From an uncultured Bacteroidales bacterium (GTDB taxonomy: Bacteria; Bacteroidota; Bacteroidia; Bacteroidales; Muribaculaceae), in assembly GCA_947644715.1 (NCBI GenBank), contig CANSAP010000004.1:36674-100673 (forward strand): a DNA stretch of 64,000 bases, read 5' to 3'. A model generated the notes under the pieces. The model searched no databases and was not told the origin of the DNA. It saw only the letters and a program-made list of their open reading frames with translations. Shown here piece after piece: positions 1 to 64,000 of the stretch. Each line of letters starts with the position of its first letter. Position 1 is the first letter of the stretch. Made by a program: the position numbers and the translations under genes.

Positions 1-117
1 GCTCATGCACTGGCAGAGCAGGTCGTAGTAGGAGGCCCAGGTCTCACGCCCATAGATATGAGGCTGGCGCTGGCCGAGCAGATTCAGGTTGGGTCCGTTG
101 ATAATCAGTATCTTCAT
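1..117 (-). CDS. aroQ: 3-dehydroquinate dehydratase type II, N-terminal part (runs off window edge)
   Basis: Reverse-strand translation from 117 begins [23 protein letters not shown], the type II dehydroquinase N-terminal signature; truncated by the window start. Confidence 0.88.
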
Positions 118-130
118 GCAGGACGGCAGG

Positions 131-1612
131 TTACTTCAGCTTCCACTCCACTCCGTTCTTCGTGTCCTTGACATCGAAGCCGATTGCGGCCAGGCGGTCG
201 CGGATCAAGTCGGAGGTAGCCCAATCCTTCGCGCTCTTGGCGTTGGCGCGAATCTCCATGAGCAGGTCTACGGCGTCGGCATAAGGCTTCAGCGAGGCAG
301 CCCCGGAGGCTGCAGCCCCTTCCACACGAATGCCCAGCAGGTTCACCAGGAAGGTATCGAAGAGTTTGCGCAGCTTCTCAATGTCATCGGCGCTGAGCTG
401 CACATCACCGGCAGCAGCACTGTTAATCACGCGGCAGGCATCGAAGAGGTGGGCAATTACCTGCGGAGTATTGAGGTCATCGTTCATGGCCTCATAGCAG
501 AGAGCCTCATAATCGGCAAGCTCGATGCTGCTCACCGCTGAGGGTTGCAGCGTCTGGAGGCGGCGATAGCCGTCGAGCATCTTTTGAAGAGCCTTCTGGG
601 CGCTTTGCAGGGCGGCATTGCTGAAGTCTACCGTGCTGCGGTAGTGAGCCTGAAGGATGAAGAAGCGGATAACCATCGGCTCGTAAGCCTGCTCGAGCAG
701 CGGGTGGGAGCCGGTGAAGAATTCCTCAAGATTGATGAAATTCTTATAGCTCTTGCCCATCTTCTTGCCGTTGATGGTAATCATATTGTTGTGCATCCAA
801 TAGCGCACGGCCGGATGTCCCTGAGCGGCCACGCTCTGGGCTATTTCGCACTCATGGTGGGGGAAGAGGAGGTCAAGACCTCCGCCATGGATGTCAAACG
901 TCTCACCCAAATACTTCTCGCCCATTGTGGAACACTCAAGATGCCATCCGGGGAAGCCTTCACTCCAGGGTGAGGGCCAGTGCATGATATGCTCCGGGGA
1001 GGCACACTTCCAGAGAGCGAAGTCGAAGGGATTGCGCTTCTCATTCTGTCCGTCAAGGGCTCGGGTGTTGCTTTCCAGCTCCTCGATGTTTCGGCCGGAT
1101 AGCATACCGTAATTGTGTTCCTTGTTATACTTCTCGACGTCGAAATAAACCGAGCCATGGCTTTCGTAGGCATATCCGGCATCAAGAATCTTCTTTACAT
1201 ATTCAATCTGCTCGATGATATGACCGGAAGCGTGCGGCTCAATCGAGGGTGGGAGCACATTGAGCGCCTCCATATCCTTATGGTAGCGGTTGAGGTAACG
1301 CTGCACGACCTCCATAGGCTCCAGGCTCTCGAGACGAGCCTTCTTGGCCACCTTATCCTCACCCTCGTCGGCGTCATGCTCCAGGTGGCCCACATCGGTG
1401 ATGTTACGCACGTAGCGCACCTTGTAGCCCAAATGGTTGAGGTAGCGGAAGAGGATATCGAACGTGATTGCGGGACGGGCATGGCCCAAGTGAGCGTCGC
1501 CATAGACCGTGGGGCCGCACACATACATGCCCACACGCCCCTCATGGAGGGGTTTGAAAAGCTCTTTTTGGCGGGAAAGCGAGTTGTAAATCAGGAGATT
1601 GTTTTCCATCAA
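131..1612 (-). CDS. cysS: Cysteinyl-tRNA synthetase
   Basis: 493 aa; [24 protein letters not shown] (HIGH-like region), [35 protein letters not shown] and KMGKS motifs. Confidence 0.98.
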
Positions 1613-1648
1613 TAAGGTTAGGAGAGAGGAAAGATAAGAGGGAACTGA

Positions 1649-1948
1649 TTAGTTGTTGGAGAAGCCACCCTGGGGAGCGCGCTTCTGCTTGATTTCGCCG
1701 AAGTTGTTCTCATACTTCTGCACATTGTCAGTGAGAGCATACATGAGCTGCTTGGCGTTCTCGGGAGTCATCACGATGCGGCTAACCACGGGGGCCTGGG
1801 GCATTCCGGGAGCTGCGAAGATGAAGTCGAGCACGAACTCGTTGGGGCCGTGGCCGATCATTGCGAGGTTTGAATACTTGCCGTCGGCCACTTCGGGCTT
1901 GAGCTGAATCTGAAGCTGGTTCTGCTTGTTTTCGTTGTTATTTGCCAT
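1649..1948 (-). CDS. DUF3467-type small protein
   Basis: ORF track 1649..2029; likely start is the internal Met at 1948 (MANNNENKQNQLQIQLKPEVADGKYSNLAMIGHGPNEFVLDFIFAAPGMPQ), matching the DUF3467 pattern. Confidence 0.8.
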   Translation of the reverse strand: MANNNENKQNQLQIQLKPEVADGKYSNLAMIGHGPNEFVLDFIFAAPGMPQAPVVSRIVMTPENAKQLMYALTDNVQKYENNFGEIKQKRAPQGGFSNN

Positions 1949-2054
1949 TGTTTCTATGTTTGGAAATTGTGCGGCTGGCGGTACATTAATTGTGCCAACC
2001 GAAAGGCAAAGGTACGAAAACTTCTTCATCCGCCCAAATCAGTGAGTGTCAAAG

Positions 2055-2086
2055 TTTGATAAATTCGTGAAAAATAGTTAATTTTG
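2055..2086 (+). promoter_or_regulatory. Bacteroidetes-type promoter (TTTG-N20-TAATTTTG)
   Basis: TTTG at 2055-2058 and TAATTTTG at 2079-2086 with a 20-nt spacer. Confidence 0.65.
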
Positions 2087-2090
2087 CAGC

Positions 2091-3593
2091 ATGATTGCGC
2101 AGGGCACAAATGAATCATCGCAACGCATGACCTTATCCGCTGACCGCTCTTTGCTGACGGCTATCGTCGTGGCATGGCTGCTGTGTGCGTTTGCCTCGCT
2201 GCTCGCCACCGGAGCCGCGCGCATGACCGCACCGGCCCACACCCTTCAGACGGCAATCTCCTGCGCCTGTGCCTCAGGGCTTGTCATCCTGCCGGGGATG
2301 CTCATTTGTCGTCTGATGCTCAGAAAGATATGGAGCAAGCGGCTATGCCTGTTGCTGGCTGCCATGGCCGCACTGATGTGCATCGGCGTCATCATTAATT
2401 TGCAAGGATGGTGTCCCTACGGCAACCTCGACTCGCCGCTGCTTGACAAATTCTATACTGACTCCGGCCGGGAATGGGACGCCGCCATAAGGTGGAGAGA
2501 CGGCAACCGGTTGCCCTACGAATTCAACACCGGCTATCCCCTCACCCTGATTGCCCTCAACAGAATTTTCGGAGCAGGAATTCTGACCCCGGCCATGTTC
2601 AGCGCCTTCTGCATGTTGCTGACATGCGCTGTGACAGCCGCCGTGGCAGTCCGGCTGCTTCCCTCCATGAATCCCCGGAAAGTCGGCATGGCAGCCGCAG
2701 CAATGTTTGCAATCGTGCCGAGCATTATATGGTATGGCACCATCGCCCTGAAAGAGGGTCCCCTCTGCTTCGGCTTCTCACTCTGCATCTATGCTTTGGC
2801 ATCGACACTCCGGGAGCGCATAACCCTGCCGGCCATATTCGCCGGGGCCGCGGGAGCCTTAATCACCATGCTGTTGAAAAGCCCGATGGGATGGTTCCTG
2901 ATGGCCGGAGCCGCAATGCTGTTCCTGAAAAAACTGAGCGACCGCACCACGCGCCACCTCCGCAGCGGCTACTCCGGAATCCTGTTCCTTCTGCTCTTGG
3001 GTGGGGCAATCGTCATCGGGGGGCGAAACTTCCGTGCACGCTCAGACGCCTCATTCATTTTGCCTATTGAGGAGGCCGGCAAGGTGGAGGAAGCCATGCA
3101 GGGCTACGAATCCGTGCAGCCTTACACCACTCTCATCGGCAATTATCACTCCTCCTCCCCCGCCTATCGGCTGACCAAACTGCCGCTGGCCGCTGTCGCA
3201 CAATACTTTCCACCTTTCCCCTGGAACTTCACCCGCGACTCTTACCTGGGGCGCTTCGTGCCTTGGGCGCATCTCCCCTTCTGGTATCTTGTCGGGGGGT
3301 GCATACTTGCCTATTACATTCTCTGCCTCGGCAGGCGCAACCGCTCCGGCTCACTCGGGCTATGGAGTCTTTGGGTGCTCCTCTGCTGGCTCGGCATAGC
3401 CTACTCCTCCGGCGGAACTGTAGCCCGCTATTGGCTCCCGCTGCTCCCGGCCATGATTCCTCTCGGCCTGCAGGCCGTAGCCTGCGTGCGCAGAGGTCAG
3501 ATTACTACCCGTGTGGCCACAGTTTATTCCATCACATACTTTCTACTGTTAGTGGCAGCGCTCATCAGCGCCTACCGCTTCCTGCATTCATGA
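2091..3593 (+). CDS. Polytopic membrane protein, probable ArnT/PMT-like glycosyltransferase
   Basis: 500 aa with many TM segments and an N-terminal D-x-x-x-YxxxGREWDAAIRW region; first gene of an overlapping glycosyltransferase cluster. Confidence 0.6.
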   Translation: MIAQGTNESSQRMTLSADRSLLTAIVVAWLLCAFASLLATGAARMTAPAHTLQTAISCACASGLVILPGMLICRLMLRKIWSKRLCLLLAAMAALMCIGVIINLQGWCPYGNLDSPLLDKFYTDSGREWDAAIRWRDGNRLPYEFNTGYPLTLIALNRIFGAGILTPAMFSAFCMLLTCAVTAAVAVRLLPSMNPRKVGMAAAAMFAIVPSIIWYGTIALKEGPLCFGFSLCIYALASTLRERITLPAIFAGAAGALITMLLKSPMGWFLMAGAAMLFLKKLSDRTTRHLRSGYSGILFLLLLGGAIVIGGRNFRARSDASFILPIEEAGKVEEAMQGYESVQPYTTLIGNYHSSSPAYRLTKLPLAAVAQYFPPFPWNFTRDSYLGRFVPWAHLPFWYLVGGCILAYYILCLGRRNRSGSLGLWSLWVLLCWLGIAYSSGGTVARYWLPLLPAMIPLGLQAVACVRRGQITTRVATVYSITYFLLLVAALISAYRFLHS

Positions 3594-4342
3594 ACAACTC
3601 GCAGATTTCCATAATTACCCCCGTGCTCAACGAGAGCGCAACGCTGGCCGAGACACTCGAGAGTGTGCGCAGCCAGACACTGCCCCCCTTTGAGCATATC
3701 ATAGTCGACAGCGGAAGCACCGACGGCTCCCTCGACATCATACACTCCTACATGAGCCGGGCGCCCTATCCCGTGCATCTCATCCAAACCCCGGCTGAGG
3801 GTGTATATGCCGCCCTGAATGCCGGCAATGCCCGGGCTAAAGGGAGTGTGCTGGGGCTTCTGCATGGCGACGATGCTTTCTCCTCACCTCAGGTGCTGGA
3901 GTTTGTGGCCGCGGCCATGGCTCGCAATCCGAAGACCGGACTGATTTACGGCGACGTGCACTACGTAGACTCCAAAGGGCGACGCTCGCGCTACTACTCC
4001 GGTGCCCACTTCCGTCCACGCACTCTCCTCTCCGGCTTCGCCTTTCCGCATCCTTCGATGTATGTGCGCCGGGAGCTGTGGGAAAAAGTGGGGCCTTACG
4101 ACACTCGCTTCCGCATCGCCGGCGACTATGAATGGATTGTGAGGGCTACGCTCCGCAACGCCGCCAGCATCATATATGTGCCCCTCGACATGGTCGCAAT
4201 GCACGAAGGGGGACTCGCATTCCACTGGGCCAACCGCCTCTTCCACAACATTCCCGAGAAACGCATGGCCCTGAAAGTCAATGGTTACAAAACCCCTCTC
4301 TGGCGACTCATGGGGCGCTATCTCTATCTCTTCCGTCACTGA
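3590..4342 (+). CDS. Glycosyltransferase family 2
   Basis: Start at 3590 (ATGA overlap with the previous stop): MNNSQISIITPVLNESATLAETLESVRSQTLPPFEHIIVDSGSTDGS. Confidence 0.9.
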   Translation: MNNSQISIITPVLNESATLAETLESVRSQTLPPFEHIIVDSGSTDGSLDIIHSYMSRAPYPVHLIQTPAEGVYAALNAGNARAKGSVLGLLHGDDAFSSPQVLEFVAAAMARNPKTGLIYGDVHYVDSKGRRSRYYSGAHFRPRTLLSGFAFPHPSMYVRRELWEKVGPYDTRFRIAGDYEWIVRATLRNAASIIYVPLDMVAMHEGGLAFHWANRLFHNIPEKRMALKVNGYKTPLWRLMGRYLYLFRH

Positions 4343-5175
4343 TGAAAGCTATTGCAACGCTCAACAATATGGCCGCGGCACTGGCCTCAACAGCCAAGGT
4401 GATGCTCCTCTCCCGTCCCCCCTTCAAGCGCCGGGAGCAGCCTGACGGCTCGGAACTTGTAATCCTGGGCAACGGCCCGTCGCTCCGCGCACTACTTGAC
4501 CACCAACTCTCCACTCTGCAATCACGCCGACTGCTCTGCGTGAATTTCGCGGCAAATGCCCCGGAGTTCGTCCTGTTGCGACCCGAATACTACGTTTTGG
4601 CCGACCCCCACTTTTTCAACGGCATGGACTCCGACCCGAACGTAAAACGTCTGTGGGAAAACATCGGAAAGGGGGATTGGAAGATGACTCTGTTCGTGCC
4701 GCATCGATTCCTGAAAAAGGCGTGCACACTGCTCCCCACAGGCAACATTCAGCCCTTCAACCTCACCCCGGCCGAAGGCTCCCGACCGATTGTGCATCCG
4801 CTTTACAATGCCGGGCTCGCGATGCCCCGCCCGCGCAACGTGCTCATTCCCTCCATAATGATTGGCATACGCCTCGGGTTCAAAAAGATATGGCTCTGCG
4901 GTGCTGACCACACATGGAGCCGAACCCTCTCGGTGGATGAGGAGAACCGGGTCATATCTGTACAGCCACATTTTTACAAGGACAGCAAGACAGAACAGAA
5001 GCGTGTGAACACGGAATACGAAGGCTATCGGCTGCACGACATTCTGCGGAGCCTCTACATAGCCTTCCGCGCCTATCATGACATAGCCGTCTTCGCCCGC
5101 CGCAAAGGGGTCACCATCATCAATGCCACCCCCGGCTCCATGATTGACGCGTTTCCCCGCGGCTCGCTTGACTGA
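4342..5175 (+). CDS. DUF115/MptE-like family protein, surface polysaccharide associated
   Basis: MKAIATLNN...LVILGNGPSLRALLDHQ...YYVLADPHFF...KKIWLCGADHTWSR; GNGPSL and GADHTW motifs; TGATG overlap with the preceding gene. Confidence 0.65.
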   Translation: MKAIATLNNMAAALASTAKVMLLSRPPFKRREQPDGSELVILGNGPSLRALLDHQLSTLQSRRLLCVNFAANAPEFVLLRPEYYVLADPHFFNGMDSDPNVKRLWENIGKGDWKMTLFVPHRFLKKACTLLPTGNIQPFNLTPAEGSRPIVHPLYNAGLAMPRPRNVLIPSIMIGIRLGFKKIWLCGADHTWSRTLSVDEENRVISVQPHFYKDSKTEQKRVNTEYEGYRLHDILRSLYIAFRAYHDIAVFARRKGVTIINATPGSMIDAFPRGSLD

Positions 5176-5224
5176 AAAACAATAGCCCGGCCACAGGTGT
5201 TATATCAGTAAAAACCAAGTGCTT

Positions 5225-5917
5225 ATGAAACGTTCTCTACGCATCCTCGCCCTCGCTCTTCTCGCAGGCACCGCCGCATCCACCGCCCGGGCACAGTATT
5301 ACGACATGGCCAACCAATTGGTCAGCATGGTGCAACCGGCTCTGTCAGGCGGACTTAACTACCGAGGGTTTCTCGACGCGGGCTACACTACCGGCGTAGG
5401 CCGCAACGGATGCAGTTCGCTCGAAATATCAACCACTCAGGGCTTCAAGTATGGCTCCTGGTTCTTTATGGGTGTCGGCGCCGGCGTGAACATCGTCTTC
5501 GCCGGTCAGGGGGATCAGCCGGACTATGATTTCGCTCCGCGCAGCTGGGGCAACGGCTATAATCCGAATTACAAAACCCGCGATACGGGTGTCGTGATTC
5601 CTCTCTACTCCGATTTCCGATTCAATATCGGCGGCGAACAGAACACCTCTTTCTTCATCGACATGCGTCTCGGCGCAGCCTTCCTCGTGGGCAAAAACTA
5701 TCTGCTTACCCCCGACGGTGTGCTCGACAACTCGGAGGGTTTCTACTTCCGCCCGACCTTGGGTGTGCGCATTCCGGTCAATGGCAAGGACTCCCGCCAA
5801 GCCATCAACGTCGGAGTCAGCTATCAGCTCATCACCAATAATTACTGGGACTACGGCGGATATTATAACAACACATCCGTCAACTCCGTAGGCGCCACTA
5901 TCGGTTTCGAGTGGTAA
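5225..5917 (+). CDS. Outer-membrane beta-barrel protein
   Basis: Signal peptide MKRSLRILALALLAGTAASTARAQ; beta-barrel-like alternation and terminal aromatic residue (GATIGFEW). Confidence 0.7.
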   Translation: MKRSLRILALALLAGTAASTARAQYYDMANQLVSMVQPALSGGLNYRGFLDAGYTTGVGRNGCSSLEISTTQGFKYGSWFFMGVGAGVNIVFAGQGDQPDYDFAPRSWGNGYNPNYKTRDTGVVIPLYSDFRFNIGGEQNTSFFIDMRLGAAFLVGKNYLLTPDGVLDNSEGFYFRPTLGVRIPVNGKDSRQAINVGVSYQLITNNYWDYGGYYNNTSVNSVGATIGFEW

Positions 5918-7153
5918 CTACCGCCGACTGCTGAATGTGCCCCACAGTCCCAACACTGTGCAGGCCAGCAGGGTGCCTATGCCGACAGTGAACGCGGTGG
6001 CTGTCGAAGTTGCGTCAGCCAGCAGTCCCCATCCGGCTGAAGCGAGCGCTCCGCCGGCTGCCAGGGCTATGGATATAATTGAATAGATTCGCGCATAGTC
6101 GACCGTACCAAAGGCGGTGCGGGTGAGCATGGCCGTCTGAACGGTCACTCCCGCGTAGGCCCATCCGAACAGGAACGCACCCGTCAATATCTCCCACAGG
6201 CTTCCGGCTCCGGCCAACAATACCCAAAGTCCGCCGGCTCCGAACAGCGTGGTGACCAACACTCCCGCCAGGCAATTGCGGTCGTTAATCCACCCCAACG
6301 CAATCTTGCCAATCGTCACTCCGGCCATCACTATGGCTGCCGTCAGCGACGCCTGCTCAAGCGTAAAGCCATGGTCGGTGACATAGCCGGGAATAAAGAG
6401 ATTCAACGTCGAGGCTCCCATCATGATAAATGCAAACAGCACAAGGCCGTAGAACACCGGTTTGCGGAGCGCCTGCCCGAAGGTATAGCCATTGGTCACG
6501 CTGCCCGGCTTGCTGCGAGCAGCCTCGACTTCGGCTGCGCCGTAAGGTTGCAATCCCATGTCAGCCGGGCGGTCACGCAGCAACCACCCCAACAGCGGAG
6601 TTACAACCACCAGAATTATAGCGCCGAAAGTCATATAGCCGGCTCGCCAACCATATTCCGCTATAATGCGCCCGGCCATGGGATTAAACAGCATTCCGCC
6701 TATGCCGGAGGCGGCGCTGCAAACACCTATCATCAGGCCAACTTTCGTGTGGAACCATCGGTTGACGAGTGTCGGAAAGCTCAAGTAAAGCAAGAACGCG
6801 AGCGTAACGCCCAACACACCGCCGGCCACATAGAACTCCCAGACATTGCTGAAAAATCCCATTGAAAGAAACGTCAGTCCCATCAGGGCGGCATTGCCGG
6901 TAAACAGTTTGCGGGCGCTCCATTTCTCAAGCATCCCTCCGGCCACGGAAAGCATCAGCGTGGAGGTGACATACATAACCAACATATAAATGCCGAATTC
7001 CCCGACGGGCACACCAAGCGATTCGCTGACAGGCCGATAGAATATTCCGGCACAGCTGAAACTGAGACCCACGCACACACCCATCATCAGGCAGCAGCAG
7101 GCCACTATCACAAAGCCGTAATGCAACCCTTTGCCGGTTTTCTTTTCATTCAT
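5918..7153 (-). CDS. MFS transporter (OFA-like)
   Basis: 411 aa with about 12 TM segments; MFS-like loops such as GMLEKWSARKLF. Confidence 0.85.
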   Translation of the reverse strand: MNEKKTGKGLHYGFVIVACCCLMMGVCVGLSFSCAGIFYRPVSESLGVPVGEFGIYMLVMYVTSTLMLSVAGGMLEKWSARKLFTGNAALMGLTFLSMGFFSNVWEFYVAGGVLGVTLAFLLYLSFPTLVNRWFHTKVGLMIGVCSAASGIGGMLFNPMAGRIIAEYGWRAGYMTFGAIILVVVTPLLGWLLRDRPADMGLQPYGAAEVEAARSKPGSVTNGYTFGQALRKPVFYGLVLFAFIMMGASTLNLFIPGYVTDHGFTLEQASLTAAIVMAGVTIGKIALGWINDRNCLAGVLVTTLFGAGGLWVLLAGAGSLWEILTGAFLFGWAYAGVTVQTAMLTRTAFGTVDYARIYSIISIALAAGGALASAGWGLLADATSTATAFTVGIGTLLACTVLGLWGTFSSRR

Positions 7154-7188
7154 TTTGCAAGAACAATTAGGTAGTAGATTTAGAGCTT

Positions 7189-7382
7189 GAAGTCATCTTG
7201 ACTTTTTTCGAGGTTATGCTTTATTAAGATTTTGAGCAGATTTCAATTCTTGAAGAGGGAGCATAGCGGGCTATGCGACTGATGAAAGGATTGGAAGATG
7301 CCAAAATATTAATGAAGAATGACCTCGAAGAAAAACGATTATATTCTATTTTTAAGTTTTCGTAAAAAGTCAAGATGACTTC
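7189..7382. repeat. Palindromic intergenic element A (CGGG-loop hairpin family)
   Basis: 19-bp perfect terminal inverted repeat (7189-7207 / 7364-7382, GAAGTCATCTTGACTTTTT), inner imperfect arms (CGAGGT 7209 / ACCTCG 7322) and apical hairpin GCATAG-CGGG-CTATGC at 7261-7276. Confidence 0.75.
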
Positions 7383-7630
7383 CTTGTTTAATAATAAATG
7401 TGAACGTCAGGGCGACGGATTTTTCGAGGCACCGTTTTTTGATATGCCTGATGTTACATTTATTTTAATTTCTGATGAGCTTGCTTTTTAATATTGTGCA
7501 CTTATCATCGCAGCTGCACCTCATCTTCAAGTCTTTGGTTCAGTCACATAGCCCGCTAAGCTCCTTCACCTGCAGCCTCAAATATGAGGCACATCTGCGA
7601 CCCTGAGGTTCACATTTACTATTAAACAAG
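7383..7630. repeat. Palindromic intergenic element B (same family, core on minus strand)
   Basis: Terminal inverted repeat CTTGTTTAATAATAAATGTGAACGTCAGGGCG (7383-7414) against the reverse complement of 7599-7630 with about 3 mismatches; minus-strand core GGTGAAGGAGCTTAGCGGGCTATGTGACTGAACC (7537-7570). Confidence 0.72.
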
Positions 7631-7690
7631 CTCTCATTTCTTGGCAAAGTTAATATAAATATTCCACACTCCATGGCATCCGATAAAAAA

Positions 7691-7718
7691 AGTGGCGAAC
7701 CCTCTCGGGCTCGCCACT
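7691..7718 (-). terminator. Intrinsic terminator of the 7771-10959 gene
   Basis: AGTGGCGAACCCTCTCGGGCTCGCCACT hairpin; on the minus strand it is followed by TTTTTT. Confidence 0.8.
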
Positions 7719-7770
7719 CCACAAATCTAAAAAAAATGGAATTAAATTCCGTTAATAGTTAAACCGTGTC

Positions 7771-10700
7771 TTATTTTACGACTACCTTGCGGCCTCGGAA
7801 GATATAGAGGCCTGCGGGCAGGGTCTTAACCTCCTTCAGCGTGGCATCGCGCTTGATGAGCAGGCCGGCCGGAGTATAAACGTCGCCGGTTTCACCCTCA
7901 GCGTCGATACCGTCGATACCGCTCACGAGGTTTACATTCTGTTCAGTCACCTCAGATGCGCCGCTGATGTAGTTGGCACACACACCTACTGTGTGGGCAC
8001 CGGCAGCCACCTGAGTCAGAGTATAGTTCTTGTCGGGAGTAGAGGCAACCTTCTCGCCGTCGAGCAGGATGTCGTAGCTCTGAACCTTGCCATTGAAGCC
8101 CTCTTCGTGGCCCCAAGCGAGATCGATGTTGAAGTGCTCGGTGCCGGTGTTCTGAGCAGCCTCAGCCTTCAGATCAGCGGGTGCACCAAGAACCTCCTCG
8201 AACTCGATGTCAACAGTAGTCTCTTCAGTGAAGGTCAACTCGCGTGCATCCCAGGCAGTGTAGCTGTAAGCTGCGGGAGCTTCCATCTCAACAAGGTAAG
8301 TACCCTTGGGAAGATAAGGAATTTCAACTACGCCGTGAAGCACCTGAATCTCATATTCATCACCATCCTCAGCCTTCTCGGCGATGGCAAGCATCAGGCC
8401 GTCAGTGCTTTCTTCATTATTAGTGGTGATGTTGAACGTAACTTTCACATAATCATCAGCATTGATGGTTACAGTGGTCGTGGCGGCCTCACTCTGTGCA
8501 ACGTCATATTTGGCTACAACGCTGATTTCGTGAGCACCGGTGCCGATATTCTCAAGCACATAGTAGTAAGATTCTGTCTCACCAACTTCTTCACCATCCA
8601 GAGAGATGATAAACTTCTCAGCCGGGTTGGCAGCGGAACGAGCGGGAGCCTCAGCATCCTCTTCCTCCACTACGGGGAGATCTTCATTCCACCATACGAG
8701 AACATCATTCTCGCCGGTCATAACATCATGATCAATCTCAAAGCCCTTGATTTCGGGTACATTCACATCCTCGGTCAGGGTGAGAGTCAGATCGGTAGTT
8801 TTGTTTACATCCACGGTAACTTCGAGAGTCTTCATGCCGGCCATGGTCAGAGTGAAGGTGTTGGCACCGCCATACACGGTCACAGTGCTCTTACCCTCTG
8901 CATCAAGCTTGGTTTCCTCAGCGGGATAGGTCTCATCGAAGTTGTCGCTCTTCAGAGTGTAAGCCACGCCGTCGAGGCTTTCGCCACGCACGTCGGTCAC
9001 AGCAATGTTGAGAGTGTAGAGGCGCTCCTTGGTGAAGTCGGCAAGCTGAATATCATTAGTCACATCAGCGTCAGCCACATCCACAGTGCCGGCATAAATG
9101 GGAGCCTTGGCATAGTCAACGCTCACATTGAAGGTAGCATCGTGGCGATCCACCAGCACCTTGTATGCACCCTGCTCGTCAGTGGTAGCAGCGAAAGTCA
9201 AATCATCAATCGAGAGCACCACGGCAGCCTCGGCAGCCTTCTCGCCGGCAGCAGTAGTAACCACGCCGGAAACGAACGGCCATTCACCGAAAGCAATGTT
9301 ATAGGTAACGTCACCCTCAGCGAAGGAAACAGTCTCTTCACCCTTGAACTCGGGGTGACCCTCAGCGGTAGCAGTCACATTATAAATGCGGTCAGACTGC
9401 ACAACGCTGATAGAATAGTGACCCTGCTCATCAGCAGTGCCGGAATAGATAACGCCGTCACTCTCCAGAGTAACCACAGCACCGGCCACAGCCTCCTCCT
9501 TGTAAGTAACCTCACCGGAAACCGTAGCAGGTTCATTTATAACAGTAAAGTACGGAACGGGGACAGCCGAAGCGCGGCTATAAGTCTTTGAATCCAAGTC
9601 GCCTGAGTCAATCTTGCGATAAATTGCGCGATCCTCTGCGCATTCCATGTACTCGAAATGGTAAGGATTGCAATTATCACTCTCGTGACGAATCGTGGCT
9701 ACGATAATGTTACCACCCTCATATACGAAAGGAGTATCAAACGTAATGTCGATGAAGTCAATGGGATCAGTGGCCGTACCGGCTGACCTGTTGTACTCTG
9801 ACTGTGTGCCAAGATACGATGTAAACTCAGCATAATTGGAAGTTGTGACAGTTTCGCTATCCCAAGGCTGGATTCCAACTCGCATTACGCCATTCAAATC
9901 TTTCTCAATAGCGCCATACTGATAGTATCCTTTGTATTTCACACCGCCAATCTTCATGCCGGGCTTGATACCATAGGACTCCAGGATGGCCTGTGAATAA
10001 ACCACCTGTGATTCTGCCTTATAGTAGTTCAAGTCAATAGGCACACTCTTTCCGTTACTGAATACACCGGGCACACCGATTGTGTATTCAACAGACGCGC
10101 TTTCTTCACGAACTGTGACATTCACGTTACCGGTTGTCAAAACATCCTCGCCACGCGTCATTGACATATACATAACGTAGCTTCCCACTGCATGGGGCAT
10201 CCAAGCTGCTGACAGCTCTACAATGCTTTGAGCAGGCATATCCACCGGGGTTATGTCGCAAATCTTTTCAAATGCGAGGTCGGAATCATCATCAGTCTTA
10301 GGAGCGGCATACAGCGCAGCTGTATAGGAAGATGCATCAACGGCATTGCCAAGATTGCTAATGGTCATCGTGGGAGTGTAAAGAGTGTTGACTGTGGCCT
10401 TGGTATCCATGTCTACAGAGCTTACGTAAGCGTCGAAGTCAACAGGCACAAGTGTGCCACCCTTTACATTATCAATGTACATTACATTAATAAAAAAGCC
10501 TACATAACCTTCGCCCTCAGGCATTGACACCTCTACATCCTGATAATTATAGTTACTTTGAAGTTCTACAGTACCCCCTGCACGATAGGATGTTACGGTA
10601 GCTACCTCTTGCCAGTTGGTGCGGTCAGGACTCCAGCAAATCTTTACTGCTGAGTATGATGAGTTGCGCATATCGCGCTTAGCCTGAAACTGGAGTTTCT

Positions 10701-10959
10701 CCCCTTCTGCAAAACGGAGTTTGGGAGTGATGGCACAAGCCGCATTATTAAACAAATTGGCACCGGAGGCAGATGTCCCCTTAGTGGCTGAATACAGCTC
10801 ACCGTTATAGGTGATGCCTGCATCAAGAATCCATCCACCGGGCGTAGAGCCGCTTCCGAAGTCCTCGGAGTAGGTCTCCGAGTCCTGCGCATATCCTTGT
10901 GCGAACGGCAGCAATGACATGCACATCGCCAGGATTAGGGTTAAGTAATGGTGTTTCAT
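7771..10959 (-). CDS. Large secreted/cell-surface protein with carboxypeptidase-regulatory-like repeats and a C-terminal sorting-like domain
   Basis: 1062 aa; signal peptide; TYSEDFGSGSTPGGWILDAG (choice-of-anchor-like); repeated VSGVVTTAAGEKAAEAAVVLSI...; C-term VYTPAGLLIKRDATLKEVKTLPAGLYIFRGRKVVVK. Confidence 0.75.
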   Translation of the reverse strand: MKHHYLTLILAMCMSLLPFAQGYAQDSETYSEDFGSGSTPGGWILDAGITYNGELYSATKGTSASGANLFNNAACAITPKLRFAEGEKLQFQAKRDMRNSSYSAVKICWSPDRTNWQEVATVTSYRAGGTVELQSNYNYQDVEVSMPEGEGYVGFFINVMYIDNVKGGTLVPVDFDAYVSSVDMDTKATVNTLYTPTMTISNLGNAVDASSYTAALYAAPKTDDDSDLAFEKICDITPVDMPAQSIVELSAAWMPHAVGSYVMYMSMTRGEDVLTTGNVNVTVREESASVEYTIGVPGVFSNGKSVPIDLNYYKAESQVVYSQAILESYGIKPGMKIGGVKYKGYYQYGAIEKDLNGVMRVGIQPWDSETVTTSNYAEFTSYLGTQSEYNRSAGTATDPIDFIDITFDTPFVYEGGNIIVATIRHESDNCNPYHFEYMECAEDRAIYRKIDSGDLDSKTYSRASAVPVPYFTVINEPATVSGEVTYKEEAVAGAVVTLESDGVIYSGTADEQGHYSISVVQSDRIYNVTATAEGHPEFKGEETVSFAEGDVTYNIAFGEWPFVSGVVTTAAGEKAAEAAVVLSIDDLTFAATTDEQGAYKVLVDRHDATFNVSVDYAKAPIYAGTVDVADADVTNDIQLADFTKERLYTLNIAVTDVRGESLDGVAYTLKSDNFDETYPAEETKLDAEGKSTVTVYGGANTFTLTMAGMKTLEVTVDVNKTTDLTLTLTEDVNVPEIKGFEIDHDVMTGENDVLVWWNEDLPVVEEEDAEAPARSAANPAEKFIISLDGEEVGETESYYYVLENIGTGAHEISVVAKYDVAQSEAATTTVTINADDYVKVTFNITTNNEESTDGLMLAIAEKAEDGDEYEIQVLHGVVEIPYLPKGTYLVEMEAPAAYSYTAWDARELTFTEETTVDIEFEEVLGAPADLKAEAAQNTGTEHFNIDLAWGHEEGFNGKVQSYDILLDGEKVASTPDKNYTLTQVAAGAHTVGVCANYISGASEVTEQNVNLVSGIDGIDAEGETGDVYTPAGLLIKRDATLKEVKTLPAGLYIFRGRKVVVK

Positions 10960-11397
10960 AAATGTGTGTTATGATGATTAATTAGGGTTGGTTGTCAGCT
11001 TGTTTCATTGCACTCTCTACCATTAGTCTTTCTCTTGAGCCTTAATCCAATACATTATATGCGCGCTTTTCGCATATTTCATGCTAAACCCATTGGTTTG
11101 CCAAAATAAATGTACCTCAATGATAGAAGTATCAGTGTTTGCAACTTTGTTATACAGCGCCAAAGTTAAAAAGAATTATCCTTTTCTGCAAATTTTTCTT
11201 CACCTTTTTTCTCAATTCTCCATTTTCACCCCCTTATCCTGCCTCTGCTTCCATTCAGTGGTTTGCTTACATTGCTTTCTTTACTTATAGTGTGAAGTCC
11301 AGATGACTTCTCACTCTTATTATGAACCAATCCCCGTGCTCCGATGTTATAATAGCAAACGATGAGAATTATATAAACTCTTAATACTATTGATATT

Positions 11398-11604
11398 ATG
11401 AAAACACTTGCTATCATTTCCTACATCTTGGGAGCTTGCCTTCTTGCAGCTTCCTGCTTCACCACCGGTGTCGCTCTCACTTGGTGGCTGGGTGGCGCAG
11501 CTGTCGTGCTGTTAGTACTCGGCTGTATCTTCCAGTTCAATGTGAAGAAACATGAGGTTGACGACATTATCAATGCCGAACGCAACACTCACATGCATGC
11601 TTAA
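11398..11604 (+). CDS. Small two-TM membrane protein
   Basis: 68 aa, MKTLAIISYILGACLLAASCFTTGVALTWWLGGAAVVLLVLGCIF; followed by a strong terminator. Confidence 0.6.
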   Translation: MKTLAIISYILGACLLAASCFTTGVALTWWLGGAAVVLLVLGCIFQFNVKKHEVDDIINAERNTHMHA

Positions 11605-11637
11605 CTGCAGAGGTTCCCGCCTCTGTCTCTGCATAAC

Positions 11638-11682
11638 AACACAACCGACGGCGCATGTTTTTCATGCGCCGTCGGTTGTGTT
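11638..11682. terminator. Bidirectional intrinsic terminator
   Basis: 20-bp perfect stem AACACAACCGACGGCGCATG / CATGCGCCGTCGGTTGTGTT with TTTTT loop, between convergent genes. Confidence 0.9.
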
Positions 11683-11697
11683 TTCGCTTCCTGCCTG

Positions 11698-12432
11698 CTA
11701 TCCGAACATCTGCTCGGCCCGGGCAAGTGTCGCGGGCTTACCTATGTCTATCAGTTGCAGCTCAGGCAGATAGCTATGCCGCAACTGGTATCCTCGCCGG
11801 GCCATGTCGAGGTAGTAGTCAATCACGCTGAACTTGCCCGTCCAGCCATGCGCCGGCATCGCGCGCAGCATCGCAGGCGAGATTACATGTATGCCGCTGA
11901 AGGCCTCTTGCGTCATTCCCTCCTCGGCACGAAAGCCGGCAGGGCGCCATGCGTCGTCGGTCAGGTTATGCCAGCCGCACAACTCGCCGTCGGAATTAAA
12001 CACGAGGCGCCGGCTTGAATCACGACCGGAGGTCAGCAGTGTGGCCGATGCGCCTGACTCCTTGTGACGCTCCATCAGTGAGCGCAGCGGCGCATCGCTC
12101 AGTATATCAACGTTATGCACCAGCACCGGCTCCTCATCCTCACAGAACAGTGGCGCGGCATGAAGCAGTGCCCCGCCGGTGTCAAGCAGCGCTGCACGCT
12201 CATCGCTGAGGCGGATGCGCAATCCGAAGTCATGAGTGGCCAGGAATTCTTCTATCTGCTCGGCAAAATGATGCACATTTATCACTATATCGCTGAAACC
12301 CTGCTCTTTCAGCCTGCGCAGAACGCGCTCCAGCATAGGCACTCCCCCGACGGGGACAAGCGCCTTGGGATGCTCCAGTGTCCAGGGACGAAGACGGGTG
12401 CCGAGACCGGCGGCCAAAATGAATGCTTTCAT
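11698..12432 (-). CDS. Sugar-1-phosphate nucleotidyltransferase (MurU/MobA-like)
   Basis: MKAFILAAGLGTRLRPWTLEHPKALVPVGGVPMLERVL; overlaps the upstream kinase gene. Confidence 0.85.
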   Translation of the reverse strand: MKAFILAAGLGTRLRPWTLEHPKALVPVGGVPMLERVLRRLKEQGFSDIVINVHHFAEQIEEFLATHDFGLRIRLSDERAALLDTGGALLHAAPLFCEDEEPVLVHNVDILSDAPLRSLMERHKESGASATLLTSGRDSSRRLVFNSDGELCGWHNLTDDAWRPAGFRAEEGMTQEAFSGIHVISPAMLRAMPAHGWTGKFSVIDYYLDMARRGYQLRHSYLPELQLIDIGKPATLARAEQMFG

Positions 12433-13844
12433 ATCTCTTCTCTGATATTTTGCTCACGATGAATGAGTAGAATCCGCACCTGCTCAGCGCCAAAACGCTC
12501 GCGAAGCATCCGGGCAAGATGCTCGGCGCAGTAGACTGACCTGTGGCGTCCGCCGGTGCATCCGAAGCCAATCTGAAGGCTGCTGAAGCCCCGCTGCACA
12601 TAGCGGCTGACGGCCGGTGCCACCAGCCCAAAGGCTCCTTGCAGGAACTGCTGCACCTCCCCTCGCTCCTCAAGAAATTCGATTACCGGCAGGTCGCGAC
12701 CGGTCAGCGGCTTGTATTGCTCATAGCGCCCGGGGTTATGCATGGCCCGGCAGTCAAACATGAAGCCGCCGCCGTTGCCACTCAGGTCTTCCGGATACCC
12801 CTGCTTGTAAGAGAAACTGAAGACGCTGACGGTCAACAATTTGTCCTTGGCTGCGGTGGCTCGCAACCGCTCCATCGACAACACCTTCCCCAGGCAACGG
12901 CGCAACTCGGCCAATTCTCCGAACAATGGAGAGGCCAGCAACTCGGCTACATTGTCAAGCGCCGCGGGAATGCTCTCGACGAAGTGAGCCTTGCGCTGGG
13001 TGAGGCCGCGCAGCCCGTAGGCTCCCAGCACCTGAAGAGTGCGAATCCACACCATCAATTGCAGAGAACGCTCCATCTCTTCGCGCGACACCTTTCGGTG
13101 CTTCTCCAATTCCTCCATATAAATATCGGCCATGCGCCGGCGGAACTCCGGAGAAAACTTAGCTCTTGCCTGCCACAGGAAGGAAGCGACATCATACATC
13201 ACCGGGCCGCGGCGCGCACTCTGATAGTCAATGAACCAAGGTTCACCTCCCTTTACCATTATATTACGACTCTGGCAGTCACGGAGCACCAACCCCGTCA
13301 ATTCAGCCGGAGTCTCCTCAACCATCTGCGCCAACACCCGGAAATCAGCCTCAAGAGCATCCTCATCCGGCTCAACTCCGACGGCTTTCAGGAAGCAATA
13401 CTTGAAATAATGCAGGTCATACATCACATGCCTCCCCTCCATCCTCCTGACCGGATAAAGCATCTCCTCGCCGATTCCGGGAGCAAGCTGCATCCCGACC
13501 AGCGCACGCATGGTGCGGACCGTAACCTCCTCCCCCGCCTCGCTGCCGAGCAGGGAAAAGAGCTGACAGTCGCCCAGATCCTCCTGAAGATAAACACCCT
13601 TCGAGGGGGAGACCCCGAAGATTTCCGGCACATGGCACCCGGCCTCACGAAAAGACTTGGAGAGGTTGATAAACGTCTCATTCTCACGCACATCGGAGCC
13701 AATAACACCCACGGCACTCCCCGCCTCCGAGCTGAGACGGAAATAACGGCGGGCACTTCCGCTCCCCGTGAGCGGGAGCACTGCTTCCGGCTGCCCACCG
13801 AAATGAGCGGCATATAAGGATTGAAGTTGCTGCATATGTTCCAT
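12429..13844 (-). CDS. AmgK-like phosphotransferase fused to a RapZ C-terminal domain
   Basis: N-term APH-like fold (TGSGSARRYFRL, VLRDCQSRNIMVKGGEPWFIDYQSARRGPVMYDVASFLWQ); C-term MFDCRAMHNPGRYEQYKPLTGRD...LQIGFGCTGGRHRSVYCAEHLA as in RapZ. Confidence 0.85.
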   Translation of the reverse strand: MEHMQQLQSLYAAHFGGQPEAVLPLTGSGSARRYFRLSSEAGSAVGVIGSDVRENETFINLSKSFREAGCHVPEIFGVSPSKGVYLQEDLGDCQLFSLLGSEAGEEVTVRTMRALVGMQLAPGIGEEMLYPVRRMEGRHVMYDLHYFKYCFLKAVGVEPDEDALEADFRVLAQMVEETPAELTGLVLRDCQSRNIMVKGGEPWFIDYQSARRGPVMYDVASFLWQARAKFSPEFRRRMADIYMEELEKHRKVSREEMERSLQLMVWIRTLQVLGAYGLRGLTQRKAHFVESIPAALDNVAELLASPLFGELAELRRCLGKVLSMERLRATAAKDKLLTVSVFSFSYKQGYPEDLSGNGGGFMFDCRAMHNPGRYEQYKPLTGRDLPVIEFLEERGEVQQFLQGAFGLVAPAVSRYVQRGFSSLQIGFGCTGGRHRSVYCAEHLARMLRERFGAEQVRILLIHREQNIREEI

Positions 13845-13974
13845 ACCGCAAAATTAACAAAACATTTTTGAAAAGTCCCGAAAAATTCGTAACTTCGCGC
13901 GGCAAACCGAAACACTCTCATCCCCGCAGGTGTTATCAGAAAGAATATACAACCCCAATTATATTACTGTATTA

Positions 13975-15222
13975 ATGGCAAATATTGATAATTACAATTT
14001 CGCCGGCAAGAAGGCCATCGTTCGCGTGGACTTCAATGTGCCCCTCGACGAGAACGGCAACATCACCGACGACACCCGCATCCGCGGCGCTCTCCCCACT
14101 CTGAAGAAAATCCTCGCCGACGGCGGTTCCCTCATCCTCATGAGCCACATGGGCAAGCCCAAAGGCAAGGTTAACCCCAAACTCTCCCTCTCCCAGATTC
14201 GCGAAGCTGTGGCAAAAGCTCTCGGCACCGAAGTGAAATTCGCTCCCGACTGCGCCAAGGCTCAGGAAGAAGCTGCCGCCCTCAAGCCCGGCGAAGTGCT
14301 CCTGCTCGAAAACCTCCGCTTCTATCCCGAGGAGGAGGGCAAGCCCGTAGGCATCGACAAAGCAGATCCCGCTTATGACGACGCTAAAAAGGCCATGAAA
14401 GAGAGCCAGAAGGAGTTCGCGAAAACCCTCGCTTCCTATGCTGACGTCTACGTGAACGATGCCTTCGGCACCGCCCACCGCAAGCACGCCTCAACAGCCG
14501 TCATCGCTGACTACTTCAAGCCCGAAGACAAAATGCTCGGCTACCTCATGGAGAAAGAGGTAAAGGCTGTTGACAATATCCTCTCCAACATCAACCGCCC
14601 CTTCACCGCCATCATGGGAGGCTCTAAGGTGAGCACCAAAATCGGCATCATCGAAAACCTTATGGACAAGGTGGACAACCTGATTCTCTGCGGCGGCATG
14701 ACCTACACCTTCGCAAAGGCCCTCGGCGGAAAAATCGGCGACTCCATCTGCGAAGATGACAAACTCCAGCTCGCCCTCGACATCATCGAGAAGGCAAAGG
14801 CAAAGGGTGTGAACCTCGTGCTCGGCTCCGACTGCGTGGCCGGCAACGCTTTCAGCAACGATGCTGAAACCATGATCTGCCCCTCAAATGATATCCCCGA
14901 CGGTTGGGAAGGCATGGATGCCGGTCCCGAAACCCGCGAGGCTTTCCGTGAGGCCATCCTCCCCGCAAAGACCATCCTTTGGAACGGTCCCGCAGGTGTC
15001 TTCGAGTTCGACAACTTCACCGCCGGCAGCCGTGCCATTGCCGATGCAATCGTTGAGGCCACCAAGAACGGCGCCTTCTCCCTCGTGGGTGGCGGCGACT
15101 CAGTGGCTTGCGTCAACAAGTTCGGCGTGGCCGACAAGGTGAGCTACGTCTCCACCGGTGGCGGCGCTCTGCTTGAAGCCATCGAAGGCAAGGTGCTCCC
15201 CGGCGTGGCAGCAGTGAAATAA
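13975..15222 (+). CDS. pgk: Phosphoglycerate kinase
   Basis: [36 protein letters not shown]...[13 protein letters not shown]...[13 protein letters not shown]. Confidence 0.98.
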
Positions 15223-15253
15223 TCAGTCCCGCCGACTGATTCAAAGATACAGT

Positions 15254-15290
15254 CCCGCAGTCGAGTCAAAGGCCGACTGCGGGGCTTATT
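15254..15290 (+). terminator. pgk terminator
   Basis: CCCGCAGTCG...CGACTGCGGG hairpin followed by a T-containing tract. Confidence 0.6.
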
Positions 15291-15380
15291 ACATCCTGAC
15301 AACAGCTCGACTTCATTAAAAAATCAGGGCGCAGGGAGCAAAAACATGTTGTAAAACATACTTTTTAGAAGCACTGACCC

Positions 15381-15411
15381 TTTGCCGTCTCTAAATATTT
15401 CAGTAATTTTG
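15381..15411 (+). promoter_or_regulatory. Bacteroidetes-type promoter upstream of the exbB/tonB operon
   Basis: TTTG (15381-15384)-N19-TAATTTTG (15404-15411). Confidence 0.75.
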
Positions 15412-15541
15412 CAAAGTTATATTTACAGGGACAATAATACAACCCCCGGCGCGTATATTATTACGGATATAACTTCAAAGATAGGAATATAACCTGAAAC
15501 AAAACAACTAATATTAATAACCAAAATTCTCACACATCACT

Positions 15542-16390
15542 ATGGAAGCTACAACTCCCAAGCCCGCAGCCCCCAAAGCTGCTCCCAAAAAGAAAGAAGA
15601 GAAGATCTCTAACGTTAAGGGTATCGCCAATGCGTTCCTCGTAATCGTTATCTGCGCCATCTTCGCAGTATGCCTCTTCATCTTCGTTCTCGGCGACCCC
15701 TCCAACTTCTCCGACAACGACCCCGTTAACGGTCACCCCCTGAACTATGCAGGCACCGTGTATAAGGGCGGCTTCATCGTGCCTATCCTGATCACCCTGC
15801 TCTTCACTGTAATCGTTCTCTCCATCGAGCGCTGGATTGCCCTCGCTTCCGCTAAGGGTAAAGGCTCCGTGCCCAAATTCGTAATCGACATCAAGAGCGA
15901 CCTCGCTGCCGGCAAGATCGACCAGGCTCTCAACCGTTGCAAAACTCAGAAGGGTTCCGTAGCTGCCGTAGTACACGCCGTGCTCGTGAAGTACAAAGAG
16001 CTTGACGCCAACACCACCCTCACCAAGGAGCAGAAGCTCACTATCCTCCGCAACGAGGTTGAAGAAGCCACCGCTCTCGAAATGCCCTCACTGCAGCAGA
16101 ACCTCCCCATCGTGGCTACACTGACCACTCTCGGTACTCTCGTAGGTCTTCTCGGTACTGTAATGGGTATGATCAAATCATTCCAGGCTCTGGCTAACTC
16201 CGGTGCTCCCGACGCTACTCAGCTCTCCACCGGTATCTCTGAGGCTCTGATCAACACCGCTACCGGTATCGCAACCGGCGCGCTGGCTGTTATCTCCTAC
16301 AACTTCTACACTAACAAAATCGACAACCTCACCTACGCTATCGACGAAGTTGGTTTCTCTATCGTAGCTACTTTCTCCGCTACCCACTAA
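15542..16390 (+). CDS. exbB: MotA/TolQ/ExbB proton channel family protein
   Basis: IVPILITLLFTVIVLSIERWIAL...LPIVATLTTLGTLVGLLGTVMGMIKSFQAL...ATGIATGALAVISYNFYTNKID. Confidence 0.93.
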   Translation: MEATTPKPAAPKAAPKKKEEKISNVKGIANAFLVIVICAIFAVCLFIFVLGDPSNFSDNDPVNGHPLNYAGTVYKGGFIVPILITLLFTVIVLSIERWIALASAKGKGSVPKFVIDIKSDLAAGKIDQALNRCKTQKGSVAAVVHAVLVKYKELDANTTLTKEQKLTILRNEVEEATALEMPSLQQNLPIVATLTTLGTLVGLLGTVMGMIKSFQALANSGAPDATQLSTGISEALINTATGIATGALAVISYNFYTNKIDNLTYAIDEVGFSIVATFSATH

Positions 16391-16465
16391 TCCCCTGCCC
16401 GCAGGACTAAAGTGACTAAACGGATAAATTCACTGCATTAACCAATCTTATAAGTCAATAGCAAT

Positions 16466-17209
16466 ATGGGAAGAGTTAAACAAAACAAGAAGAGCACGTT
16501 CATCGACATGACCGCCATGTCTGACGTGACCGTGCTCCTGCTGACCTTCTTCATGTTGACTTCAACGTTCTTGGCTAAAGAACCCTTCCAGGCGAACACC
16601 CCTCCCTCGGTGTCCACTGAAGAGATGCCTCTGAACAACGTGGCGCAGGTTCTCGTAAACCCCCAGGGTAAAGTCTGGATTACGATGACCAACGACACCA
16701 CTCAGGAAGCCTCCAACGAGAAAATGCGTCTGGAGCTCCTTGAAAACATGACCAAGGAATACGCACAACAGACCGGCAAAACCGTGTCCTTCACCCCCGA
16801 ACAGAAGCTCGCCTTCTCAAAACTCGGATCCTTCGGCGTTCCCTTCCAGGAACTCCCCGCCTTCCTCTCCGCTGACACTGAAGTTCAGGACCAGTGGATT
16901 GCAGGCAAACTCGAAGACACAGGCCGACACACCGGTATTCCGGTGCACTACCTCTCCGAAGCTGAGAAAGAGAGAATCTCCGCCTCCAAATATCAGAAAG
17001 GTCTCACTGAGTACCAGATGTGGATCATGGCTATCTCACGCACGTCTAACGACAACCTCAAGAAAGCCATCTCCAAAGGCACAGGTTTCTCCCTCAAGGC
17101 TGACCAGTCTACCCGCTTCGAGACAGTGCACATGATTATGGATAATATGCAGACCATCGGTAAAAACAAATTTACCCTTGTGACTGCCCTCAAACAAGAA
17201 GAATCATAA
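16466..17209 (+). CDS. exbD: ExbD/TolR biopolymer transporter
   Basis: FIDMTAMSDVTVLLLTFFMLTSTFL; second gene of the TonB operon. Confidence 0.88.
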   Translation: MGRVKQNKKSTFIDMTAMSDVTVLLLTFFMLTSTFLAKEPFQANTPPSVSTEEMPLNNVAQVLVNPQGKVWITMTNDTTQEASNEKMRLELLENMTKEYAQQTGKTVSFTPEQKLAFSKLGSFGVPFQELPAFLSADTEVQDQWIAGKLEDTGRHTGIPVHYLSEAEKERISASKYQKGLTEYQMWIMAISRTSNDNLKKAISKGTGFSLKADQSTRFETVHMIMDNMQTIGKNKFTLVTALKQEES

Positions 17210-17213
17210 GGAC

Positions 17214-17972
17214 ATGGCACAGATTGAATCAGGCGGTGGCAACGGCAAAGGCAAGAACCACCAGAAAAAAATGACCATCCGTGTGGACTTCACTCCCATG
17301 GTTGACATGAACATGCTTCTTATCACGTTCTTCATGCTGTGTACAACGATGATTAAGACTCAGACTCTTAACATCGCACTCCCCTCCAACAAGGAGAACC
17401 TGAACACGGAGCAAATGAACCAGGCCAGTGCAGCCGACGCTGTGACTATCATCGTCGACGCCAAGCGCCTCCCCAACGGACAGCCCGATACCATCGGCGG
17501 CATCAAGCCTGAGATTTACTACTACGAAGGCAAACCCGCTGAAATCCCCACCGCTGAAGGCGGCATCAAAATCCTTGACGAAACTGACCCGGCCAACATT
17601 AAGGTCAACATGCCTGCCGGCCAGGAGAAGCTCGTCAAAGCTACCTTCAACATGGGCGACAAAGACGGCATCCGCAGCCTCATCACAAAGCGTAACAAGG
17701 CAGTGCTCGAAGCCATCAACCCCCTGCGCGAGAAATTCAAAGCAGGCGAGCTGAACCAGGCTCAGTTCGACAGCCTCGCCCGTATCGTCCGTAACGACGA
17801 GCAGTATGGCAAACTCACCATCATCATCAAGGCAACCGACGCAGCCTCCTACGGCTCTCTCGTAGCCCTGCTTGACGAAATGCAGATTAACCAGATTGCA
17901 CGTTACCAGATTGATAACCTCACGGCTCAGGACAAAGCCCTCCTCGAGGACTTCCAAAGCCGTCATAAGTAA
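17214..17972 (+). CDS. exbD: ExbD/TolR biopolymer transporter (second copy)
   Basis: IRVDFTPMVDMNMLLITFFMLCTTMIKTQTLNIALPS. Confidence 0.88.
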   Translation: MAQIESGGGNGKGKNHQKKMTIRVDFTPMVDMNMLLITFFMLCTTMIKTQTLNIALPSNKENLNTEQMNQASAADAVTIIVDAKRLPNGQPDTIGGIKPEIYYYEGKPAEIPTAEGGIKILDETDPANIKVNMPAGQEKLVKATFNMGDKDGIRSLITKRNKAVLEAINPLREKFKAGELNQAQFDSLARIVRNDEQYGKLTIIIKATDAASYGSLVALLDEMQINQIARYQIDNLTAQDKALLEDFQSRHK

Positions 17973-18017
17973 CCTGAGTAAGATTTATTAACCCGACTAA
18001 TAAGAAGACATACACAT

Positions 18018-18890
18018 ATGGCAAAAGGAGTAAATCTTACATCCGGTGAATGGACCAACATAGTATTCGATGGTAAAAACAAGGACTTCGGTGCATACGT
18101 AATGCGCCAGCGAAGCAACCGTCGCCACTGGATGGCCCTGATTGGTCTCATCATTCTTCTGATAGCTATCGCTGTGGCTGTAATCTCTTACAGCGCTTAC
18201 CTCGACTTCAAGAAAGCTGAAGAAGAGGCTCGCGCCAAGGGTGAGCAGATGAGCCAGATTGAAATGCTCAACGAACAGGAAGCTCAGGAAGAAGAGGAAG
18301 AAGTTAAATATGAAGAGCAACCCGAACCGGAAGAACAGACCGTCGAAGAGCAGGTGGCCTCTCAGCAGGTAACCGCTATCGCTATCGTGGATAAAGCCGA
18401 TGCTGACAAGGAAGTCAAGAACATGGACGAAATCCAGGAGAACGAAGCTCAGGTAGGTGCTGTTAACCAGGAAGGTAAAATCGACGTTGGCCAGGTAAAC
18501 GACGCAGTGAAAGCTGTGCAGGTCGTTGAAGAGGTTAAACCCGAAGTTAAAGTCGCTCCCGAACCCGAAAAGATTTTCGAGGCAGTAGAGCAGCAGGCAT
18601 CCTTCCCCGGCGGTCAGAGCGCTCTCATGAAGTGGCTCTCAAGCAACCTCCGTTACCCCGAACTCGCACAGCAGAACAATGTGCAGGGTAAGGTTATCGT
18701 GAAGTTCACGGTTGAGAAAGACGGCAGCATCACCAACCCCACCGTTGTGCGTGGTGTTGACAAAGAACTCGATAAGGAAGCTATCCGCGTAGTTCGCAAG
18801 ATGCCTAAGTGGAGCCCCGGTAAGAACAACGGTGCAGCCGTTCGCTCTTACTTCACACTCCCCGTCACCTTCAAACTTCAGAACATGTAA
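18018..18890 (+). CDS. tonB: Energy transducer TonB
   Basis: Single TM, Glu-rich linker, C-term ASFPGGQSALMKWLSSNLRYPELAQQNNVQGKVIVKFTVEKDGSITNPTVVRGVDKELDKEAIRVVRKMPKWSPGKNNG. Confidence 0.95.
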   Translation: MAKGVNLTSGEWTNIVFDGKNKDFGAYVMRQRSNRRHWMALIGLIILLIAIAVAVISYSAYLDFKKAEEEARAKGEQMSQIEMLNEQEAQEEEEEVKYEEQPEPEEQTVEEQVASQQVTAIAIVDKADADKEVKNMDEIQENEAQVGAVNQEGKIDVGQVNDAVKAVQVVEEVKPEVKVAPEPEKIFEAVEQQASFPGGQSALMKWLSSNLRYPELAQQNNVQGKVIVKFTVEKDGSITNPTVVRGVDKELDKEAIRVVRKMPKWSPGKNNGAAVRSYFTLPVTFKLQNM

Positions 18891-18912
18891 TCCCCGGCTT
18901 CACAGCCTCAAC

Positions 18913-18948
18913 AATAGAAAGTGCGCCCCACCGGGCGCACTTTCTATT
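18913..18948 (+). terminator. TonB operon terminator
   Basis: AATAGAAAGTGCGCC / GGCGCACTTTCTATT, at least 15-bp stem. Confidence 0.85.
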
Positions 18949-19035
18949 TAATCACAGACTTATTTTTTCTCACAGAGGATTAATACGCAAATGGAAGTGG
19001 TCAACTGACCGGCAACACAACGTAACCATCCGAAT

Positions 19036-19231
19036 AAGTGACTGTTCAAAATTAATTTATATTATTTTCGAGGCTGTTTCCGAGAGATTTCAGCAAGCTG
19101 AAGAGGGAACGGTGCGGGCACCGTGACCGATGAGACTTGGCTGAAAGCGCCGGAAAGAGGCCTAAAATAATATAAATTAATGGCAGAACACAATCACTTG
19201 GTTAGTATAAATTAATTTTGAACAGTCACTT
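19036..19231. repeat. Palindromic intergenic element C (CGGG-loop hairpin family)
   Basis: 26-bp perfect inverted repeat (19036-19061 / 19206-19231); second arm copy ATTAATTTATATTATTTT (19051-19068) / 19164-19181; apical hairpin ACGGTG-CGGG-CACCGT at 19109-19124 within GAAGAGGGA...GACCGATGA. Confidence 0.75.
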
Positions 19232-19434
19232 AAAGCCGACAATTCAACACAACGCCAAACTATGGATGTTTGATAATTGCAGCGAAAATACTAAACGCAG
19301 AATCCATATCGTTATATGAATACCGGCAATGGTCGGCTGCATCATTTATATATTTTCACTGCTGCAGCTCCGATAAATGCCGGGACACACAACAAACATC
19401 CCTGTCCTCAAACCAAACACAATACCACAACAAA

Positions 19435-20388
19435 ATGCGATACTCATTGCTTGCACTCGCTGCCTGCGCAGCAATTACAGCCGCAGGTGCGCTCCCTCCT
19501 CTGCAAACACCGGATGCCGGTCGCATCGACCGCCACTACCTGTATTCACCCGAAATGCAGGACACAATCACCGTCGACGTTTGGCTGCCGGAATCGTATC
19601 TTGCCAATAAAGAAAGCTATCTGCCCGTGCTCTATATGCACGACGGACAAAACCTGTTTGATGCCGCAACGACCTGGAATCACCAGTCCTGGGAAATGGA
19701 TTCTGTGGTTTCCCGCCTCAACGAAACAGGGCTTATAGTAGCTCCCGTGATAGTCGGCATCCATAGCATCCCTGAAAGCCGAGTGGCCGACCTCATGCCG
19801 CAGGCGCTCTTCAACGACACAGTGCTCCTTCAGGAAGCCCGCAACGGTAAATTCCTGACTACACCTCTGCGCGGAGATGCCTATGCCAAATTTGTGAGCA
19901 CCACCCTGCGTGACATGATTGAGCAGCAATATCGTGTGCTCTCCGGCCCGGAGAACACCTTTGTAATGGGTTCAAGCATGGGGGGACTTATGTCGGCCTA
20001 CATGATATGTGAATATCCCGAAATCTACGGTGGAGCAGCCTGCCTGTCCACTCATTGGGTTGGCTCGGTTACTGATTACGCTGCCGGCGAAGAGCGCTTC
20101 CCCCGGGCCATGTATGATTACCTTGCCAAACATCTCCCCTCCCCCGACAGCCATAAACTATACTTCGACCGTGGCACAGAGACCATCGACGCATACTATG
20201 ACAAATGGGATGACCGCGTAATAGCCCTCTGCAATAGCCTTGGCTATCGCCATGGTGTCAGCCTTGACTCCGGAGTCTATCCCGGTGCGCCGCACGAAGA
20301 GAGCGCATGGAAGCAGCGCGTACACCGTCCGCTCCGCTTCCTGCTCACTCCGCCTCAAACCTTCACCCTGCGTCCGCTGCATCCCTGA
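19435..20388 (+). CDS. Secreted alpha/beta-hydrolase, putative esterase (esterase D/Fes-like)
   Basis: Signal peptide; YLPVLYMHDGQNLFD, TFVMGSSMGGLMSAYM (GxSxGG nucleophile elbow), terminal GAPHEESAWKQRVHRPLRFLL. Confidence 0.85.
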   Translation: MRYSLLALAACAAITAAGALPPLQTPDAGRIDRHYLYSPEMQDTITVDVWLPESYLANKESYLPVLYMHDGQNLFDAATTWNHQSWEMDSVVSRLNETGLIVAPVIVGIHSIPESRVADLMPQALFNDTVLLQEARNGKFLTTPLRGDAYAKFVSTTLRDMIEQQYRVLSGPENTFVMGSSMGGLMSAYMICEYPEIYGGAACLSTHWVGSVTDYAAGEERFPRAMYDYLAKHLPSPDSHKLYFDRGTETIDAYYDKWDDRVIALCNSLGYRHGVSLDSGVYPGAPHEESAWKQRVHRPLRFLLTPPQTFTLRPLHP

Positions 20389-20401
20389 CGCACGTGCCGC
20401 C

Positions 20402-20959
20402 TCAATCCACTCTCTTCACAACCTTGCAGGGATTCCCAACGGCCACACTGCCGGAGGGAATATCCCTGACGACCACGCTTCCGGCTCCGATTACACAATT
20501 GTCGCCAATGCTCACTCCCGGCAGCACGCAAACATTACCACCTATCCAGACATTATTGCCCACAGTTATCGGGCGGGCATATTCCAATCCCTTATTGCGC
20601 TCCTCGGGGCTAATAGGATGGCCGGCCGTATAAAACGAGCAGTTGGGAGCAATAAACACATTGTCACCAAACCTCACGCGAGCTTCGTCAAGGATAACCA
20701 GATTGAAGTTAGCGAAGAAATTCCTCCCGACCTCAATATTATAGCCATAGTCGCAATAGAAGGGTTGCTCAATCAGTATGCCACCTTCCACCCTTCCCAA
20801 TATCGATTTGAGGAGCGCCTCTCTTCCCTGCACATCCTTCGGACGCAGGTCATTATAATCTCTGCACTTCTCCTTGCAGTCAAGCCTTTCGGCAATCAGC
20901 TGCGGGTCGTAATTGGCATCATAAATCATGCCCTTAAGCATCTTCTCCTTCTCAGTCAT
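20402..20959 (-). CDS. Maltose/galactoside O-acetyltransferase-like (left-handed beta-helix)
   Basis: MTEKEKMLKGMIYDANYDPQLIAERLDCKEKCRDYN...YDCGYNIEVGRNFFANFN...PITVGNNVWIGGNVCVLPGVSIGDNCVIGAGSVV. Confidence 0.93.
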   Translation of the reverse strand: MTEKEKMLKGMIYDANYDPQLIAERLDCKEKCRDYNDLRPKDVQGREALLKSILGRVEGGILIEQPFYCDYGYNIEVGRNFFANFNLVILDEARVRFGDNVFIAPNCSFYTAGHPISPEERNKGLEYARPITVGNNVWIGGNVCVLPGVSIGDNCVIGAGSVVVRDIPSGSVAVGNPCKVVKRVD

Positions 20960-21145
20960 GTTAATATCTTGATATAACGTTCATATTCCGGAGACTTCAC
21001 TATCCCTGATTGACAGTGCAAAGTTAAGCATTTCCAGACATAACTATGAATAACCCTGAAAAAAGTCAAGATGACCTCAGTGTCGCAGTATGTCAGAAGC
21101 CTCGCCGCCATTGAAAAGGCAATCGTGATTGTGAGTGATTTCAAA

Positions 21146-21194
21146 AGCAAGAGGATGCGCCAACGTCTGCAAAAACGCGACACATCCTCTTGCT
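21146..21194 (-). terminator. Hairpin downstream of 21211-23142
   Basis: 12-bp arms AGCAAGAGGATG (21146-21157) / CATCCTCTTGCT (21183-21194); TTTTG follows on the minus strand. Confidence 0.6.
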
Positions 21195-21210
21195 TGGAAT
21201 GAATCTCTAC

Positions 21211-23142
21211 TTACCTCGGAAAGCCGCCGCTATTGCCGGTCAATTGAGCCTTGACGGACGATGAGGTATTGCCGGAATTAAGCGTATAGGAGCTGCCGGA
21301 AATGAGCCCGGGACAAGTAATCAGTACTGACTGACCCATGTTTCCACCGAATCCGGGGCCTCCACCACCGGGACCACCACCGGGCATAAAATTCCCGCCA
21401 AAACCTCCACCTGCCGATGGATTGTAATTCTCCGGAATGTCAAAAGAAACAACCGCATCACTGCCATCATACAGAGTAACCACTCCGCCGGAGGTCACCG
21501 ACAAAGAACCACTGACATAAGGTTGAGTTGATGACGAAGAGGATGGGGTCGAGTTTCCCCCGCCTATAGCTATCAGCACACCTCCGGTAAAATAAACAGA
21601 GTAGCCCTCCTCCTCATTTGCATCAATACCACATTCAGGCGCAGAGGCTCCACATGCGCGGATAACACCTCCTTCAATATACATGTTTCCATTGGAGTCA
21701 ATCGCATCATTATTGGTTGCGACCACAGTAATATCTCCACCTTTCAGGTACATATGGCTCGAAGAATTAAGGCCATCATCATAGCTCCTTATGTCTAACT
21801 TTCCATCATTAACAGTCATGATAGCCTTACTTTCAATTCCTTCTGCGCCTATACCCGTAGTGGTTACAGTTATGTAGCCACCATCAATAGTGACATTGCC
21901 ATCCGCTTTGATTCCTTTGGGTGAGGACTTATAGTCGCTGTCAAGATGGTCTGTATTTCCGGTATAATTAGTATATTCCTTGCCATTCACATAGGCGAAC
22001 AATCCTCCGGAGGTAGTAACCGTTACCGTACCTCCAGCAATGTTCAAGTCGCCGTCAACACTGATTCCCTTGCCTCCACTTCCGGTGGCCAAGAGAGTCA
22101 ATATTCCTCCGGAGATTACCATTTGTCCGTCAGCACTCATGCAAGTGGAGGCCTTCGTTTTAAGAGCGTCCGAGTCCCATTTGCCGTCACCGCTCACCCG
22201 GGCATCGACTTCTCCTCCGCTCACAAATATATCGCCGTCAGCTTTAATGGCCTTCGCTGCAATCGCAGTGACAGACACATCAATTTTCCCTCCGACAATT
22301 ATAATTGAGCCGGTATCCTCATCCGCTCGGTCAACGTCATCCTTAAACGAAACCTGAATGCCATCATCCCCTACACCTGAAATCGTCAACTCTCCACTCT
22401 GCATTTCAAAATACTGATTGCAGTTCAGGCCATCCTTAACAGCCGAAGTCACTGACACCGAGGCATCCTGCAACGTCACATACTCTTTTGAATAAATGCC
22501 ATGAGCCTTATTTCCGATAACCTCAAGACTTCCGGAGCCATGAATCTCCAGATGACCTTTACATACGACACATCCTTTCTGCGAACCGGATGCTCCATCG
22601 GCCAACCGATTCATCGTGCCATCTGCCAACATCAGTTTTATTCGTTTCCCATTCTGGATGTCGACCGGAGCATCAGACGTGCTGCTCAACTCCACTCCAT
22701 CGAGCACCACGGTAGCTTTATATGCTCCCGACATGCTGAAAGAGCCCTCTTCGCTACGACCGCGCAAAACATATGTAATTTCGCCGCCATTGGTGGCCGA
22801 AACATCATCATGCTGCACTATGTCAACCTTAGCCTCTGAAACCGTGATATCAAGGAATCGGGCTATCGAAGCATCCACTGCCACTGTGGCAGCATCATCA
22901 GCATAAGTTATTACGACTTTGCCGGCCTCAACCGGGCAATCGTCTACCGTCATTCCAGTCACATCCGCAAGAGCATAATCCTTCCCAAGCACAGTCAGCG
23001 TGCTCCCATGCGAATATATCATCTCTCCGCATGCGTCTACCGGTGCTGAATAAACCACACTGCCGACCCTGATATTAAACGTTTCTGCCACTGCGGGTAT
23101 CACAGACAAGCCGGAGAGGCACGCAATCAAAAGCTTTTTCAT
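21211..23142 (-). CDS. Secreted carbohydrate-binding beta-helix protein (Cthe_2159-like)
   Basis: Signal peptide; repeated GDxxISGGxxxVxxxGxGxKGI-type repeats (KADGDIFVSGGEVDARVSGDGKWDSDALKTK); Gly-rich C-term. Confidence 0.7.
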   Translation of the reverse strand: MKKLLIACLSGLSVIPAVAETFNIRVGSVVYSAPVDACGEMIYSHGSTLTVLGKDYALADVTGMTVDDCPVEAGKVVITYADDAATVAVDASIARFLDITVSEAKVDIVQHDDVSATNGGEITYVLRGRSEEGSFSMSGAYKATVVLDGVELSSTSDAPVDIQNGKRIKLMLADGTMNRLADGASGSQKGCVVCKGHLEIHGSGSLEVIGNKAHGIYSKEYVTLQDASVSVTSAVKDGLNCNQYFEMQSGELTISGVGDDGIQVSFKDDVDRADEDTGSIIIVGGKIDVSVTAIAAKAIKADGDIFVSGGEVDARVSGDGKWDSDALKTKASTCMSADGQMVISGGILTLLATGSGGKGISVDGDLNIAGGTVTVTTSGGLFAYVNGKEYTNYTGNTDHLDSDYKSSPKGIKADGNVTIDGGYITVTTTGIGAEGIESKAIMTVNDGKLDIRSYDDGLNSSSHMYLKGGDITVVATNNDAIDSNGNMYIEGGVIRACGASAPECGIDANEEEGYSVYFTGGVLIAIGGGNSTPSSSSSTQPYVSGSLSVTSGGVVTLYDGSDAVVSFDIPENYNPSAGGGFGGNFMPGGGPGGGGPGFGGNMGQSVLITCPGLISGSSYTLNSGNTSSSVKAQLTGNSGGFPR

Positions 23143-23546
23143 CGAACTGATATTTTTATGGTTTTTCCATCAGATGTTTTCACCAGATAAACACCCCTTG
23201 GCAACTCAGACTTGGCTGAAGCAACGGAGTCATACCGTCCTAAATACAACCCATCCACAGTATAGACATTAGCCTCCTCATTGTTTAAGTCAGAGGTAAC
23301 CATGTTTATACCTGACGCATCACCGGCAAAATACATCTTGGTGAGCTTGGAAAGCTCAAAATCCAAATTATTCCGACCATTGGTCACCACCAACTTATCT
23401 CCGGAAACCGACATCACCAACGATGCAGCTTCAATTTCTGCAACAGCGCCATCTTCCGTTTGAAGAATCATTGTCAATGGAGTCTCTGCCATTGACAATG
23501 CGACAATCTGAGCAAGCATAACAACCGCGCAAAGTTTTTTAATCAT
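23139..23546 (-). CDS. Small secreted protein with C-terminal sorting-like domain
   Basis: 135 aa; signal peptide; VYTVDGLYLGRYDSVASAKSELPRGVYLVKTSDGKTIKISVR; 4-nt overlap with the downstream beta-helix gene. Confidence 0.6.
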   Translation of the reverse strand: MIKKLCAVVMLAQIVALSMAETPLTMILQTEDGAVAEIEAASLVMSVSGDKLVVTNGRNNLDFELSKLTKMYFAGDASGINMVTSDLNNEEANVYTVDGLYLGRYDSVASAKSELPRGVYLVKTSDGKTIKISVR

Positions 23547-23812
23547 TGTTCAGGTTTTAGAGTTTATAATAAATGATATGAATTTACAGCAGATATCCAC
23601 TTAAGTTAAAGTATGTTTGGATGTCAATCGAACTTAACTTTTAAGTCTGTTTGATTCGTTCTGCGAAATAACGCGTAATAATCCTTTTGGACAAAATAAT
23701 TCAACCAACTGCCCCTTTTCTTCAATGAAATACCTATAATAAAGAAAAAGAAACTGCGCCTACGCAAAGAAGCGCGGCACAGTCTTAGCAATGATTGTTA
23801 TCCGGATGTTCG

Positions 23813-24160
23813 TCAGGGAGCGGGGGTGTCTTCGGGGACATAGATGATGTCGCCGTTCTCCAGCTCGTAGGCCACGCCTACTCGCTTGCCCTTGTTGCCC
23901 TGCGCGGGGTCCTTATCCTCTGAGGGGGTGTATCGGTTGATTTTCTCACCCTCTTTCGTGATGATTTCCATGTTTTCCTTGCCGGGGTTCTTGACCATAG
24001 TGAAGTCCTCCTGCGAGAACATCTCCGTCATGTTGTAGCGGCTGACGAGAGCCACCATCAGCGCTACGGCAAAGACCATGGCCACGTCGAAGAGGTTGCT
24101 CACGACACTCATCGGGTCGGAGTCTTCGCTGCGGCGAAGCAGGCTGCGTCTTCTTCTCAT
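23813..24160 (-). CDS. DUF2149 protein, HmuV-position component of the heme operon
   Basis: MRRRRSLLRRSEDSDPMSVVSNLFDVAMVFAVALMVALVSRYNMTEMF; translationally overlaps an ExbB-like gene; operon context. Confidence 0.7.
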   Translation of the reverse strand: MRRRRSLLRRSEDSDPMSVVSNLFDVAMVFAVALMVALVSRYNMTEMFSQEDFTMVKNPGKENMEIITKEGEKINRYTPSEDKDPAQGNKGKRVGVAYELENGDIIYVPEDTPAP

Positions 24161-24762
24161 GCTGCTTGGTCAGTGGAGGGTGAAACAGTGTTGGCAACGA
24201 ACTCGAGAATGGTCAGGTTCTTCATGGCCCAACGCTCCTTAACCTGCTGGGTAATGAAGCCGATGGCACTCACCACAAGGCCTACTACGGTTGTGGCAAA
24301 GGCCACCTGCATGTTGTAAGCCATTGAGGCGATGTCGCCGGTAGCGAGGCCCACGAGTGCCGGACCCATAGGAATCAGTGTGCCCATAAGACCAAGAATG
24401 GGGCCCATCTTTGTCAGCACCTTTGAAGTTGAGATATTCTTCTCTGCTGCAATCTCATATTCAGAGAGGAGCAGGTCAGTACGGGCGCGGTCACCCTTGG
24501 CTGCCAGAATCTTGCGTGCATAGGACTCAACGAGTGAGGAGGGTTTGTCGCTCAGCTGCGACTCAAATTCCCGGAGGGTGGCGGGGGTGAGCTTCTCAAT
24601 CTGCGAATACAGGCGGGAGGTGGTGCGCTTCACCTGCATATACTGACCGAAGAATGCGCCGATGAGGATTATAGCGCGAATGAAAAAGAAGATGAGCAGG
24701 ACGATGACCGGCACGAGCAGTCCGGTGGAAATCCAATACAGGATATTAGAGATGGTATTCAT
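24157..24762 (-). CDS. MotA/TolQ/ExbB proton channel family protein, HmuU-position
   Basis: TKMGPILGLMGTLIPMGPALVGLATGDIASMAYNMQVAFATTVVGLVVSAIGFITQQVKERW. Confidence 0.85.
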   Translation of the reverse strand: MNTISNILYWISTGLLVPVIVLLIFFFIRAIILIGAFFGQYMQVKRTTSRLYSQIEKLTPATLREFESQLSDKPSSLVESYARKILAAKGDRARTDLLLSEYEIAAEKNISTSKVLTKMGPILGLMGTLIPMGPALVGLATGDIASMAYNMQVAFATTVVGLVVSAIGFITQQVKERWAMKNLTILEFVANTVSPSTDQAA

Positions 24763-25454
24763 TGTTTGGAAAGCTTTTTGCGAAGATAAATTTTGTTAAT
24801 GATGAAGCCGGCAATCGCGCCGACAACCAGCAGAGCGAGTACACCACCGAGGGCATCCCATTCCACTTTATTAGTGCCGACGGCAGCCGTGCGGCCATTG
24901 ACTGTGGCTACAACTCCCAGCAGGGCAATCAGCGCATTCAGGAGGAACGTCATTTCAAGGCGCATGTCACTCTCAGGCAGCAGCCATTCTACCCCCAGCG
25001 CCAGCAGAGGCATCAGCACAAGCAAAGCGCCGGCGGTGCCCCAACCTATTAGTGCGAAATCCATGCCGGGGAGCGAAAAAATGAGCTGCACAAGCAGGGA
25101 GAACAGTACGGGGAAAATCAACAGTCCGGGGAACCAGAGCGACACCTGAAGCATCACGTTCTGCATCTTGCTGACCGGCGCACCGGAGAGTTTACGTGCC
25201 ATCAGGACACAGAAGGCTATCTGAAAAAAGACGTCGATGGTGAGAATCACGGATGTGTCGAGCATCAGGTCAGGGCGCGTTAGCCAATCGGCAATCTGCG
25301 TCTTCGACTGAGTCGTGGCGTACTCCCACGTGAAGGCCACAAACAATGCGCCCACGAGGCAAAGCACCACCTTGCCGACAGCTCCGTGGAAGGTGAGCTT
25401 GAGCATGAAGCTCAAGCCCACCAGGAGCATTATTATGGTTACTACAATTTCCAT
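24759..25454 (-). CDS. Polytopic membrane protein, HmuT-position
   Basis: 231 aa with multiple TM helices between the CobN-like and ExbB-like genes, overlapping both. Confidence 0.6.
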   Translation of the reverse strand: MEIVVTIIMLLVGLSFMLKLTFHGAVGKVVLCLVGALFVAFTWEYATTQSKTQIADWLTRPDLMLDTSVILTIDVFFQIAFCVLMARKLSGAPVSKMQNVMLQVSLWFPGLLIFPVLFSLLVQLIFSLPGMDFALIGWGTAGALLVLMPLLALGVEWLLPESDMRLEMTFLLNALIALLGVVATVNGRTAAVGTNKVEWDALGGVLALLVVGAIAGFIINKIYLRKKLSKQ

Positions 25455-28400
25455 TACTTGTTGTTCTTCTGCGATTTACGACGGCGACGCACAAGGATTA
25501 CGAATCCGGCCAGCAGAACAACCACCACAACGGCCACAATGATGCCGTTGATGTGATTAGTGGCAGTCTCCACGGAGTTCATCTCATCCTTCTTCATTAC
25601 CATGCCATCGTCGCCGGCAATGTTCTCGGCGCGTGCGGTGGCAACGGCACTGTTGTATTGCGAGGCGGTCTGCTTGTCGACCTTCTCGGAGATGAAGTCG
25701 CGAAGCTTGGCGTTGTCACAGACGAATCCGGAGCAGGCAGCGCCATATTCGTTGACCATTTCGGTGTGAAGTTCGGCCAGCTTTGAGAGTTGTTCCGGAG
25801 TAGCTTTCCACATACCCTTACGGGCAGTCTCAAGCATTACGGCCGTCATTTCCTGCAATGCGGCGGGGCTGGTCTTTGAGAAGTAATCCTTGGTGCCCAG
25901 ATTATATTTGTCTTCGACATAGGTGGAATAGATGTCATCCCACAGTTCATTGTCGATAGCATCAGGCTTCATCACATTCCAGCCGTAAGTGTTGGTGACA
26001 ACATCTGCAAACGCAGCCGCATCGCCGGCACCACCCTTCATCTTCTCCTTGATATATGTGGGGTTAAGAATGGTTGTGCGGCTTTCCACACCGATTGCTT
26101 CCTTCACCTCCTGCATGCGCGCGTTGCTGCGGTTGCGATAGTCGGAGAGATAGGCATCGGGATCCTTGCCGGTAACGGCACGCACGGAGAGGTTCATGCC
26201 GCCCATGAATTCATAGACGTGGTCAAGGCTGAGTGCACCCCAGGTGTTGCTCTGGCGGGGTTGCACTACGACATCAGTGCGGGTCAGCGCAGCCTCAAAC
26301 GCATGTTCGCGCAGCTGCTCCCAATCCTCTTCCGAACCGTAGGCGGCTCCCATGTTAGCCATATAGGTCTCGGCTATTTCGGAGTCTTTTTCCCAACGGT
26401 CGCCGGCCTCTACCATTCCCTGGATGCCGCTGCCATAGTTGCCGTTGACACCACCGAACACACGTGAGGTGGATGCCTCGCGAGCCTCTTTCGGCGACAT
26501 GCCTTTCTCCACAAGGTAGCGTTCTGATTCAACCACACCTTCAGAAACGTAGTTGGGGAACTCCTTGTCTTTGGCCTCGGCAGCCATCTTGACTGCACGG
26601 GAGATGAGGAACAGGCGGGAAGCGGCCAGGTCGCGGAGCTGACCGGAGGTTTGAACCACCACATCAATGCGGGGGCGTCCCAGCTCCTTGGAAGGAATCA
26701 GACGCAAATCAGTAACGCGGCCGAAGGGGTCACGCACCGGCTCGACACCAAGCATGTAGAGCACCTGTGCTATCGTGGCACCATCAGTCTCGATGAACTC
26801 ACTGCTCCAAAGCGTGTAGCTCACCTTGCGGGGGATTGAGTCACCATGCTGCTTGCGGTACATTTCAATTGTCTTCTGAGCCAAATCCTTACCCTTCTCC
26901 CAGGCTGCCGCTGAGGGGGTTGACTCAGCATCGACTGCAAACATGTTGCGACCGGTGGGAAGAATGTTGGGGTTCAGCACCGGGTCACCACCTGAGGTCG
27001 GAGTTATATATCCGCCGCTCAAGCCGTTGAGCACTGACAGCATCTCGGCCTCCGGACTGGATGCAAGCGCGTCGCGATAAGTGATGACGTTGCTGAGAGA
27101 GCGCTCCAGCTCACCAACAGCAGTGGCAAACTCCATCTCCTCCTTGGAGACTTCCGGAGCACCCATGCCGGGCATTCCGCCGGGATGACCACCTTTGCCA
27201 CCCTTGCCACCTTTGGCACCGGGGGTTACGGATTTCTTCTTCATAGCTTCCTCCATCTTCTTGAGGGCAGCCGGGTCAGCTCCCATCTTCTTAGCCATGG
27301 CCAGGGCTTTCTCCGGCGACATGCCGGGAATCATGCCGTGAGCCTTTTTAGGTTCCTTTCGGTCAGCTATTTTAGAGGTTGCCTGAGGTGCGGAGGGCAT
27401 AGAAGAGCCCATGACCATCATCTTCGAGAAGAGGTCTTTGGAGTCCTCAACGGCAGCGAGGGTCTCGCGAGCCTTGTCGAGCTGCTGCTGAGTGATGCCT
27501 GCCAATGAGCAAATCATAGCATCATCGGCAGCAGTGCCGCGGTTAAGGAGAGTGGTCACAATCTGAGTGGCCTGCTCACGGAAGGGGGTAACCTTGGCAC
27601 CCTTCTTCAGTTTTTGCAGGCTGAAGGCCAAGGGATCAACTGTCATTGCCATAACCGTGGTGCGGATATGGTCGGGAGTATAGGGGGTGCCCATTACATA
27701 GAGCGCACCTGTGATACGCTCGTTGGCCAACTCCTCTGAGAAGTTTTCGATGCGGAGAATATCGTCAGCTGAATACTGATTGGTCATAATGCTGTCGAGT
27801 CTCAGCTCACGATGAATGCCGAGCTGCACAGTGAATTTCTTCACGCGGGCAGCGGCAGCAGCCACAGCCTTCTGATCCGGCTTATCGGCCGCAGCAAGTT
27901 TGTTATAGTCAGCGATGGCATCGGAGAGGTCTTTATAAATGCCGCGCACATTGCTCTCCATGAAGGGGGGAGTCAGATAGTTGATAATGCCGGCATAGGA
28001 ACGGCGCTTGGCAATCATGGCCTCGCCCACATTGGAGGTAGAATAGATATAGAAGTGAGGCAGCGTGCCCACGAGACGGTCGCTCCAGTCGTTGCTGCCG
28101 AGAGCCACCTGCTTGCGGGGGGTGAATTCCAACGAACCGTGAGCGCCGAAATGAATCAGAGCATCAGCGCCGAAGCCATAGCGCGCCCAGAGATAGGCTG
28201 CGGTGTAATTGTGCGGAGGAGCGGCGTCAGTGCCATGCACGATTTTGAAGTCATCGTCGCCAAGGCCGGCGGCAGTCTGGGGAATAAGCACTACGTTGCC
28301 GAAGGAGAGACGGGCCAAAGCAAGGTTGCCGTCGGCATCATGCAAGCCATGTCCGGGGAAAGCCCCGTCGACAGAGTCAACCGCTGCACGCATCTCCTTG

Positions 28401-29749
28401 GAGAATGCCTTGGCGGTCCAACTGTCGTAGTCGCCTTTCTTGATAATCTCGGGATGAGCAGTCTTGACGAAATCAGCCTGCGCACCCTTGGCATATTCGT
28501 TGAACACTTTGCCCTGCTGCATGATGAGCTTCTCCAGCTCTTCGGCAGAGGCGGGCAGCCCATCAACCTTGTATCCCTCCTGCTTCATGCGTGAAAGCAG
28601 ATTAAAGAGCGAGGGAGCCACTTCCATGCCTTCAGCTACGAGAGCCGTCTGACCCGGGCCTTTGAAATAGAAGATAGCCACCTTCTTGTCAGCATTCTGC
28701 TTGGTGCGCAGACTCAGATAATTGTCAACGGTCTCAACAAACTCAGTGAGGCGTTCCGGGATTGCTTCCACGTAGGGAAGACCGTCGTCGCCGGTGAAGT
28801 GCGCAAAGAGAGCATACGGACGCACGGCGCCGTCAATCTCGGGAGTCACGATACTCTGCGAGAGGAAGCCGCCGCTCATTCCCTGCTTGTCATCCATCCA
28901 TTCCTGATAGTCGCGGTTGACATTGAGCGGGGAGAAGAGGGGGATATTGTTGGTTTCAAGATAGTTAACTACCATGTCGCCCATACGGCCGTGAGCCATA
29001 TTAATCATAGCCGATGCCTGAATTGAGTCGGCGTGACCCTTGGCAATGAGCATCTGAATATTGGCGACGGGATAAACCATCTTCCCTTTTCGCTCAAAAG
29101 AGGCGACCAGGCTGTCGGGGACACCCATCTGTCCGGTGAGAATGATGCGCTGTGCATCCTCTTTCCACTTGCCGCTTTTCTTGAGGAAAGCCTCATACTC
29201 GGCAATGGTGTTGAAGTGTTTTTCGTCGCCATCGCCGGCCGGGTAGTAGAGCAGTGAGGATTCAAAGACCTCGGGGTCGCCGGGCATGGGAGCAAAGAGC
29301 TTTTTGCCGTCGATGAAGCGACGCACGTAAGCCAGCAGGTTGCGGTAGTTGTTACGACCGCCGGCCAGGTATTGCTTCATGTATTCCATGTCGACGGAAT
29401 CGACCGAAACAATGTAGTTCTGCGGGTTAGTGGCGGCTGTAGTGAGCACAGGGGTACCGCTCTCGGCAGCATCAATGAGCGCTTGTCGCTGCTCATCTGT
29501 TACGCGCAGGCCCATACCGTTAAGAAAGACCATGTCATAGTCGCCGGCCTTGTCGAGTTCCTCCACGGGGAGTTCGCAAATTTTAATCGAGGAATTGTCG
29601 TTAGCCTTGGAGATTTGTCCGAGCTGGATTGCCTGATAGTTGACGAAGGCAATGCGGGTTCGGGAGGCATATCTATTCCACGCCACAAAGGCCGCGGCTA
29701 TCACCGCGACCCCTATGATGGACAGGAGAATTATTTTTTTACGTGTCAT
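25454..29749 (-). CDS. hmuS: CobN/magnesium chelatase subunit H-like protein, HmuS-type heme dechelatase
   Basis: 1431 aa; CobN features (LIHFGAHGSLEFTPRKQVALGSNDWSDRLVGTLPHFYIYSTSNVGEAMIAKRRSYAGIINYLTPPF; SGQLRDLAASRLFLISRAVKMAAE); N- and C-terminal TM anchors; next to a TonB receptor and ExbB-like genes. Confidence 0.85.
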   Translation of the reverse strand: MTRKKIILLSIIGVAVIAAAFVAWNRYASRTRIAFVNYQAIQLGQISKANDNSSIKICELPVEELDKAGDYDMVFLNGMGLRVTDEQRQALIDAAESGTPVLTTAATNPQNYIVSVDSVDMEYMKQYLAGGRNNYRNLLAYVRRFIDGKKLFAPMPGDPEVFESSLLYYPAGDGDEKHFNTIAEYEAFLKKSGKWKEDAQRIILTGQMGVPDSLVASFERKGKMVYPVANIQMLIAKGHADSIQASAMINMAHGRMGDMVVNYLETNNIPLFSPLNVNRDYQEWMDDKQGMSGGFLSQSIVTPEIDGAVRPYALFAHFTGDDGLPYVEAIPERLTEFVETVDNYLSLRTKQNADKKVAIFYFKGPGQTALVAEGMEVAPSLFNLLSRMKQEGYKVDGLPASAEELEKLIMQQGKVFNEYAKGAQADFVKTAHPEIIKKGDYDSWTAKAFSKEMRAAVDSVDGAFPGHGLHDADGNLALARLSFGNVVLIPQTAAGLGDDDFKIVHGTDAAPPHNYTAAYLWARYGFGADALIHFGAHGSLEFTPRKQVALGSNDWSDRLVGTLPHFYIYSTSNVGEAMIAKRRSYAGIINYLTPPFMESNVRGIYKDLSDAIADYNKLAAADKPDQKAVAAAAARVKKFTVQLGIHRELRLDSIMTNQYSADDILRIENFSEELANERITGALYVMGTPYTPDHIRTTVMAMTVDPLAFSLQKLKKGAKVTPFREQATQIVTTLLNRGTAADDAMICSLAGITQQQLDKARETLAAVEDSKDLFSKMMVMGSSMPSAPQATSKIADRKEPKKAHGMIPGMSPEKALAMAKKMGADPAALKKMEEAMKKKSVTPGAKGGKGGKGGHPGGMPGMGAPEVSKEEMEFATAVGELERSLSNVITYRDALASSPEAEMLSVLNGLSGGYITPTSGGDPVLNPNILPTGRNMFAVDAESTPSAAAWEKGKDLAQKTIEMYRKQHGDSIPRKVSYTLWSSEFIETDGATIAQVLYMLGVEPVRDPFGRVTDLRLIPSKELGRPRIDVVVQTSGQLRDLAASRLFLISRAVKMAAEAKDKEFPNYVSEGVVESERYLVEKGMSPKEAREASTSRVFGGVNGNYGSGIQGMVEAGDRWEKDSEIAETYMANMGAAYGSEEDWEQLREHAFEAALTRTDVVVQPRQSNTWGALSLDHVYEFMGGMNLSVRAVTGKDPDAYLSDYRNRSNARMQEVKEAIGVESRTTILNPTYIKEKMKGGAGDAAAFADVVTNTYGWNVMKPDAIDNELWDDIYSTYVEDKYNLGTKDYFSKTSPAALQEMTAVMLETARKGMWKATPEQLSKLAELHTEMVNEYGAACSGFVCDNAKLRDFISEKVDKQTASQYNSAVATARAENIAGDDGMVMKKDEMNSVETATNHINGIIVAVVVVVLLAGFVILVRRRRKSQKNNK

Positions 29750-29788
29750 CTGTAATATTTCGATGCCAATTCTTTTATTGTCAAATTG

Positions 29789-31711
29789 TTAGAAAATTGA
29801 GTCTATGTCAATGGAGACACCCACCTGGAATGTGGTGCCGGTCGTAGTGGCTGAGTTCCAATAGTAAACTTTCGGACGATAGTTCAGCAGGTTGTCAACC
29901 ACGAAGTTCACACTGATGCCTTTCCATACCTCCTGTTGGAGAGTGAATTTCCAAAGGGAGTAAGCACCATCGGTCTCAAGATTGGAGTCGGGCTTGCCGA
30001 GGTAACGACCGGAGATGGATGCATAAAGCTTGTAGTACTTATTAAACCGGTGGTCGTAGTCCAGACGCCAGGTGGCTGAGTGCGGACGGGGCTGCGAGAA
30101 TTGCGAATCAACCGTGCGGCCACCCATGTGCAGGAAATTATAGTGCACGCTTGCTCCGAGGCCCATAGCCAAACGATAACGGAAGGTTGCATCAAGACCG
30201 CAGACCTTCACTCCATCTTCGTTGCAATAGATGGCACCCTCTTCGCGATCGGCATCACCGGGGAAGTCGGTGGTGGTGATTCGACGGTCATAGTAGTTAT
30301 AGTAGCCCATGAGGGTAACATTGTAAGCACCCTGGAAGATTCCGGAATTCACACGACCGTTCTGCTCGAAAGCAACATTGAAGTTGTGGCTGCGTTCGGG
30401 CTTGAGGTCAGGGTTACCGTAAATCATCTGAATGCCGGCCATGTCGAAGCTCATGTACATCTCTTTGAGCGTGGGGGCACGGAAACCGCCGGCGTAAGAT
30501 GCGCGGATTGAGAAGGTGTCAATCTTGAACATTGTGGCCAGGCGGGAGGTTATGGCGCCGCAGGATGCAGCGGAAAAATAGTCGCCGCGCACGCTTGCAA
30601 CTACGTTGAACCAGTGCACCGGATTGTAGTCAAACTGAGCAAATCCATCGAAAGAGTTCTGCTCATGTGTGTCGCCGGTCTTGAACTGATAGGTCAGCAG
30701 GTAGTCGTTCATGTAGTCAGCACCTACAACCAAAGAGTTGTTGCCGAAGACATGAGTGTAAAGAGCATGCAGGATGTTCTGACGGTTGGAGTAGTCATGG
30801 TCATGCGTGCGTGCGCCACCCACGAAGCGGGCCTTGTCATATTGGTCGTAGCTGTAAGAGGCTTCGAGGGTTTGCGCGTCAGAGAGGTTGAATACGCCTC
30901 GCAGTCCGGCTGAGTAGTCGTTGTAGCGATCCACGTAGTTGGAGCGGTCGCTGTGACGCTGGAAGAAGTTGCCGCGGGCAATCAGTCGCACTCTGTCATT
31001 GGGGCGGAACTGAAGTCGCTCCTTGACATTAAGAGAGTTGCCACCCCACACCTGCTGGAAGCTTGACTGAGTATCGAAAGCATCGGTCAGCTCAATTTTG
31101 TCGGAGGTTACGTACTGGAAATCTGTGGTGGAGTTCCACTTGCCGAGATTAAATCCGAAGTTGGCACCTGCACGCCATTCATTGCCGGCGCTGTTGAAGC
31201 GGGAGTTTACATTGGCGTGCCAGGGCTGAGTGCTTTCGCGGGAGATGATGTTGACCACGCCACCCACGGCGTTGGCGCCGTAGAGGGCTGAGGAGGCACC
31301 TTTGACTACCTCTACGCGTGATGCGTTGCCGAGGCTCAATCGGTTGTAGTCCACATTGTCCATAGTCTCGCCGGCGAGGCGTTCGCCGTCCACAAGGAAG
31401 AGCACTGCGCTGCCACCGAATCCACTCATGTTTAGGGCGGTTTCCTGGCTCATGGCATAGCCGAATTCGAGGCCGGGAAGTTCTTCGGTGAGCAAATCCT
31501 GGATATTGGTGGCATCAGCATGTTTGATGTCGTCGCCCGTGATGAGCTGGGTCACTACGGGCACATCCTTGAGTGCACGGGGGGTGCGGGTGGCTGTAAT
31601 AACCACCTCGTCGAGACGGTTGATGGAGTCAGTCTCAGCTGCAGCGGCACCATCGGATGCAGTGGCGAGAGGCTGACTGATCATGAGAAGTATGGGCAAT
31701 AATGCGCTCAT
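29789..31711 (-). CDS. hmuR: TonB-dependent heme receptor (HmuR-like)
   Basis: Plug domain LDEVVITATRTPRALKDVPVVTQLITGDDIKHADATNIQDLL; FRAP and NPDL boxes (GGFRAPTLKEMYMSFDMAGIQMIYGNPDLKPERS). Internal Met at 31711 is the likely start. Confidence 0.85.
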   Translation of the reverse strand: MSALLPILLMISQPLATASDGAAAAETDSINRLDEVVITATRTPRALKDVPVVTQLITGDDIKHADATNIQDLLTEELPGLEFGYAMSQETALNMSGFGGSAVLFLVDGERLAGETMDNVDYNRLSLGNASRVEVVKGASSALYGANAVGGVVNIISRESTQPWHANVNSRFNSAGNEWRAGANFGFNLGKWNSTTDFQYVTSDKIELTDAFDTQSSFQQVWGGNSLNVKERLQFRPNDRVRLIARGNFFQRHSDRSNYVDRYNDYSAGLRGVFNLSDAQTLEASYSYDQYDKARFVGGARTHDHDYSNRQNILHALYTHVFGNNSLVVGADYMNDYLLTYQFKTGDTHEQNSFDGFAQFDYNPVHWFNVVASVRGDYFSAASCGAITSRLATMFKIDTFSIRASYAGGFRAPTLKEMYMSFDMAGIQMIYGNPDLKPERSHNFNVAFEQNGRVNSGIFQGAYNVTLMGYYNYYDRRITTTDFPGDADREEGAIYCNEDGVKVCGLDATFRYRLAMGLGASVHYNFLHMGGRTVDSQFSQPRPHSATWRLDYDHRFNKYYKLYASISGRYLGKPDSNLETDGAYSLWKFTLQQEVWKGISVNFVVDNLLNYRPKVYYWNSATTTGTTFQVGVSIDIDSIF

Positions 31712-31783
31712 TCTTTTCTGTTTGGTTATTATTATAAAAGTCCGGCATGAATCAGAGTCCATGCCGAACTTTATCGGTTGATT

Positions 31784-32257
31784 TTACTTTGCAGCGGTGA
31801 AGGAGCAGATCATGGGCATGGGCATTGCGCCATACTGCATGTTGTAGTTGATGGTGATTTTGCCTTCGGCATAGCTACCCTGAAGAATCACTGAGTATTT
31901 CTTGCCGGCGTCGGTAGTGCCCTCGTAAGTAGTGGGAGCGAGAGTGTAGTTGCCGTCAGTTCCGGACACTTTCACGCCGGGCACAACTACTGAAGGCATC
32001 TGCATCGGGGGGTTACCGAAGCTGGGAGTGGTGATTTCTACAGTGGAGTCATCGGTTGCTTTAACCACGAAAGTCATGTCTTCAAAGATGTCCTCTGAGC
32101 CCATAACGGTGCAGCTCATGTCGCCGTGATATGTGCCGGCAACGCTCTTTGCTGCGGGTGCTGCGGGTTCATCATTGTCGTCGCTGCAGGAGGTGGTAGT
32201 AAAGAGGAGACAGAGGGAGGCGAACATCGCCATTGCGATTGAAGTAATCTTGTTCAT
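31784..32257 (-). CDS. Calycin-like lipoprotein in the hmuY position
   Basis: Lipobox LLFTTTSCSDDND; SVAGTYHGDMSCTVMG... fold typical of calycin-like lipoproteins; sits immediately upstream of hmuR. Confidence 0.65.
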   Translation of the reverse strand: MNKITSIAMAMFASLCLLFTTTSCSDDNDEPAAPAAKSVAGTYHGDMSCTVMGSEDIFEDMTFVVKATDDSTVEITTPSFGNPPMQMPSVVVPGVKVSGTDGNYTLAPTTYEGTTDAGKKYSVILQGSYAEGKITINYNMQYGAMPMPMICSFTAAK

Positions 32258-32263
32258 AACTTT

Positions 32264-33820
32264 TTAGTGTGTTTTATTGTTTGTAATTTTATTTTGTTCG
32301 GATTGAAGTTTTTGCAGACGATGCTTCAGGTGCCTGCGGCGGATGATATACCCTGAAATGAGTATCAGCATCAAGAGGAGGCCGGAGAGGAACACGTAGA
32401 GTTCGGAGAAGGGGCCGAGTATAGGCGAGAAGCAGCGGCCTACGTGGAGTTCCAAAGCGAAATTCCAAAGCGACATGGGCTGCGTCGTGAGCAATTCAGG
32501 AGTCGCAGGAAGCGAAGGTGCCCCTTTTGCATAGTCGAACACTACGGGCTTACTGCCTTTCAAATCAGCGCTGTAGCCGCTGACCAGCGTTGAGGAGACC
32601 GCCCCTCGACTACTGTGGTCCACTGGCCGGCCGGTGAAGTAATCTGTCACTGCACCTGTGGCCGGATTCCAACGCGTCATTCCGCTGAATGAGCCTATTA
32701 TCCATTCGCCGGTGCCGGAGGGTTCAAACACGTTGATGCCCATCGGAGAGATTACGGGTGCTTTATCTTTAGCTATCAGTTGGGGCGCTGCAGCGAAGTC
32801 AGCGTCAGCACGCAGAAAACCTTCGGAGGTGGAAATCAACCAGGTTGAGTCAGCTGCGTTATAGCGCAAGCCGCGCAGCTTGTCGTGCCACACATTGTCG
32901 GAAGCCATGGAGGAACCGGGCACGGGAGAAGTCTTCAGCAGCACAAACGGAATCATCAGCGGCGGACGCAGGCATGTGCCGGTGAAGGCTATAAGGAAAG
33001 TTAGAATCAAGCTCCAATATCCCACACGAATGTGCCAGTGATGATTCCATTTCAGAGCCGGAATCTTGTGTTTGTCAACCTTTTCTTTCTTTCGGCGGAT
33101 GCTGTAAGGAAGGAGAAACACTATTATGCCGGTCACGCATAAGAAGATGATTATCAGAGCAATTACATCAACCACAATGCGACCTACAATGCCGAACAGT
33201 TCTCCACTGTGAAGCTGCCAGATTGTCTTAAACAGGGTTACTTTGGGTTGGTAATCGATAGGCGCAGGCAGCTCTTTGCGCTCGAAGGCTGAGCTATTAT
33301 TGCTCAAGCGATAGAGAGCTGATCGGGTCAGGACTACCGGCGACGCGCCATCGGCAGAAAGCGTAACATCGGTGAGTCTTTCTTTATTATCGGGCAAAGA
33401 GACCTCAGCCCAACGCTGACCATCCAGCTGATAGAGTCCGAATTGAGCGGCACACCATGTGCGACCACTCGAATCACGCACTATATTGCGAACGCTACGG
33501 GCGTCAACACCTTCGGGGAAGCCGGCGTTGAAGTCGGAGAATCGGGTAAAGGTGCTGTCAGTAAGCCATACCCCGACGGAGCCATAGGCAAGCAGTGAGT
33601 CACCACCAAGAGGGAGAGTGCCCTTGACAACGCCTTGATTATAAGAGGATATGCGATAGGAGGAGGGAAGCAGACTGCGACTCACGCCGCATGAGCTGAA
33701 GAGCTCGCGGTGGTTGAGAATAATGCCTGAGACACAAAACAACAGCGCCAGAATCAGGACAACGAGGCCGATCCTGTTATGAATGAATTTCCAAGTGCTT
33801 TTGCGCCGGTTTTTGGTCAT
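32264..33820 (-). CDS. PepSY-associated TM helix family protein
   Basis: Start at 33820: MTKNRRKSTWKFIHNRIGLVVLILALLFCVSGIILNHRE; WNHHWHIRVGYWSLILTFLIAFTGTCLRPPLM; multiple TM segments. Confidence 0.7.
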   Translation of the reverse strand: MTKNRRKSTWKFIHNRIGLVVLILALLFCVSGIILNHRELFSSCGVSRSLLPSSYRISSYNQGVVKGTLPLGGDSLLAYGSVGVWLTDSTFTRFSDFNAGFPEGVDARSVRNIVRDSSGRTWCAAQFGLYQLDGQRWAEVSLPDNKERLTDVTLSADGASPVVLTRSALYRLSNNSSAFERKELPAPIDYQPKVTLFKTIWQLHSGELFGIVGRIVVDVIALIIIFLCVTGIIVFLLPYSIRRKKEKVDKHKIPALKWNHHWHIRVGYWSLILTFLIAFTGTCLRPPLMIPFVLLKTSPVPGSSMASDNVWHDKLRGLRYNAADSTWLISTSEGFLRADADFAAAPQLIAKDKAPVISPMGINVFEPSGTGEWIIGSFSGMTRWNPATGAVTDYFTGRPVDHSSRGAVSSTLVSGYSADLKGSKPVVFDYAKGAPSLPATPELLTTQPMSLWNFALELHVGRCFSPILGPFSELYVFLSGLLLMLILISGYIIRRRHLKHRLQKLQSEQNKITNNKTH

Positions 33821-33846
33821 GATAAATGTTGAATCTGAATTCCGGT

Positions 33847-33877
33847 GCAAAATTACTGCCATTCTCAGAGCCTTACA
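33847..33877 (-). promoter_or_regulatory. Promoter of the heme operon
   Basis: Minus strand TTG (33877-33875)-N20-TAATTTTG (33854-33847). Confidence 0.65.
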
Positions 33878-33966
33878 ATACTCAAATTTTGGGTAATTGC
33901 AGGCACCCGATGCCTTCGCCATACCTCATTATAGGTATGGTTGGCATACATCTAAAGCTGTATGAG

Positions 33967-35553
33967 CTAATGAAGGGTCTTGATTCTCACGGTCTTAGCC
34001 TGTGCCGGGACAACCAGGTAGAGGGTGTCGCCCATCTTGACGGAAGCGAACTGAAGATGTGTGTCATCAGGGAAACGGAGGTCAGGCAATGTGTCGGCTG
34101 CCTGAGTAATCAGCAGGGAATAACGTGCATCCAACGGATGCACGGGGAAGAGGCCCAGTTCCCGGCGGATGGGGAGCTGACGGCCGGCCTTCCGGATTGA
34201 ATCGCGGGTAACAGGCAGTATCTCAGGCGATTTCTTCTGCTCCGGGCTTGGGGAATGTCGACGCCACAATCCTTTGCGTGTGTTGGCATCAAAGACAATG
34301 TGAAGCAAATCATCGGCAAAGGGATCATCATCCATCCTCCGGAGAAGGATGCTGCAAAGCGGATTATTATATGGTGCGCCGGAACAATCAATCCACAGTA
34401 TGGTCTCCCCTCGCGCAACGGCAGTTTCCACTCTGCGCAGGCGCTCGGCCGTCTCCATTCGCAGCAGGTAACCGGCTCCCATCAAGAACAGTGTCAACGT
34501 CAGTGCCACTCCGGCCAGCATCTGCCTGCCTCTCGGGGAGAAGCATTCCCCTACCCTCACTCCTATGCGGCCAATAAGGATTACCGCGAACAGTGAGGGT
34601 GCCACCAGCTGACGCAGCGCAGTGTAAGACAAAACGCCCAACAGCAAAGCACATCCAATGGAGAGAAGCAGCAACAGTTCCATTCTGTCCGGGCGCAACA
34701 GACGACGTGTCCGCGCCTTGAAAGCAAGCGAGATGTACAGAAGCGCCAGCCAGGGAAGCGGCGTGCGAAACAGGTCACGCAGCATGAACAGAGTCTTGTG
34801 CAGCAGCACCTCAGGTGAGAAACCACCCCCGGCAGAAGCATGGGCATAGTTGCCGGGCGCTCCTAAAAGCGCAGCGGCTCCACACAGCAACGCTATACCT
34901 ATATATAGAAGCCTGCGATTGCGCTTAATCAGCCAACTCAAACCGATACCCCCCAGCAGCGGCAGAGCGAAGGATTCCTGCAATGTGCCACACACGAATG
35001 CAAGCAAAAGCCACAGCACCGGACGCCGGCATCGACCCTCGAAAATGCGATTGATGCCCTCCAACAACCACACGGCGCACACCGCCGGCCAAAGATAATT
35101 CAGAGCAAAAGCCACGAGCGACAGCCAAATGACACCGGGCGCCGGCATCAACCACCAAAGCAGGAACAAACAGCACACAGCCACACGGGGCGAAATTCGC
35201 TCGGAGGCTGCACATAGCCTGCACACTCCTATCCACATGAGCGCAAAAAAGCTACCGTTGAGCAGTGCGTAAATCCAACGCATGCCATCCATCAGCATGA
35301 TCTGCGTGAGAGAGTGCACAATAATGCGCCCGTTGAAGGTCAGGAAATGCGATATCTGCGTATCCAATACATCTTTGAGAGTAGAAACCCGGCCTCCGCC
35401 ACCGGCATGCAATTGCGCATCCGCAAAAAGATACCCCAAGTCATCACCCACCGTCACTCCTTGCAAGGTGAGCAACGCCACAGCAACAGCCACGAGCACA
35501 CAGCTCACCGGCAGCCACCAACACTTTCGGGAAAACTTCAGATGCGAAATCAT
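33967..35553 (-). CDS. DUF6056-like polytopic membrane protein
   Basis: Start at 35553: MISHLKFSRKCWWLPVSCVLVAVAVALLTLQGVTVGDDLGYLF...FNGRIIVHSLTQIML; many TM segments. Confidence 0.65.
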   Translation of the reverse strand: MISHLKFSRKCWWLPVSCVLVAVAVALLTLQGVTVGDDLGYLFADAQLHAGGGGRVSTLKDVLDTQISHFLTFNGRIIVHSLTQIMLMDGMRWIYALLNGSFFALMWIGVCRLCAASERISPRVAVCCLFLLWWLMPAPGVIWLSLVAFALNYLWPAVCAVWLLEGINRIFEGRCRRPVLWLLLAFVCGTLQESFALPLLGGIGLSWLIKRNRRLLYIGIALLCGAAALLGAPGNYAHASAGGGFSPEVLLHKTLFMLRDLFRTPLPWLALLYISLAFKARTRRLLRPDRMELLLLLSIGCALLLGVLSYTALRQLVAPSLFAVILIGRIGVRVGECFSPRGRQMLAGVALTLTLFLMGAGYLLRMETAERLRRVETAVARGETILWIDCSGAPYNNPLCSILLRRMDDDPFADDLLHIVFDANTRKGLWRRHSPSPEQKKSPEILPVTRDSIRKAGRQLPIRRELGLFPVHPLDARYSLLITQAADTLPDLRFPDDTHLQFASVKMGDTLYLVVPAQAKTVRIKTLH

Positions 35554-35630
35554 AAGGCAAAGGTAGCAATACTTTCCGGCATAACCACAAAACCACCCCG
35601 ATAAAACGCCAAAGACACACAGACACACTC

Positions 35631-37946
35631 TTAGAAACGGGATTTGTCGGCGTTGGCTGCTCCGTGGCCTTTGTAGCGGGAGCCGGCGGTGTTGAAGTTA
35701 TAGCGGATGGTCAGAGAGAGGTCGCGGGTGTCGTATTGCTTGTTGACGCGTTGTGTGCTTATTGCATCATAGAGGGTTATTTGCTGTCGGTGGGAGGAGA
35801 ATACATCACTCAGTTGCAATTTAACACTCCATTTTTCATTGGAAAAGGTTTTATACAGGCCGAGATCACACGTCCATCTGCTCTTCATGTAGACATTGTC
35901 GCCATCTCCGGAGGTTTGCGCGGAAAAATCTATGTTGAGCCACGTATCTCCGGGAAGGTGTATTGCGTTGTTAAAGCGAAATATGCCTAATGGTTTGTTC
36001 ATTTTCATTTCGGCGCCATTGTGGTTCAGGTTGAAATCTTGCGCTATTATACCGGCCATGAATGAAGGTCTCCAGATAGAAAAGAAACATGGTGAGTAAT
36101 TTGCAAAAGCCTCAAAAGTATTGTAGCGGGGCATGTTTTCCATTCGGAGCAATGTCACACCAGGGTGACCGGGGTATGGCGACGTCTGCCACATGAAATA
36201 ATTCTTTGTGGAGCAATATGTCAGTTCCACAACCACATCGCGCCAGGAGCTTGACAGAGAAACGTAATCTCGGTAAATGGGTTTCAGACCGGGGTTGCCG
36301 GACTCGTAGCTATAACGGTCAAGGTATCTGACAGCGCTGCTCAGCTGCTCGAATGCCGGACGTGAGGTCTTTCGTGTGTATGAGAGATTGGTTGACACAT
36401 TAACGAGAGGCAAAGATATGGATGCCCCGGGAGCAAGATTATGATAACAACGGCTTTGCGCCTCTTTCTTTTCATCCCCGATATAGTATCGGGAGTCGGT
36501 GTATTCCCATCTCAATCCGGCAGTAACGGATACTATTCCGAAAGTCTGAGAGAGTTCGGCAAACAGTGCCGTGGTTGTTTCCCGGATTTTCGTGTCGTTG
36601 TCAGCGATAAAATCAACATCGGATAAATACAGATTCCTGCGGAGAATGTCACTGACTTCAGTTCCGAGGCGCAGCTCTCCTTGCAAGACGTAATGAGTGG
36701 CAGTGACGTTGCCAGCCAGGAGTCGGTTATTGACATCGTTGTCGGTAGAGAATATACGCTGAGCATGGGATGCGGATGTTTCAATCTCATTTGCGGAACC
36801 GGTATTTATCTGCCACATGGCATCAAAGTTGGCAGTCAGTTGCCAAGAGCCTAAGATGCCCGCGTAATATGCACTCAGAAGGTGCTGCCGGTTACGTCTG
36901 TGATTGTAGCCGTCGCTTCTGAGTTCATCTTCGAGTTCGGAGTTCAGGAGTCGTGATGTAAATGAACAACTGCGACCGACGGCGGGGCGATAGGAAAAAT
37001 CATAATAGAGCCCTAAGTACTGATTTCTTGAATTATAGTTAAGCCCGGCTTTCGCCTCATATACCGGGTACTTGGTGAAGTCTTTGCCGAGGGTATGCTG
37101 TGACACAGTGCCGGAGGGAAGATGCTGCGTGATGCTATTTTCAAAGCGCGGACGTTCGCGGTAGTTCTCGTAATTCAGCATAGCGAACAGGTCGAAGCCA
37201 TTCTTTCGGTAGTTGAAGTTGGTTTGTTCAAACAGATAGACGTAGTGCTTATATCCCACTGTTGTTCTGTCGCTAAAGGAGAATCCTTCACCCATGGGTG
37301 CGACCGTCGTAATGCGTAATACGGCATTGACTGAGGAATCGTAACGGGCGCCCGGCGATGTCACTACATCTACGCTCTTGATGTCGGAAGATGAAAGCAG
37401 GTCAAGCTCTGACCGGTCTCGCACCTGACGGCCGTTGATGAAGACTATTGGTGAGCCTTTTCCGAGCACTTCAAGTTCGGAGCCGGTCTTCGTGACAAAG
37501 GGCATTTTGCCCAGGAGGTCAAGAGCTGTGCCTGCGTTTGCGAGGTAGGTGCCGGCAATTGCCACTTGCACTCCGTCATTCTTTAGCTTTGTCACCGGGC
37601 GAGCGCCTGTAACGATTACCTCACTCAGTTCATAGGAGGCGTTGGTGAGTTGTATCGTGCCGAGGTTTCCATGTGGTTTGGATATGTTCTTTTCCTCATA
37701 TCCTATTGCTGTGATTCGCAGAGATCCTGCATGGAACGAGTCAGGGATTGAAAAGTGTCCGGTGTTATCTGTCACGGTTCCATATATAAGGGTTGAATCG
37801 TTCTCAGTTAATAGAATCACGTTTGCGAACTCCAGCGGGTTGCCAATCTCATCTACGACAGTCCCCGACACCGGCTCAGTTGCTGCCAAGAGGGTGTGAA
37901 AAGAGGAGCAGAGCATTAGCCCCGCCACTAAATGTGTTAATGTCAT
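35631..37946 (-). CDS. Outer-membrane beta-barrel receptor (CarboxypepD_reg-like, plug, OMP_b-brl_3-like)
   Basis: EPVSGTVVDEIGNPLEFANVILL; ELSEVIVTGARPVTKLKNDGVQVAIAGTYLANAGTALDLLGKMPFV; barrel to C-terminus. Confidence 0.85.
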   Translation of the reverse strand: MTLTHLVAGLMLCSSFHTLLAATEPVSGTVVDEIGNPLEFANVILLTENDSTLIYGTVTDNTGHFSIPDSFHAGSLRITAIGYEEKNISKPHGNLGTIQLTNASYELSEVIVTGARPVTKLKNDGVQVAIAGTYLANAGTALDLLGKMPFVTKTGSELEVLGKGSPIVFINGRQVRDRSELDLLSSSDIKSVDVVTSPGARYDSSVNAVLRITTVAPMGEGFSFSDRTTVGYKHYVYLFEQTNFNYRKNGFDLFAMLNYENYRERPRFENSITQHLPSGTVSQHTLGKDFTKYPVYEAKAGLNYNSRNQYLGLYYDFSYRPAVGRSCSFTSRLLNSELEDELRSDGYNHRRNRQHLLSAYYAGILGSWQLTANFDAMWQINTGSANEIETSASHAQRIFSTDNDVNNRLLAGNVTATHYVLQGELRLGTEVSDILRRNLYLSDVDFIADNDTKIRETTTALFAELSQTFGIVSVTAGLRWEYTDSRYYIGDEKKEAQSRCYHNLAPGASISLPLVNVSTNLSYTRKTSRPAFEQLSSAVRYLDRYSYESGNPGLKPIYRDYVSLSSSWRDVVVELTYCSTKNYFMWQTSPYPGHPGVTLLRMENMPRYNTFEAFANYSPCFFSIWRPSFMAGIIAQDFNLNHNGAEMKMNKPLGIFRFNNAIHLPGDTWLNIDFSAQTSGDGDNVYMKSRWTCDLGLYKTFSNEKWSVKLQLSDVFSSHRQQITLYDAISTQRVNKQYDTRDLSLTIRYNFNTAGSRYKGHGAANADKSRF

Positions 37947-37972
37947 GTTTCGTATCTTAGAAAGTGTTTAAG

Positions 37973-39130
37973 TTATAGACCGCCTATCACAATCCAGCCT
38001 CCACGGTTACCTTTCTGCAAGGCCAGGTTGTGCCGCTTCATGGTGCCGTCAGGCAGCCTAAGATGGTAGGGAACAAATGTTATGCCCTCATTGCCTGAGT
38101 TAAATGCCTGTCCTACTGAGACAAGCACAGCGCCTTTGAGTTCAGGCTCATAGAGGGTCTGCATCATGTTATCATCCAATGCGTTATTCAGGATGGATAC
38201 GTCCCATGTCTCCAGGGCATTGAGGAAGGCTGAGGCTGCTTCTGTAGCGCTTAGGCCTTGCAGCCCCGGGAGTGAGCTTTCCGACATATCAATGAATCTT
38301 ACTCCGGAGGGGAGTTCCATCAGATTTGCTCGCGGCTCACCATAAATTATGTCAGTGATTTTCAAAATTACTGTTTCCTGTCTCCCTTTTACAATGCTGA
38401 CCGAAGCGGATTTCAGACGCTTGGTGTCAGCGTCAATCACATAGCGACGCAGATTCTCAGATTCAGCTATGGAAGCGTTCAACATATAAGGATTGTTGAA
38501 CTCACCCTGAGGCCGGGAATGAACCGTCAGAAGTATGTCTGCTCCCACCTTTTTCACTTGATACTCAACATCGGTGTTATTAATACAGTCTTGTAATTCT
38601 GCTTCGAGGATTCGTTCCGGGGTAAGCAATCGGGACATTTCACCAAGCAGTTCTTCGGGGGCAGCATGATTGAAGCGCCAACCGATATTCAGACAGTTTA
38701 TCCAACTGTAAATCACCCTGCTATTGCCGGCAGCCGTGCGTCCCCCCTTATCTATTCGCCAGGTCAGGGCAGAATCGGTTTTCGCAATTAAGATGCTATG
38801 CTCAACGAAACTGTCAGCTATATTGATATATTTGAAATTCTCCATAGGGCGTGTCTTTATCTCCACGGTCATTTCAATCCCCTGAGCATTTCGCAGAGTG
38901 TTAAGTGTGTCGGTCAGAATCTCTTTTGCAGAAATTACGGAGGGGAGTAATATCAATAGCAACAGGGCAGCAGCTACACAGGAGAATCCCACCCCCCATG
39001 CCCAACGGAATGATTTTCGTTTGCGAGTATTTGCATCAAGAGTCGACTCTATCTGGCGACGGAGCTGCTCAGTTGCCGCAAAGTCACGGCGGGGTTTCAG
39101 CATATCCCTTATCTCATTGTAATCTTCCAT
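37973..39130 (-). CDS. Anti-sigma-factor-like single-TM protein
   Basis: MEDYNEIRDMLKPRRDFAATEQLRRQIESTLDANTRKRKSFRWAWGVGFSCVAAALLLLILLPS; directly downstream of the ECF sigma gene. Confidence 0.65.
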   Translation of the reverse strand: MEDYNEIRDMLKPRRDFAATEQLRRQIESTLDANTRKRKSFRWAWGVGFSCVAAALLLLILLPSVISAKEILTDTLNTLRNAQGIEMTVEIKTRPMENFKYINIADSFVEHSILIAKTDSALTWRIDKGGRTAAGNSRVIYSWINCLNIGWRFNHAAPEELLGEMSRLLTPERILEAELQDCINNTDVEYQVKKVGADILLTVHSRPQGEFNNPYMLNASIAESENLRRYVIDADTKRLKSASVSIVKGRQETVILKITDIIYGEPRANLMELPSGVRFIDMSESSLPGLQGLSATEAASAFLNALETWDVSILNNALDDNMMQTLYEPELKGAVLVSVGQAFNSGNEGITFVPYHLRLPDGTMKRHNLALQKGNRGGWIVIGGL

Positions 39131-39132
39131 GA

Positions 39133-39642
39133 CTATCGTTGTTTCTGATACTGTATTCTTAATTTCTCCATCCCGGACTTGTAGCGGGATTTGACTGTGG
39201 AGACCGGGGTGGAAATTATTTGACTAATTTCAACGAATGACAGTTCGTCCATGACATTCATTCTTATTATCTCGGCCTCTCTAAGCGGTAATCTTTCAAG
39301 CAATCCGGTCAGACGCTCTATTTCCTCCAAGTCTAATTCCTCTTCCCGGGACAAGTCTGGGATTTCATCATCTTTGAAGGCAAGAGGACGAATGCTTTGA
39401 CCTTTTAAGTGAAAGTCCAGGCAGAGGTTATACACAATGCGAAACAGATACATCCTGATGCTTTCTTTACTGATTTTAGACAGGTCAGCCTCCAGCATTC
39501 TGCGCACAGCTTCATGCACAATATCCTCTGCATCAGCCGTATGGCCTACGCGAATCACTGCGAATCTGACCAGGTAATCAAGATTCTCTTCGATTACCCG
39601 GCCAATCCATTGCCGTGTCGCTATGTCGAGTGTTAACTTCAC
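39133..39642 (-). CDS. ECF RNA polymerase sigma factor
   Basis: HTADAEDIVHEAVRRMLEAD...LRFY-type region 2, GLLERLPLREAEIIRMNVMDELSFVEISQIISTPVSTVKSRYKSGMEKLR region 4. Confidence 0.92.
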   Translation of the reverse strand: MKLTLDIATRQWIGRVIEENLDYLVRFAVIRVGHTADAEDIVHEAVRRMLEADLSKISKESIRMYLFRIVYNLCLDFHLKGQSIRPLAFKDDEIPDLSREEELDLEEIERLTGLLERLPLREAEIIRMNVMDELSFVEISQIISTPVSTVKSRYKSGMEKLRIQYQKQR

Positions 39643-39691
39643 TATATTTATTTATGGTCGTCATTACAAAGACGGGATTCTGAGGAAATCG

Positions 39692-39716
39692 ACTAATTTT
39701 AATCGTTAAAATTAGT
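39692..39716. repeat. 11-bp perfect hairpin/dyad ACTAATTTTAA-TCG-TTAAAATTAGT
   Basis: Direct reading; lies between the divergent sigma-factor and recombinase genes. Confidence 0.8.
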
Positions 39717-39798
39717 TAACACCTGCACAACAAAGAGCTTGTATGCAGATAAAATTCAAGATAAACAATTGATAATAAATCACTTAATTTTCATTATT

Positions 39799-41007
39799 AT
39801 GGCTACTATCAGAGTGATTTTCAGAGCCTCCTCACCTATTGCGACCACCGGCACACTGTTCTTTCGCATCATTCACAAACGGAAGGTGCGGATGATTAGC
39901 ACGCACCACAGAATCATGCGCACGGAATGGGACACTGAAGCTGCTGGGATAATCTATGCCGGCGAGCCGGAACGCGTTGAGTATCTGAAAGATGTGCAGC
40001 GCGACCTGAATGACGTGATGGCCCGTTTTCGTCTGATTACCTGTGACTTGGATTGCGCCGGGGCGGACTACTCGGTGGATGCCGTGATAGAACAATGCCG
40101 GCAGCGAAGCTTGGCCGGAGACTTCGTGGCCTTTGTACGTCAGCATATTTCGGAGCTCAGGCTCGCTGGCCGGGTGCAAGCCGCTAGGCATTATGCTACT
40201 GCGCTAAACAGTTTCATCAGATTCAATGGTGAAGCGGGGGTACCCTTCGAGGCAGTGGACGCCAATCTGATGACGCGCTACGAGTGTTATCTCAAGCAGA
40301 AGGGACTCTGTCCGAACAGCACTTCCTATTATATGCGGAATCTGCGAGCTGTCTATAATCATGCAGTGGAGCTGAAGCTGAGCAGCCAACGTCACCCATT
40401 TAAGAATGTTTATACCGGTGTAGCCAAGACGGCAAAGAGGGCGCTGAGTTTGGAGTCTATACGCGCGTTGCGCAATCTGGAGCTGAGGCATGACCCGCTC
40501 ACGCTGCTTGCCAGAGACCTGTTTTTGTTCAGCTTTTACACGCGGGGAATGGCTATTATTGATATGGCGTACCTCAGGAGGGGCAATCTGAAAAATGGGA
40601 GCTTAACCTATCTGCGACGCAAGACAGGCCAGTATCTAACGATGAAATGGGAGCCTCAGATGCAGGCGATTCTGAGTCGTCACACAGCCGCCGACTCTGA
40701 TTTCCTATTTCCCATGATTGATTCTCATAAGCCTGACTTCCGCAAACAGTATCTCAATTCTTACTGTAAATTGGTAAGACGCTTAAAGAAAATCGGGAAA
40801 ATGCTGGGGCTGAATGAACCTCTGACTTTCCATCGCAGCCGACACAGCTGGGCCTCCATTGCCCGCGATAATAATGTGCCTCTCTCGGTTATCTGTGAGG
40901 GAATGGGCCACGACTCCGAAAAGACAACTCGCATCTATCTCTCTTCGTTGGCCACTTCGGTAGTGGACAAAGCTAACCGAAGCTTAATCAGTCTTCTTGA
41001 GAAGTAA
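39799..41007 (+). CDS. Tyrosine site-specific recombinase (phage integrase family, Bacteroidetes type)
   Basis: Start at 39799 MATIRVIFRASSPIATTGTLFFRI; catalytic region FSFYTRGMAIIDMAYLRRGNL...LTFHRSRHSWASIARDNNVPLSVICEGMGHDSEKTTRIYLSSL. Confidence 0.93.
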   Translation: MATIRVIFRASSPIATTGTLFFRIIHKRKVRMISTHHRIMRTEWDTEAAGIIYAGEPERVEYLKDVQRDLNDVMARFRLITCDLDCAGADYSVDAVIEQCRQRSLAGDFVAFVRQHISELRLAGRVQAARHYATALNSFIRFNGEAGVPFEAVDANLMTRYECYLKQKGLCPNSTSYYMRNLRAVYNHAVELKLSSQRHPFKNVYTGVAKTAKRALSLESIRALRNLELRHDPLTLLARDLFLFSFYTRGMAIIDMAYLRRGNLKNGSLTYLRRKTGQYLTMKWEPQMQAILSRHTAADSDFLFPMIDSHKPDFRKQYLNSYCKLVRRLKKIGKMLGLNEPLTFHRSRHSWASIARDNNVPLSVICEGMGHDSEKTTRIYLSSLATSVVDKANRSLISLLEK

Positions 41008-41014
41008 TTCTTTC

Positions 41015-41042
41015 GCCGGGGAGGGGAAGTCCATCCCCCGGC
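41015..41042. terminator. GC-rich hairpin after the recombinase
   Basis: GCCGGGG (41015-41021) / CCCCGGC (41036-41042). Confidence 0.45.
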
Positions 41043-41068
41043 TCTACAAAAATTTATGCTTTTACGCA

Positions 41069-41092
41069 ATTCTCTATGTAAGAGAATTACAG
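41069..41092 (+). repeat. Left inverted repeat (IRL) of the invertible promoter
   Basis: ATTCTCTATGTAAGAGAATTACAG; exact reverse complement at 41271-41294. Confidence 0.92.
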
Positions 41093-41109
41093 CAAGTAAA
41101 ATTTGACTG

Positions 41110-41139
41110 CAAAGTTACGAAAATAATTCGAGAATACAA
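41110..41139 (-). promoter_or_regulatory. Promoter inside the invertible segment, currently facing leftward
   Basis: Minus strand ATTG (TTG 41139-41137)-N19-TAACTTTG (41117-41110), matching the Bacteroidetes -33/-7 consensus. Confidence 0.82.
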
Positions 41140-41270
41140 TATTATAGGCATCTGCCTGATTTATGAATCTGTACCAATGGTTGCACTTAAGCACACAATT
41201 GTTTTACAAAAGTGCATAATGGCGTTTTCTATTATGCTGGAACCCAATATATTATGCACTGTTTTTCCAA

Positions 41271-41294
41271 CTGTAATTCTCTTACATAGAGAAT
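41271..41294 (-). repeat. Right inverted repeat (IRR) of the invertible promoter
   Basis: CTGTAATTCTCTTACATAGAGAAT, perfect 24-bp reverse complement of IRL. Confidence 0.92.
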
Positions 41295-41499
41295 GCAAGC
41301 CAAGGTGATTTGTATAGCAGCAAACAAGCCTGTCAATCACTCGGATTGAGACAATGATATTGAGTGAGAAGTTTTTCGCAACCACCCGTAACTTTCAGTG
41401 CATCAGTATATTACATGCAACTGGAAGCGTCAGAGAATTGTCTGGACTTCAAAAAAAGGATGATATCCTGACGCTTTAACGTCTGCTTTTTAGACCACT

Positions 41500-42042
41500 A
41501 TGGAGGATGCCTCTCAACTCAAGCATTGGTTCGTGCTTCGTGATTTCAAGAAATGGAATGCGAAGGCTCCGGCCTATAAGGCGCTGCCTCAGCTCGGCAT
41601 CAGATGCTTCACTCCGATGCGATGGACAGTCAATATCCGCGGTAACAAACGGCAACGCGAATATCTCCCCGTAATTCAAAACCTGCTTTTTGCTTACGAC
41701 TCACGTGAGAGGCTTGACCCGATAATAGCCGCCGACAAATCTCTGCAATACCAGTACCGACGCGGAGGTGGCAGTGCTAATCCAATGACGGTTTCTGACA
41801 AAGATATGAACCGCTTCATTGAAGCTGTGAGCTGCGATGCCAATCCTGTTTTCTACACGGTTGAAGAACTAACCGACGATATGCTCGGACGAGAGATAAT
41901 CGTAACCGGAGGACCGCTTGACGGCTACGAAGGAACGTTGCTGAAAATGCAAGGCTCCAAAAAGAAGCGCCTCATCGTTAAAATCCCCGGATTAATGGCT
42001 GCCGCCGTTGAGGTTAATCCGGATTACATACAGTTCGTGTGA
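41500..42042 (+). CDS. upxY: UpxY-family NusG-like transcription antiterminator
   Basis: KHWFVLRDFKKWNAKAPAYKALPQLGIRCFTPMRWTVNIRGNKRQREYLPVIQNLLFAYDSRERLDPII...GPLDGYEGTLLKMQGSKKKRLIVKIPGLMAAAVEV; NGN- and KOW-like. Confidence 0.9.
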   Translation: MEDASQLKHWFVLRDFKKWNAKAPAYKALPQLGIRCFTPMRWTVNIRGNKRQREYLPVIQNLLFAYDSRERLDPIIAADKSLQYQYRRGGGSANPMTVSDKDMNRFIEAVSCDANPVFYTVEELTDDMLGREIIVTGGPLDGYEGTLLKMQGSKKKRLIVKIPGLMAAAVEVNPDYIQFV

Positions 42043-42058
42043 CAAGAGTGTGTCTCAC

Positions 42059-43342
42059 ATGCCGATACAAATGCTTCCCCGACTGACATTTACGAGTGTT
42101 CCCTCGGAACAGCTTGCAGACTTGGCGTATGCCCTTGATTGCTGTCTGAGTGCCTCATCAGGTATGAGTTCTGAACGGCACCGGCAAGTGGCTCAGGCAT
42201 GCAAGCTCAAAACTCAACAACTTCTTCGAGAGCTGCGTCACAGGCAAGCAAAGGAGGGAACAACCCCTCCCCTCGCCTACGCCGGTTGGATGCTGACCCG
42301 CAACGCCGAAGCGCTTGCCGGCATTTCTTGGGATGGCATCACAGCTGACTATCACAGCATTATGTGCTGCATCTGCGCCCTGCATATCAGCAACAACAAC
42401 AAGATTAAACGCCTGATTAGACCTTGGTTGGATTCTGCTGACCATAACTCAATCACCTACTTTGCGGCAGCCTGTCGATATTACTCTGCAATCAAGAATA
42501 TAACGGCTCGGCGCAAGGTTGTTAGGGAATTTGATCAATTCATTGCCGGACTCGATTATTCACAACTTACGGAAACAGAGCTTCTAAGGCTCCACTCTAT
42601 GAGTGCCCTTTGGCTGGAACGCCGCGAACTGAAAGGTTTGGAGCAAAATACCCGCACAGATTTTTTGCGGATAGCAAATGCTTTGCCCGCCTCCTCTCCG
42701 GCACGGTTGCTTCAGTTATCCGAAAACCTTGAGGCAGAAAATCGCGCCCGGTGCTTATCTCTAACCTGCTCTCAGCGACAGCCGTTAAAAGTCTTTGTTT
42801 CAGCACAGTATCCTGACGACGACTCATTAGCAGCGTACATCACCGCACTTACCGGCAAGCCCTCATATCACTCTCGGGAGATGCTGATTGGAATTGCTGA
42901 CTACCTCCAGACCTCCATCATCGAAAAGGGCAAAGCGGCCGACTACATAGCGGCAATCACAGCCATCCTGAACACAGGAATGCCACACTTCAATTATCCG
43001 AAGATAGCGAAGGGGCTGGAGCAAACTGTCAAGCAGCTGGCGAAATCGCATGCCAAGCCTCGCCTTGAGCTTGCGGCAGCCTACAACACTCTGTGGCAAC
43101 AAACCCTGAAGTCCGGCTACCTTAACCACTACGAACAAATAGTCAGACACTGCTATTTTACATTAGCCGGCAAACGCACCTACACCAACCTCGGCATAGA
43201 CACAAGCGACCCGGATTCCCTCCGGACCGCCCTCAACTTCCTGTCGGCCAACCGCGAAGCCCTATGGGTAATGAGCGACCAATACGACGTCGACACGCTC
43301 CTCCGCCGGTATTCACAAACAAGCCGTCACCCCAACTACTGA
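42059..43342 (+). CDS. Protein of unknown function in the upxZ position
   Basis: 427 aa (start 42059, MPIQMLPRLTFTSVPSEQ); helical, no motif I recognise; immediately downstream of upxY. Confidence 0.55.
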   Translation: MPIQMLPRLTFTSVPSEQLADLAYALDCCLSASSGMSSERHRQVAQACKLKTQQLLRELRHRQAKEGTTPPLAYAGWMLTRNAEALAGISWDGITADYHSIMCCICALHISNNNKIKRLIRPWLDSADHNSITYFAAACRYYSAIKNITARRKVVREFDQFIAGLDYSQLTETELLRLHSMSALWLERRELKGLEQNTRTDFLRIANALPASSPARLLQLSENLEAENRARCLSLTCSQRQPLKVFVSAQYPDDDSLAAYITALTGKPSYHSREMLIGIADYLQTSIIEKGKAADYIAAITAILNTGMPHFNYPKIAKGLEQTVKQLAKSHAKPRLELAAAYNTLWQQTLKSGYLNHYEQIVRHCYFTLAGKRTYTNLGIDTSDPDSLRTALNFLSANREALWVMSDQYDVDTLLRRYSQTSRHPNY

Positions 43343-43471
43343 CATACCCCTTTAGCGTATTCCTAACCGGAACGATTTCCCTGCATCAATTAGCGTAGTA
43401 CGGATAAAGCATAAATGTAGAATTGCCAATAAGCACATTGTCAAACAATCGCTGATTACCAAGACCAAAAA

Positions 43472-45001
43472 ATGTCCTCTAATAAGACAGTAGCAAAAAA
43501 TACGATAATACTGTATATACGTATGGTGGTCACAATGCTAATTGGCATGTGGACGTCGCGTATTGTGCTAAATGCACTTGGATTCACAGACCAAGGTCTA
43601 TATAATGTTGTTGGAGGTGTAGTTGGGTTCTCCTCTCTTATCACAGCATCCATTAGTGGTTCCATCACCCGCTTCATAACATATGAAATTGGAAGAGGCA
43701 ATATTACTAAGATTAACATAGCAGTTCAGAACGCTGTTTCAGTTCAATGGTTTTTAGCCGCTATAGTATTAATTATCGGAGAAACTTTGGGACTATGGTT
43801 TATCAACACCCAATTAGTTATCCCTGAAGGGAGACTATTTGCAGTTAATTGTGTTTATCAATTCTCAATTGCCAATATCGTAATTGTATTACTATCCAGT
43901 GCGCCTAACGCTCTCATCGTTGCCTATGAGAGAATGAATGTATTTGCTTTCGTTTCCATGGCCACAGCAGTAGGCTCATTTTGTATTAGTTTAATAATTG
44001 CTCATTGTTCTTTCGATCGCTTGATTTTCTACTCCTTTCTCCTCTCTTTTCAATCTTTAATTGTCCGAATATTCTACTACATCTATATAAAAAAAACATT
44101 TCCCGAATTGCGCCTCAAATTCGGATTTGACCGACAAATATTCAAACCAATCTTTGCCTTTGCCGGTTGGAATGCAATTGGAACGTCTTCCTCTATATTA
44201 CGTACGTCCGGCACAAGTGTATTATTAAATATCTTTGGCGGTCCGATGGCCAATACGATTAATGGAATAGCAAATCAGATAAATGCGCTTGCAACCATAT
44301 TAGTAAACGATTTCACCACAGCTTACTCTCCGCAAATTACCAAACGCTATGCGGCAGGAGAGTATCATAGCCTGATTACGTTTACTCATCAATGTGCCAA
44401 AATATCATATTCTTTAATAGCGTCCATTGCCATTCCGGTGCTATTCAATATGGAACCATTATTAATACTTTGGCTAAAAAAGATTCCACCGGGCACCTGC
44501 ATATTCGGACAATTAATAATTATTTATTCATTAATTGACGGATTATGCCGTCCCCTTATTTGCGCGAAAAGTGCAACCGGAGATATACGGAATTATCAGA
44601 TAATTGTAGGTGGGATATTAGTTCTGACATTACCATTGACTTACATCTTTTTGAAAATGGGTTTACCCTTGTATTTCTCTTACGTTTCAATGGTGATAAC
44701 AGCCGTTGGAGCTTTTATCGCACGAATGGTTATGCTTAAAAATTCCATACCATATTGGAGTTCGTTTGCATTTATAAAGAAAATTGTATTACGGTGCTTG
44801 TTAGCAACATTGGTATGCCTGATTGTTCCCGCAATATTACAGCAGACAATGCCAACTAACACCTATTCTATACTTGCACAGTTTGGTATCGGAGTCATGT
44901 GGTGTGCAGGTAGCCTGTTTCTAATTGCGATGAATCAACATGAACAAAAATTTGTTATTGAATTACTCAGGAAATTAAAGTCAAAAATTTTTAGACAATG
45001 A
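43472..45001 (+). CDS. Polysaccharide flippase (Wzx/MATE-like)
   Basis: 509 aa; TIILYIRMVVTMLIGMWTSRIVLNALGFTDQGLYNVVGGVVGFSSLITASISGSITRFITYEIGRGN; about 12-14 TM. Confidence 0.9.
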   Translation: MSSNKTVAKNTIILYIRMVVTMLIGMWTSRIVLNALGFTDQGLYNVVGGVVGFSSLITASISGSITRFITYEIGRGNITKINIAVQNAVSVQWFLAAIVLIIGETLGLWFINTQLVIPEGRLFAVNCVYQFSIANIVIVLLSSAPNALIVAYERMNVFAFVSMATAVGSFCISLIIAHCSFDRLIFYSFLLSFQSLIVRIFYYIYIKKTFPELRLKFGFDRQIFKPIFAFAGWNAIGTSSSILRTSGTSVLLNIFGGPMANTINGIANQINALATILVNDFTTAYSPQITKRYAAGEYHSLITFTHQCAKISYSLIASIAIPVLFNMEPLLILWLKKIPPGTCIFGQLIIIYSLIDGLCRPLICAKSATGDIRNYQIIVGGILVLTLPLTYIFLKMGLPLYFSYVSMVITAVGAFIARMVMLKNSIPYWSSFAFIKKIVLRCLLATLVCLIVPAILQQTMPTNTYSILAQFGIGVMWCAGSLFLIAMNQHEQKFVIELLRKLKSKIFRQ

Positions 45002-45945
45002 AGATTATTGCCTATCAAAATCCTGATTATACCACTTTACTACATAGTTCGTCAGGGGGAGCATTCACCCGGTTAGCTCAAAGTGTACTACATCAAGGGG
45101 GAATAGTTTACGGAGCTGCCTTTAATGCTGACTGGACAGTAACTCACAAAAGAGTGGATAACGAAGCTGACTTACGATTATTGCAAAGCAGCAAATACCT
45201 TTTCAGTGATTATTTGAGTTCAATCTCTTTGGTAATGGCTGACATGAGAAATGGAAAGAGGGTATTATTCAGTGGCACCCCATGCCAAGTAGCAGCTCTA
45301 CAAAAACGCATTGGGAAAAACGCAAATCTTTTACTGATTGAAGTAGCTTGTCACGGATCCCCTGAGCGAAAATATTGGGAGAAGTATCTTGAGAGTATAT
45401 GTAAAAAAACTCACCATCAAAAGGAAGACATAATAGAAGTAAATTTCCGTGACAAGCGTAATGGATGGGCTGCATACAACTTAACTATAAAATTTAAGGA
45501 CGGACAAGAATTTTCAGAGCGAGCCACAGACAACCTTTATATGAGAGCATTCCTTAAGAATTACACCTTGCGAAAGGCATGCTTCAAGTGTCCATTTAAG
45601 TATCCGTCCGGAAGTAAAGCGGATATCACATTAGGTGATTTTTGGGGTAACTATAAGATATTGCCGGATGTTGATGGGACATCAGGTATATCAATAGTAA
45701 TCTTCAACACCGAAAATGGGTTAAAAGAGATCGGACATTTAAGACCAAATTGGAAGGTTGATATTGAAAAGGCTATAGTATACAATCCTGCAATTACGGA
45801 ATGCGCTAAAAAGCCGGCATTATATAACGAATTTAGCACTGAATTCCAAAATTCAAACAGAGCCTTAAAAGTATTTTCAAAATATGTTGGAGACAGTCTA
45901 ATATTAAAACTGAAAAAATATACTCAGCGACTTCTTCATCTGTAA
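44998..45945 (+). CDS. Coenzyme F420 hydrogenase/dehydrogenase beta-subunit family protein
   Basis: SSGGAFTRLAQSVLHQGGIVYGAAFNADWTVTHKRVDNEADLRLLQSSKYLFSD...VLFSGTPCQVAALQKRIG...CFKCPFKYPSGSKADITLGDFWG. Confidence 0.85.
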   Translation: MKIIAYQNPDYTTLLHSSSGGAFTRLAQSVLHQGGIVYGAAFNADWTVTHKRVDNEADLRLLQSSKYLFSDYLSSISLVMADMRNGKRVLFSGTPCQVAALQKRIGKNANLLLIEVACHGSPERKYWEKYLESICKKTHHQKEDIIEVNFRDKRNGWAAYNLTIKFKDGQEFSERATDNLYMRAFLKNYTLRKACFKCPFKYPSGSKADITLGDFWGNYKILPDVDGTSGISIVIFNTENGLKEIGHLRPNWKVDIEKAIVYNPAITECAKKPALYNEFSTEFQNSNRALKVFSKYVGDSLILKLKKYTQRLLHL

Positions 45946-45969
45946 AAATCACAACGCAGGATTATTAGT

Positions 45970-47091
45970 ATGAAAATCGGAATACTGACGCATCCATTGG
46001 TAAACAACTATGGCGGAATATTGCAAAACTTCGCCTTGCAGTATGTGCTTGAACAACTGGGACATCAAGTTGCAACTGTAAATATTGACATTGATTACCA
46101 TTTACCCTTACTGAGGATGTGTGGCGGTTGGTTTAATAGGTTGCGAATGCATTATCTCAAAGGAATGAGGGTGCCATTGGCTTTCAATCCGAAGCCTTCA
46201 TCTGCCGAATTAGATATAATCAACCGGAACACTCTCGATTTTATACGCCGTAATATAAAGCTTACGGAAACCGTAACGCATTTCTATAATCTGCCGCTGC
46301 TGGATAAAAAATATAATTTTGATGCTTATGTGATTGGAAGCGACCAAGTGTGGAATCCTCAGCTCTGCCCATGGTATTTCGGCAGTTTTACCAACCGTAA
46401 TGATGTGAAATTTATTGCGTACGCTGCATCTTTCGGACATGATGAGTGGCGCATGAATCAGGATTTGACGGCACAATGCGCTGAATTAGCAAAAAAATTT
46501 AGTGCCATATCAGTCAGGGAGAAAAGTGCAGTAAGGTTATGTCAAGAGTATCTTGGAGTTGATGCAAAGCATGTAATTGACCCGACTCTTCTGCTATCAA
46601 AAGAAATATATCTAAAAAGAATTACAATTGCTGAAGAGAAGAATGTTCTATTTTCATACATTCTTGACCAAGATGATTGCAAGACATTAATTACAAAGAC
46701 AATATCGGAAAATAAAGGTCTCTCGGTTAGAACAAGCATGCCTAATGAAACATATTTGAGAGGACTGTCGAGAATTGAGAACTGCATTTATCCTTCGTTC
46801 AATCAATGGATTAACGGATTTAACAACGCAGAATTTGTGGTTACCGACTCTTTTCACGGCACAGTCTTTGCCATTCTCTTCAATGTTCCATTTGTGGCAA
46901 TCGGAAACCGGCAGAGAGGCATGACCCGGTTCAAGAGTCTACTGAAAACTTTTGGACTTGAAGATCGTTTGGTATCAAATCCGGAAGAAGCATACGCTAT
47001 TGCCAATAAACCGATAAATTATACTCCGGTAAACGAAATATTGACAACAGAGCGCCAGAAGGCTTTAGATTTTCTAAATAATATCTCATGA
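45970..47091 (+). CDS. Polysaccharide pyruvyl transferase family protein
   Basis: MKIGILTHPLVNNYGGILQNFALQYVLEQLGHQVATVN...AYVIGSDQVWNPQLCP...VTDSFHGTVFAILFNVPFVAIGN. Confidence 0.92.
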   Translation: MKIGILTHPLVNNYGGILQNFALQYVLEQLGHQVATVNIDIDYHLPLLRMCGGWFNRLRMHYLKGMRVPLAFNPKPSSAELDIINRNTLDFIRRNIKLTETVTHFYNLPLLDKKYNFDAYVIGSDQVWNPQLCPWYFGSFTNRNDVKFIAYAASFGHDEWRMNQDLTAQCAELAKKFSAISVREKSAVRLCQEYLGVDAKHVIDPTLLLSKEIYLKRITIAEEKNVLFSYILDQDDCKTLITKTISENKGLSVRTSMPNETYLRGLSRIENCIYPSFNQWINGFNNAEFVVTDSFHGTVFAILFNVPFVAIGNRQRGMTRFKSLLKTFGLEDRLVSNPEEAYAIANKPINYTPVNEILTTERQKALDFLNNIS

Positions 47092-48050
47092 AGTTGTCTA
47101 TCATCATTCCTGTCTACAACGTAGAAAAGTATCTTGACGAGTGTCTGCAATCGCTATTCTGTCAGAAACTCGAGGAAAGCGACTTTGAAATATTGCTGAT
47201 TGATGACGGGTCTACGGATAGCAGTCTTTCTATCGCAAATAATTGGTGCAAACAACATGGTAATATAAGAGTTTTCCAACAGGAAAATCAGGGTCAAGCG
47301 GTTGCACGCAATCTTGGTATTGATAATGCAGTTGGGGATTATCTTATGTTCGTTGACTCTGATGACTATCTCTTGCCTGAAAAGCTATCCACCCTACTTA
47401 CGCTTGCTCAGAACTACCAAGAATGCTCGATTATATTCAAATTACTACTAGAACAGCCCAATAGTACTACCCAAATTTCTCCAATATATGGAGTTGATTA
47501 CCATCACCTTTACAGTGGGCAAGAGGTTGCCCTGAGACACTTTGTTTTTGGAAGCATGTGCCGAGGAATATTTCCGCGCAAGGTTTTTACCGAACACAAT
47601 CTCCGCTTCAAGTCTGGATTCACTCACGAGGATGCCGAATTATGCTTCAGATTATATCCGAAGATGAAACAAGTGCTATTTGTGGATGAAGAGGTCTATT
47701 TCTATCGATTTAACGAGCAAAGCACTGACAGATCGACCAACATTGCCAAATTAAAAAGAAACATTGAATCGGATGCATTGGTGGTATCCAATATATTCAA
47801 GCATCTAAATTCTTACTCAGAGCCTATACAAAAGCGCTACAAAACCATTGCAAATTCTATAATGACCTCTTTCTTCTTGCGTGTCAAGAATAACGGTATT
47901 TGGACGAAAGAAGATTTCAACGAAAGAATCAATTGGCTCAGGAGTTTGAATGTTTACCCCATCAAGGGCGCAACGAATTCTTGGAAAACGTATTGTCTGT
48001 CAAAATTATTCAACATCAAACCTCTCTTGAAGTTATACATTTTCGGCTAA
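47088..48050 (+). CDS. Glycosyltransferase family 2
   Basis: MKLSIIIPVYNVEKYLDECLQSLFCQKLEESDFEILLIDDGSTDSS. Confidence 0.93.
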   Translation: MKLSIIIPVYNVEKYLDECLQSLFCQKLEESDFEILLIDDGSTDSSLSIANNWCKQHGNIRVFQQENQGQAVARNLGIDNAVGDYLMFVDSDDYLLPEKLSTLLTLAQNYQECSIIFKLLLEQPNSTTQISPIYGVDYHHLYSGQEVALRHFVFGSMCRGIFPRKVFTEHNLRFKSGFTHEDAELCFRLYPKMKQVLFVDEEVYFYRFNEQSTDRSTNIAKLKRNIESDALVVSNIFKHLNSYSEPIQKRYKTIANSIMTSFFLRVKNNGIWTKEDFNERINWLRSLNVYPIKGATNSWKTYCLSKLFNIKPLLKLYIFG

Positions 48051-48153
48051 ACAGAACCATTTTAGAGCCGCTATCTTATTCCACCACATAAACTACTTCA
48101 ATAATCATTGAATTTCAAGCAGGCCATCACGACGCCCACCCAAAAGAGCTATA

Positions 48154-48834
48154 ATGATTTCAAAGATTGCCGCAATATTAAAAAGTAGCCACACATTGTT
48201 AATATTGGCTTCCTTTTGCCACAACATGTTATTTTCCCCTTCATTAATAACATGTTATCTAAAGAAAAACAGAATTACAATTAAGGGTACTTTTCTGAGA
48301 GGTGTTAAAATAAAGGCTTCGCGAGGCGCTATAATACATATTGGTGAGAAGACGATAATGAGAAATTGTTCTTTGACTGCAGAAGGCGCAAACAGCAGAA
48401 TCTTCATTGAAGGAGGAGGCACCAATATTAAAAACAGTACGTTTGTGGCCGACCAAGAGAGTGGAGTCATAAGCATCGCTCATGGCTTCACAAGCGAAGG
48501 ATGTCATCTAAAGGCTCATGAAGGGAAAGTTATCACTGTCGGACATGACTGCATGTTTTCTTCTGACATCTATGCCTCGACAACAGATTTTCATTCGATA
48601 CTATCCATGGAAGATGATTCACGAATCAACCCGGCCAAGGATATCATTATTGGGAACCATGTTTGGTTCGGACGTAATGTCAGCGTAATGAAAGGGGTTA
48701 CGATATGCGATGACGTAATTGTGGGCATGAACAGCACTGTCTCAAAACCTTTGACACAGCCCCACTCAGTCTATGCCGGCACGCCTGCATGCAGAATCAA
48801 GACGCGTGTATCCTGGATTAGAAAAATGATATAA
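48154..48834 (+). CDS. Left-handed beta-helix acyltransferase
   Basis: DIIIGNHVWFGRNVSVMKGVTICDDVIVGMNSTVSKPLTQPHSVYAGTPACRIK. Confidence 0.88.
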   Translation: MISKIAAILKSSHTLLILASFCHNMLFSPSLITCYLKKNRITIKGTFLRGVKIKASRGAIIHIGEKTIMRNCSLTAEGANSRIFIEGGGTNIKNSTFVADQESGVISIAHGFTSEGCHLKAHEGKVITVGHDCMFSSDIYASTTDFHSILSMEDDSRINPAKDIIIGNHVWFGRNVSVMKGVTICDDVIVGMNSTVSKPLTQPHSVYAGTPACRIKTRVSWIRKMI

Positions 48835-48835
48835 C

Positions 48836-50035
48836 ATGAAGCGGATTGCATTAATTACTCTGCACACCCCAACCGCCACTAACTTTGGCGGAGCGAGTGC
48901 TTTGCCTTATCATTTGGTGAAATTCAGGCCAAAGGATACAGAGGTGGAGATATGGTCGTTCAACACGAATGGATGCGACCAATCTCGCATCTCAGCATCG
49001 GAGAAAGAGTTAGGTCTCAAGATACATCTACTCGATATTCCCAAGAAAATGCGCTGGCTAACATCTTCAGCTGTACGTCTTTTTCTGCCTCGGCCCTACC
49101 AAGATTATCTCTCGATTTCTGACAAGGCTGTGGGTGAGATAAATGCATATTTGAATGGTAATACAACACATGGACTATGGATTTATGGCGAAGAGTTAGC
49201 CGGATTGGCACGTCGAATTCCTGGATACAAGACTGTAGTCACCACCCCGGACTGTGAGGCCCTGTATTATCTGAGAATGATGGGCATGCGCGGAGTAGGA
49301 ACCAGTTGGAAGTGGCTTGCGCGATACACCCTTATGTATCGACGCTACTGTCGCCATACGGCTATGATGCCCTCTTCCGACAACATCACCTATCATCTTG
49401 TTGGCAAAGAGGATCAGAAGTTGTTCAGCAAACTCAACCCCAAGGCTCATAGCGTTTTTATCCATCATCCTCACTACGATGTTACAGAGCGGACGGTTGA
49501 GCAAGCCAAGAACAGAAAACTGCGAATTTTGATTGCGGGGCGCAATAATGTCTATATGGCAGCCGCAACCGGGGAAGCTATTGACTCATTAATCTCGGCA
49601 GGAGTCACACTTTCCGGTGCCTATGAGATTTCGTTTCTCGGCAAAGGTTGGGATGAGGCCGCAAAACGACTTTCAGACGCAGGCTACGAGGTGCATACCA
49701 TAGGCTACGTGGAGGATTATATCGCCGAAATTCAGCGCCATGACATTCAACTAACACCCATCTCCGTGGGTACAGGGACAAAGGGCAAGGTGCTCGATGC
49801 CTTTGCCAACGGACTTCTGGTGGTTGGCACCCCTCTTGCTCTGGAAAATATTGCCGTCGAATCCGGGAAATCATGCATTCAGTATGAAACCGGAGAGGAA
49901 CTGACCTCTGCCCTTCATGAATTGGCGGAAAATCATAACGCAGTGAAAGAGCTGGCGTCTGCCGGTCGGGCAGCAATCTTAGCACAACATGGTCGGGCCG
50001 AAATCGCCCGTCAAGTGTTTTCTTATTTCTATTGA
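48836..50035 (+). CDS. Glycosyltransferase (GT4-like)
   Basis: MKRIALITLHTPTATNFGGASALPYHLVKF...ISFLGKGWDEAAKRLSDAGYEVHTIGYVEDYIAEIQRHDIQLTPISVGTGTKGKVLDAFANGLLVVGTPLALENI. Confidence 0.8.
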   Translation: MKRIALITLHTPTATNFGGASALPYHLVKFRPKDTEVEIWSFNTNGCDQSRISASEKELGLKIHLLDIPKKMRWLTSSAVRLFLPRPYQDYLSISDKAVGEINAYLNGNTTHGLWIYGEELAGLARRIPGYKTVVTTPDCEALYYLRMMGMRGVGTSWKWLARYTLMYRRYCRHTAMMPSSDNITYHLVGKEDQKLFSKLNPKAHSVFIHHPHYDVTERTVEQAKNRKLRILIAGRNNVYMAAATGEAIDSLISAGVTLSGAYEISFLGKGWDEAAKRLSDAGYEVHTIGYVEDYIAEIQRHDIQLTPISVGTGTKGKVLDAFANGLLVVGTPLALENIAVESGKSCIQYETGEELTSALHELAENHNAVKELASAGRAAILAQHGRAEIARQVFSYFY

Positions 50036-50045
50036 ATCAATCCCT

Positions 50046-51215
50046 ATGTGGTTGTACTTAATAATTTTCGCGATACCACTTTTTGCGTATCTGAAAGGGC
50101 CTGCTGTCAACAGGAATAAAAAGTTTCTGGCATATTACCTTGGTGCGCTTGCGCTTTTTGTCGGATTGTCTGACATGTTTGGTGGCTATGACCGGTTCAT
50201 TTACGGTGAAGTGTTTGACAATATCGCAAATGGCGTAACGAAGGGCTTCGGTTATAAGTCCATAATAGTTCTAACATATTTCGAACCGGCATTTTCCGCA
50301 CTGGGTTATCTTATAGCCTTAATCACAGAAAACAGATACATATACATTCTGCTCATAACCCTGCTGATATACTTCTGCCTGTATAAGGCTTTTGAGAAAT
50401 ATATGCCCAATTATCCGTTGGCTATCATGATATTTCTCGGCATGGCTTTCTTCTTCACCTTTACTTATCTGAGACAAGTGTTGGCCTTCACCGTCGCATG
50501 GTTTGGTGTAAAGTATTTGATTGAAAGAAAAGTATGGAAATTCCTCGCCGTAGTAGTCTTGGTTGCAATGCTCCACAAGTCAGGCATTGTCTTTGCAATA
50601 CTATACATTTTACCGCTGAAAAAAATTAAACCTGCAATCGTCATAGTCACATTAATGCTATGCGCAGCTGCCGGACTCTCCGGCGTAACCGGAGCGCTCT
50701 ACGATGCATATGCAGATACGACCACAATGCATCTGAACAGTTATAATACAGATTCAAACGCCCGAGTTGCCTACTTCATCGAAGTCGTATTCTTCACATG
50801 GATTATCCTGAGCAACTACAAGAGCATAGAACCTACGCGCCGCAATATAGCCTACTTAAATATGGCTTGGACCTTCTGCGCAATCCTGCTTCTGTTTATG
50901 CGCTCCGGCGATGGTGGCCGTGTTGCCTGGTTCTTTATCCTGGGTATAATATACACTGTCTCGCTGATTAGCACATCCGAACAGAATCATCGAAAAATTA
51001 AAAACGGCATTGGCTCTCTTATGATAGTAGTCATGCTGGGTCTCTACTTGCGTGTATATCAGGCTTGGCAAAACGGCTATTACCTTTACCCTTACAAAAC
51101 ATTTCTCACAAATGGCCAGCGCCCGGAGTACACCACCGGCGCACGGTTTGAATATGACCAAAATTACAATCGGGATAAATTCTATCGCCCGGCCTTCAGG
51201 TTCTTGAAAAAATGA
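50046..51215 (+). CDS. EpsG-family/Wzy-like polysaccharide polymerase
   Basis: Start at 50046 MWLYLIIFAIPLFAYLKG; SDMFGGYDRFIYGEVFD; about 10 TM; FFTFTYLRQVLAFTVAWFGVKYLIERK (EpsG-like). Confidence 0.8.
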   Translation: MWLYLIIFAIPLFAYLKGPAVNRNKKFLAYYLGALALFVGLSDMFGGYDRFIYGEVFDNIANGVTKGFGYKSIIVLTYFEPAFSALGYLIALITENRYIYILLITLLIYFCLYKAFEKYMPNYPLAIMIFLGMAFFFTFTYLRQVLAFTVAWFGVKYLIERKVWKFLAVVVLVAMLHKSGIVFAILYILPLKKIKPAIVIVTLMLCAAAGLSGVTGALYDAYADTTTMHLNSYNTDSNARVAYFIEVVFFTWIILSNYKSIEPTRRNIAYLNMAWTFCAILLLFMRSGDGGRVAWFFILGIIYTVSLISTSEQNHRKIKNGIGSLMIVVMLGLYLRVYQAWQNGYYLYPYKTFLTNGQRPEYTTGARFEYDQNYNRDKFYRPAFRFLKK

Positions 51216-52204
51216 AACTCTCCTTTATCATTCCACTGTTCAATGGAGCTGAATATATTGAGAAATGCCTGAACAGCATTCTTAATCAGCATCTTACGTT
51301 GCCCTATGAGATTATTGTGGTTAATGACGGGTCTAAGGACAACGGGCCGGCACGAGTAGCTGCTCTTGCGCTGAAACAGGATTGCATTCACCTGATAAAT
51401 CAAGAGAATCAAGGAGTAGGAGCTGCCCGCAACCGCGGATTAGCTGAAGCTTCCGGTGACTACATTTTTTTCGTGGATGCCGACGATGCTTTAATCCAAG
51501 GTGCCACGTCACTAATCCTGAAAAAAGCATTCAGCAAGAATCAGAATCCCGACATAATCGTTTTTGACAGACACTTTGTATTGCCTAAATCAGAACAGGA
51601 GAATTTACCCCCGTTGACCACTAATATTATTTACAGTGGCAATGTAAAGGAGTTCATACTCAGTCATGGCATCAAGGCTTTTGTAACATCATTCATATTC
51701 AAACGCGAAATACTGAAGGGAATTAGCTTCAACAACTTCAGAGTCGGCGAAGACCTGATGTATATGTTAGAAGTGTTTAACAAGGTCGATTCAACCATAA
51801 CGGCATTTGATTCAAAGCTTTACATATATAATGTCAACACGACAAGCGCCGTTCATCGCTCCGGTCGACAAGCCATACGGAATCTGGTTGACAATTACAT
51901 ACAAATCCATTCTGCCATCTCCAAGGGAGCTTTGCTTAAAGACTATTCATCGGCAGAGAGAAAGCGTCTTACAACCTACGACGTAAACTATTTTTGTTTC
52001 GCAAAAATCATGTCGGCACCCTTCTCTCTACGAGAGACTAAACAAATTGCCCAACAATGCAAAGCGGCAAATATGTTTGACTTTGAAGGCTTTAACTCCC
52101 GCTTCTATAATGTTATCCGTTGCATAGCGCGCCATCCGCTACTAATGTGGGGTCTATCACCTATTTACCGACACATATACATTCCCTTTTTCAAAAAAGG
52201 ATAA
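51212..52204 (+). CDS. Glycosyltransferase family 2
   Basis: MKLSFIIPLFNGAEYIEKCLNSILNQHLTLPYEIIVVNDGSKDNGPARV. Confidence 0.92.
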   Translation: MKLSFIIPLFNGAEYIEKCLNSILNQHLTLPYEIIVVNDGSKDNGPARVAALALKQDCIHLINQENQGVGAARNRGLAEASGDYIFFVDADDALIQGATSLILKKAFSKNQNPDIIVFDRHFVLPKSEQENLPPLTTNIIYSGNVKEFILSHGIKAFVTSFIFKREILKGISFNNFRVGEDLMYMLEVFNKVDSTITAFDSKLYIYNVNTTSAVHRSGRQAIRNLVDNYIQIHSAISKGALLKDYSSAERKRLTTYDVNYFCFAKIMSAPFSLRETKQIAQQCKAANMFDFEGFNSRFYNVIRCIARHPLLMWGLSPIYRHIYIPFFKKG

Positions 52205-52258
52205 CACGGTCAGGCAGAATAAACGCCATCACCCTCTTCGCAACTAATAGCTTCCCCA

Positions 52259-53158
52259 ATGGCTACTGTTACTATTTTCACCCCCACTTACAATCGGGGG
52301 GCACTCCTCCACAACCTGCACGATAGCCTCTGCCGGCAAACCTCTTTCGACTTTGAATGGCTCATAGTGGATGACGGCTCTACAGACGACACTGAACAGA
52401 TTATAGCGGCCTACCCTGCGCAATCACCATTCCCAATCCGGTACTATAAAAAAAACAATGGCGGCAAACATACGGCCATCAATATGGGGGCTAAATTAGC
52501 CGCCGGCGAACTGTTTTTTATCGTTGACAGCGACGACACACTGACTCCGGATGCAGTTCAGACAATCATCTCTGAATGGACACAACTGAGGGACAAGAAC
52601 CTCTGCGGCATGTCGTTCCAGAGAGGTCACTATAATAATGGGAAATTAGAAAGCTATAAGCAAGCTTTATTCCCTCAGGACCGGCAAATAAGCAATTTCA
52701 TAACGATGAAACATAATCGGGGAACCTCTGCTGACAATGCCGAAGTCTGGACCACTGAATCTATGCGACGATTCCCCTTTACTGAATATCCGGGAGAAAA
52801 ATTCATGAGCGAGGGGATGGTTTGGATACGCATGGCTAAAGAAAAGGACATGTTCTGCTCCAACAAAATCATATACATCTGTGAATACCTGGAAGGGGGA
52901 CTCACAATGCAGGGGAAGAAGCTACGATTTCTCTGCCCGAAAGGGGGAATTGAGGGTTCGCTCGAAACCATGTCCCGCCACTTCAATACAAAAATGAGAA
53001 TCAAGCAAACATTGCTCTACATAGTGTATAGCAAGTTTGACCGACGCAGTGTGAAAGAGATACTCCATTGCCCCTATAAAGCATTGGTAATCCCATGCTT
53101 GCCATTCGGATATGCTCTTTACCGATATTGGAAACATAAGTACTTTGAAAATGAATAA
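52259..53158 (+). CDS. Glycosyltransferase family 2
   Basis: MATVTIFTPTYNRGALLHNLHDSLCRQTSFDFEWLIVDDGSTDDTEQII. Confidence 0.92.
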   Translation: MATVTIFTPTYNRGALLHNLHDSLCRQTSFDFEWLIVDDGSTDDTEQIIAAYPAQSPFPIRYYKKNNGGKHTAINMGAKLAAGELFFIVDSDDTLTPDAVQTIISEWTQLRDKNLCGMSFQRGHYNNGKLESYKQALFPQDRQISNFITMKHNRGTSADNAEVWTTESMRRFPFTEYPGEKFMSEGMVWIRMAKEKDMFCSNKIIYICEYLEGGLTMQGKKLRFLCPKGGIEGSLETMSRHFNTKMRIKQTLLYIVYSKFDRRSVKEILHCPYKALVIPCLPFGYALYRYWKHKYFENE

Positions 53159-54149
53159 TCAGAAATTTGAATACAGTGTAGCTATCCGCACACTCGGCAC
53201 CGGTGGCGATAAATACAGACAGGAATTAGAGTCGCTACATCGTCAAACCGTCAAACCTAAACACATATTCATTTTTATTGCGGAAGGCTATGAACGACCT
53301 GATTTCCAAGTAGGCATAGAGGAATACGTCACTGTTCCCAAAGGGCTTGTGCACCAACGGGCTGCTTCACTGCAAGGTGTTGACACCGAATATGTTCTGA
53401 TTCTTGATGATGACATATATTTCCCCGACGACGCAGTTGAAAAACTTTACGACACAATGACTGCCCGAAAGGCCGACTGCATCGCCCCGGAAACATTCAA
53501 CAACGCCGGCATGAGCCTATTTTCAAAATTGGGTTACTACATGGCTAACGGCGTGTTGCCGCGAAGTAACGACCAATGGGCAGTAAAAATCCGGCGCAAC
53601 GGAACATTCTCCTATAACTGTAACCCCACTCAGGGGGGCGTATACCTCACTCAAAGCTTCCCCGGCACCGCATGCCTATGCAAAACACGCGCATTCAGAG
53701 CCATTCATTATGAAGATGAACTATGGATTGACCAATTCCCGGCAGGCACCTTTGGAGAGGATCAGGTTATGTCCTATAAGCTTCACATAAACGGCTACAA
53801 AGTGCTGATGGCGCACGACACCGGCATCTTGCATCTGGATGCCGGAACCAATAATATCCATAACAAAACCTACAAAAAAATCAAGTATCGCGCCCTCTCA
53901 TATTACCTTACCTGGCATCGCACACGCTACAATCTTCGGGGCAATACCACCATTGAAAAGTTGCTCTGTTCGCTTGCTTTCTTTTGGCGCTTTTCCTTAG
54001 GTTCATTCACGCGTATCCTCTTCTCCATCACCAAGCTACACCCGAAACACCTTGTGGCCTTCATCCATGGCACCATCTCAGGTATAGCCTTTGCTCACAG
54101 CAAAGAGTATAAAGCACTCAACAATTTTATTATCAACAAATGCTCCTGA
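53151..54149 (+). CDS. Glycosyltransferase family 2
   Basis: YSVAIRTLGTGGDKYRQELESLHRQTVKPKHIFIFIAEGYE...YVLILDDDIYFPDDAVEKL. Confidence 0.85.
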   Translation: MNNQKFEYSVAIRTLGTGGDKYRQELESLHRQTVKPKHIFIFIAEGYERPDFQVGIEEYVTVPKGLVHQRAASLQGVDTEYVLILDDDIYFPDDAVEKLYDTMTARKADCIAPETFNNAGMSLFSKLGYYMANGVLPRSNDQWAVKIRRNGTFSYNCNPTQGGVYLTQSFPGTACLCKTRAFRAIHYEDELWIDQFPAGTFGEDQVMSYKLHINGYKVLMAHDTGILHLDAGTNNIHNKTYKKIKYRALSYYLTWHRTRYNLRGNTTIEKLLCSLAFFWRFSLGSFTRILFSITKLHPKHLVAFIHGTISGIAFAHSKEYKALNNFIINKCS

Positions 54150-55174
54150 GTCTGATTCTCCCCGTCTATAATATGGAGGAGTATTTGGCCAAGTGTCTTG
54201 ACTCCATCCTCCGGCAGGGTCTACAGGAAAATGAATATGAGGTTATTCTCGTTAACGACGGATCGACAGACGAATCCCGTTCTATCTGTGAACAATACGC
54301 ATCCCTTCACAAAAACTTTCGCCTCATAAATCAGCAGAACGCCGGCGTGGCTGCAGCACGCAATACCGGTATCGATGCTGCCACAGGCAAGTTTGTGGGA
54401 TTCGTGGACCCTGACGATTACCTCCTCGACAACGGGCTCAACATCGCCTTTCGCAAATATGCTGAACGTGACGACATTGACCTGATTCATTTTTACAGCA
54501 GCTATGACTTTTGGGAAATAAAACCGGTGATAGATGAGCTGGAATACATAGGTACTACCCATAACCTTCTCGCCACGCATAAAGGTGGGTTGCCATCCTT
54601 CTGCTGGATTTACATCTACCGTAAAGACTTCCTCGACAAGCACAACATCCGGTTCAAGCCCTACCGTGTGGGTGAAGACCAACTCTTCATTTCGACCGTC
54701 TTCATTGCCAACGCCCGATACCTCTCCTGCAAAGCGGATATTTACCGATATGTTGTGCGGGAAGCAAGCGCTTCAACCACCCGCCAAAAGGAACATGCAC
54801 GCCAATGCGTCAGCGATTATCTCAACGCCTACCATGACATTATGGCAGCTGTCAGAGAATTTGGAGTAGACAAGGATCCGGACGTACTGCAGGCATGTAT
54901 CAACAGTGTTAATTCAAAAAAAACATTCGGCTACACCCGAATGCTCACAGCCAATTATAGCTACAAAGCCTTCCGCGACGTCCGGCGTTGGAGCCGCAAA
55001 ATAGGTTTCTATCCCATCCTATCGGCAAGCAACAGTGCTAAAGCCCGGATAATCAATTGCCTTGAGAATGCCACTTTGCGCAGTTTTGCTTTATACAAAC
55101 TGGCGAGCTGCCTTTTCAACCACATCATAACTCCATATGTAATGCCCCGACTCCGGGTAAGCCCAAAGAGATAA
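54140..55174 (+). CDS. Glycosyltransferase family 2
   Basis: MLLSLILPVYNMEEYLAKCLDSILRQGLQENEYEVILVNDGSTDES. Confidence 0.92.
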   Translation: MLLSLILPVYNMEEYLAKCLDSILRQGLQENEYEVILVNDGSTDESRSICEQYASLHKNFRLINQQNAGVAAARNTGIDAATGKFVGFVDPDDYLLDNGLNIAFRKYAERDDIDLIHFYSSYDFWEIKPVIDELEYIGTTHNLLATHKGGLPSFCWIYIYRKDFLDKHNIRFKPYRVGEDQLFISTVFIANARYLSCKADIYRYVVREASASTTRQKEHARQCVSDYLNAYHDIMAAVREFGVDKDPDVLQACINSVNSKKTFGYTRMLTANYSYKAFRDVRRWSRKIGFYPILSASNSAKARIINCLENATLRSFALYKLASCLFNHIITPYVMPRLRVSPKR

Positions 55175-55185
55175 GTATCCCTCCA

Positions 55186-56337
55186 ATGATGAAAAAATAC
55201 GATTACCTGATAGTTGGCGCAGGACTGTTCGGATGCGTTCTTGCCTATCGCGCAAAGCAAGCCGGCAAACGTTGTCTCGTCATCGACAAACGTCCTCACG
55301 CCGGTGGCAACATTTACTGCGAAACGATTGAAGGTATTAATGTCCACAAATATGGAGCGCATATATTCCACACGTCAAATAAGATGGTCTGGGATTTCGT
55401 CAACTCCATCGTGGAATTCAATCGCTACACTAACAGTCCGATGGCCAACTACCAAGGAAGACTTTACAACCTTCCTTTCAATATGAATACATTCTACCAG
55501 ATGTGGGGAGTAACCACCCCGGCGCAAGCAGAGGCAATTCTGGCAGAACAGCGTATGGACGTGCAGAAACAGATGCATGGCCGCGAACCCCAAAACCTTG
55601 AGGAACAAGCCCGCTTGCTGATTGGCAATGACATTTATGAGAAGCTCATAAAAGGATATACCGAAAAACAGTGGGGGCGAAAATGCTCCAATCTGCCTGC
55701 ATTCATCATCAAGCGACTCCCCGTGCGCATGACCTTCGACAACAACTATTTCAACGACCGCTTTCAGGGAATCCCAATCGGAGGCTATAACAAGCTTATT
55801 GACGGACTGCTGGATGGCATCGACATAAAGTTGAATTGCAACTTCTTCGACGAATACTCCCTGCAGGAAAAACCGGATGATAATAAAATTTGCTGGCACG
55901 AGATAGCCCACAAACTCATATATTCAGGGCCTATCGATGAGTTCTTCGGCTACCGATACGGGGAGCTGCGCTATCGCACCGTGTCGTTTGAAACGACAAT
56001 TGAAGACACCCCTAACTATCAAGGTAATGCCGTCGTGAATTACACTGACCGCGAAATTCCTTTTACACGCATCATCGAACACAAACACTTCGAGATGTTT
56101 GGCAGTGACCTATATAATTGCCCTAAGACAGTAATCAGCCGCGAATACTCCACTGAATGGCAGCCCGGCATGGAACCTTACTATCCTGTGAATGACGCCG
56201 ACAACAATGAACTCGCTGACAAATACCGCCAATTGGCGGCCTTGGAAACTGACATCATTTTTGGAGGCCGATTGGCTGACTACCGCTATTACGACATGGC
56301 GCCGGTGGTTGAACAGGCGCTAAATATTCAGATATGA
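55186..56337 (+). CDS. glf: UDP-galactopyranose mutase
   Basis: MMKKYDYLIVGAGLFGCVLAYRAKQAGKRCLVIDKRPHAGGNIYCETIEGINVHKYGAHIFHTSNKMVWDFVN. Confidence 0.97.
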   Translation: MMKKYDYLIVGAGLFGCVLAYRAKQAGKRCLVIDKRPHAGGNIYCETIEGINVHKYGAHIFHTSNKMVWDFVNSIVEFNRYTNSPMANYQGRLYNLPFNMNTFYQMWGVTTPAQAEAILAEQRMDVQKQMHGREPQNLEEQARLLIGNDIYEKLIKGYTEKQWGRKCSNLPAFIIKRLPVRMTFDNNYFNDRFQGIPIGGYNKLIDGLLDGIDIKLNCNFFDEYSLQEKPDDNKICWHEIAHKLIYSGPIDEFFGYRYGELRYRTVSFETTIEDTPNYQGNAVVNYTDREIPFTRIIEHKHFEMFGSDLYNCPKTVISREYSTEWQPGMEPYYPVNDADNNELADKYRQLAALETDIIFGGRLADYRYYDMAPVVEQALNIQI

Positions 56338-57419
56338 AAATTCTCCACGTAATAACATCTCTGCACACCGGAGGTGCGGAGAAACTCATGGTTGATCTGC
56401 TTCCAATCCTGTCTAAGTATGGCAACGAATTGGAACTCGCCATATTCGATGGTCGGAAAACACCTTTCTTCAAGCAATTGTCTGCACAGGGCATACCAAT
56501 ACACGCCCTATCCTCTAATAGTGGAAAAGTTTACAATCCGCTGCACATTTTCAAACTCATCAGACTCATTCGTAAAGGGAAATACGACATCGTGCATACC
56601 CATAACACGGCCCCTCAGCTATTTGCCGCCATCGGCAGTATGCTCTTCGATGCTACCCTCTGCACAACAGAACACAACACCTCCAATCGTCGCCGCTCCT
56701 GGAAATGGTTCGCCCCCTTCGACCGATGGATGTATAACCGCTACGACAAAGTAATCTGCATATCGCAAAAAGCAGAAGAAAACCTCCGTACACATCTTCA
56801 GACAACCGACAATCGCATCCTCACCATCAACAACGGCGTGGACGTAGCTCGATTCACTTCAGCCCACGCATCCCCTGCATTAGAGGCTCTTGCTCCCGAG
56901 AGCAAGAAAATCATTATGGTAGCCGGGTTCCGTTGGGAAAAAGATCAGGACACGGTAATCAAAGCACTCCGGCACATGCCCGACAACTTTCATCTCTTCC
57001 TCGCGGGGGATGGCATACGCAGAAAAGAACTGGAAAACCTCGCTGCCTCTGAGGCGCTTGGCAATCGAGTCCACTTCTTGGGAATACGCTCTGATATTCC
57101 CGAGCTGCTTCACGCCGCAGATTATATCGTTATGTCCTCTCACTTCGAAGGGTTGTCGCTTTCCTCAGTCGAAGGAATGAGCGTAGGCAAACCCTTCATA
57201 GCCTCCGACGTTGACGGGCTTCGTGAAGTGGTCACCGGAGCCGGTGTCCTCTTTCCTCATCAGGATGCGCAATCTCTGGCCAATGCCATTCTTCAGCTCG
57301 ACTCCGACGAAAACAAATATAAATCAATTGCCGACTCGTGTCTGACAAGGGCAAAACAATTCGACATATCGGCCATGGCTGACGCCTACAATGAATGCTA
57401 CAAAACCCTTGAGTTATGA
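56334..57419 (+). CDS. Glycosyltransferase family 4
   Basis: MKILHVITSLHTGGAEKLMVDLLPIL...VMSSHFEGLSLSSVEGMSVGKPFIASDVDGLREVV. Confidence 0.93.
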   Translation: MKILHVITSLHTGGAEKLMVDLLPILSKYGNELELAIFDGRKTPFFKQLSAQGIPIHALSSNSGKVYNPLHIFKLIRLIRKGKYDIVHTHNTAPQLFAAIGSMLFDATLCTTEHNTSNRRRSWKWFAPFDRWMYNRYDKVICISQKAEENLRTHLQTTDNRILTINNGVDVARFTSAHASPALEALAPESKKIIMVAGFRWEKDQDTVIKALRHMPDNFHLFLAGDGIRRKELENLAASEALGNRVHFLGIRSDIPELLHAADYIVMSSHFEGLSLSSVEGMSVGKPFIASDVDGLREVVTGAGVLFPHQDAQSLANAILQLDSDENKYKSIADSCLTRAKQFDISAMADAYNECYKTLEL

Positions 57420-57511
57420 AACAACGCAACGAATACTTTGATTTCATAAGAGGCTTGGCAATAATCGCAGTAATTGAAATTAATAATAACGCTTCAATAT
57501 GTCGAATCTAA
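57416..57511 (+). pseudogene. Remnant N-terminus of an acyltransferase-3 (OafA-like) gene
   Basis: 31-aa ORF MKQRNEYFDFIRGLAIIAVIEINNNASICRI*; the first about 20 aa match acyltransferase-3 N-termini, then the similarity is lost. Confidence 0.6.
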
Positions 57512-58543
57512 ACCGGATGCAATGGGTGGATGCCATGCGTGGCTTCTCTATGCTAATCGTTGTGTTTGGACACGTCCTGCTCTCAATGGGCATCGGCGGT
57601 TATAACTCTTTCCTAAGCTCCATTCTGCTCACTTTCAGGATGCCTCTCTTCTTCTTTGTGAGCGGATTCTTCTCTTTTCGGGCAATAGAATGGTGGAACA
57701 AAAAGCGCATTGGAGATATTCTTAAACGCAAACTTCAGGCTCAGATTTTGTGCACCGTCCTCTTTCTCGCTGTGTATCAGTATGTTAGAGTTGGGGGGGG
57801 TGAATTTTGAGCATGGATTCGGTGGATATTGGTTCACAATTGTGCTGTTCCAGATGTATATCTGCTACCTCCTTTTGTCTCTTATTTCGCGCCTACTGAA
57901 ACGCAATATCACAGTCCCGGCCATGATTCTGCTATCCGTAATGGGAATCGGCATTCTCGTGATTTACAGTCGTGATTCAAAAATTTGGGAATTCCTGTGT
58001 TGGGAAAACCTGTGCAAATACTTTCAGTTTTTCGCCTTGGGCATCATCTGCTCAAAATACAAAGAGCGAACTTTCAAATTATTAGCCAACAATAAATTTA
58101 CGGCATTCGTAATCATCGGATGGATTGTCTGCATGATGTTATGGTACAACGTCGGATTCCGCCAAACCTCCGGCATGCTATATTCCTTTGTCCATGATAT
58201 TCTCGTAAGATACTTTGCCCTATTCACCGTAATCTCTGTCTTCTATGGATACCGAGATCATTTCTCCGCTACCACCCAGTCAAGCAGAACACTCAGGTTT
58301 ATCGGCCAACGAACTCTGGACATCTACATGATTCATTACTTCCTCCTCCCCAACCTGTCAACACTCTCGAAATGGCTTTCGCCTGACAATCAGATAATCA
58401 TCCAGCTCCTAATAGCCTCGGTTATTACAGCCGCCATCGTCAGCATGTGCTTGCTCATCAGCGCAGTCTTACGAAAAAGCAGCGTACTGGAATCCTGGTT
58501 GTTTGGAGTTAAACCGAAACGCCTCACCACTACCCCCGCATGA
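57499..58543 (+). pseudogene. Acyltransferase-3 family O-acyltransferase, frameshifted at a G8 tract (phase-variable or disrupted)
   Basis: Frame 1: MSNLNRMQWVDAMRGFSMLIVVFGHVLLSMG...LAVYQYVRVGGGEF*. Frame 2 continues: ...GGVNFEHGFGGYWFTIVLFQMYICYLLLSLIS. The switch lies at the poly-G run 57793-57800. Confidence 0.85.
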
Positions 58544-59670
58544 AACCCTGCAAAATCATAAGAGCCTGCACCGTCTCTCAATCCGTGGGATTCTTTGTCG
58601 GCATGATTCCCGATTTCAAGAAAATGGGACTGGATGTCGTCTCCGTTTCATCTGACGGGCCGGAACTGGAACGCGTGCGCAAAGCCGGAGCACGCCCCAT
58701 AGCAGTTGAAATGCAACGACACATTTCTCCGCTAAAAGACTTGAAATCACTCCTGCAACTCATCAAGGTATTCCGGAGAGAGAAGCCTCAGATGGTCCAC
58801 TCCATGACCCCCAAGGCCGGCCTTCTGTGCATGATAGCCGCAAGGATTGCACGCGTACCGGTAAGGCTTCACACCTTCACCGGACTGGTTTTCCCGACAG
58901 CCCACGGATTGCAAAAAAAGATTCTGATGCTCACCGACCGTTTGACCTGCGCCTTCGCCACCCACATTATCCCCGAAGGCGAAGGGGTCAAAAACGACCT
59001 GCTCGCCCATGGTATTACAACGAAGCCGCTGAAAGTGCTCGGACACGGCAACTGCCGAGGCATCGACCTGATGAAATTCGACCGTACCCCCGAAGTGATG
59101 CGCCAAGCCGACCAACTCCGCACCCCCGGCAAATTCACATTCATCTGCATCGGACGCCTCGTGGGCGACAAAGGCATAAACGAACTCGTGGAAGCCTTCA
59201 CCCGGCTCACCCGGCAGTTACCAGACACCCGACTTCTGCTCATCGGCCCTTACGAACCGGAGCTTGACCCAATCAGGCCTGAAACCTCGGCAGCCATAGA
59301 AAGCCACCCGGCCATCGAAGCCGCAGGTCCGCAGAACGATGTGCGCCCCTGGCTGGCAGCCGCCGACTGCGCCATCCTTGCCAGCTACCGTGAAGGCTTC
59401 CCTAACGTAGTGATTGAAGCCGGAGCAATGGGGCTGCCTCAGATAGTTACCGACATCAACGGAGCCAACGAAATAATCATAGAAGGCAAAAATGGCCTCA
59501 TCATTCCCCCGAAAAATGTAGAAGCCCTCTACCAAGCCATGCAGCGCATGGCCACAGACACCCGTCTGCGAGAAACGCTGGCCGCCGACGCCCGCCCGCT
59601 CATAGCCTCCCGCTTCGAGCAATCCTACGTGCGCAACTGCCTCTACGACTTCTACCATCAAATCCTCTGA
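58540..59670 (+). CDS. Glycosyltransferase family 4
   Basis: VHSMTPKAGLLCMIAARIARVPVRLHTFTGLVFP...LASYREGFPNVVIEAGAMGLPQIVTDINGANEII. Confidence 0.93.
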   Translation: MKPCKIIRACTVSQSVGFFVGMIPDFKKMGLDVVSVSSDGPELERVRKAGARPIAVEMQRHISPLKDLKSLLQLIKVFRREKPQMVHSMTPKAGLLCMIAARIARVPVRLHTFTGLVFPTAHGLQKKILMLTDRLTCAFATHIIPEGEGVKNDLLAHGITTKPLKVLGHGNCRGIDLMKFDRTPEVMRQADQLRTPGKFTFICIGRLVGDKGINELVEAFTRLTRQLPDTRLLLIGPYEPELDPIRPETSAAIESHPAIEAAGPQNDVRPWLAAADCAILASYREGFPNVVIEAGAMGLPQIVTDINGANEIIIEGKNGLIIPPKNVEALYQAMQRMATDTRLRETLAADARPLIASRFEQSYVRNCLYDFYHQIL

Positions 59671-59683
59671 CTCCTCCCAACAA

Positions 59684-60649
59684 ATGAAACAATACTTAGA
59701 AAACATGGACGACGAGATTAGAGACGGACATCTCGTCACCGCAAAAATGAAGCGCATCTGGAACATCCAATTAAACATGGTGATGCGCCTTTTTGAGGTT
59801 TGTAAAAAATACAATCTCCGTATATGGGCCGATGGAGGCACCCTATTAGGGGCTGTGAGACATAAAGGCTTTATACCCTGGGATGACGACATTGACTTGT
59901 CTATGCCCAGAGCCGATTATGACAAACTCGTGGAAGTGGCGCCAAAGGAATTCAAGGCACCCTTCTTTTTCCAAAGTTTCACAACAGATAAATATTATTT
60001 TTGCGGCTTTGCCAAACTGAGATACGATGGCACATGCATGATGGAACGCTTTGAAATGAATCTCCCTGACTGCAAAAAGCATATGGGAATCTTCATAGAT
60101 ATTTTTATTTTGGACAAGGTTCCATCTGAAAACACAAACCTTTATCTTTCTCGAATCACCAATTATTCAAAGCTGATTTACGACTTTGTAAAGCATCGTA
60201 GCGAACTGCATTACCTCTTCCTCCCGCACAGAATTCTTGCATTAATTCAAGAGAGCTTCAAGTTGAAGAGAAAAGCTCTCTGGAGTCGCAAGAAATTATT
60301 TAGTCATTTGGAAGAGTTGCACCGCAATGAGAAAGACCCGAGTGAGCTATATTCTCTTGTGTCATTCGACAACAATCCGAAATTAATCCGGGATAGCTCA
60401 TCCATTGAGTCTACTCTATACTTGCCTTTTGAGACAATAGACATGCCGGTAATGAACGGATACAAAAACATTCTGACCAATTACTACGGCGACTACATGA
60501 CCCCTATCAAAGGAACGCAACTACACTTCACAGGTGTAATTGATCCGGAAAAACCTTACACCTACTATCTCAAACAAATCAGAATAAACTATCTAAGTTT
60601 GCTGCTGACAAGCTGCAAATTAGTATTCAAGACCCTAACGTCAAGATAA
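59684..60649 (+). CDS. LicD family protein (phosphotransferase)
   Basis: FEVCKKYNLRIWADGGTLLGAVRHKGFIPWDDDIDLSMPRADYDKLVEVAP. Confidence 0.95.
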   Translation: MKQYLENMDDEIRDGHLVTAKMKRIWNIQLNMVMRLFEVCKKYNLRIWADGGTLLGAVRHKGFIPWDDDIDLSMPRADYDKLVEVAPKEFKAPFFFQSFTTDKYYFCGFAKLRYDGTCMMERFEMNLPDCKKHMGIFIDIFILDKVPSENTNLYLSRITNYSKLIYDFVKHRSELHYLFLPHRILALIQESFKLKRKALWSRKKLFSHLEELHRNEKDPSELYSLVSFDNNPKLIRDSSSIESTLYLPFETIDMPVMNGYKNILTNYYGDYMTPIKGTQLHFTGVIDPEKPYTYYLKQIRINYLSLLLTSCKLVFKTLTSR

Positions 60650-60680
60650 TCGTAACCGATGCGGAGAGGATGCGAAAAAT

Positions 60681-61520
60681 ATGCTCCCACATCGAATTCA
60701 AACAGACTTTTCCAATATGCAGGCTTCACAAACACCACAATTGATACTTGAGGCAAAAGACTACATCGGCACGGATTACGAGAAAGTACCCTATCTATAC
60801 TCTAATCTTGATTCTTTGGCTGACAATAACCCTAATATCAAGCTATGGATTGAACGAGACAAAACCGGTCAGATTATCTCCGTCAGCCTCCTGTATCACA
60901 CTTGCCTGCACTTCTATTCTCATCAGGACATTTATTCCGGTACTCTGTTCAGGGAAATCATCGCCAACAACCGGGTGGATGTAATAATGCTTCAAGCAAC
61001 TCGAACAGACCTCCTGAAGCAGTTTAATCATGAGCAATGGGACTTTGTTACAGATTATATCATTCGACATGAGACCCGCATGTTTAATCCGAATTTTCAA
61101 TCTTACGAAGTTCAAGATGCTTCAGAAATACCCGAAATAGCGGATTTATTACTCTCTGAGCCCATATACGCTGAAATTTACACCCGCCCACAACTGACAG
61201 AGCAATTATACGACCGCTGGAAATCAGGCTTTGGAAAAATATTCCGCATGAGAATTGATAATCAAACTGCAGGCTGCGTAGCCGTGACCGGAGAGAATGA
61301 CCGGTTTATATTCGACGGCTGCCTGGCGGTGGGAGCATCTTATCGCAGAAAAGGCATTGCCGAGATTCTGATGAAAGCAGTAATCTCATATGCTTGCAGT
61401 AAGGGAAAGAATTGCCTTTGCTTCATTGGAGTTGAAAACCACGCCAGTCTGGCAATGCACAAGAAGTTTGAACAACCGGCCATCATAGGCAAAATCACTA
61501 AATGTATCAGAAAAACATGA
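60681..61520 (+). CDS. GNAT-family N-acetyltransferase
   Basis: GCVAVTGENDRFIFDGCLAVGASYRRKGIAEILMKAVISYACSKGKNCLCFIGVENHASLAMHKKFEQP. Confidence 0.85.
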   Translation: MLPHRIQTDFSNMQASQTPQLILEAKDYIGTDYEKVPYLYSNLDSLADNNPNIKLWIERDKTGQIISVSLLYHTCLHFYSHQDIYSGTLFREIIANNRVDVIMLQATRTDLLKQFNHEQWDFVTDYIIRHETRMFNPNFQSYEVQDASEIPEIADLLLSEPIYAEIYTRPQLTEQLYDRWKSGFGKIFRMRIDNQTAGCVAVTGENDRFIFDGCLAVGASYRRKGIAEILMKAVISYACSKGKNCLCFIGVENHASLAMHKKFEQPAIIGKITKCIRKT

Positions 61521-62839
61521 CAAGGGTTATAACTTACGGCACCTACGACCTTCTCCATTACGGCCATATTAAGTTATTGGAGAGAGCGAAAGCGTTGGGT
61601 GACTATTTGATTGTTGGAATCACTGCCGACGGATTCGATAAGACACGCGGCAAAATTAACGTGCAACAATCGCTGATAGAACGCATTGAAGGTGTGCGCC
61701 GAACCGGGCTGGCTGATGAAATAATAGTCGAAGAGTATCAGGGGCAGAAGATTGATGACATTATCCGCAAAGAGGTGGATATATTCACTGTCGGAAGTGA
61801 CTGGATAGGGCAATTCGACTATCTGAATGAATATTGCAAAGTCGTTTACCTTGACCGCACCAAAGGAGTTTCATCATCAGAAATCAGGGCATCAAACAAT
61901 GAAATCAGACTTGGCCTCGTCGGGGACACTCCGGTCTTGGAAAAATTCTCACGCGAGTGCTGCTATGTAAATGGTATTAAAATAGTGGGACTTTACTCTC
62001 AGGACTTTAAGATTGACGGCATTGAATGCTATGCTGACTACGACAGCTTATTACAGCATTGTGATGCCGTTTATGTCCTATCCCCCCCTAAGTGCCACTA
62101 TAACCAGATTAAGAAGGCGCTATTGCTCGGAAAGCATGTGCTTTATGAATCACCAATGACCCTCAACACACAAGAAACAAAGGAGTTAATTCAGATAGCA
62201 TCAGAAAAAAATCTTGTTTTATACGCCGGAATCAAAACGGCCTACTCCACGGCCTATTCCAGAATGATTCTTTTGGTAAAATCCGGCGTGATTGGAGATA
62301 TTGTCTCAATTGATGCCACATGCACAAGCCTGAGATATAATGAAGGCCACAATCCCGACAAGCTGTCAAAAACCTGGAGCAGCATCAATACATGGGGACC
62401 GATTGCTTTGTTACCCGTGTTCCAACTCTTAGGCTCCAAGTATGCCCACAAACAGATTATATCAAAATTCTCTGACAAGTCTGACGAATATGATCTGTTC
62501 ACACAGATTAATTTCACTTATCCCCACTCCGTGGCCACTATTAGAATGGGGAATGGTGTGAAAGCCGAGGGGGAACTTATAATCGGAGGAACCAAAGGAT
62601 ATATCTACGTCCCCGCACCTTGGTGGAAGCTGGATTATTTCGAATGCCGATACGAGAACCCTAACGACAACAAGCGATATTTCTACCAGCTTGACGGCGA
62701 AGGGTTGAGATATGAAATCGTTTCATTCCTCAGAGCCATTTCCGACAAATCTATACATTATGTCTCAAGAGACATCACCCTATCGATTACGCAAATCATG
62801 GAAGATTTTGTCAACGGACAAGATTTAGTAAAAATATAA
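61517..62839 (+). CDS. TagD-like cytidylyltransferase fused to a Gfo/Idh/MocA-like oxidoreductase domain
   Basis: N-term VITYGTYDLLHYGHIKLLERAKALGDYLIVGI...TKGVSSSEIRA; C-term RLGLVGDTPVLEKF...DAVYVLSPPKCHYNQIKKALLLGKHVLYESPMTLNTQETKELIQIASEKNLVLYAGIKTAYS; ATGA overlap with the upstream gene. Confidence 0.85.
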   Translation: MTRVITYGTYDLLHYGHIKLLERAKALGDYLIVGITADGFDKTRGKINVQQSLIERIEGVRRTGLADEIIVEEYQGQKIDDIIRKEVDIFTVGSDWIGQFDYLNEYCKVVYLDRTKGVSSSEIRASNNEIRLGLVGDTPVLEKFSRECCYVNGIKIVGLYSQDFKIDGIECYADYDSLLQHCDAVYVLSPPKCHYNQIKKALLLGKHVLYESPMTLNTQETKELIQIASEKNLVLYAGIKTAYSTAYSRMILLVKSGVIGDIVSIDATCTSLRYNEGHNPDKLSKTWSSINTWGPIALLPVFQLLGSKYAHKQIISKFSDKSDEYDLFTQINFTYPHSVATIRMGNGVKAEGELIIGGTKGYIYVPAPWWKLDYFECRYENPNDNKRYFYQLDGEGLRYEIVSFLRAISDKSIHYVSRDITLSITQIMEDFVNGQDLVKI

Positions 62840-62847
62840 CACTCGAT

Positions 62848-63906
62848 ATGTATTACATCAATCCGGACATTGTTAATCTACACCGCATTTTCGACCAAAA
62901 TGCACGTGATAATTACATCAGAATGGATCTCAACGAGAATCCCGGCGGACTCCCTACAGAGTTCATTCAAAAAGTATTTGCGGAGATAACTCCGGAAACC
63001 ATCTCAAAGTATCCCGAGCAGTTAGCCTTCACTGAGAAGCTGGCAGCTCATTTGGGCTGCGCTGTCAATAACATATGCCTCACCAACGGTTCTGCCGAAG
63101 CTATACGATATATCATCCAGGCTTTTACGAGTCCAAATGGAAAAATCGTTTCGGTCGCGCCCTCTTACGCTATGTATGAGGTCTACTCTAAAATGTATGG
63201 GCGTAAGCATGTGCCGGTTGCCTACAATAACGACCTCTCGTTCGATACTCAGAACATTATCAATGAGATAACTCCGGACACGGAATTGGTCATTATCGTC
63301 AATCCAAACAATCCGGTTGGCGATGCATATTCCGAGCAGGAAATGGAACAGATAATTGCAGCTGCGCAAAAGAATGAGGCTACTGTGCTGATTGACGAGG
63401 CTTACCATTACTTCTATCCGAACTCATTCCTTAAATATGCATTGGAAAATGAGCACGTCTTCGTTACCCGCACATGCTCTAAACTCTTCTCACTTGCCGG
63501 ATGCCGCCTTGGCTTCGCAATAGGCAAACCTGAGGGTATTGCTCTCGTTCAAAAGCTCTGCACACCTCATAACATCAACGCCTTCGGAATGGCTTTCGCC
63601 GCTGCAATCCTGGATACACCCGGAATGCTCCAATCAATGATTAATACTCAATTGGAAGGCAAACGTTTTTTGGTTGAATCCCTTCGTGAGCTCGGCTATG
63701 AGGTGAATGCAAAAGAGGGTAATTTCATTTTTGTCAAGCCTAAAACTGATGCCGACACTCTCGTGGCTCGAATGAAAACAGAAAAAAGGATTCTTATTAA
63801 ATCCTATAACGGTATAGGTTGTCTTGGCAACTGCCTGCGCATCTCCACTGGTCCTAAAGAAATCATGAAGATTTTCATTGACGCTCTTATCGCTCTTGAC
63901 AAATAG
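62848..63906 (+). CDS. HisC-like PLP aminotransferase (class I/II)
   Basis: MDLNENPGGLP...LTNGSAEAIRYIIQAF...VNPNNPVGDAYSEQEMEQII...LIDEAYHYF...RTCSKLFSLAGCRLGFAIG. Confidence 0.92.
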   Translation: MYYINPDIVNLHRIFDQNARDNYIRMDLNENPGGLPTEFIQKVFAEITPETISKYPEQLAFTEKLAAHLGCAVNNICLTNGSAEAIRYIIQAFTSPNGKIVSVAPSYAMYEVYSKMYGRKHVPVAYNNDLSFDTQNIINEITPDTELVIIVNPNNPVGDAYSEQEMEQIIAAAQKNEATVLIDEAYHYFYPNSFLKYALENEHVFVTRTCSKLFSLAGCRLGFAIGKPEGIALVQKLCTPHNINAFGMAFAAAILDTPGMLQSMINTQLEGKRFLVESLRELGYEVNAKEGNFIFVKPKTDADTLVARMKTEKRILIKSYNGIGCLGNCLRISTGPKEIMKIFIDALIALDK

Positions 63907-63945
63907 AGTCTGACAGAAACATTAGTACTCCACCCAAAGAACACT

Positions 63946-64000
63946 ATGCCCCACACATCAGAGCTCACCCTGCACTGCACCCGTAGCTTTGCCTCAATCC
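63946..64000 (+). CDS. Start of an unidentified ORF (truncated by window end)
   Basis: ATG at 63946, MPHTSELTLHCTRSFASI..., open to the window edge; too short to assign. Confidence 0.35.
   Translation, partial: MPHTSELTLHCTRSFASI

Follow-up and report, generated by a model that had tools for sequence, protein, structure and literature searches.

Switches that place an invertible promoter before polysaccharide genes have been described repeatedly in the Bacteroidales. In Bacteroides fragilis, the recombinase Tsr19 (BF2766) inverts a promoter immediately downstream of its own gene (IVp-I) and thereby controls an exopolysaccharide (EPS) (PMC4747536). This promoter is predominantly OFF, both in culture and in the majority of faeces tested, and two possibilities have been suggested by the authors, namely that expression of the recombinase is suppressed or that promoter orientation is regulated (PMC4747536). 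The capsule promoters governed by Mpi (Bacteroides PSA–PSH; B. intestinalis PVR7–12) are likewise invertible, measure about 180–200 bp and precede capsule operons, and are inverted in trans by a serine recombinase at repeats of the type GTTCGTTTAA / ARACGTTCGTN (PMC8375218). The IP-ARG loci of Bacteroidales comprise an invertase, an invertible promoter and then upxY or wecA (PMC8748976), and UpxY genes are enriched beside invertons (PMC11892184).

In this study, we analysed a 64-kb stretch of Muribaculaceae DNA (the window), in which an UpxY-led EPS operon had been predicted to lie behind an invertible promoter sequenced in the OFF orientation. Comparison with cassettes of the same genus strongly supports this original prediction. 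We put at roughly 0.9 the probability that the locus is a self-contained phase switch, in which a local recombinase would invert the OFF-stored promoter of the operon. Tsr19, the Bacteroidales invertase–promoter–upxY loci and the association of UpxY with invertons together place it in an already known kind of switch. It is functionally akin to Tsr19/IVp-I in having a local tyrosine recombinase, an adjoining downstream promoter, an EPS operon and an OFF state. However, IVp-I has extra copies of its inverted repeat (IR), whereas the window genome has one pair; Tsr19 also inverts a distant promoter (PMC4747536); and UpxY is the first gene past the switch in the window. The Mpi promoters differ from the present locus, where the recombinase is of the tyrosine type and encoded in cis, and where the repeats are TCTCT-N5-AGAGA dyads. 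The layout of the IP-ARG loci is shared, and is also seen on a human-faecal scaffold (L185) where UpxY is followed by a WecA-like gene, but no resistance genes were identified at the window locus. The features of the locus are collected in Table 1.

Table 1. Features of the switch and of the operon behind it (positions within the 64-kb window).
Feature	Position	Strand	Basis or remark
Tyrosine recombinase, 402 aa, presumed local invertase	39799–41007	+	Pfam Phage_int_SAM_5 (2.7e-19), Phage_integrase (5.8e-11)
GC-rich terminator-like hairpin between recombinase and IRL	41015–41042		Folds as RNA of either strand at about -20 kcal/mol
Left inverted repeat (IRL)	41069–41092	+	Core dyad ATTCTCT-ATGTA-AGAGAAT
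Invertible segment, 178 bp	41093–41270		
Bacteroidales promoter TTG-N19-TAACTTTG	41110–41139	-	TTG 41139–41137, TAACTTTG 41117–41110; points away from upxY (OFF)
Right inverted repeat (IRR)	41271–41294	-	
upxY leader	41295–41499	+	5' UTR of about 240 nt in the ON state (in-silico inversion)
UpxY-family transcription antiterminator, 180 aa	41500–42042	+	NF033644, 4.1e-35, 121 bits (cut-off 100)
EPS/capsule biosynthesis cluster	42059–63906	+	Pfam, NCBIfam

The two arms match perfectly over 24 bp, as had been predicted, and their similarity reaches 33 nt at 88%; from repeat to repeat the element measures 226 bp. Chance would place a perfect 24-bp IR in a span of about 250 bp in well below one per million windows, and near-identical repeats surrounding a short promoter segment are the anatomy of an inverton. 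The repeat, ATTCTCTATGTAAGAGAATTACAG, is not of the ARACGTTCGTN type found in Mpi (serine) invertons (PMC8375218). Each arm contains the dyad ATTCTCT-ATGTA-AGAGAAT, unmentioned in the original prediction; this dyad is shaped like the core site of a tyrosine recombinase. These two copies are the only ones in the 2.40-Mb assembly, even with three mismatches allowed. The IR pattern was not found in 60 relatives or in viral contigs; a scan of genome contigs returned just four loci, all more distant, and no second strain of the species.

The promoter was found on the minus strand exactly as described, pointing away from upxY, and its -7 box is the single TAnnTTTG of the segment. The assembly carries this OFF orientation only. 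When the segment is inverted in silico, the box falls at 41246–41253, about 240 nt before upxY, precisely where it had been placed. Promoters were scored with a matrix for the -7 box, derived from 36 cassettes with the window locus left out, to which a simple TTTG match 19–21 bp upstream was added. By this measure the window promoter comes out on top of all 127,916 positions of the 64 kb, and no competing promoter was evident in the upxY leader, where the best plus-strand site ranks only 668th. The original prediction had named a constitutive promoter in the interval 41294–41500 as evidence against itself; the scan thus gives no support to one.

The recombinase belongs to the phage-integrase family and possesses the catalytic R-K-HxxR-H-Y set, and ten aligned relatives all share R249, K275, R348, H371 and Y380. 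Its first Arg lies within a TRGM/LRGM motif, as in all aligned relatives, whereas an aligned XerA-like chain uses another position. It is the one full-length member of its family in this genome and sits on a long branch of the recombinase tree. Its predicted location upstream of IRL is correct, although the open reading frame, ending at 41007, leaves a gap of 61 bp instead of the 62 bp given. Many relatives have a hairpin at the place corresponding to that in the gap; since a perfect T-run is absent, the hairpin is treated here as a putative terminator. We considered silencing of the recombinase by antisense transcription from the OFF promoter and set this aside, because the intervening hairpin argues against read-through. 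Just upstream of the recombinase, and divergent from it, the minus strand (37973–39642) encodes a sigma factor of the ECF type and a protein of 385 aa that has no Pfam match and is possibly its regulator.

Past the right repeat, the first gene of the polysaccharide locus encodes the UpxY antiterminator, and the polysaccharide biosynthesis genes lie 3' of it on the same strand, which is the arrangement of a UpxY locus. The cluster includes a pyruvyl transferase, many glycosyltransferases, an EpsG-type polymerase, UDP-galactopyranose mutase, an acyltransferase, LicD, a cytidylyltransferase and an aminotransferase. Its predicted identity as a capsule/EPS cluster led by upxY is secure on the strength of these glycan genes and of an NF033644 match above the cut-off. 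A gene for the inhibitor UpxZ is expected after upxY, and UpxZ is much shorter than 427 aa. The second gene of the operon (42059–43342), which occupies the expected place, encodes a 427-aa product that matches nothing in Pfam or NCBIfam and bears no relation to the gene in second place at L052, a UpxY locus of the same genus. The third gene (43472–45001; 509 aa) also has no Pfam or NCBIfam match. The leader contains a strong hairpin (41425–41476), with a stability not significantly above that of shuffled sequences (z-score -1.6). No Rfam match was obtained around the locus, and no common structure was evident when each leader of the UpxY loci was folded. Within the cluster, the acyltransferase (PF01757; 57499–58543) is split into two frames at an eight-G tract (57793–57800), the one G/C run of at least eight in the window. 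A contingency site at which slipped-strand mispairing varies the O-acylation of a sugar is one possible explanation, an error of assembly another.

Relatives of the recombinase are present in 106 of 111 genomes of the genus, and at 39 of 101 examined loci paired IRs, each containing a dyad of 17 bp (about ATCTCT-N5-AGAGAT), lie downstream of the recombinase. TAnnTTTG occurs 27–40 bp from the outer IR edge in 37 of these 39 cassettes, 36 of them at 27–32 bp, compared with 1.9 on average and at most six in shuffled segments. In 34 of 36 cases the first gene past IRR shares the strand of the recombinase gene. Counting loci some of which are related, the box points toward the recombinase (OFF) in 35 and toward the gene (ON) in two, L083 and L142; alignment gives the ON direction also for L055, where the box has decayed to TAACTTTC. 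The segment end of L142 matches the opposite end in the OFF loci L043, L077 and L134, and the segment of L083 matches that of L125 in reverse. Such opposite-orientation homology between species is as inversion predicts. Contigs ending 100–300 bp past the recombinase (11 of 101 loci) were considered as a sign of mixed orientation, but few end near the dyad and they were dropped as evidence.

The order recombinase, dyad IR, promoter and UpxY is repeated at four loci of the same genus (L037, L052, L071 and L077) and on the human-faecal scaffolds L183 (ON), L185 and L187 (OFF). L183 (MT835622), L185 (MT836255), L187 (MT835707) and L184 (MT835494) are unannotated and filed as 'Bacteriophage sp.'; they encode recombinases of 45–50% identity with the same IR–promoter cassette, and UpxY in three. 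Marked as unverified, these scaffolds may be bacterial or mobile capsule islands. Other cassettes precede quite different genes: DUF3575/fimbrillin operons (L065, L080, L087, L140, L150 and L159), FHA/kinase operons (L055, L091, L134, L138 and L142), SrfB (L035 and L151), a Type ISP restriction-modification gene (L086, OFF), a GmrSD/HNH-type restriction endonuclease (L081, OFF) and a DISARM-like Snf2 helicase from a MAG of Alloprevotella (L170, OFF). Operons of the SspB/SspC/SspD type confer phosphorothioate-linked defence. Homologues follow the cassette at L092 and L039 (PADLOC) and, judged by like layout, at L038 and L062; all four loci were assembled OFF. An additional minus-strand reading frame of about 171 aa lies between recombinase and IR at each of them. 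Cargo types are scattered over the recombinase tree, Ssp excepted. Narrow literature searches found no paper on this dyad family before Ssp operons.

From these comparisons we infer that the window locus phase-varies. The recombinase would bind the dyad of each arm and invert the 226-bp segment. In the OFF state the sole promoter would fire leftward and face the recombinase gene from its 3' side; the hairpin there probably stops transcription, so that the operon is predicted to be silent in the sequenced state. In the ON state transcription would start from the relocated -7 box and run across IRR into the leader and upxY; UpxY could then act in cis as an operon-specific antiterminator, allowing polymerase to reach the end of a glycan cluster that exceeds 20 kb, with a presumed change of the cell surface.

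Two features of the locus suggest that such a switch might have decayed or become locked: the -7 box lies 40 bp from the outer dyad edge instead of the 27–32 bp seen elsewhere, and the recombinase branch is long. The switch would then be real by ancestry and now fixed OFF through decay of recombinase or site, with the EPS cluster silent or driven from elsewhere, and the single orientation in the assembly would agree with this. We consider it unlikely, given that the recombinase frame is intact with every catalytic residue in place, the promoter is intact and top-ranked, and the arms are identical over 24 bp, as ongoing recombination would maintain. Somewhat less probable still is inversion in trans by another recombinase, a Mpi- or Tsr-like master, the adjacent gene having a different role. 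In B. fragilis, Mpi often operates switches in trans (PMC4747536), and two UpxY loci with dyad IRs (L098 and L102) have no recombinase relative within 1.5 kb upstream; against this, the IR is confined to this one place in the genome, and recombinase family and dyad IR adjoin at 39 loci. That there is no switch at all, the IR being an mRNA hairpin or an integration relic and the promoter driving a leftward transcript, is very improbable: each arm is a dyad and the related recombinases are integrase-like, but the fixed IR–promoter–IR anatomy is seen repeatedly, with promoters facing either way, and leftward within reach there is nothing to express but antisense to the recombinase.

A self-contained switch, as preferred here, adds a capsule/EPS phase switch to a little-studied Bacteroidales genus, its kind being well known in gut Bacteroidales. 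The more interesting by-product is that the same kit stands, nearly always OFF, before fimbrillin, SspBCD, Type ISP restriction-modification and DISARM-like operons. Orientation in an assembly may reflect the majority state of the population, and the 35:2 bias spans very different cargo genes. A tentative reading, possible but the less probable side of the question, is that Bacteroidales possess a single portable module, made up of the recombinase, its TCTCT-N5-AGAGA repeats and a promoter at a fixed position, and have set it time and again in front of operons that are costly but unrelated to one another: capsule, fimbriae, SspBCD and restriction-type phage defence. On this reading the bias to OFF would be a property of the module itself, for example by orientation-dependent control of the recombinase, and would not be set by selection on each cargo. 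The compact signature of recombinase, 17-bp dyad IR and -7 box about 30 bp inside is searchable and finds dozens more switches, some of them before anti-phage operons, which makes ON/OFF control of defence and surface at the level of the population testable in metagenomes.
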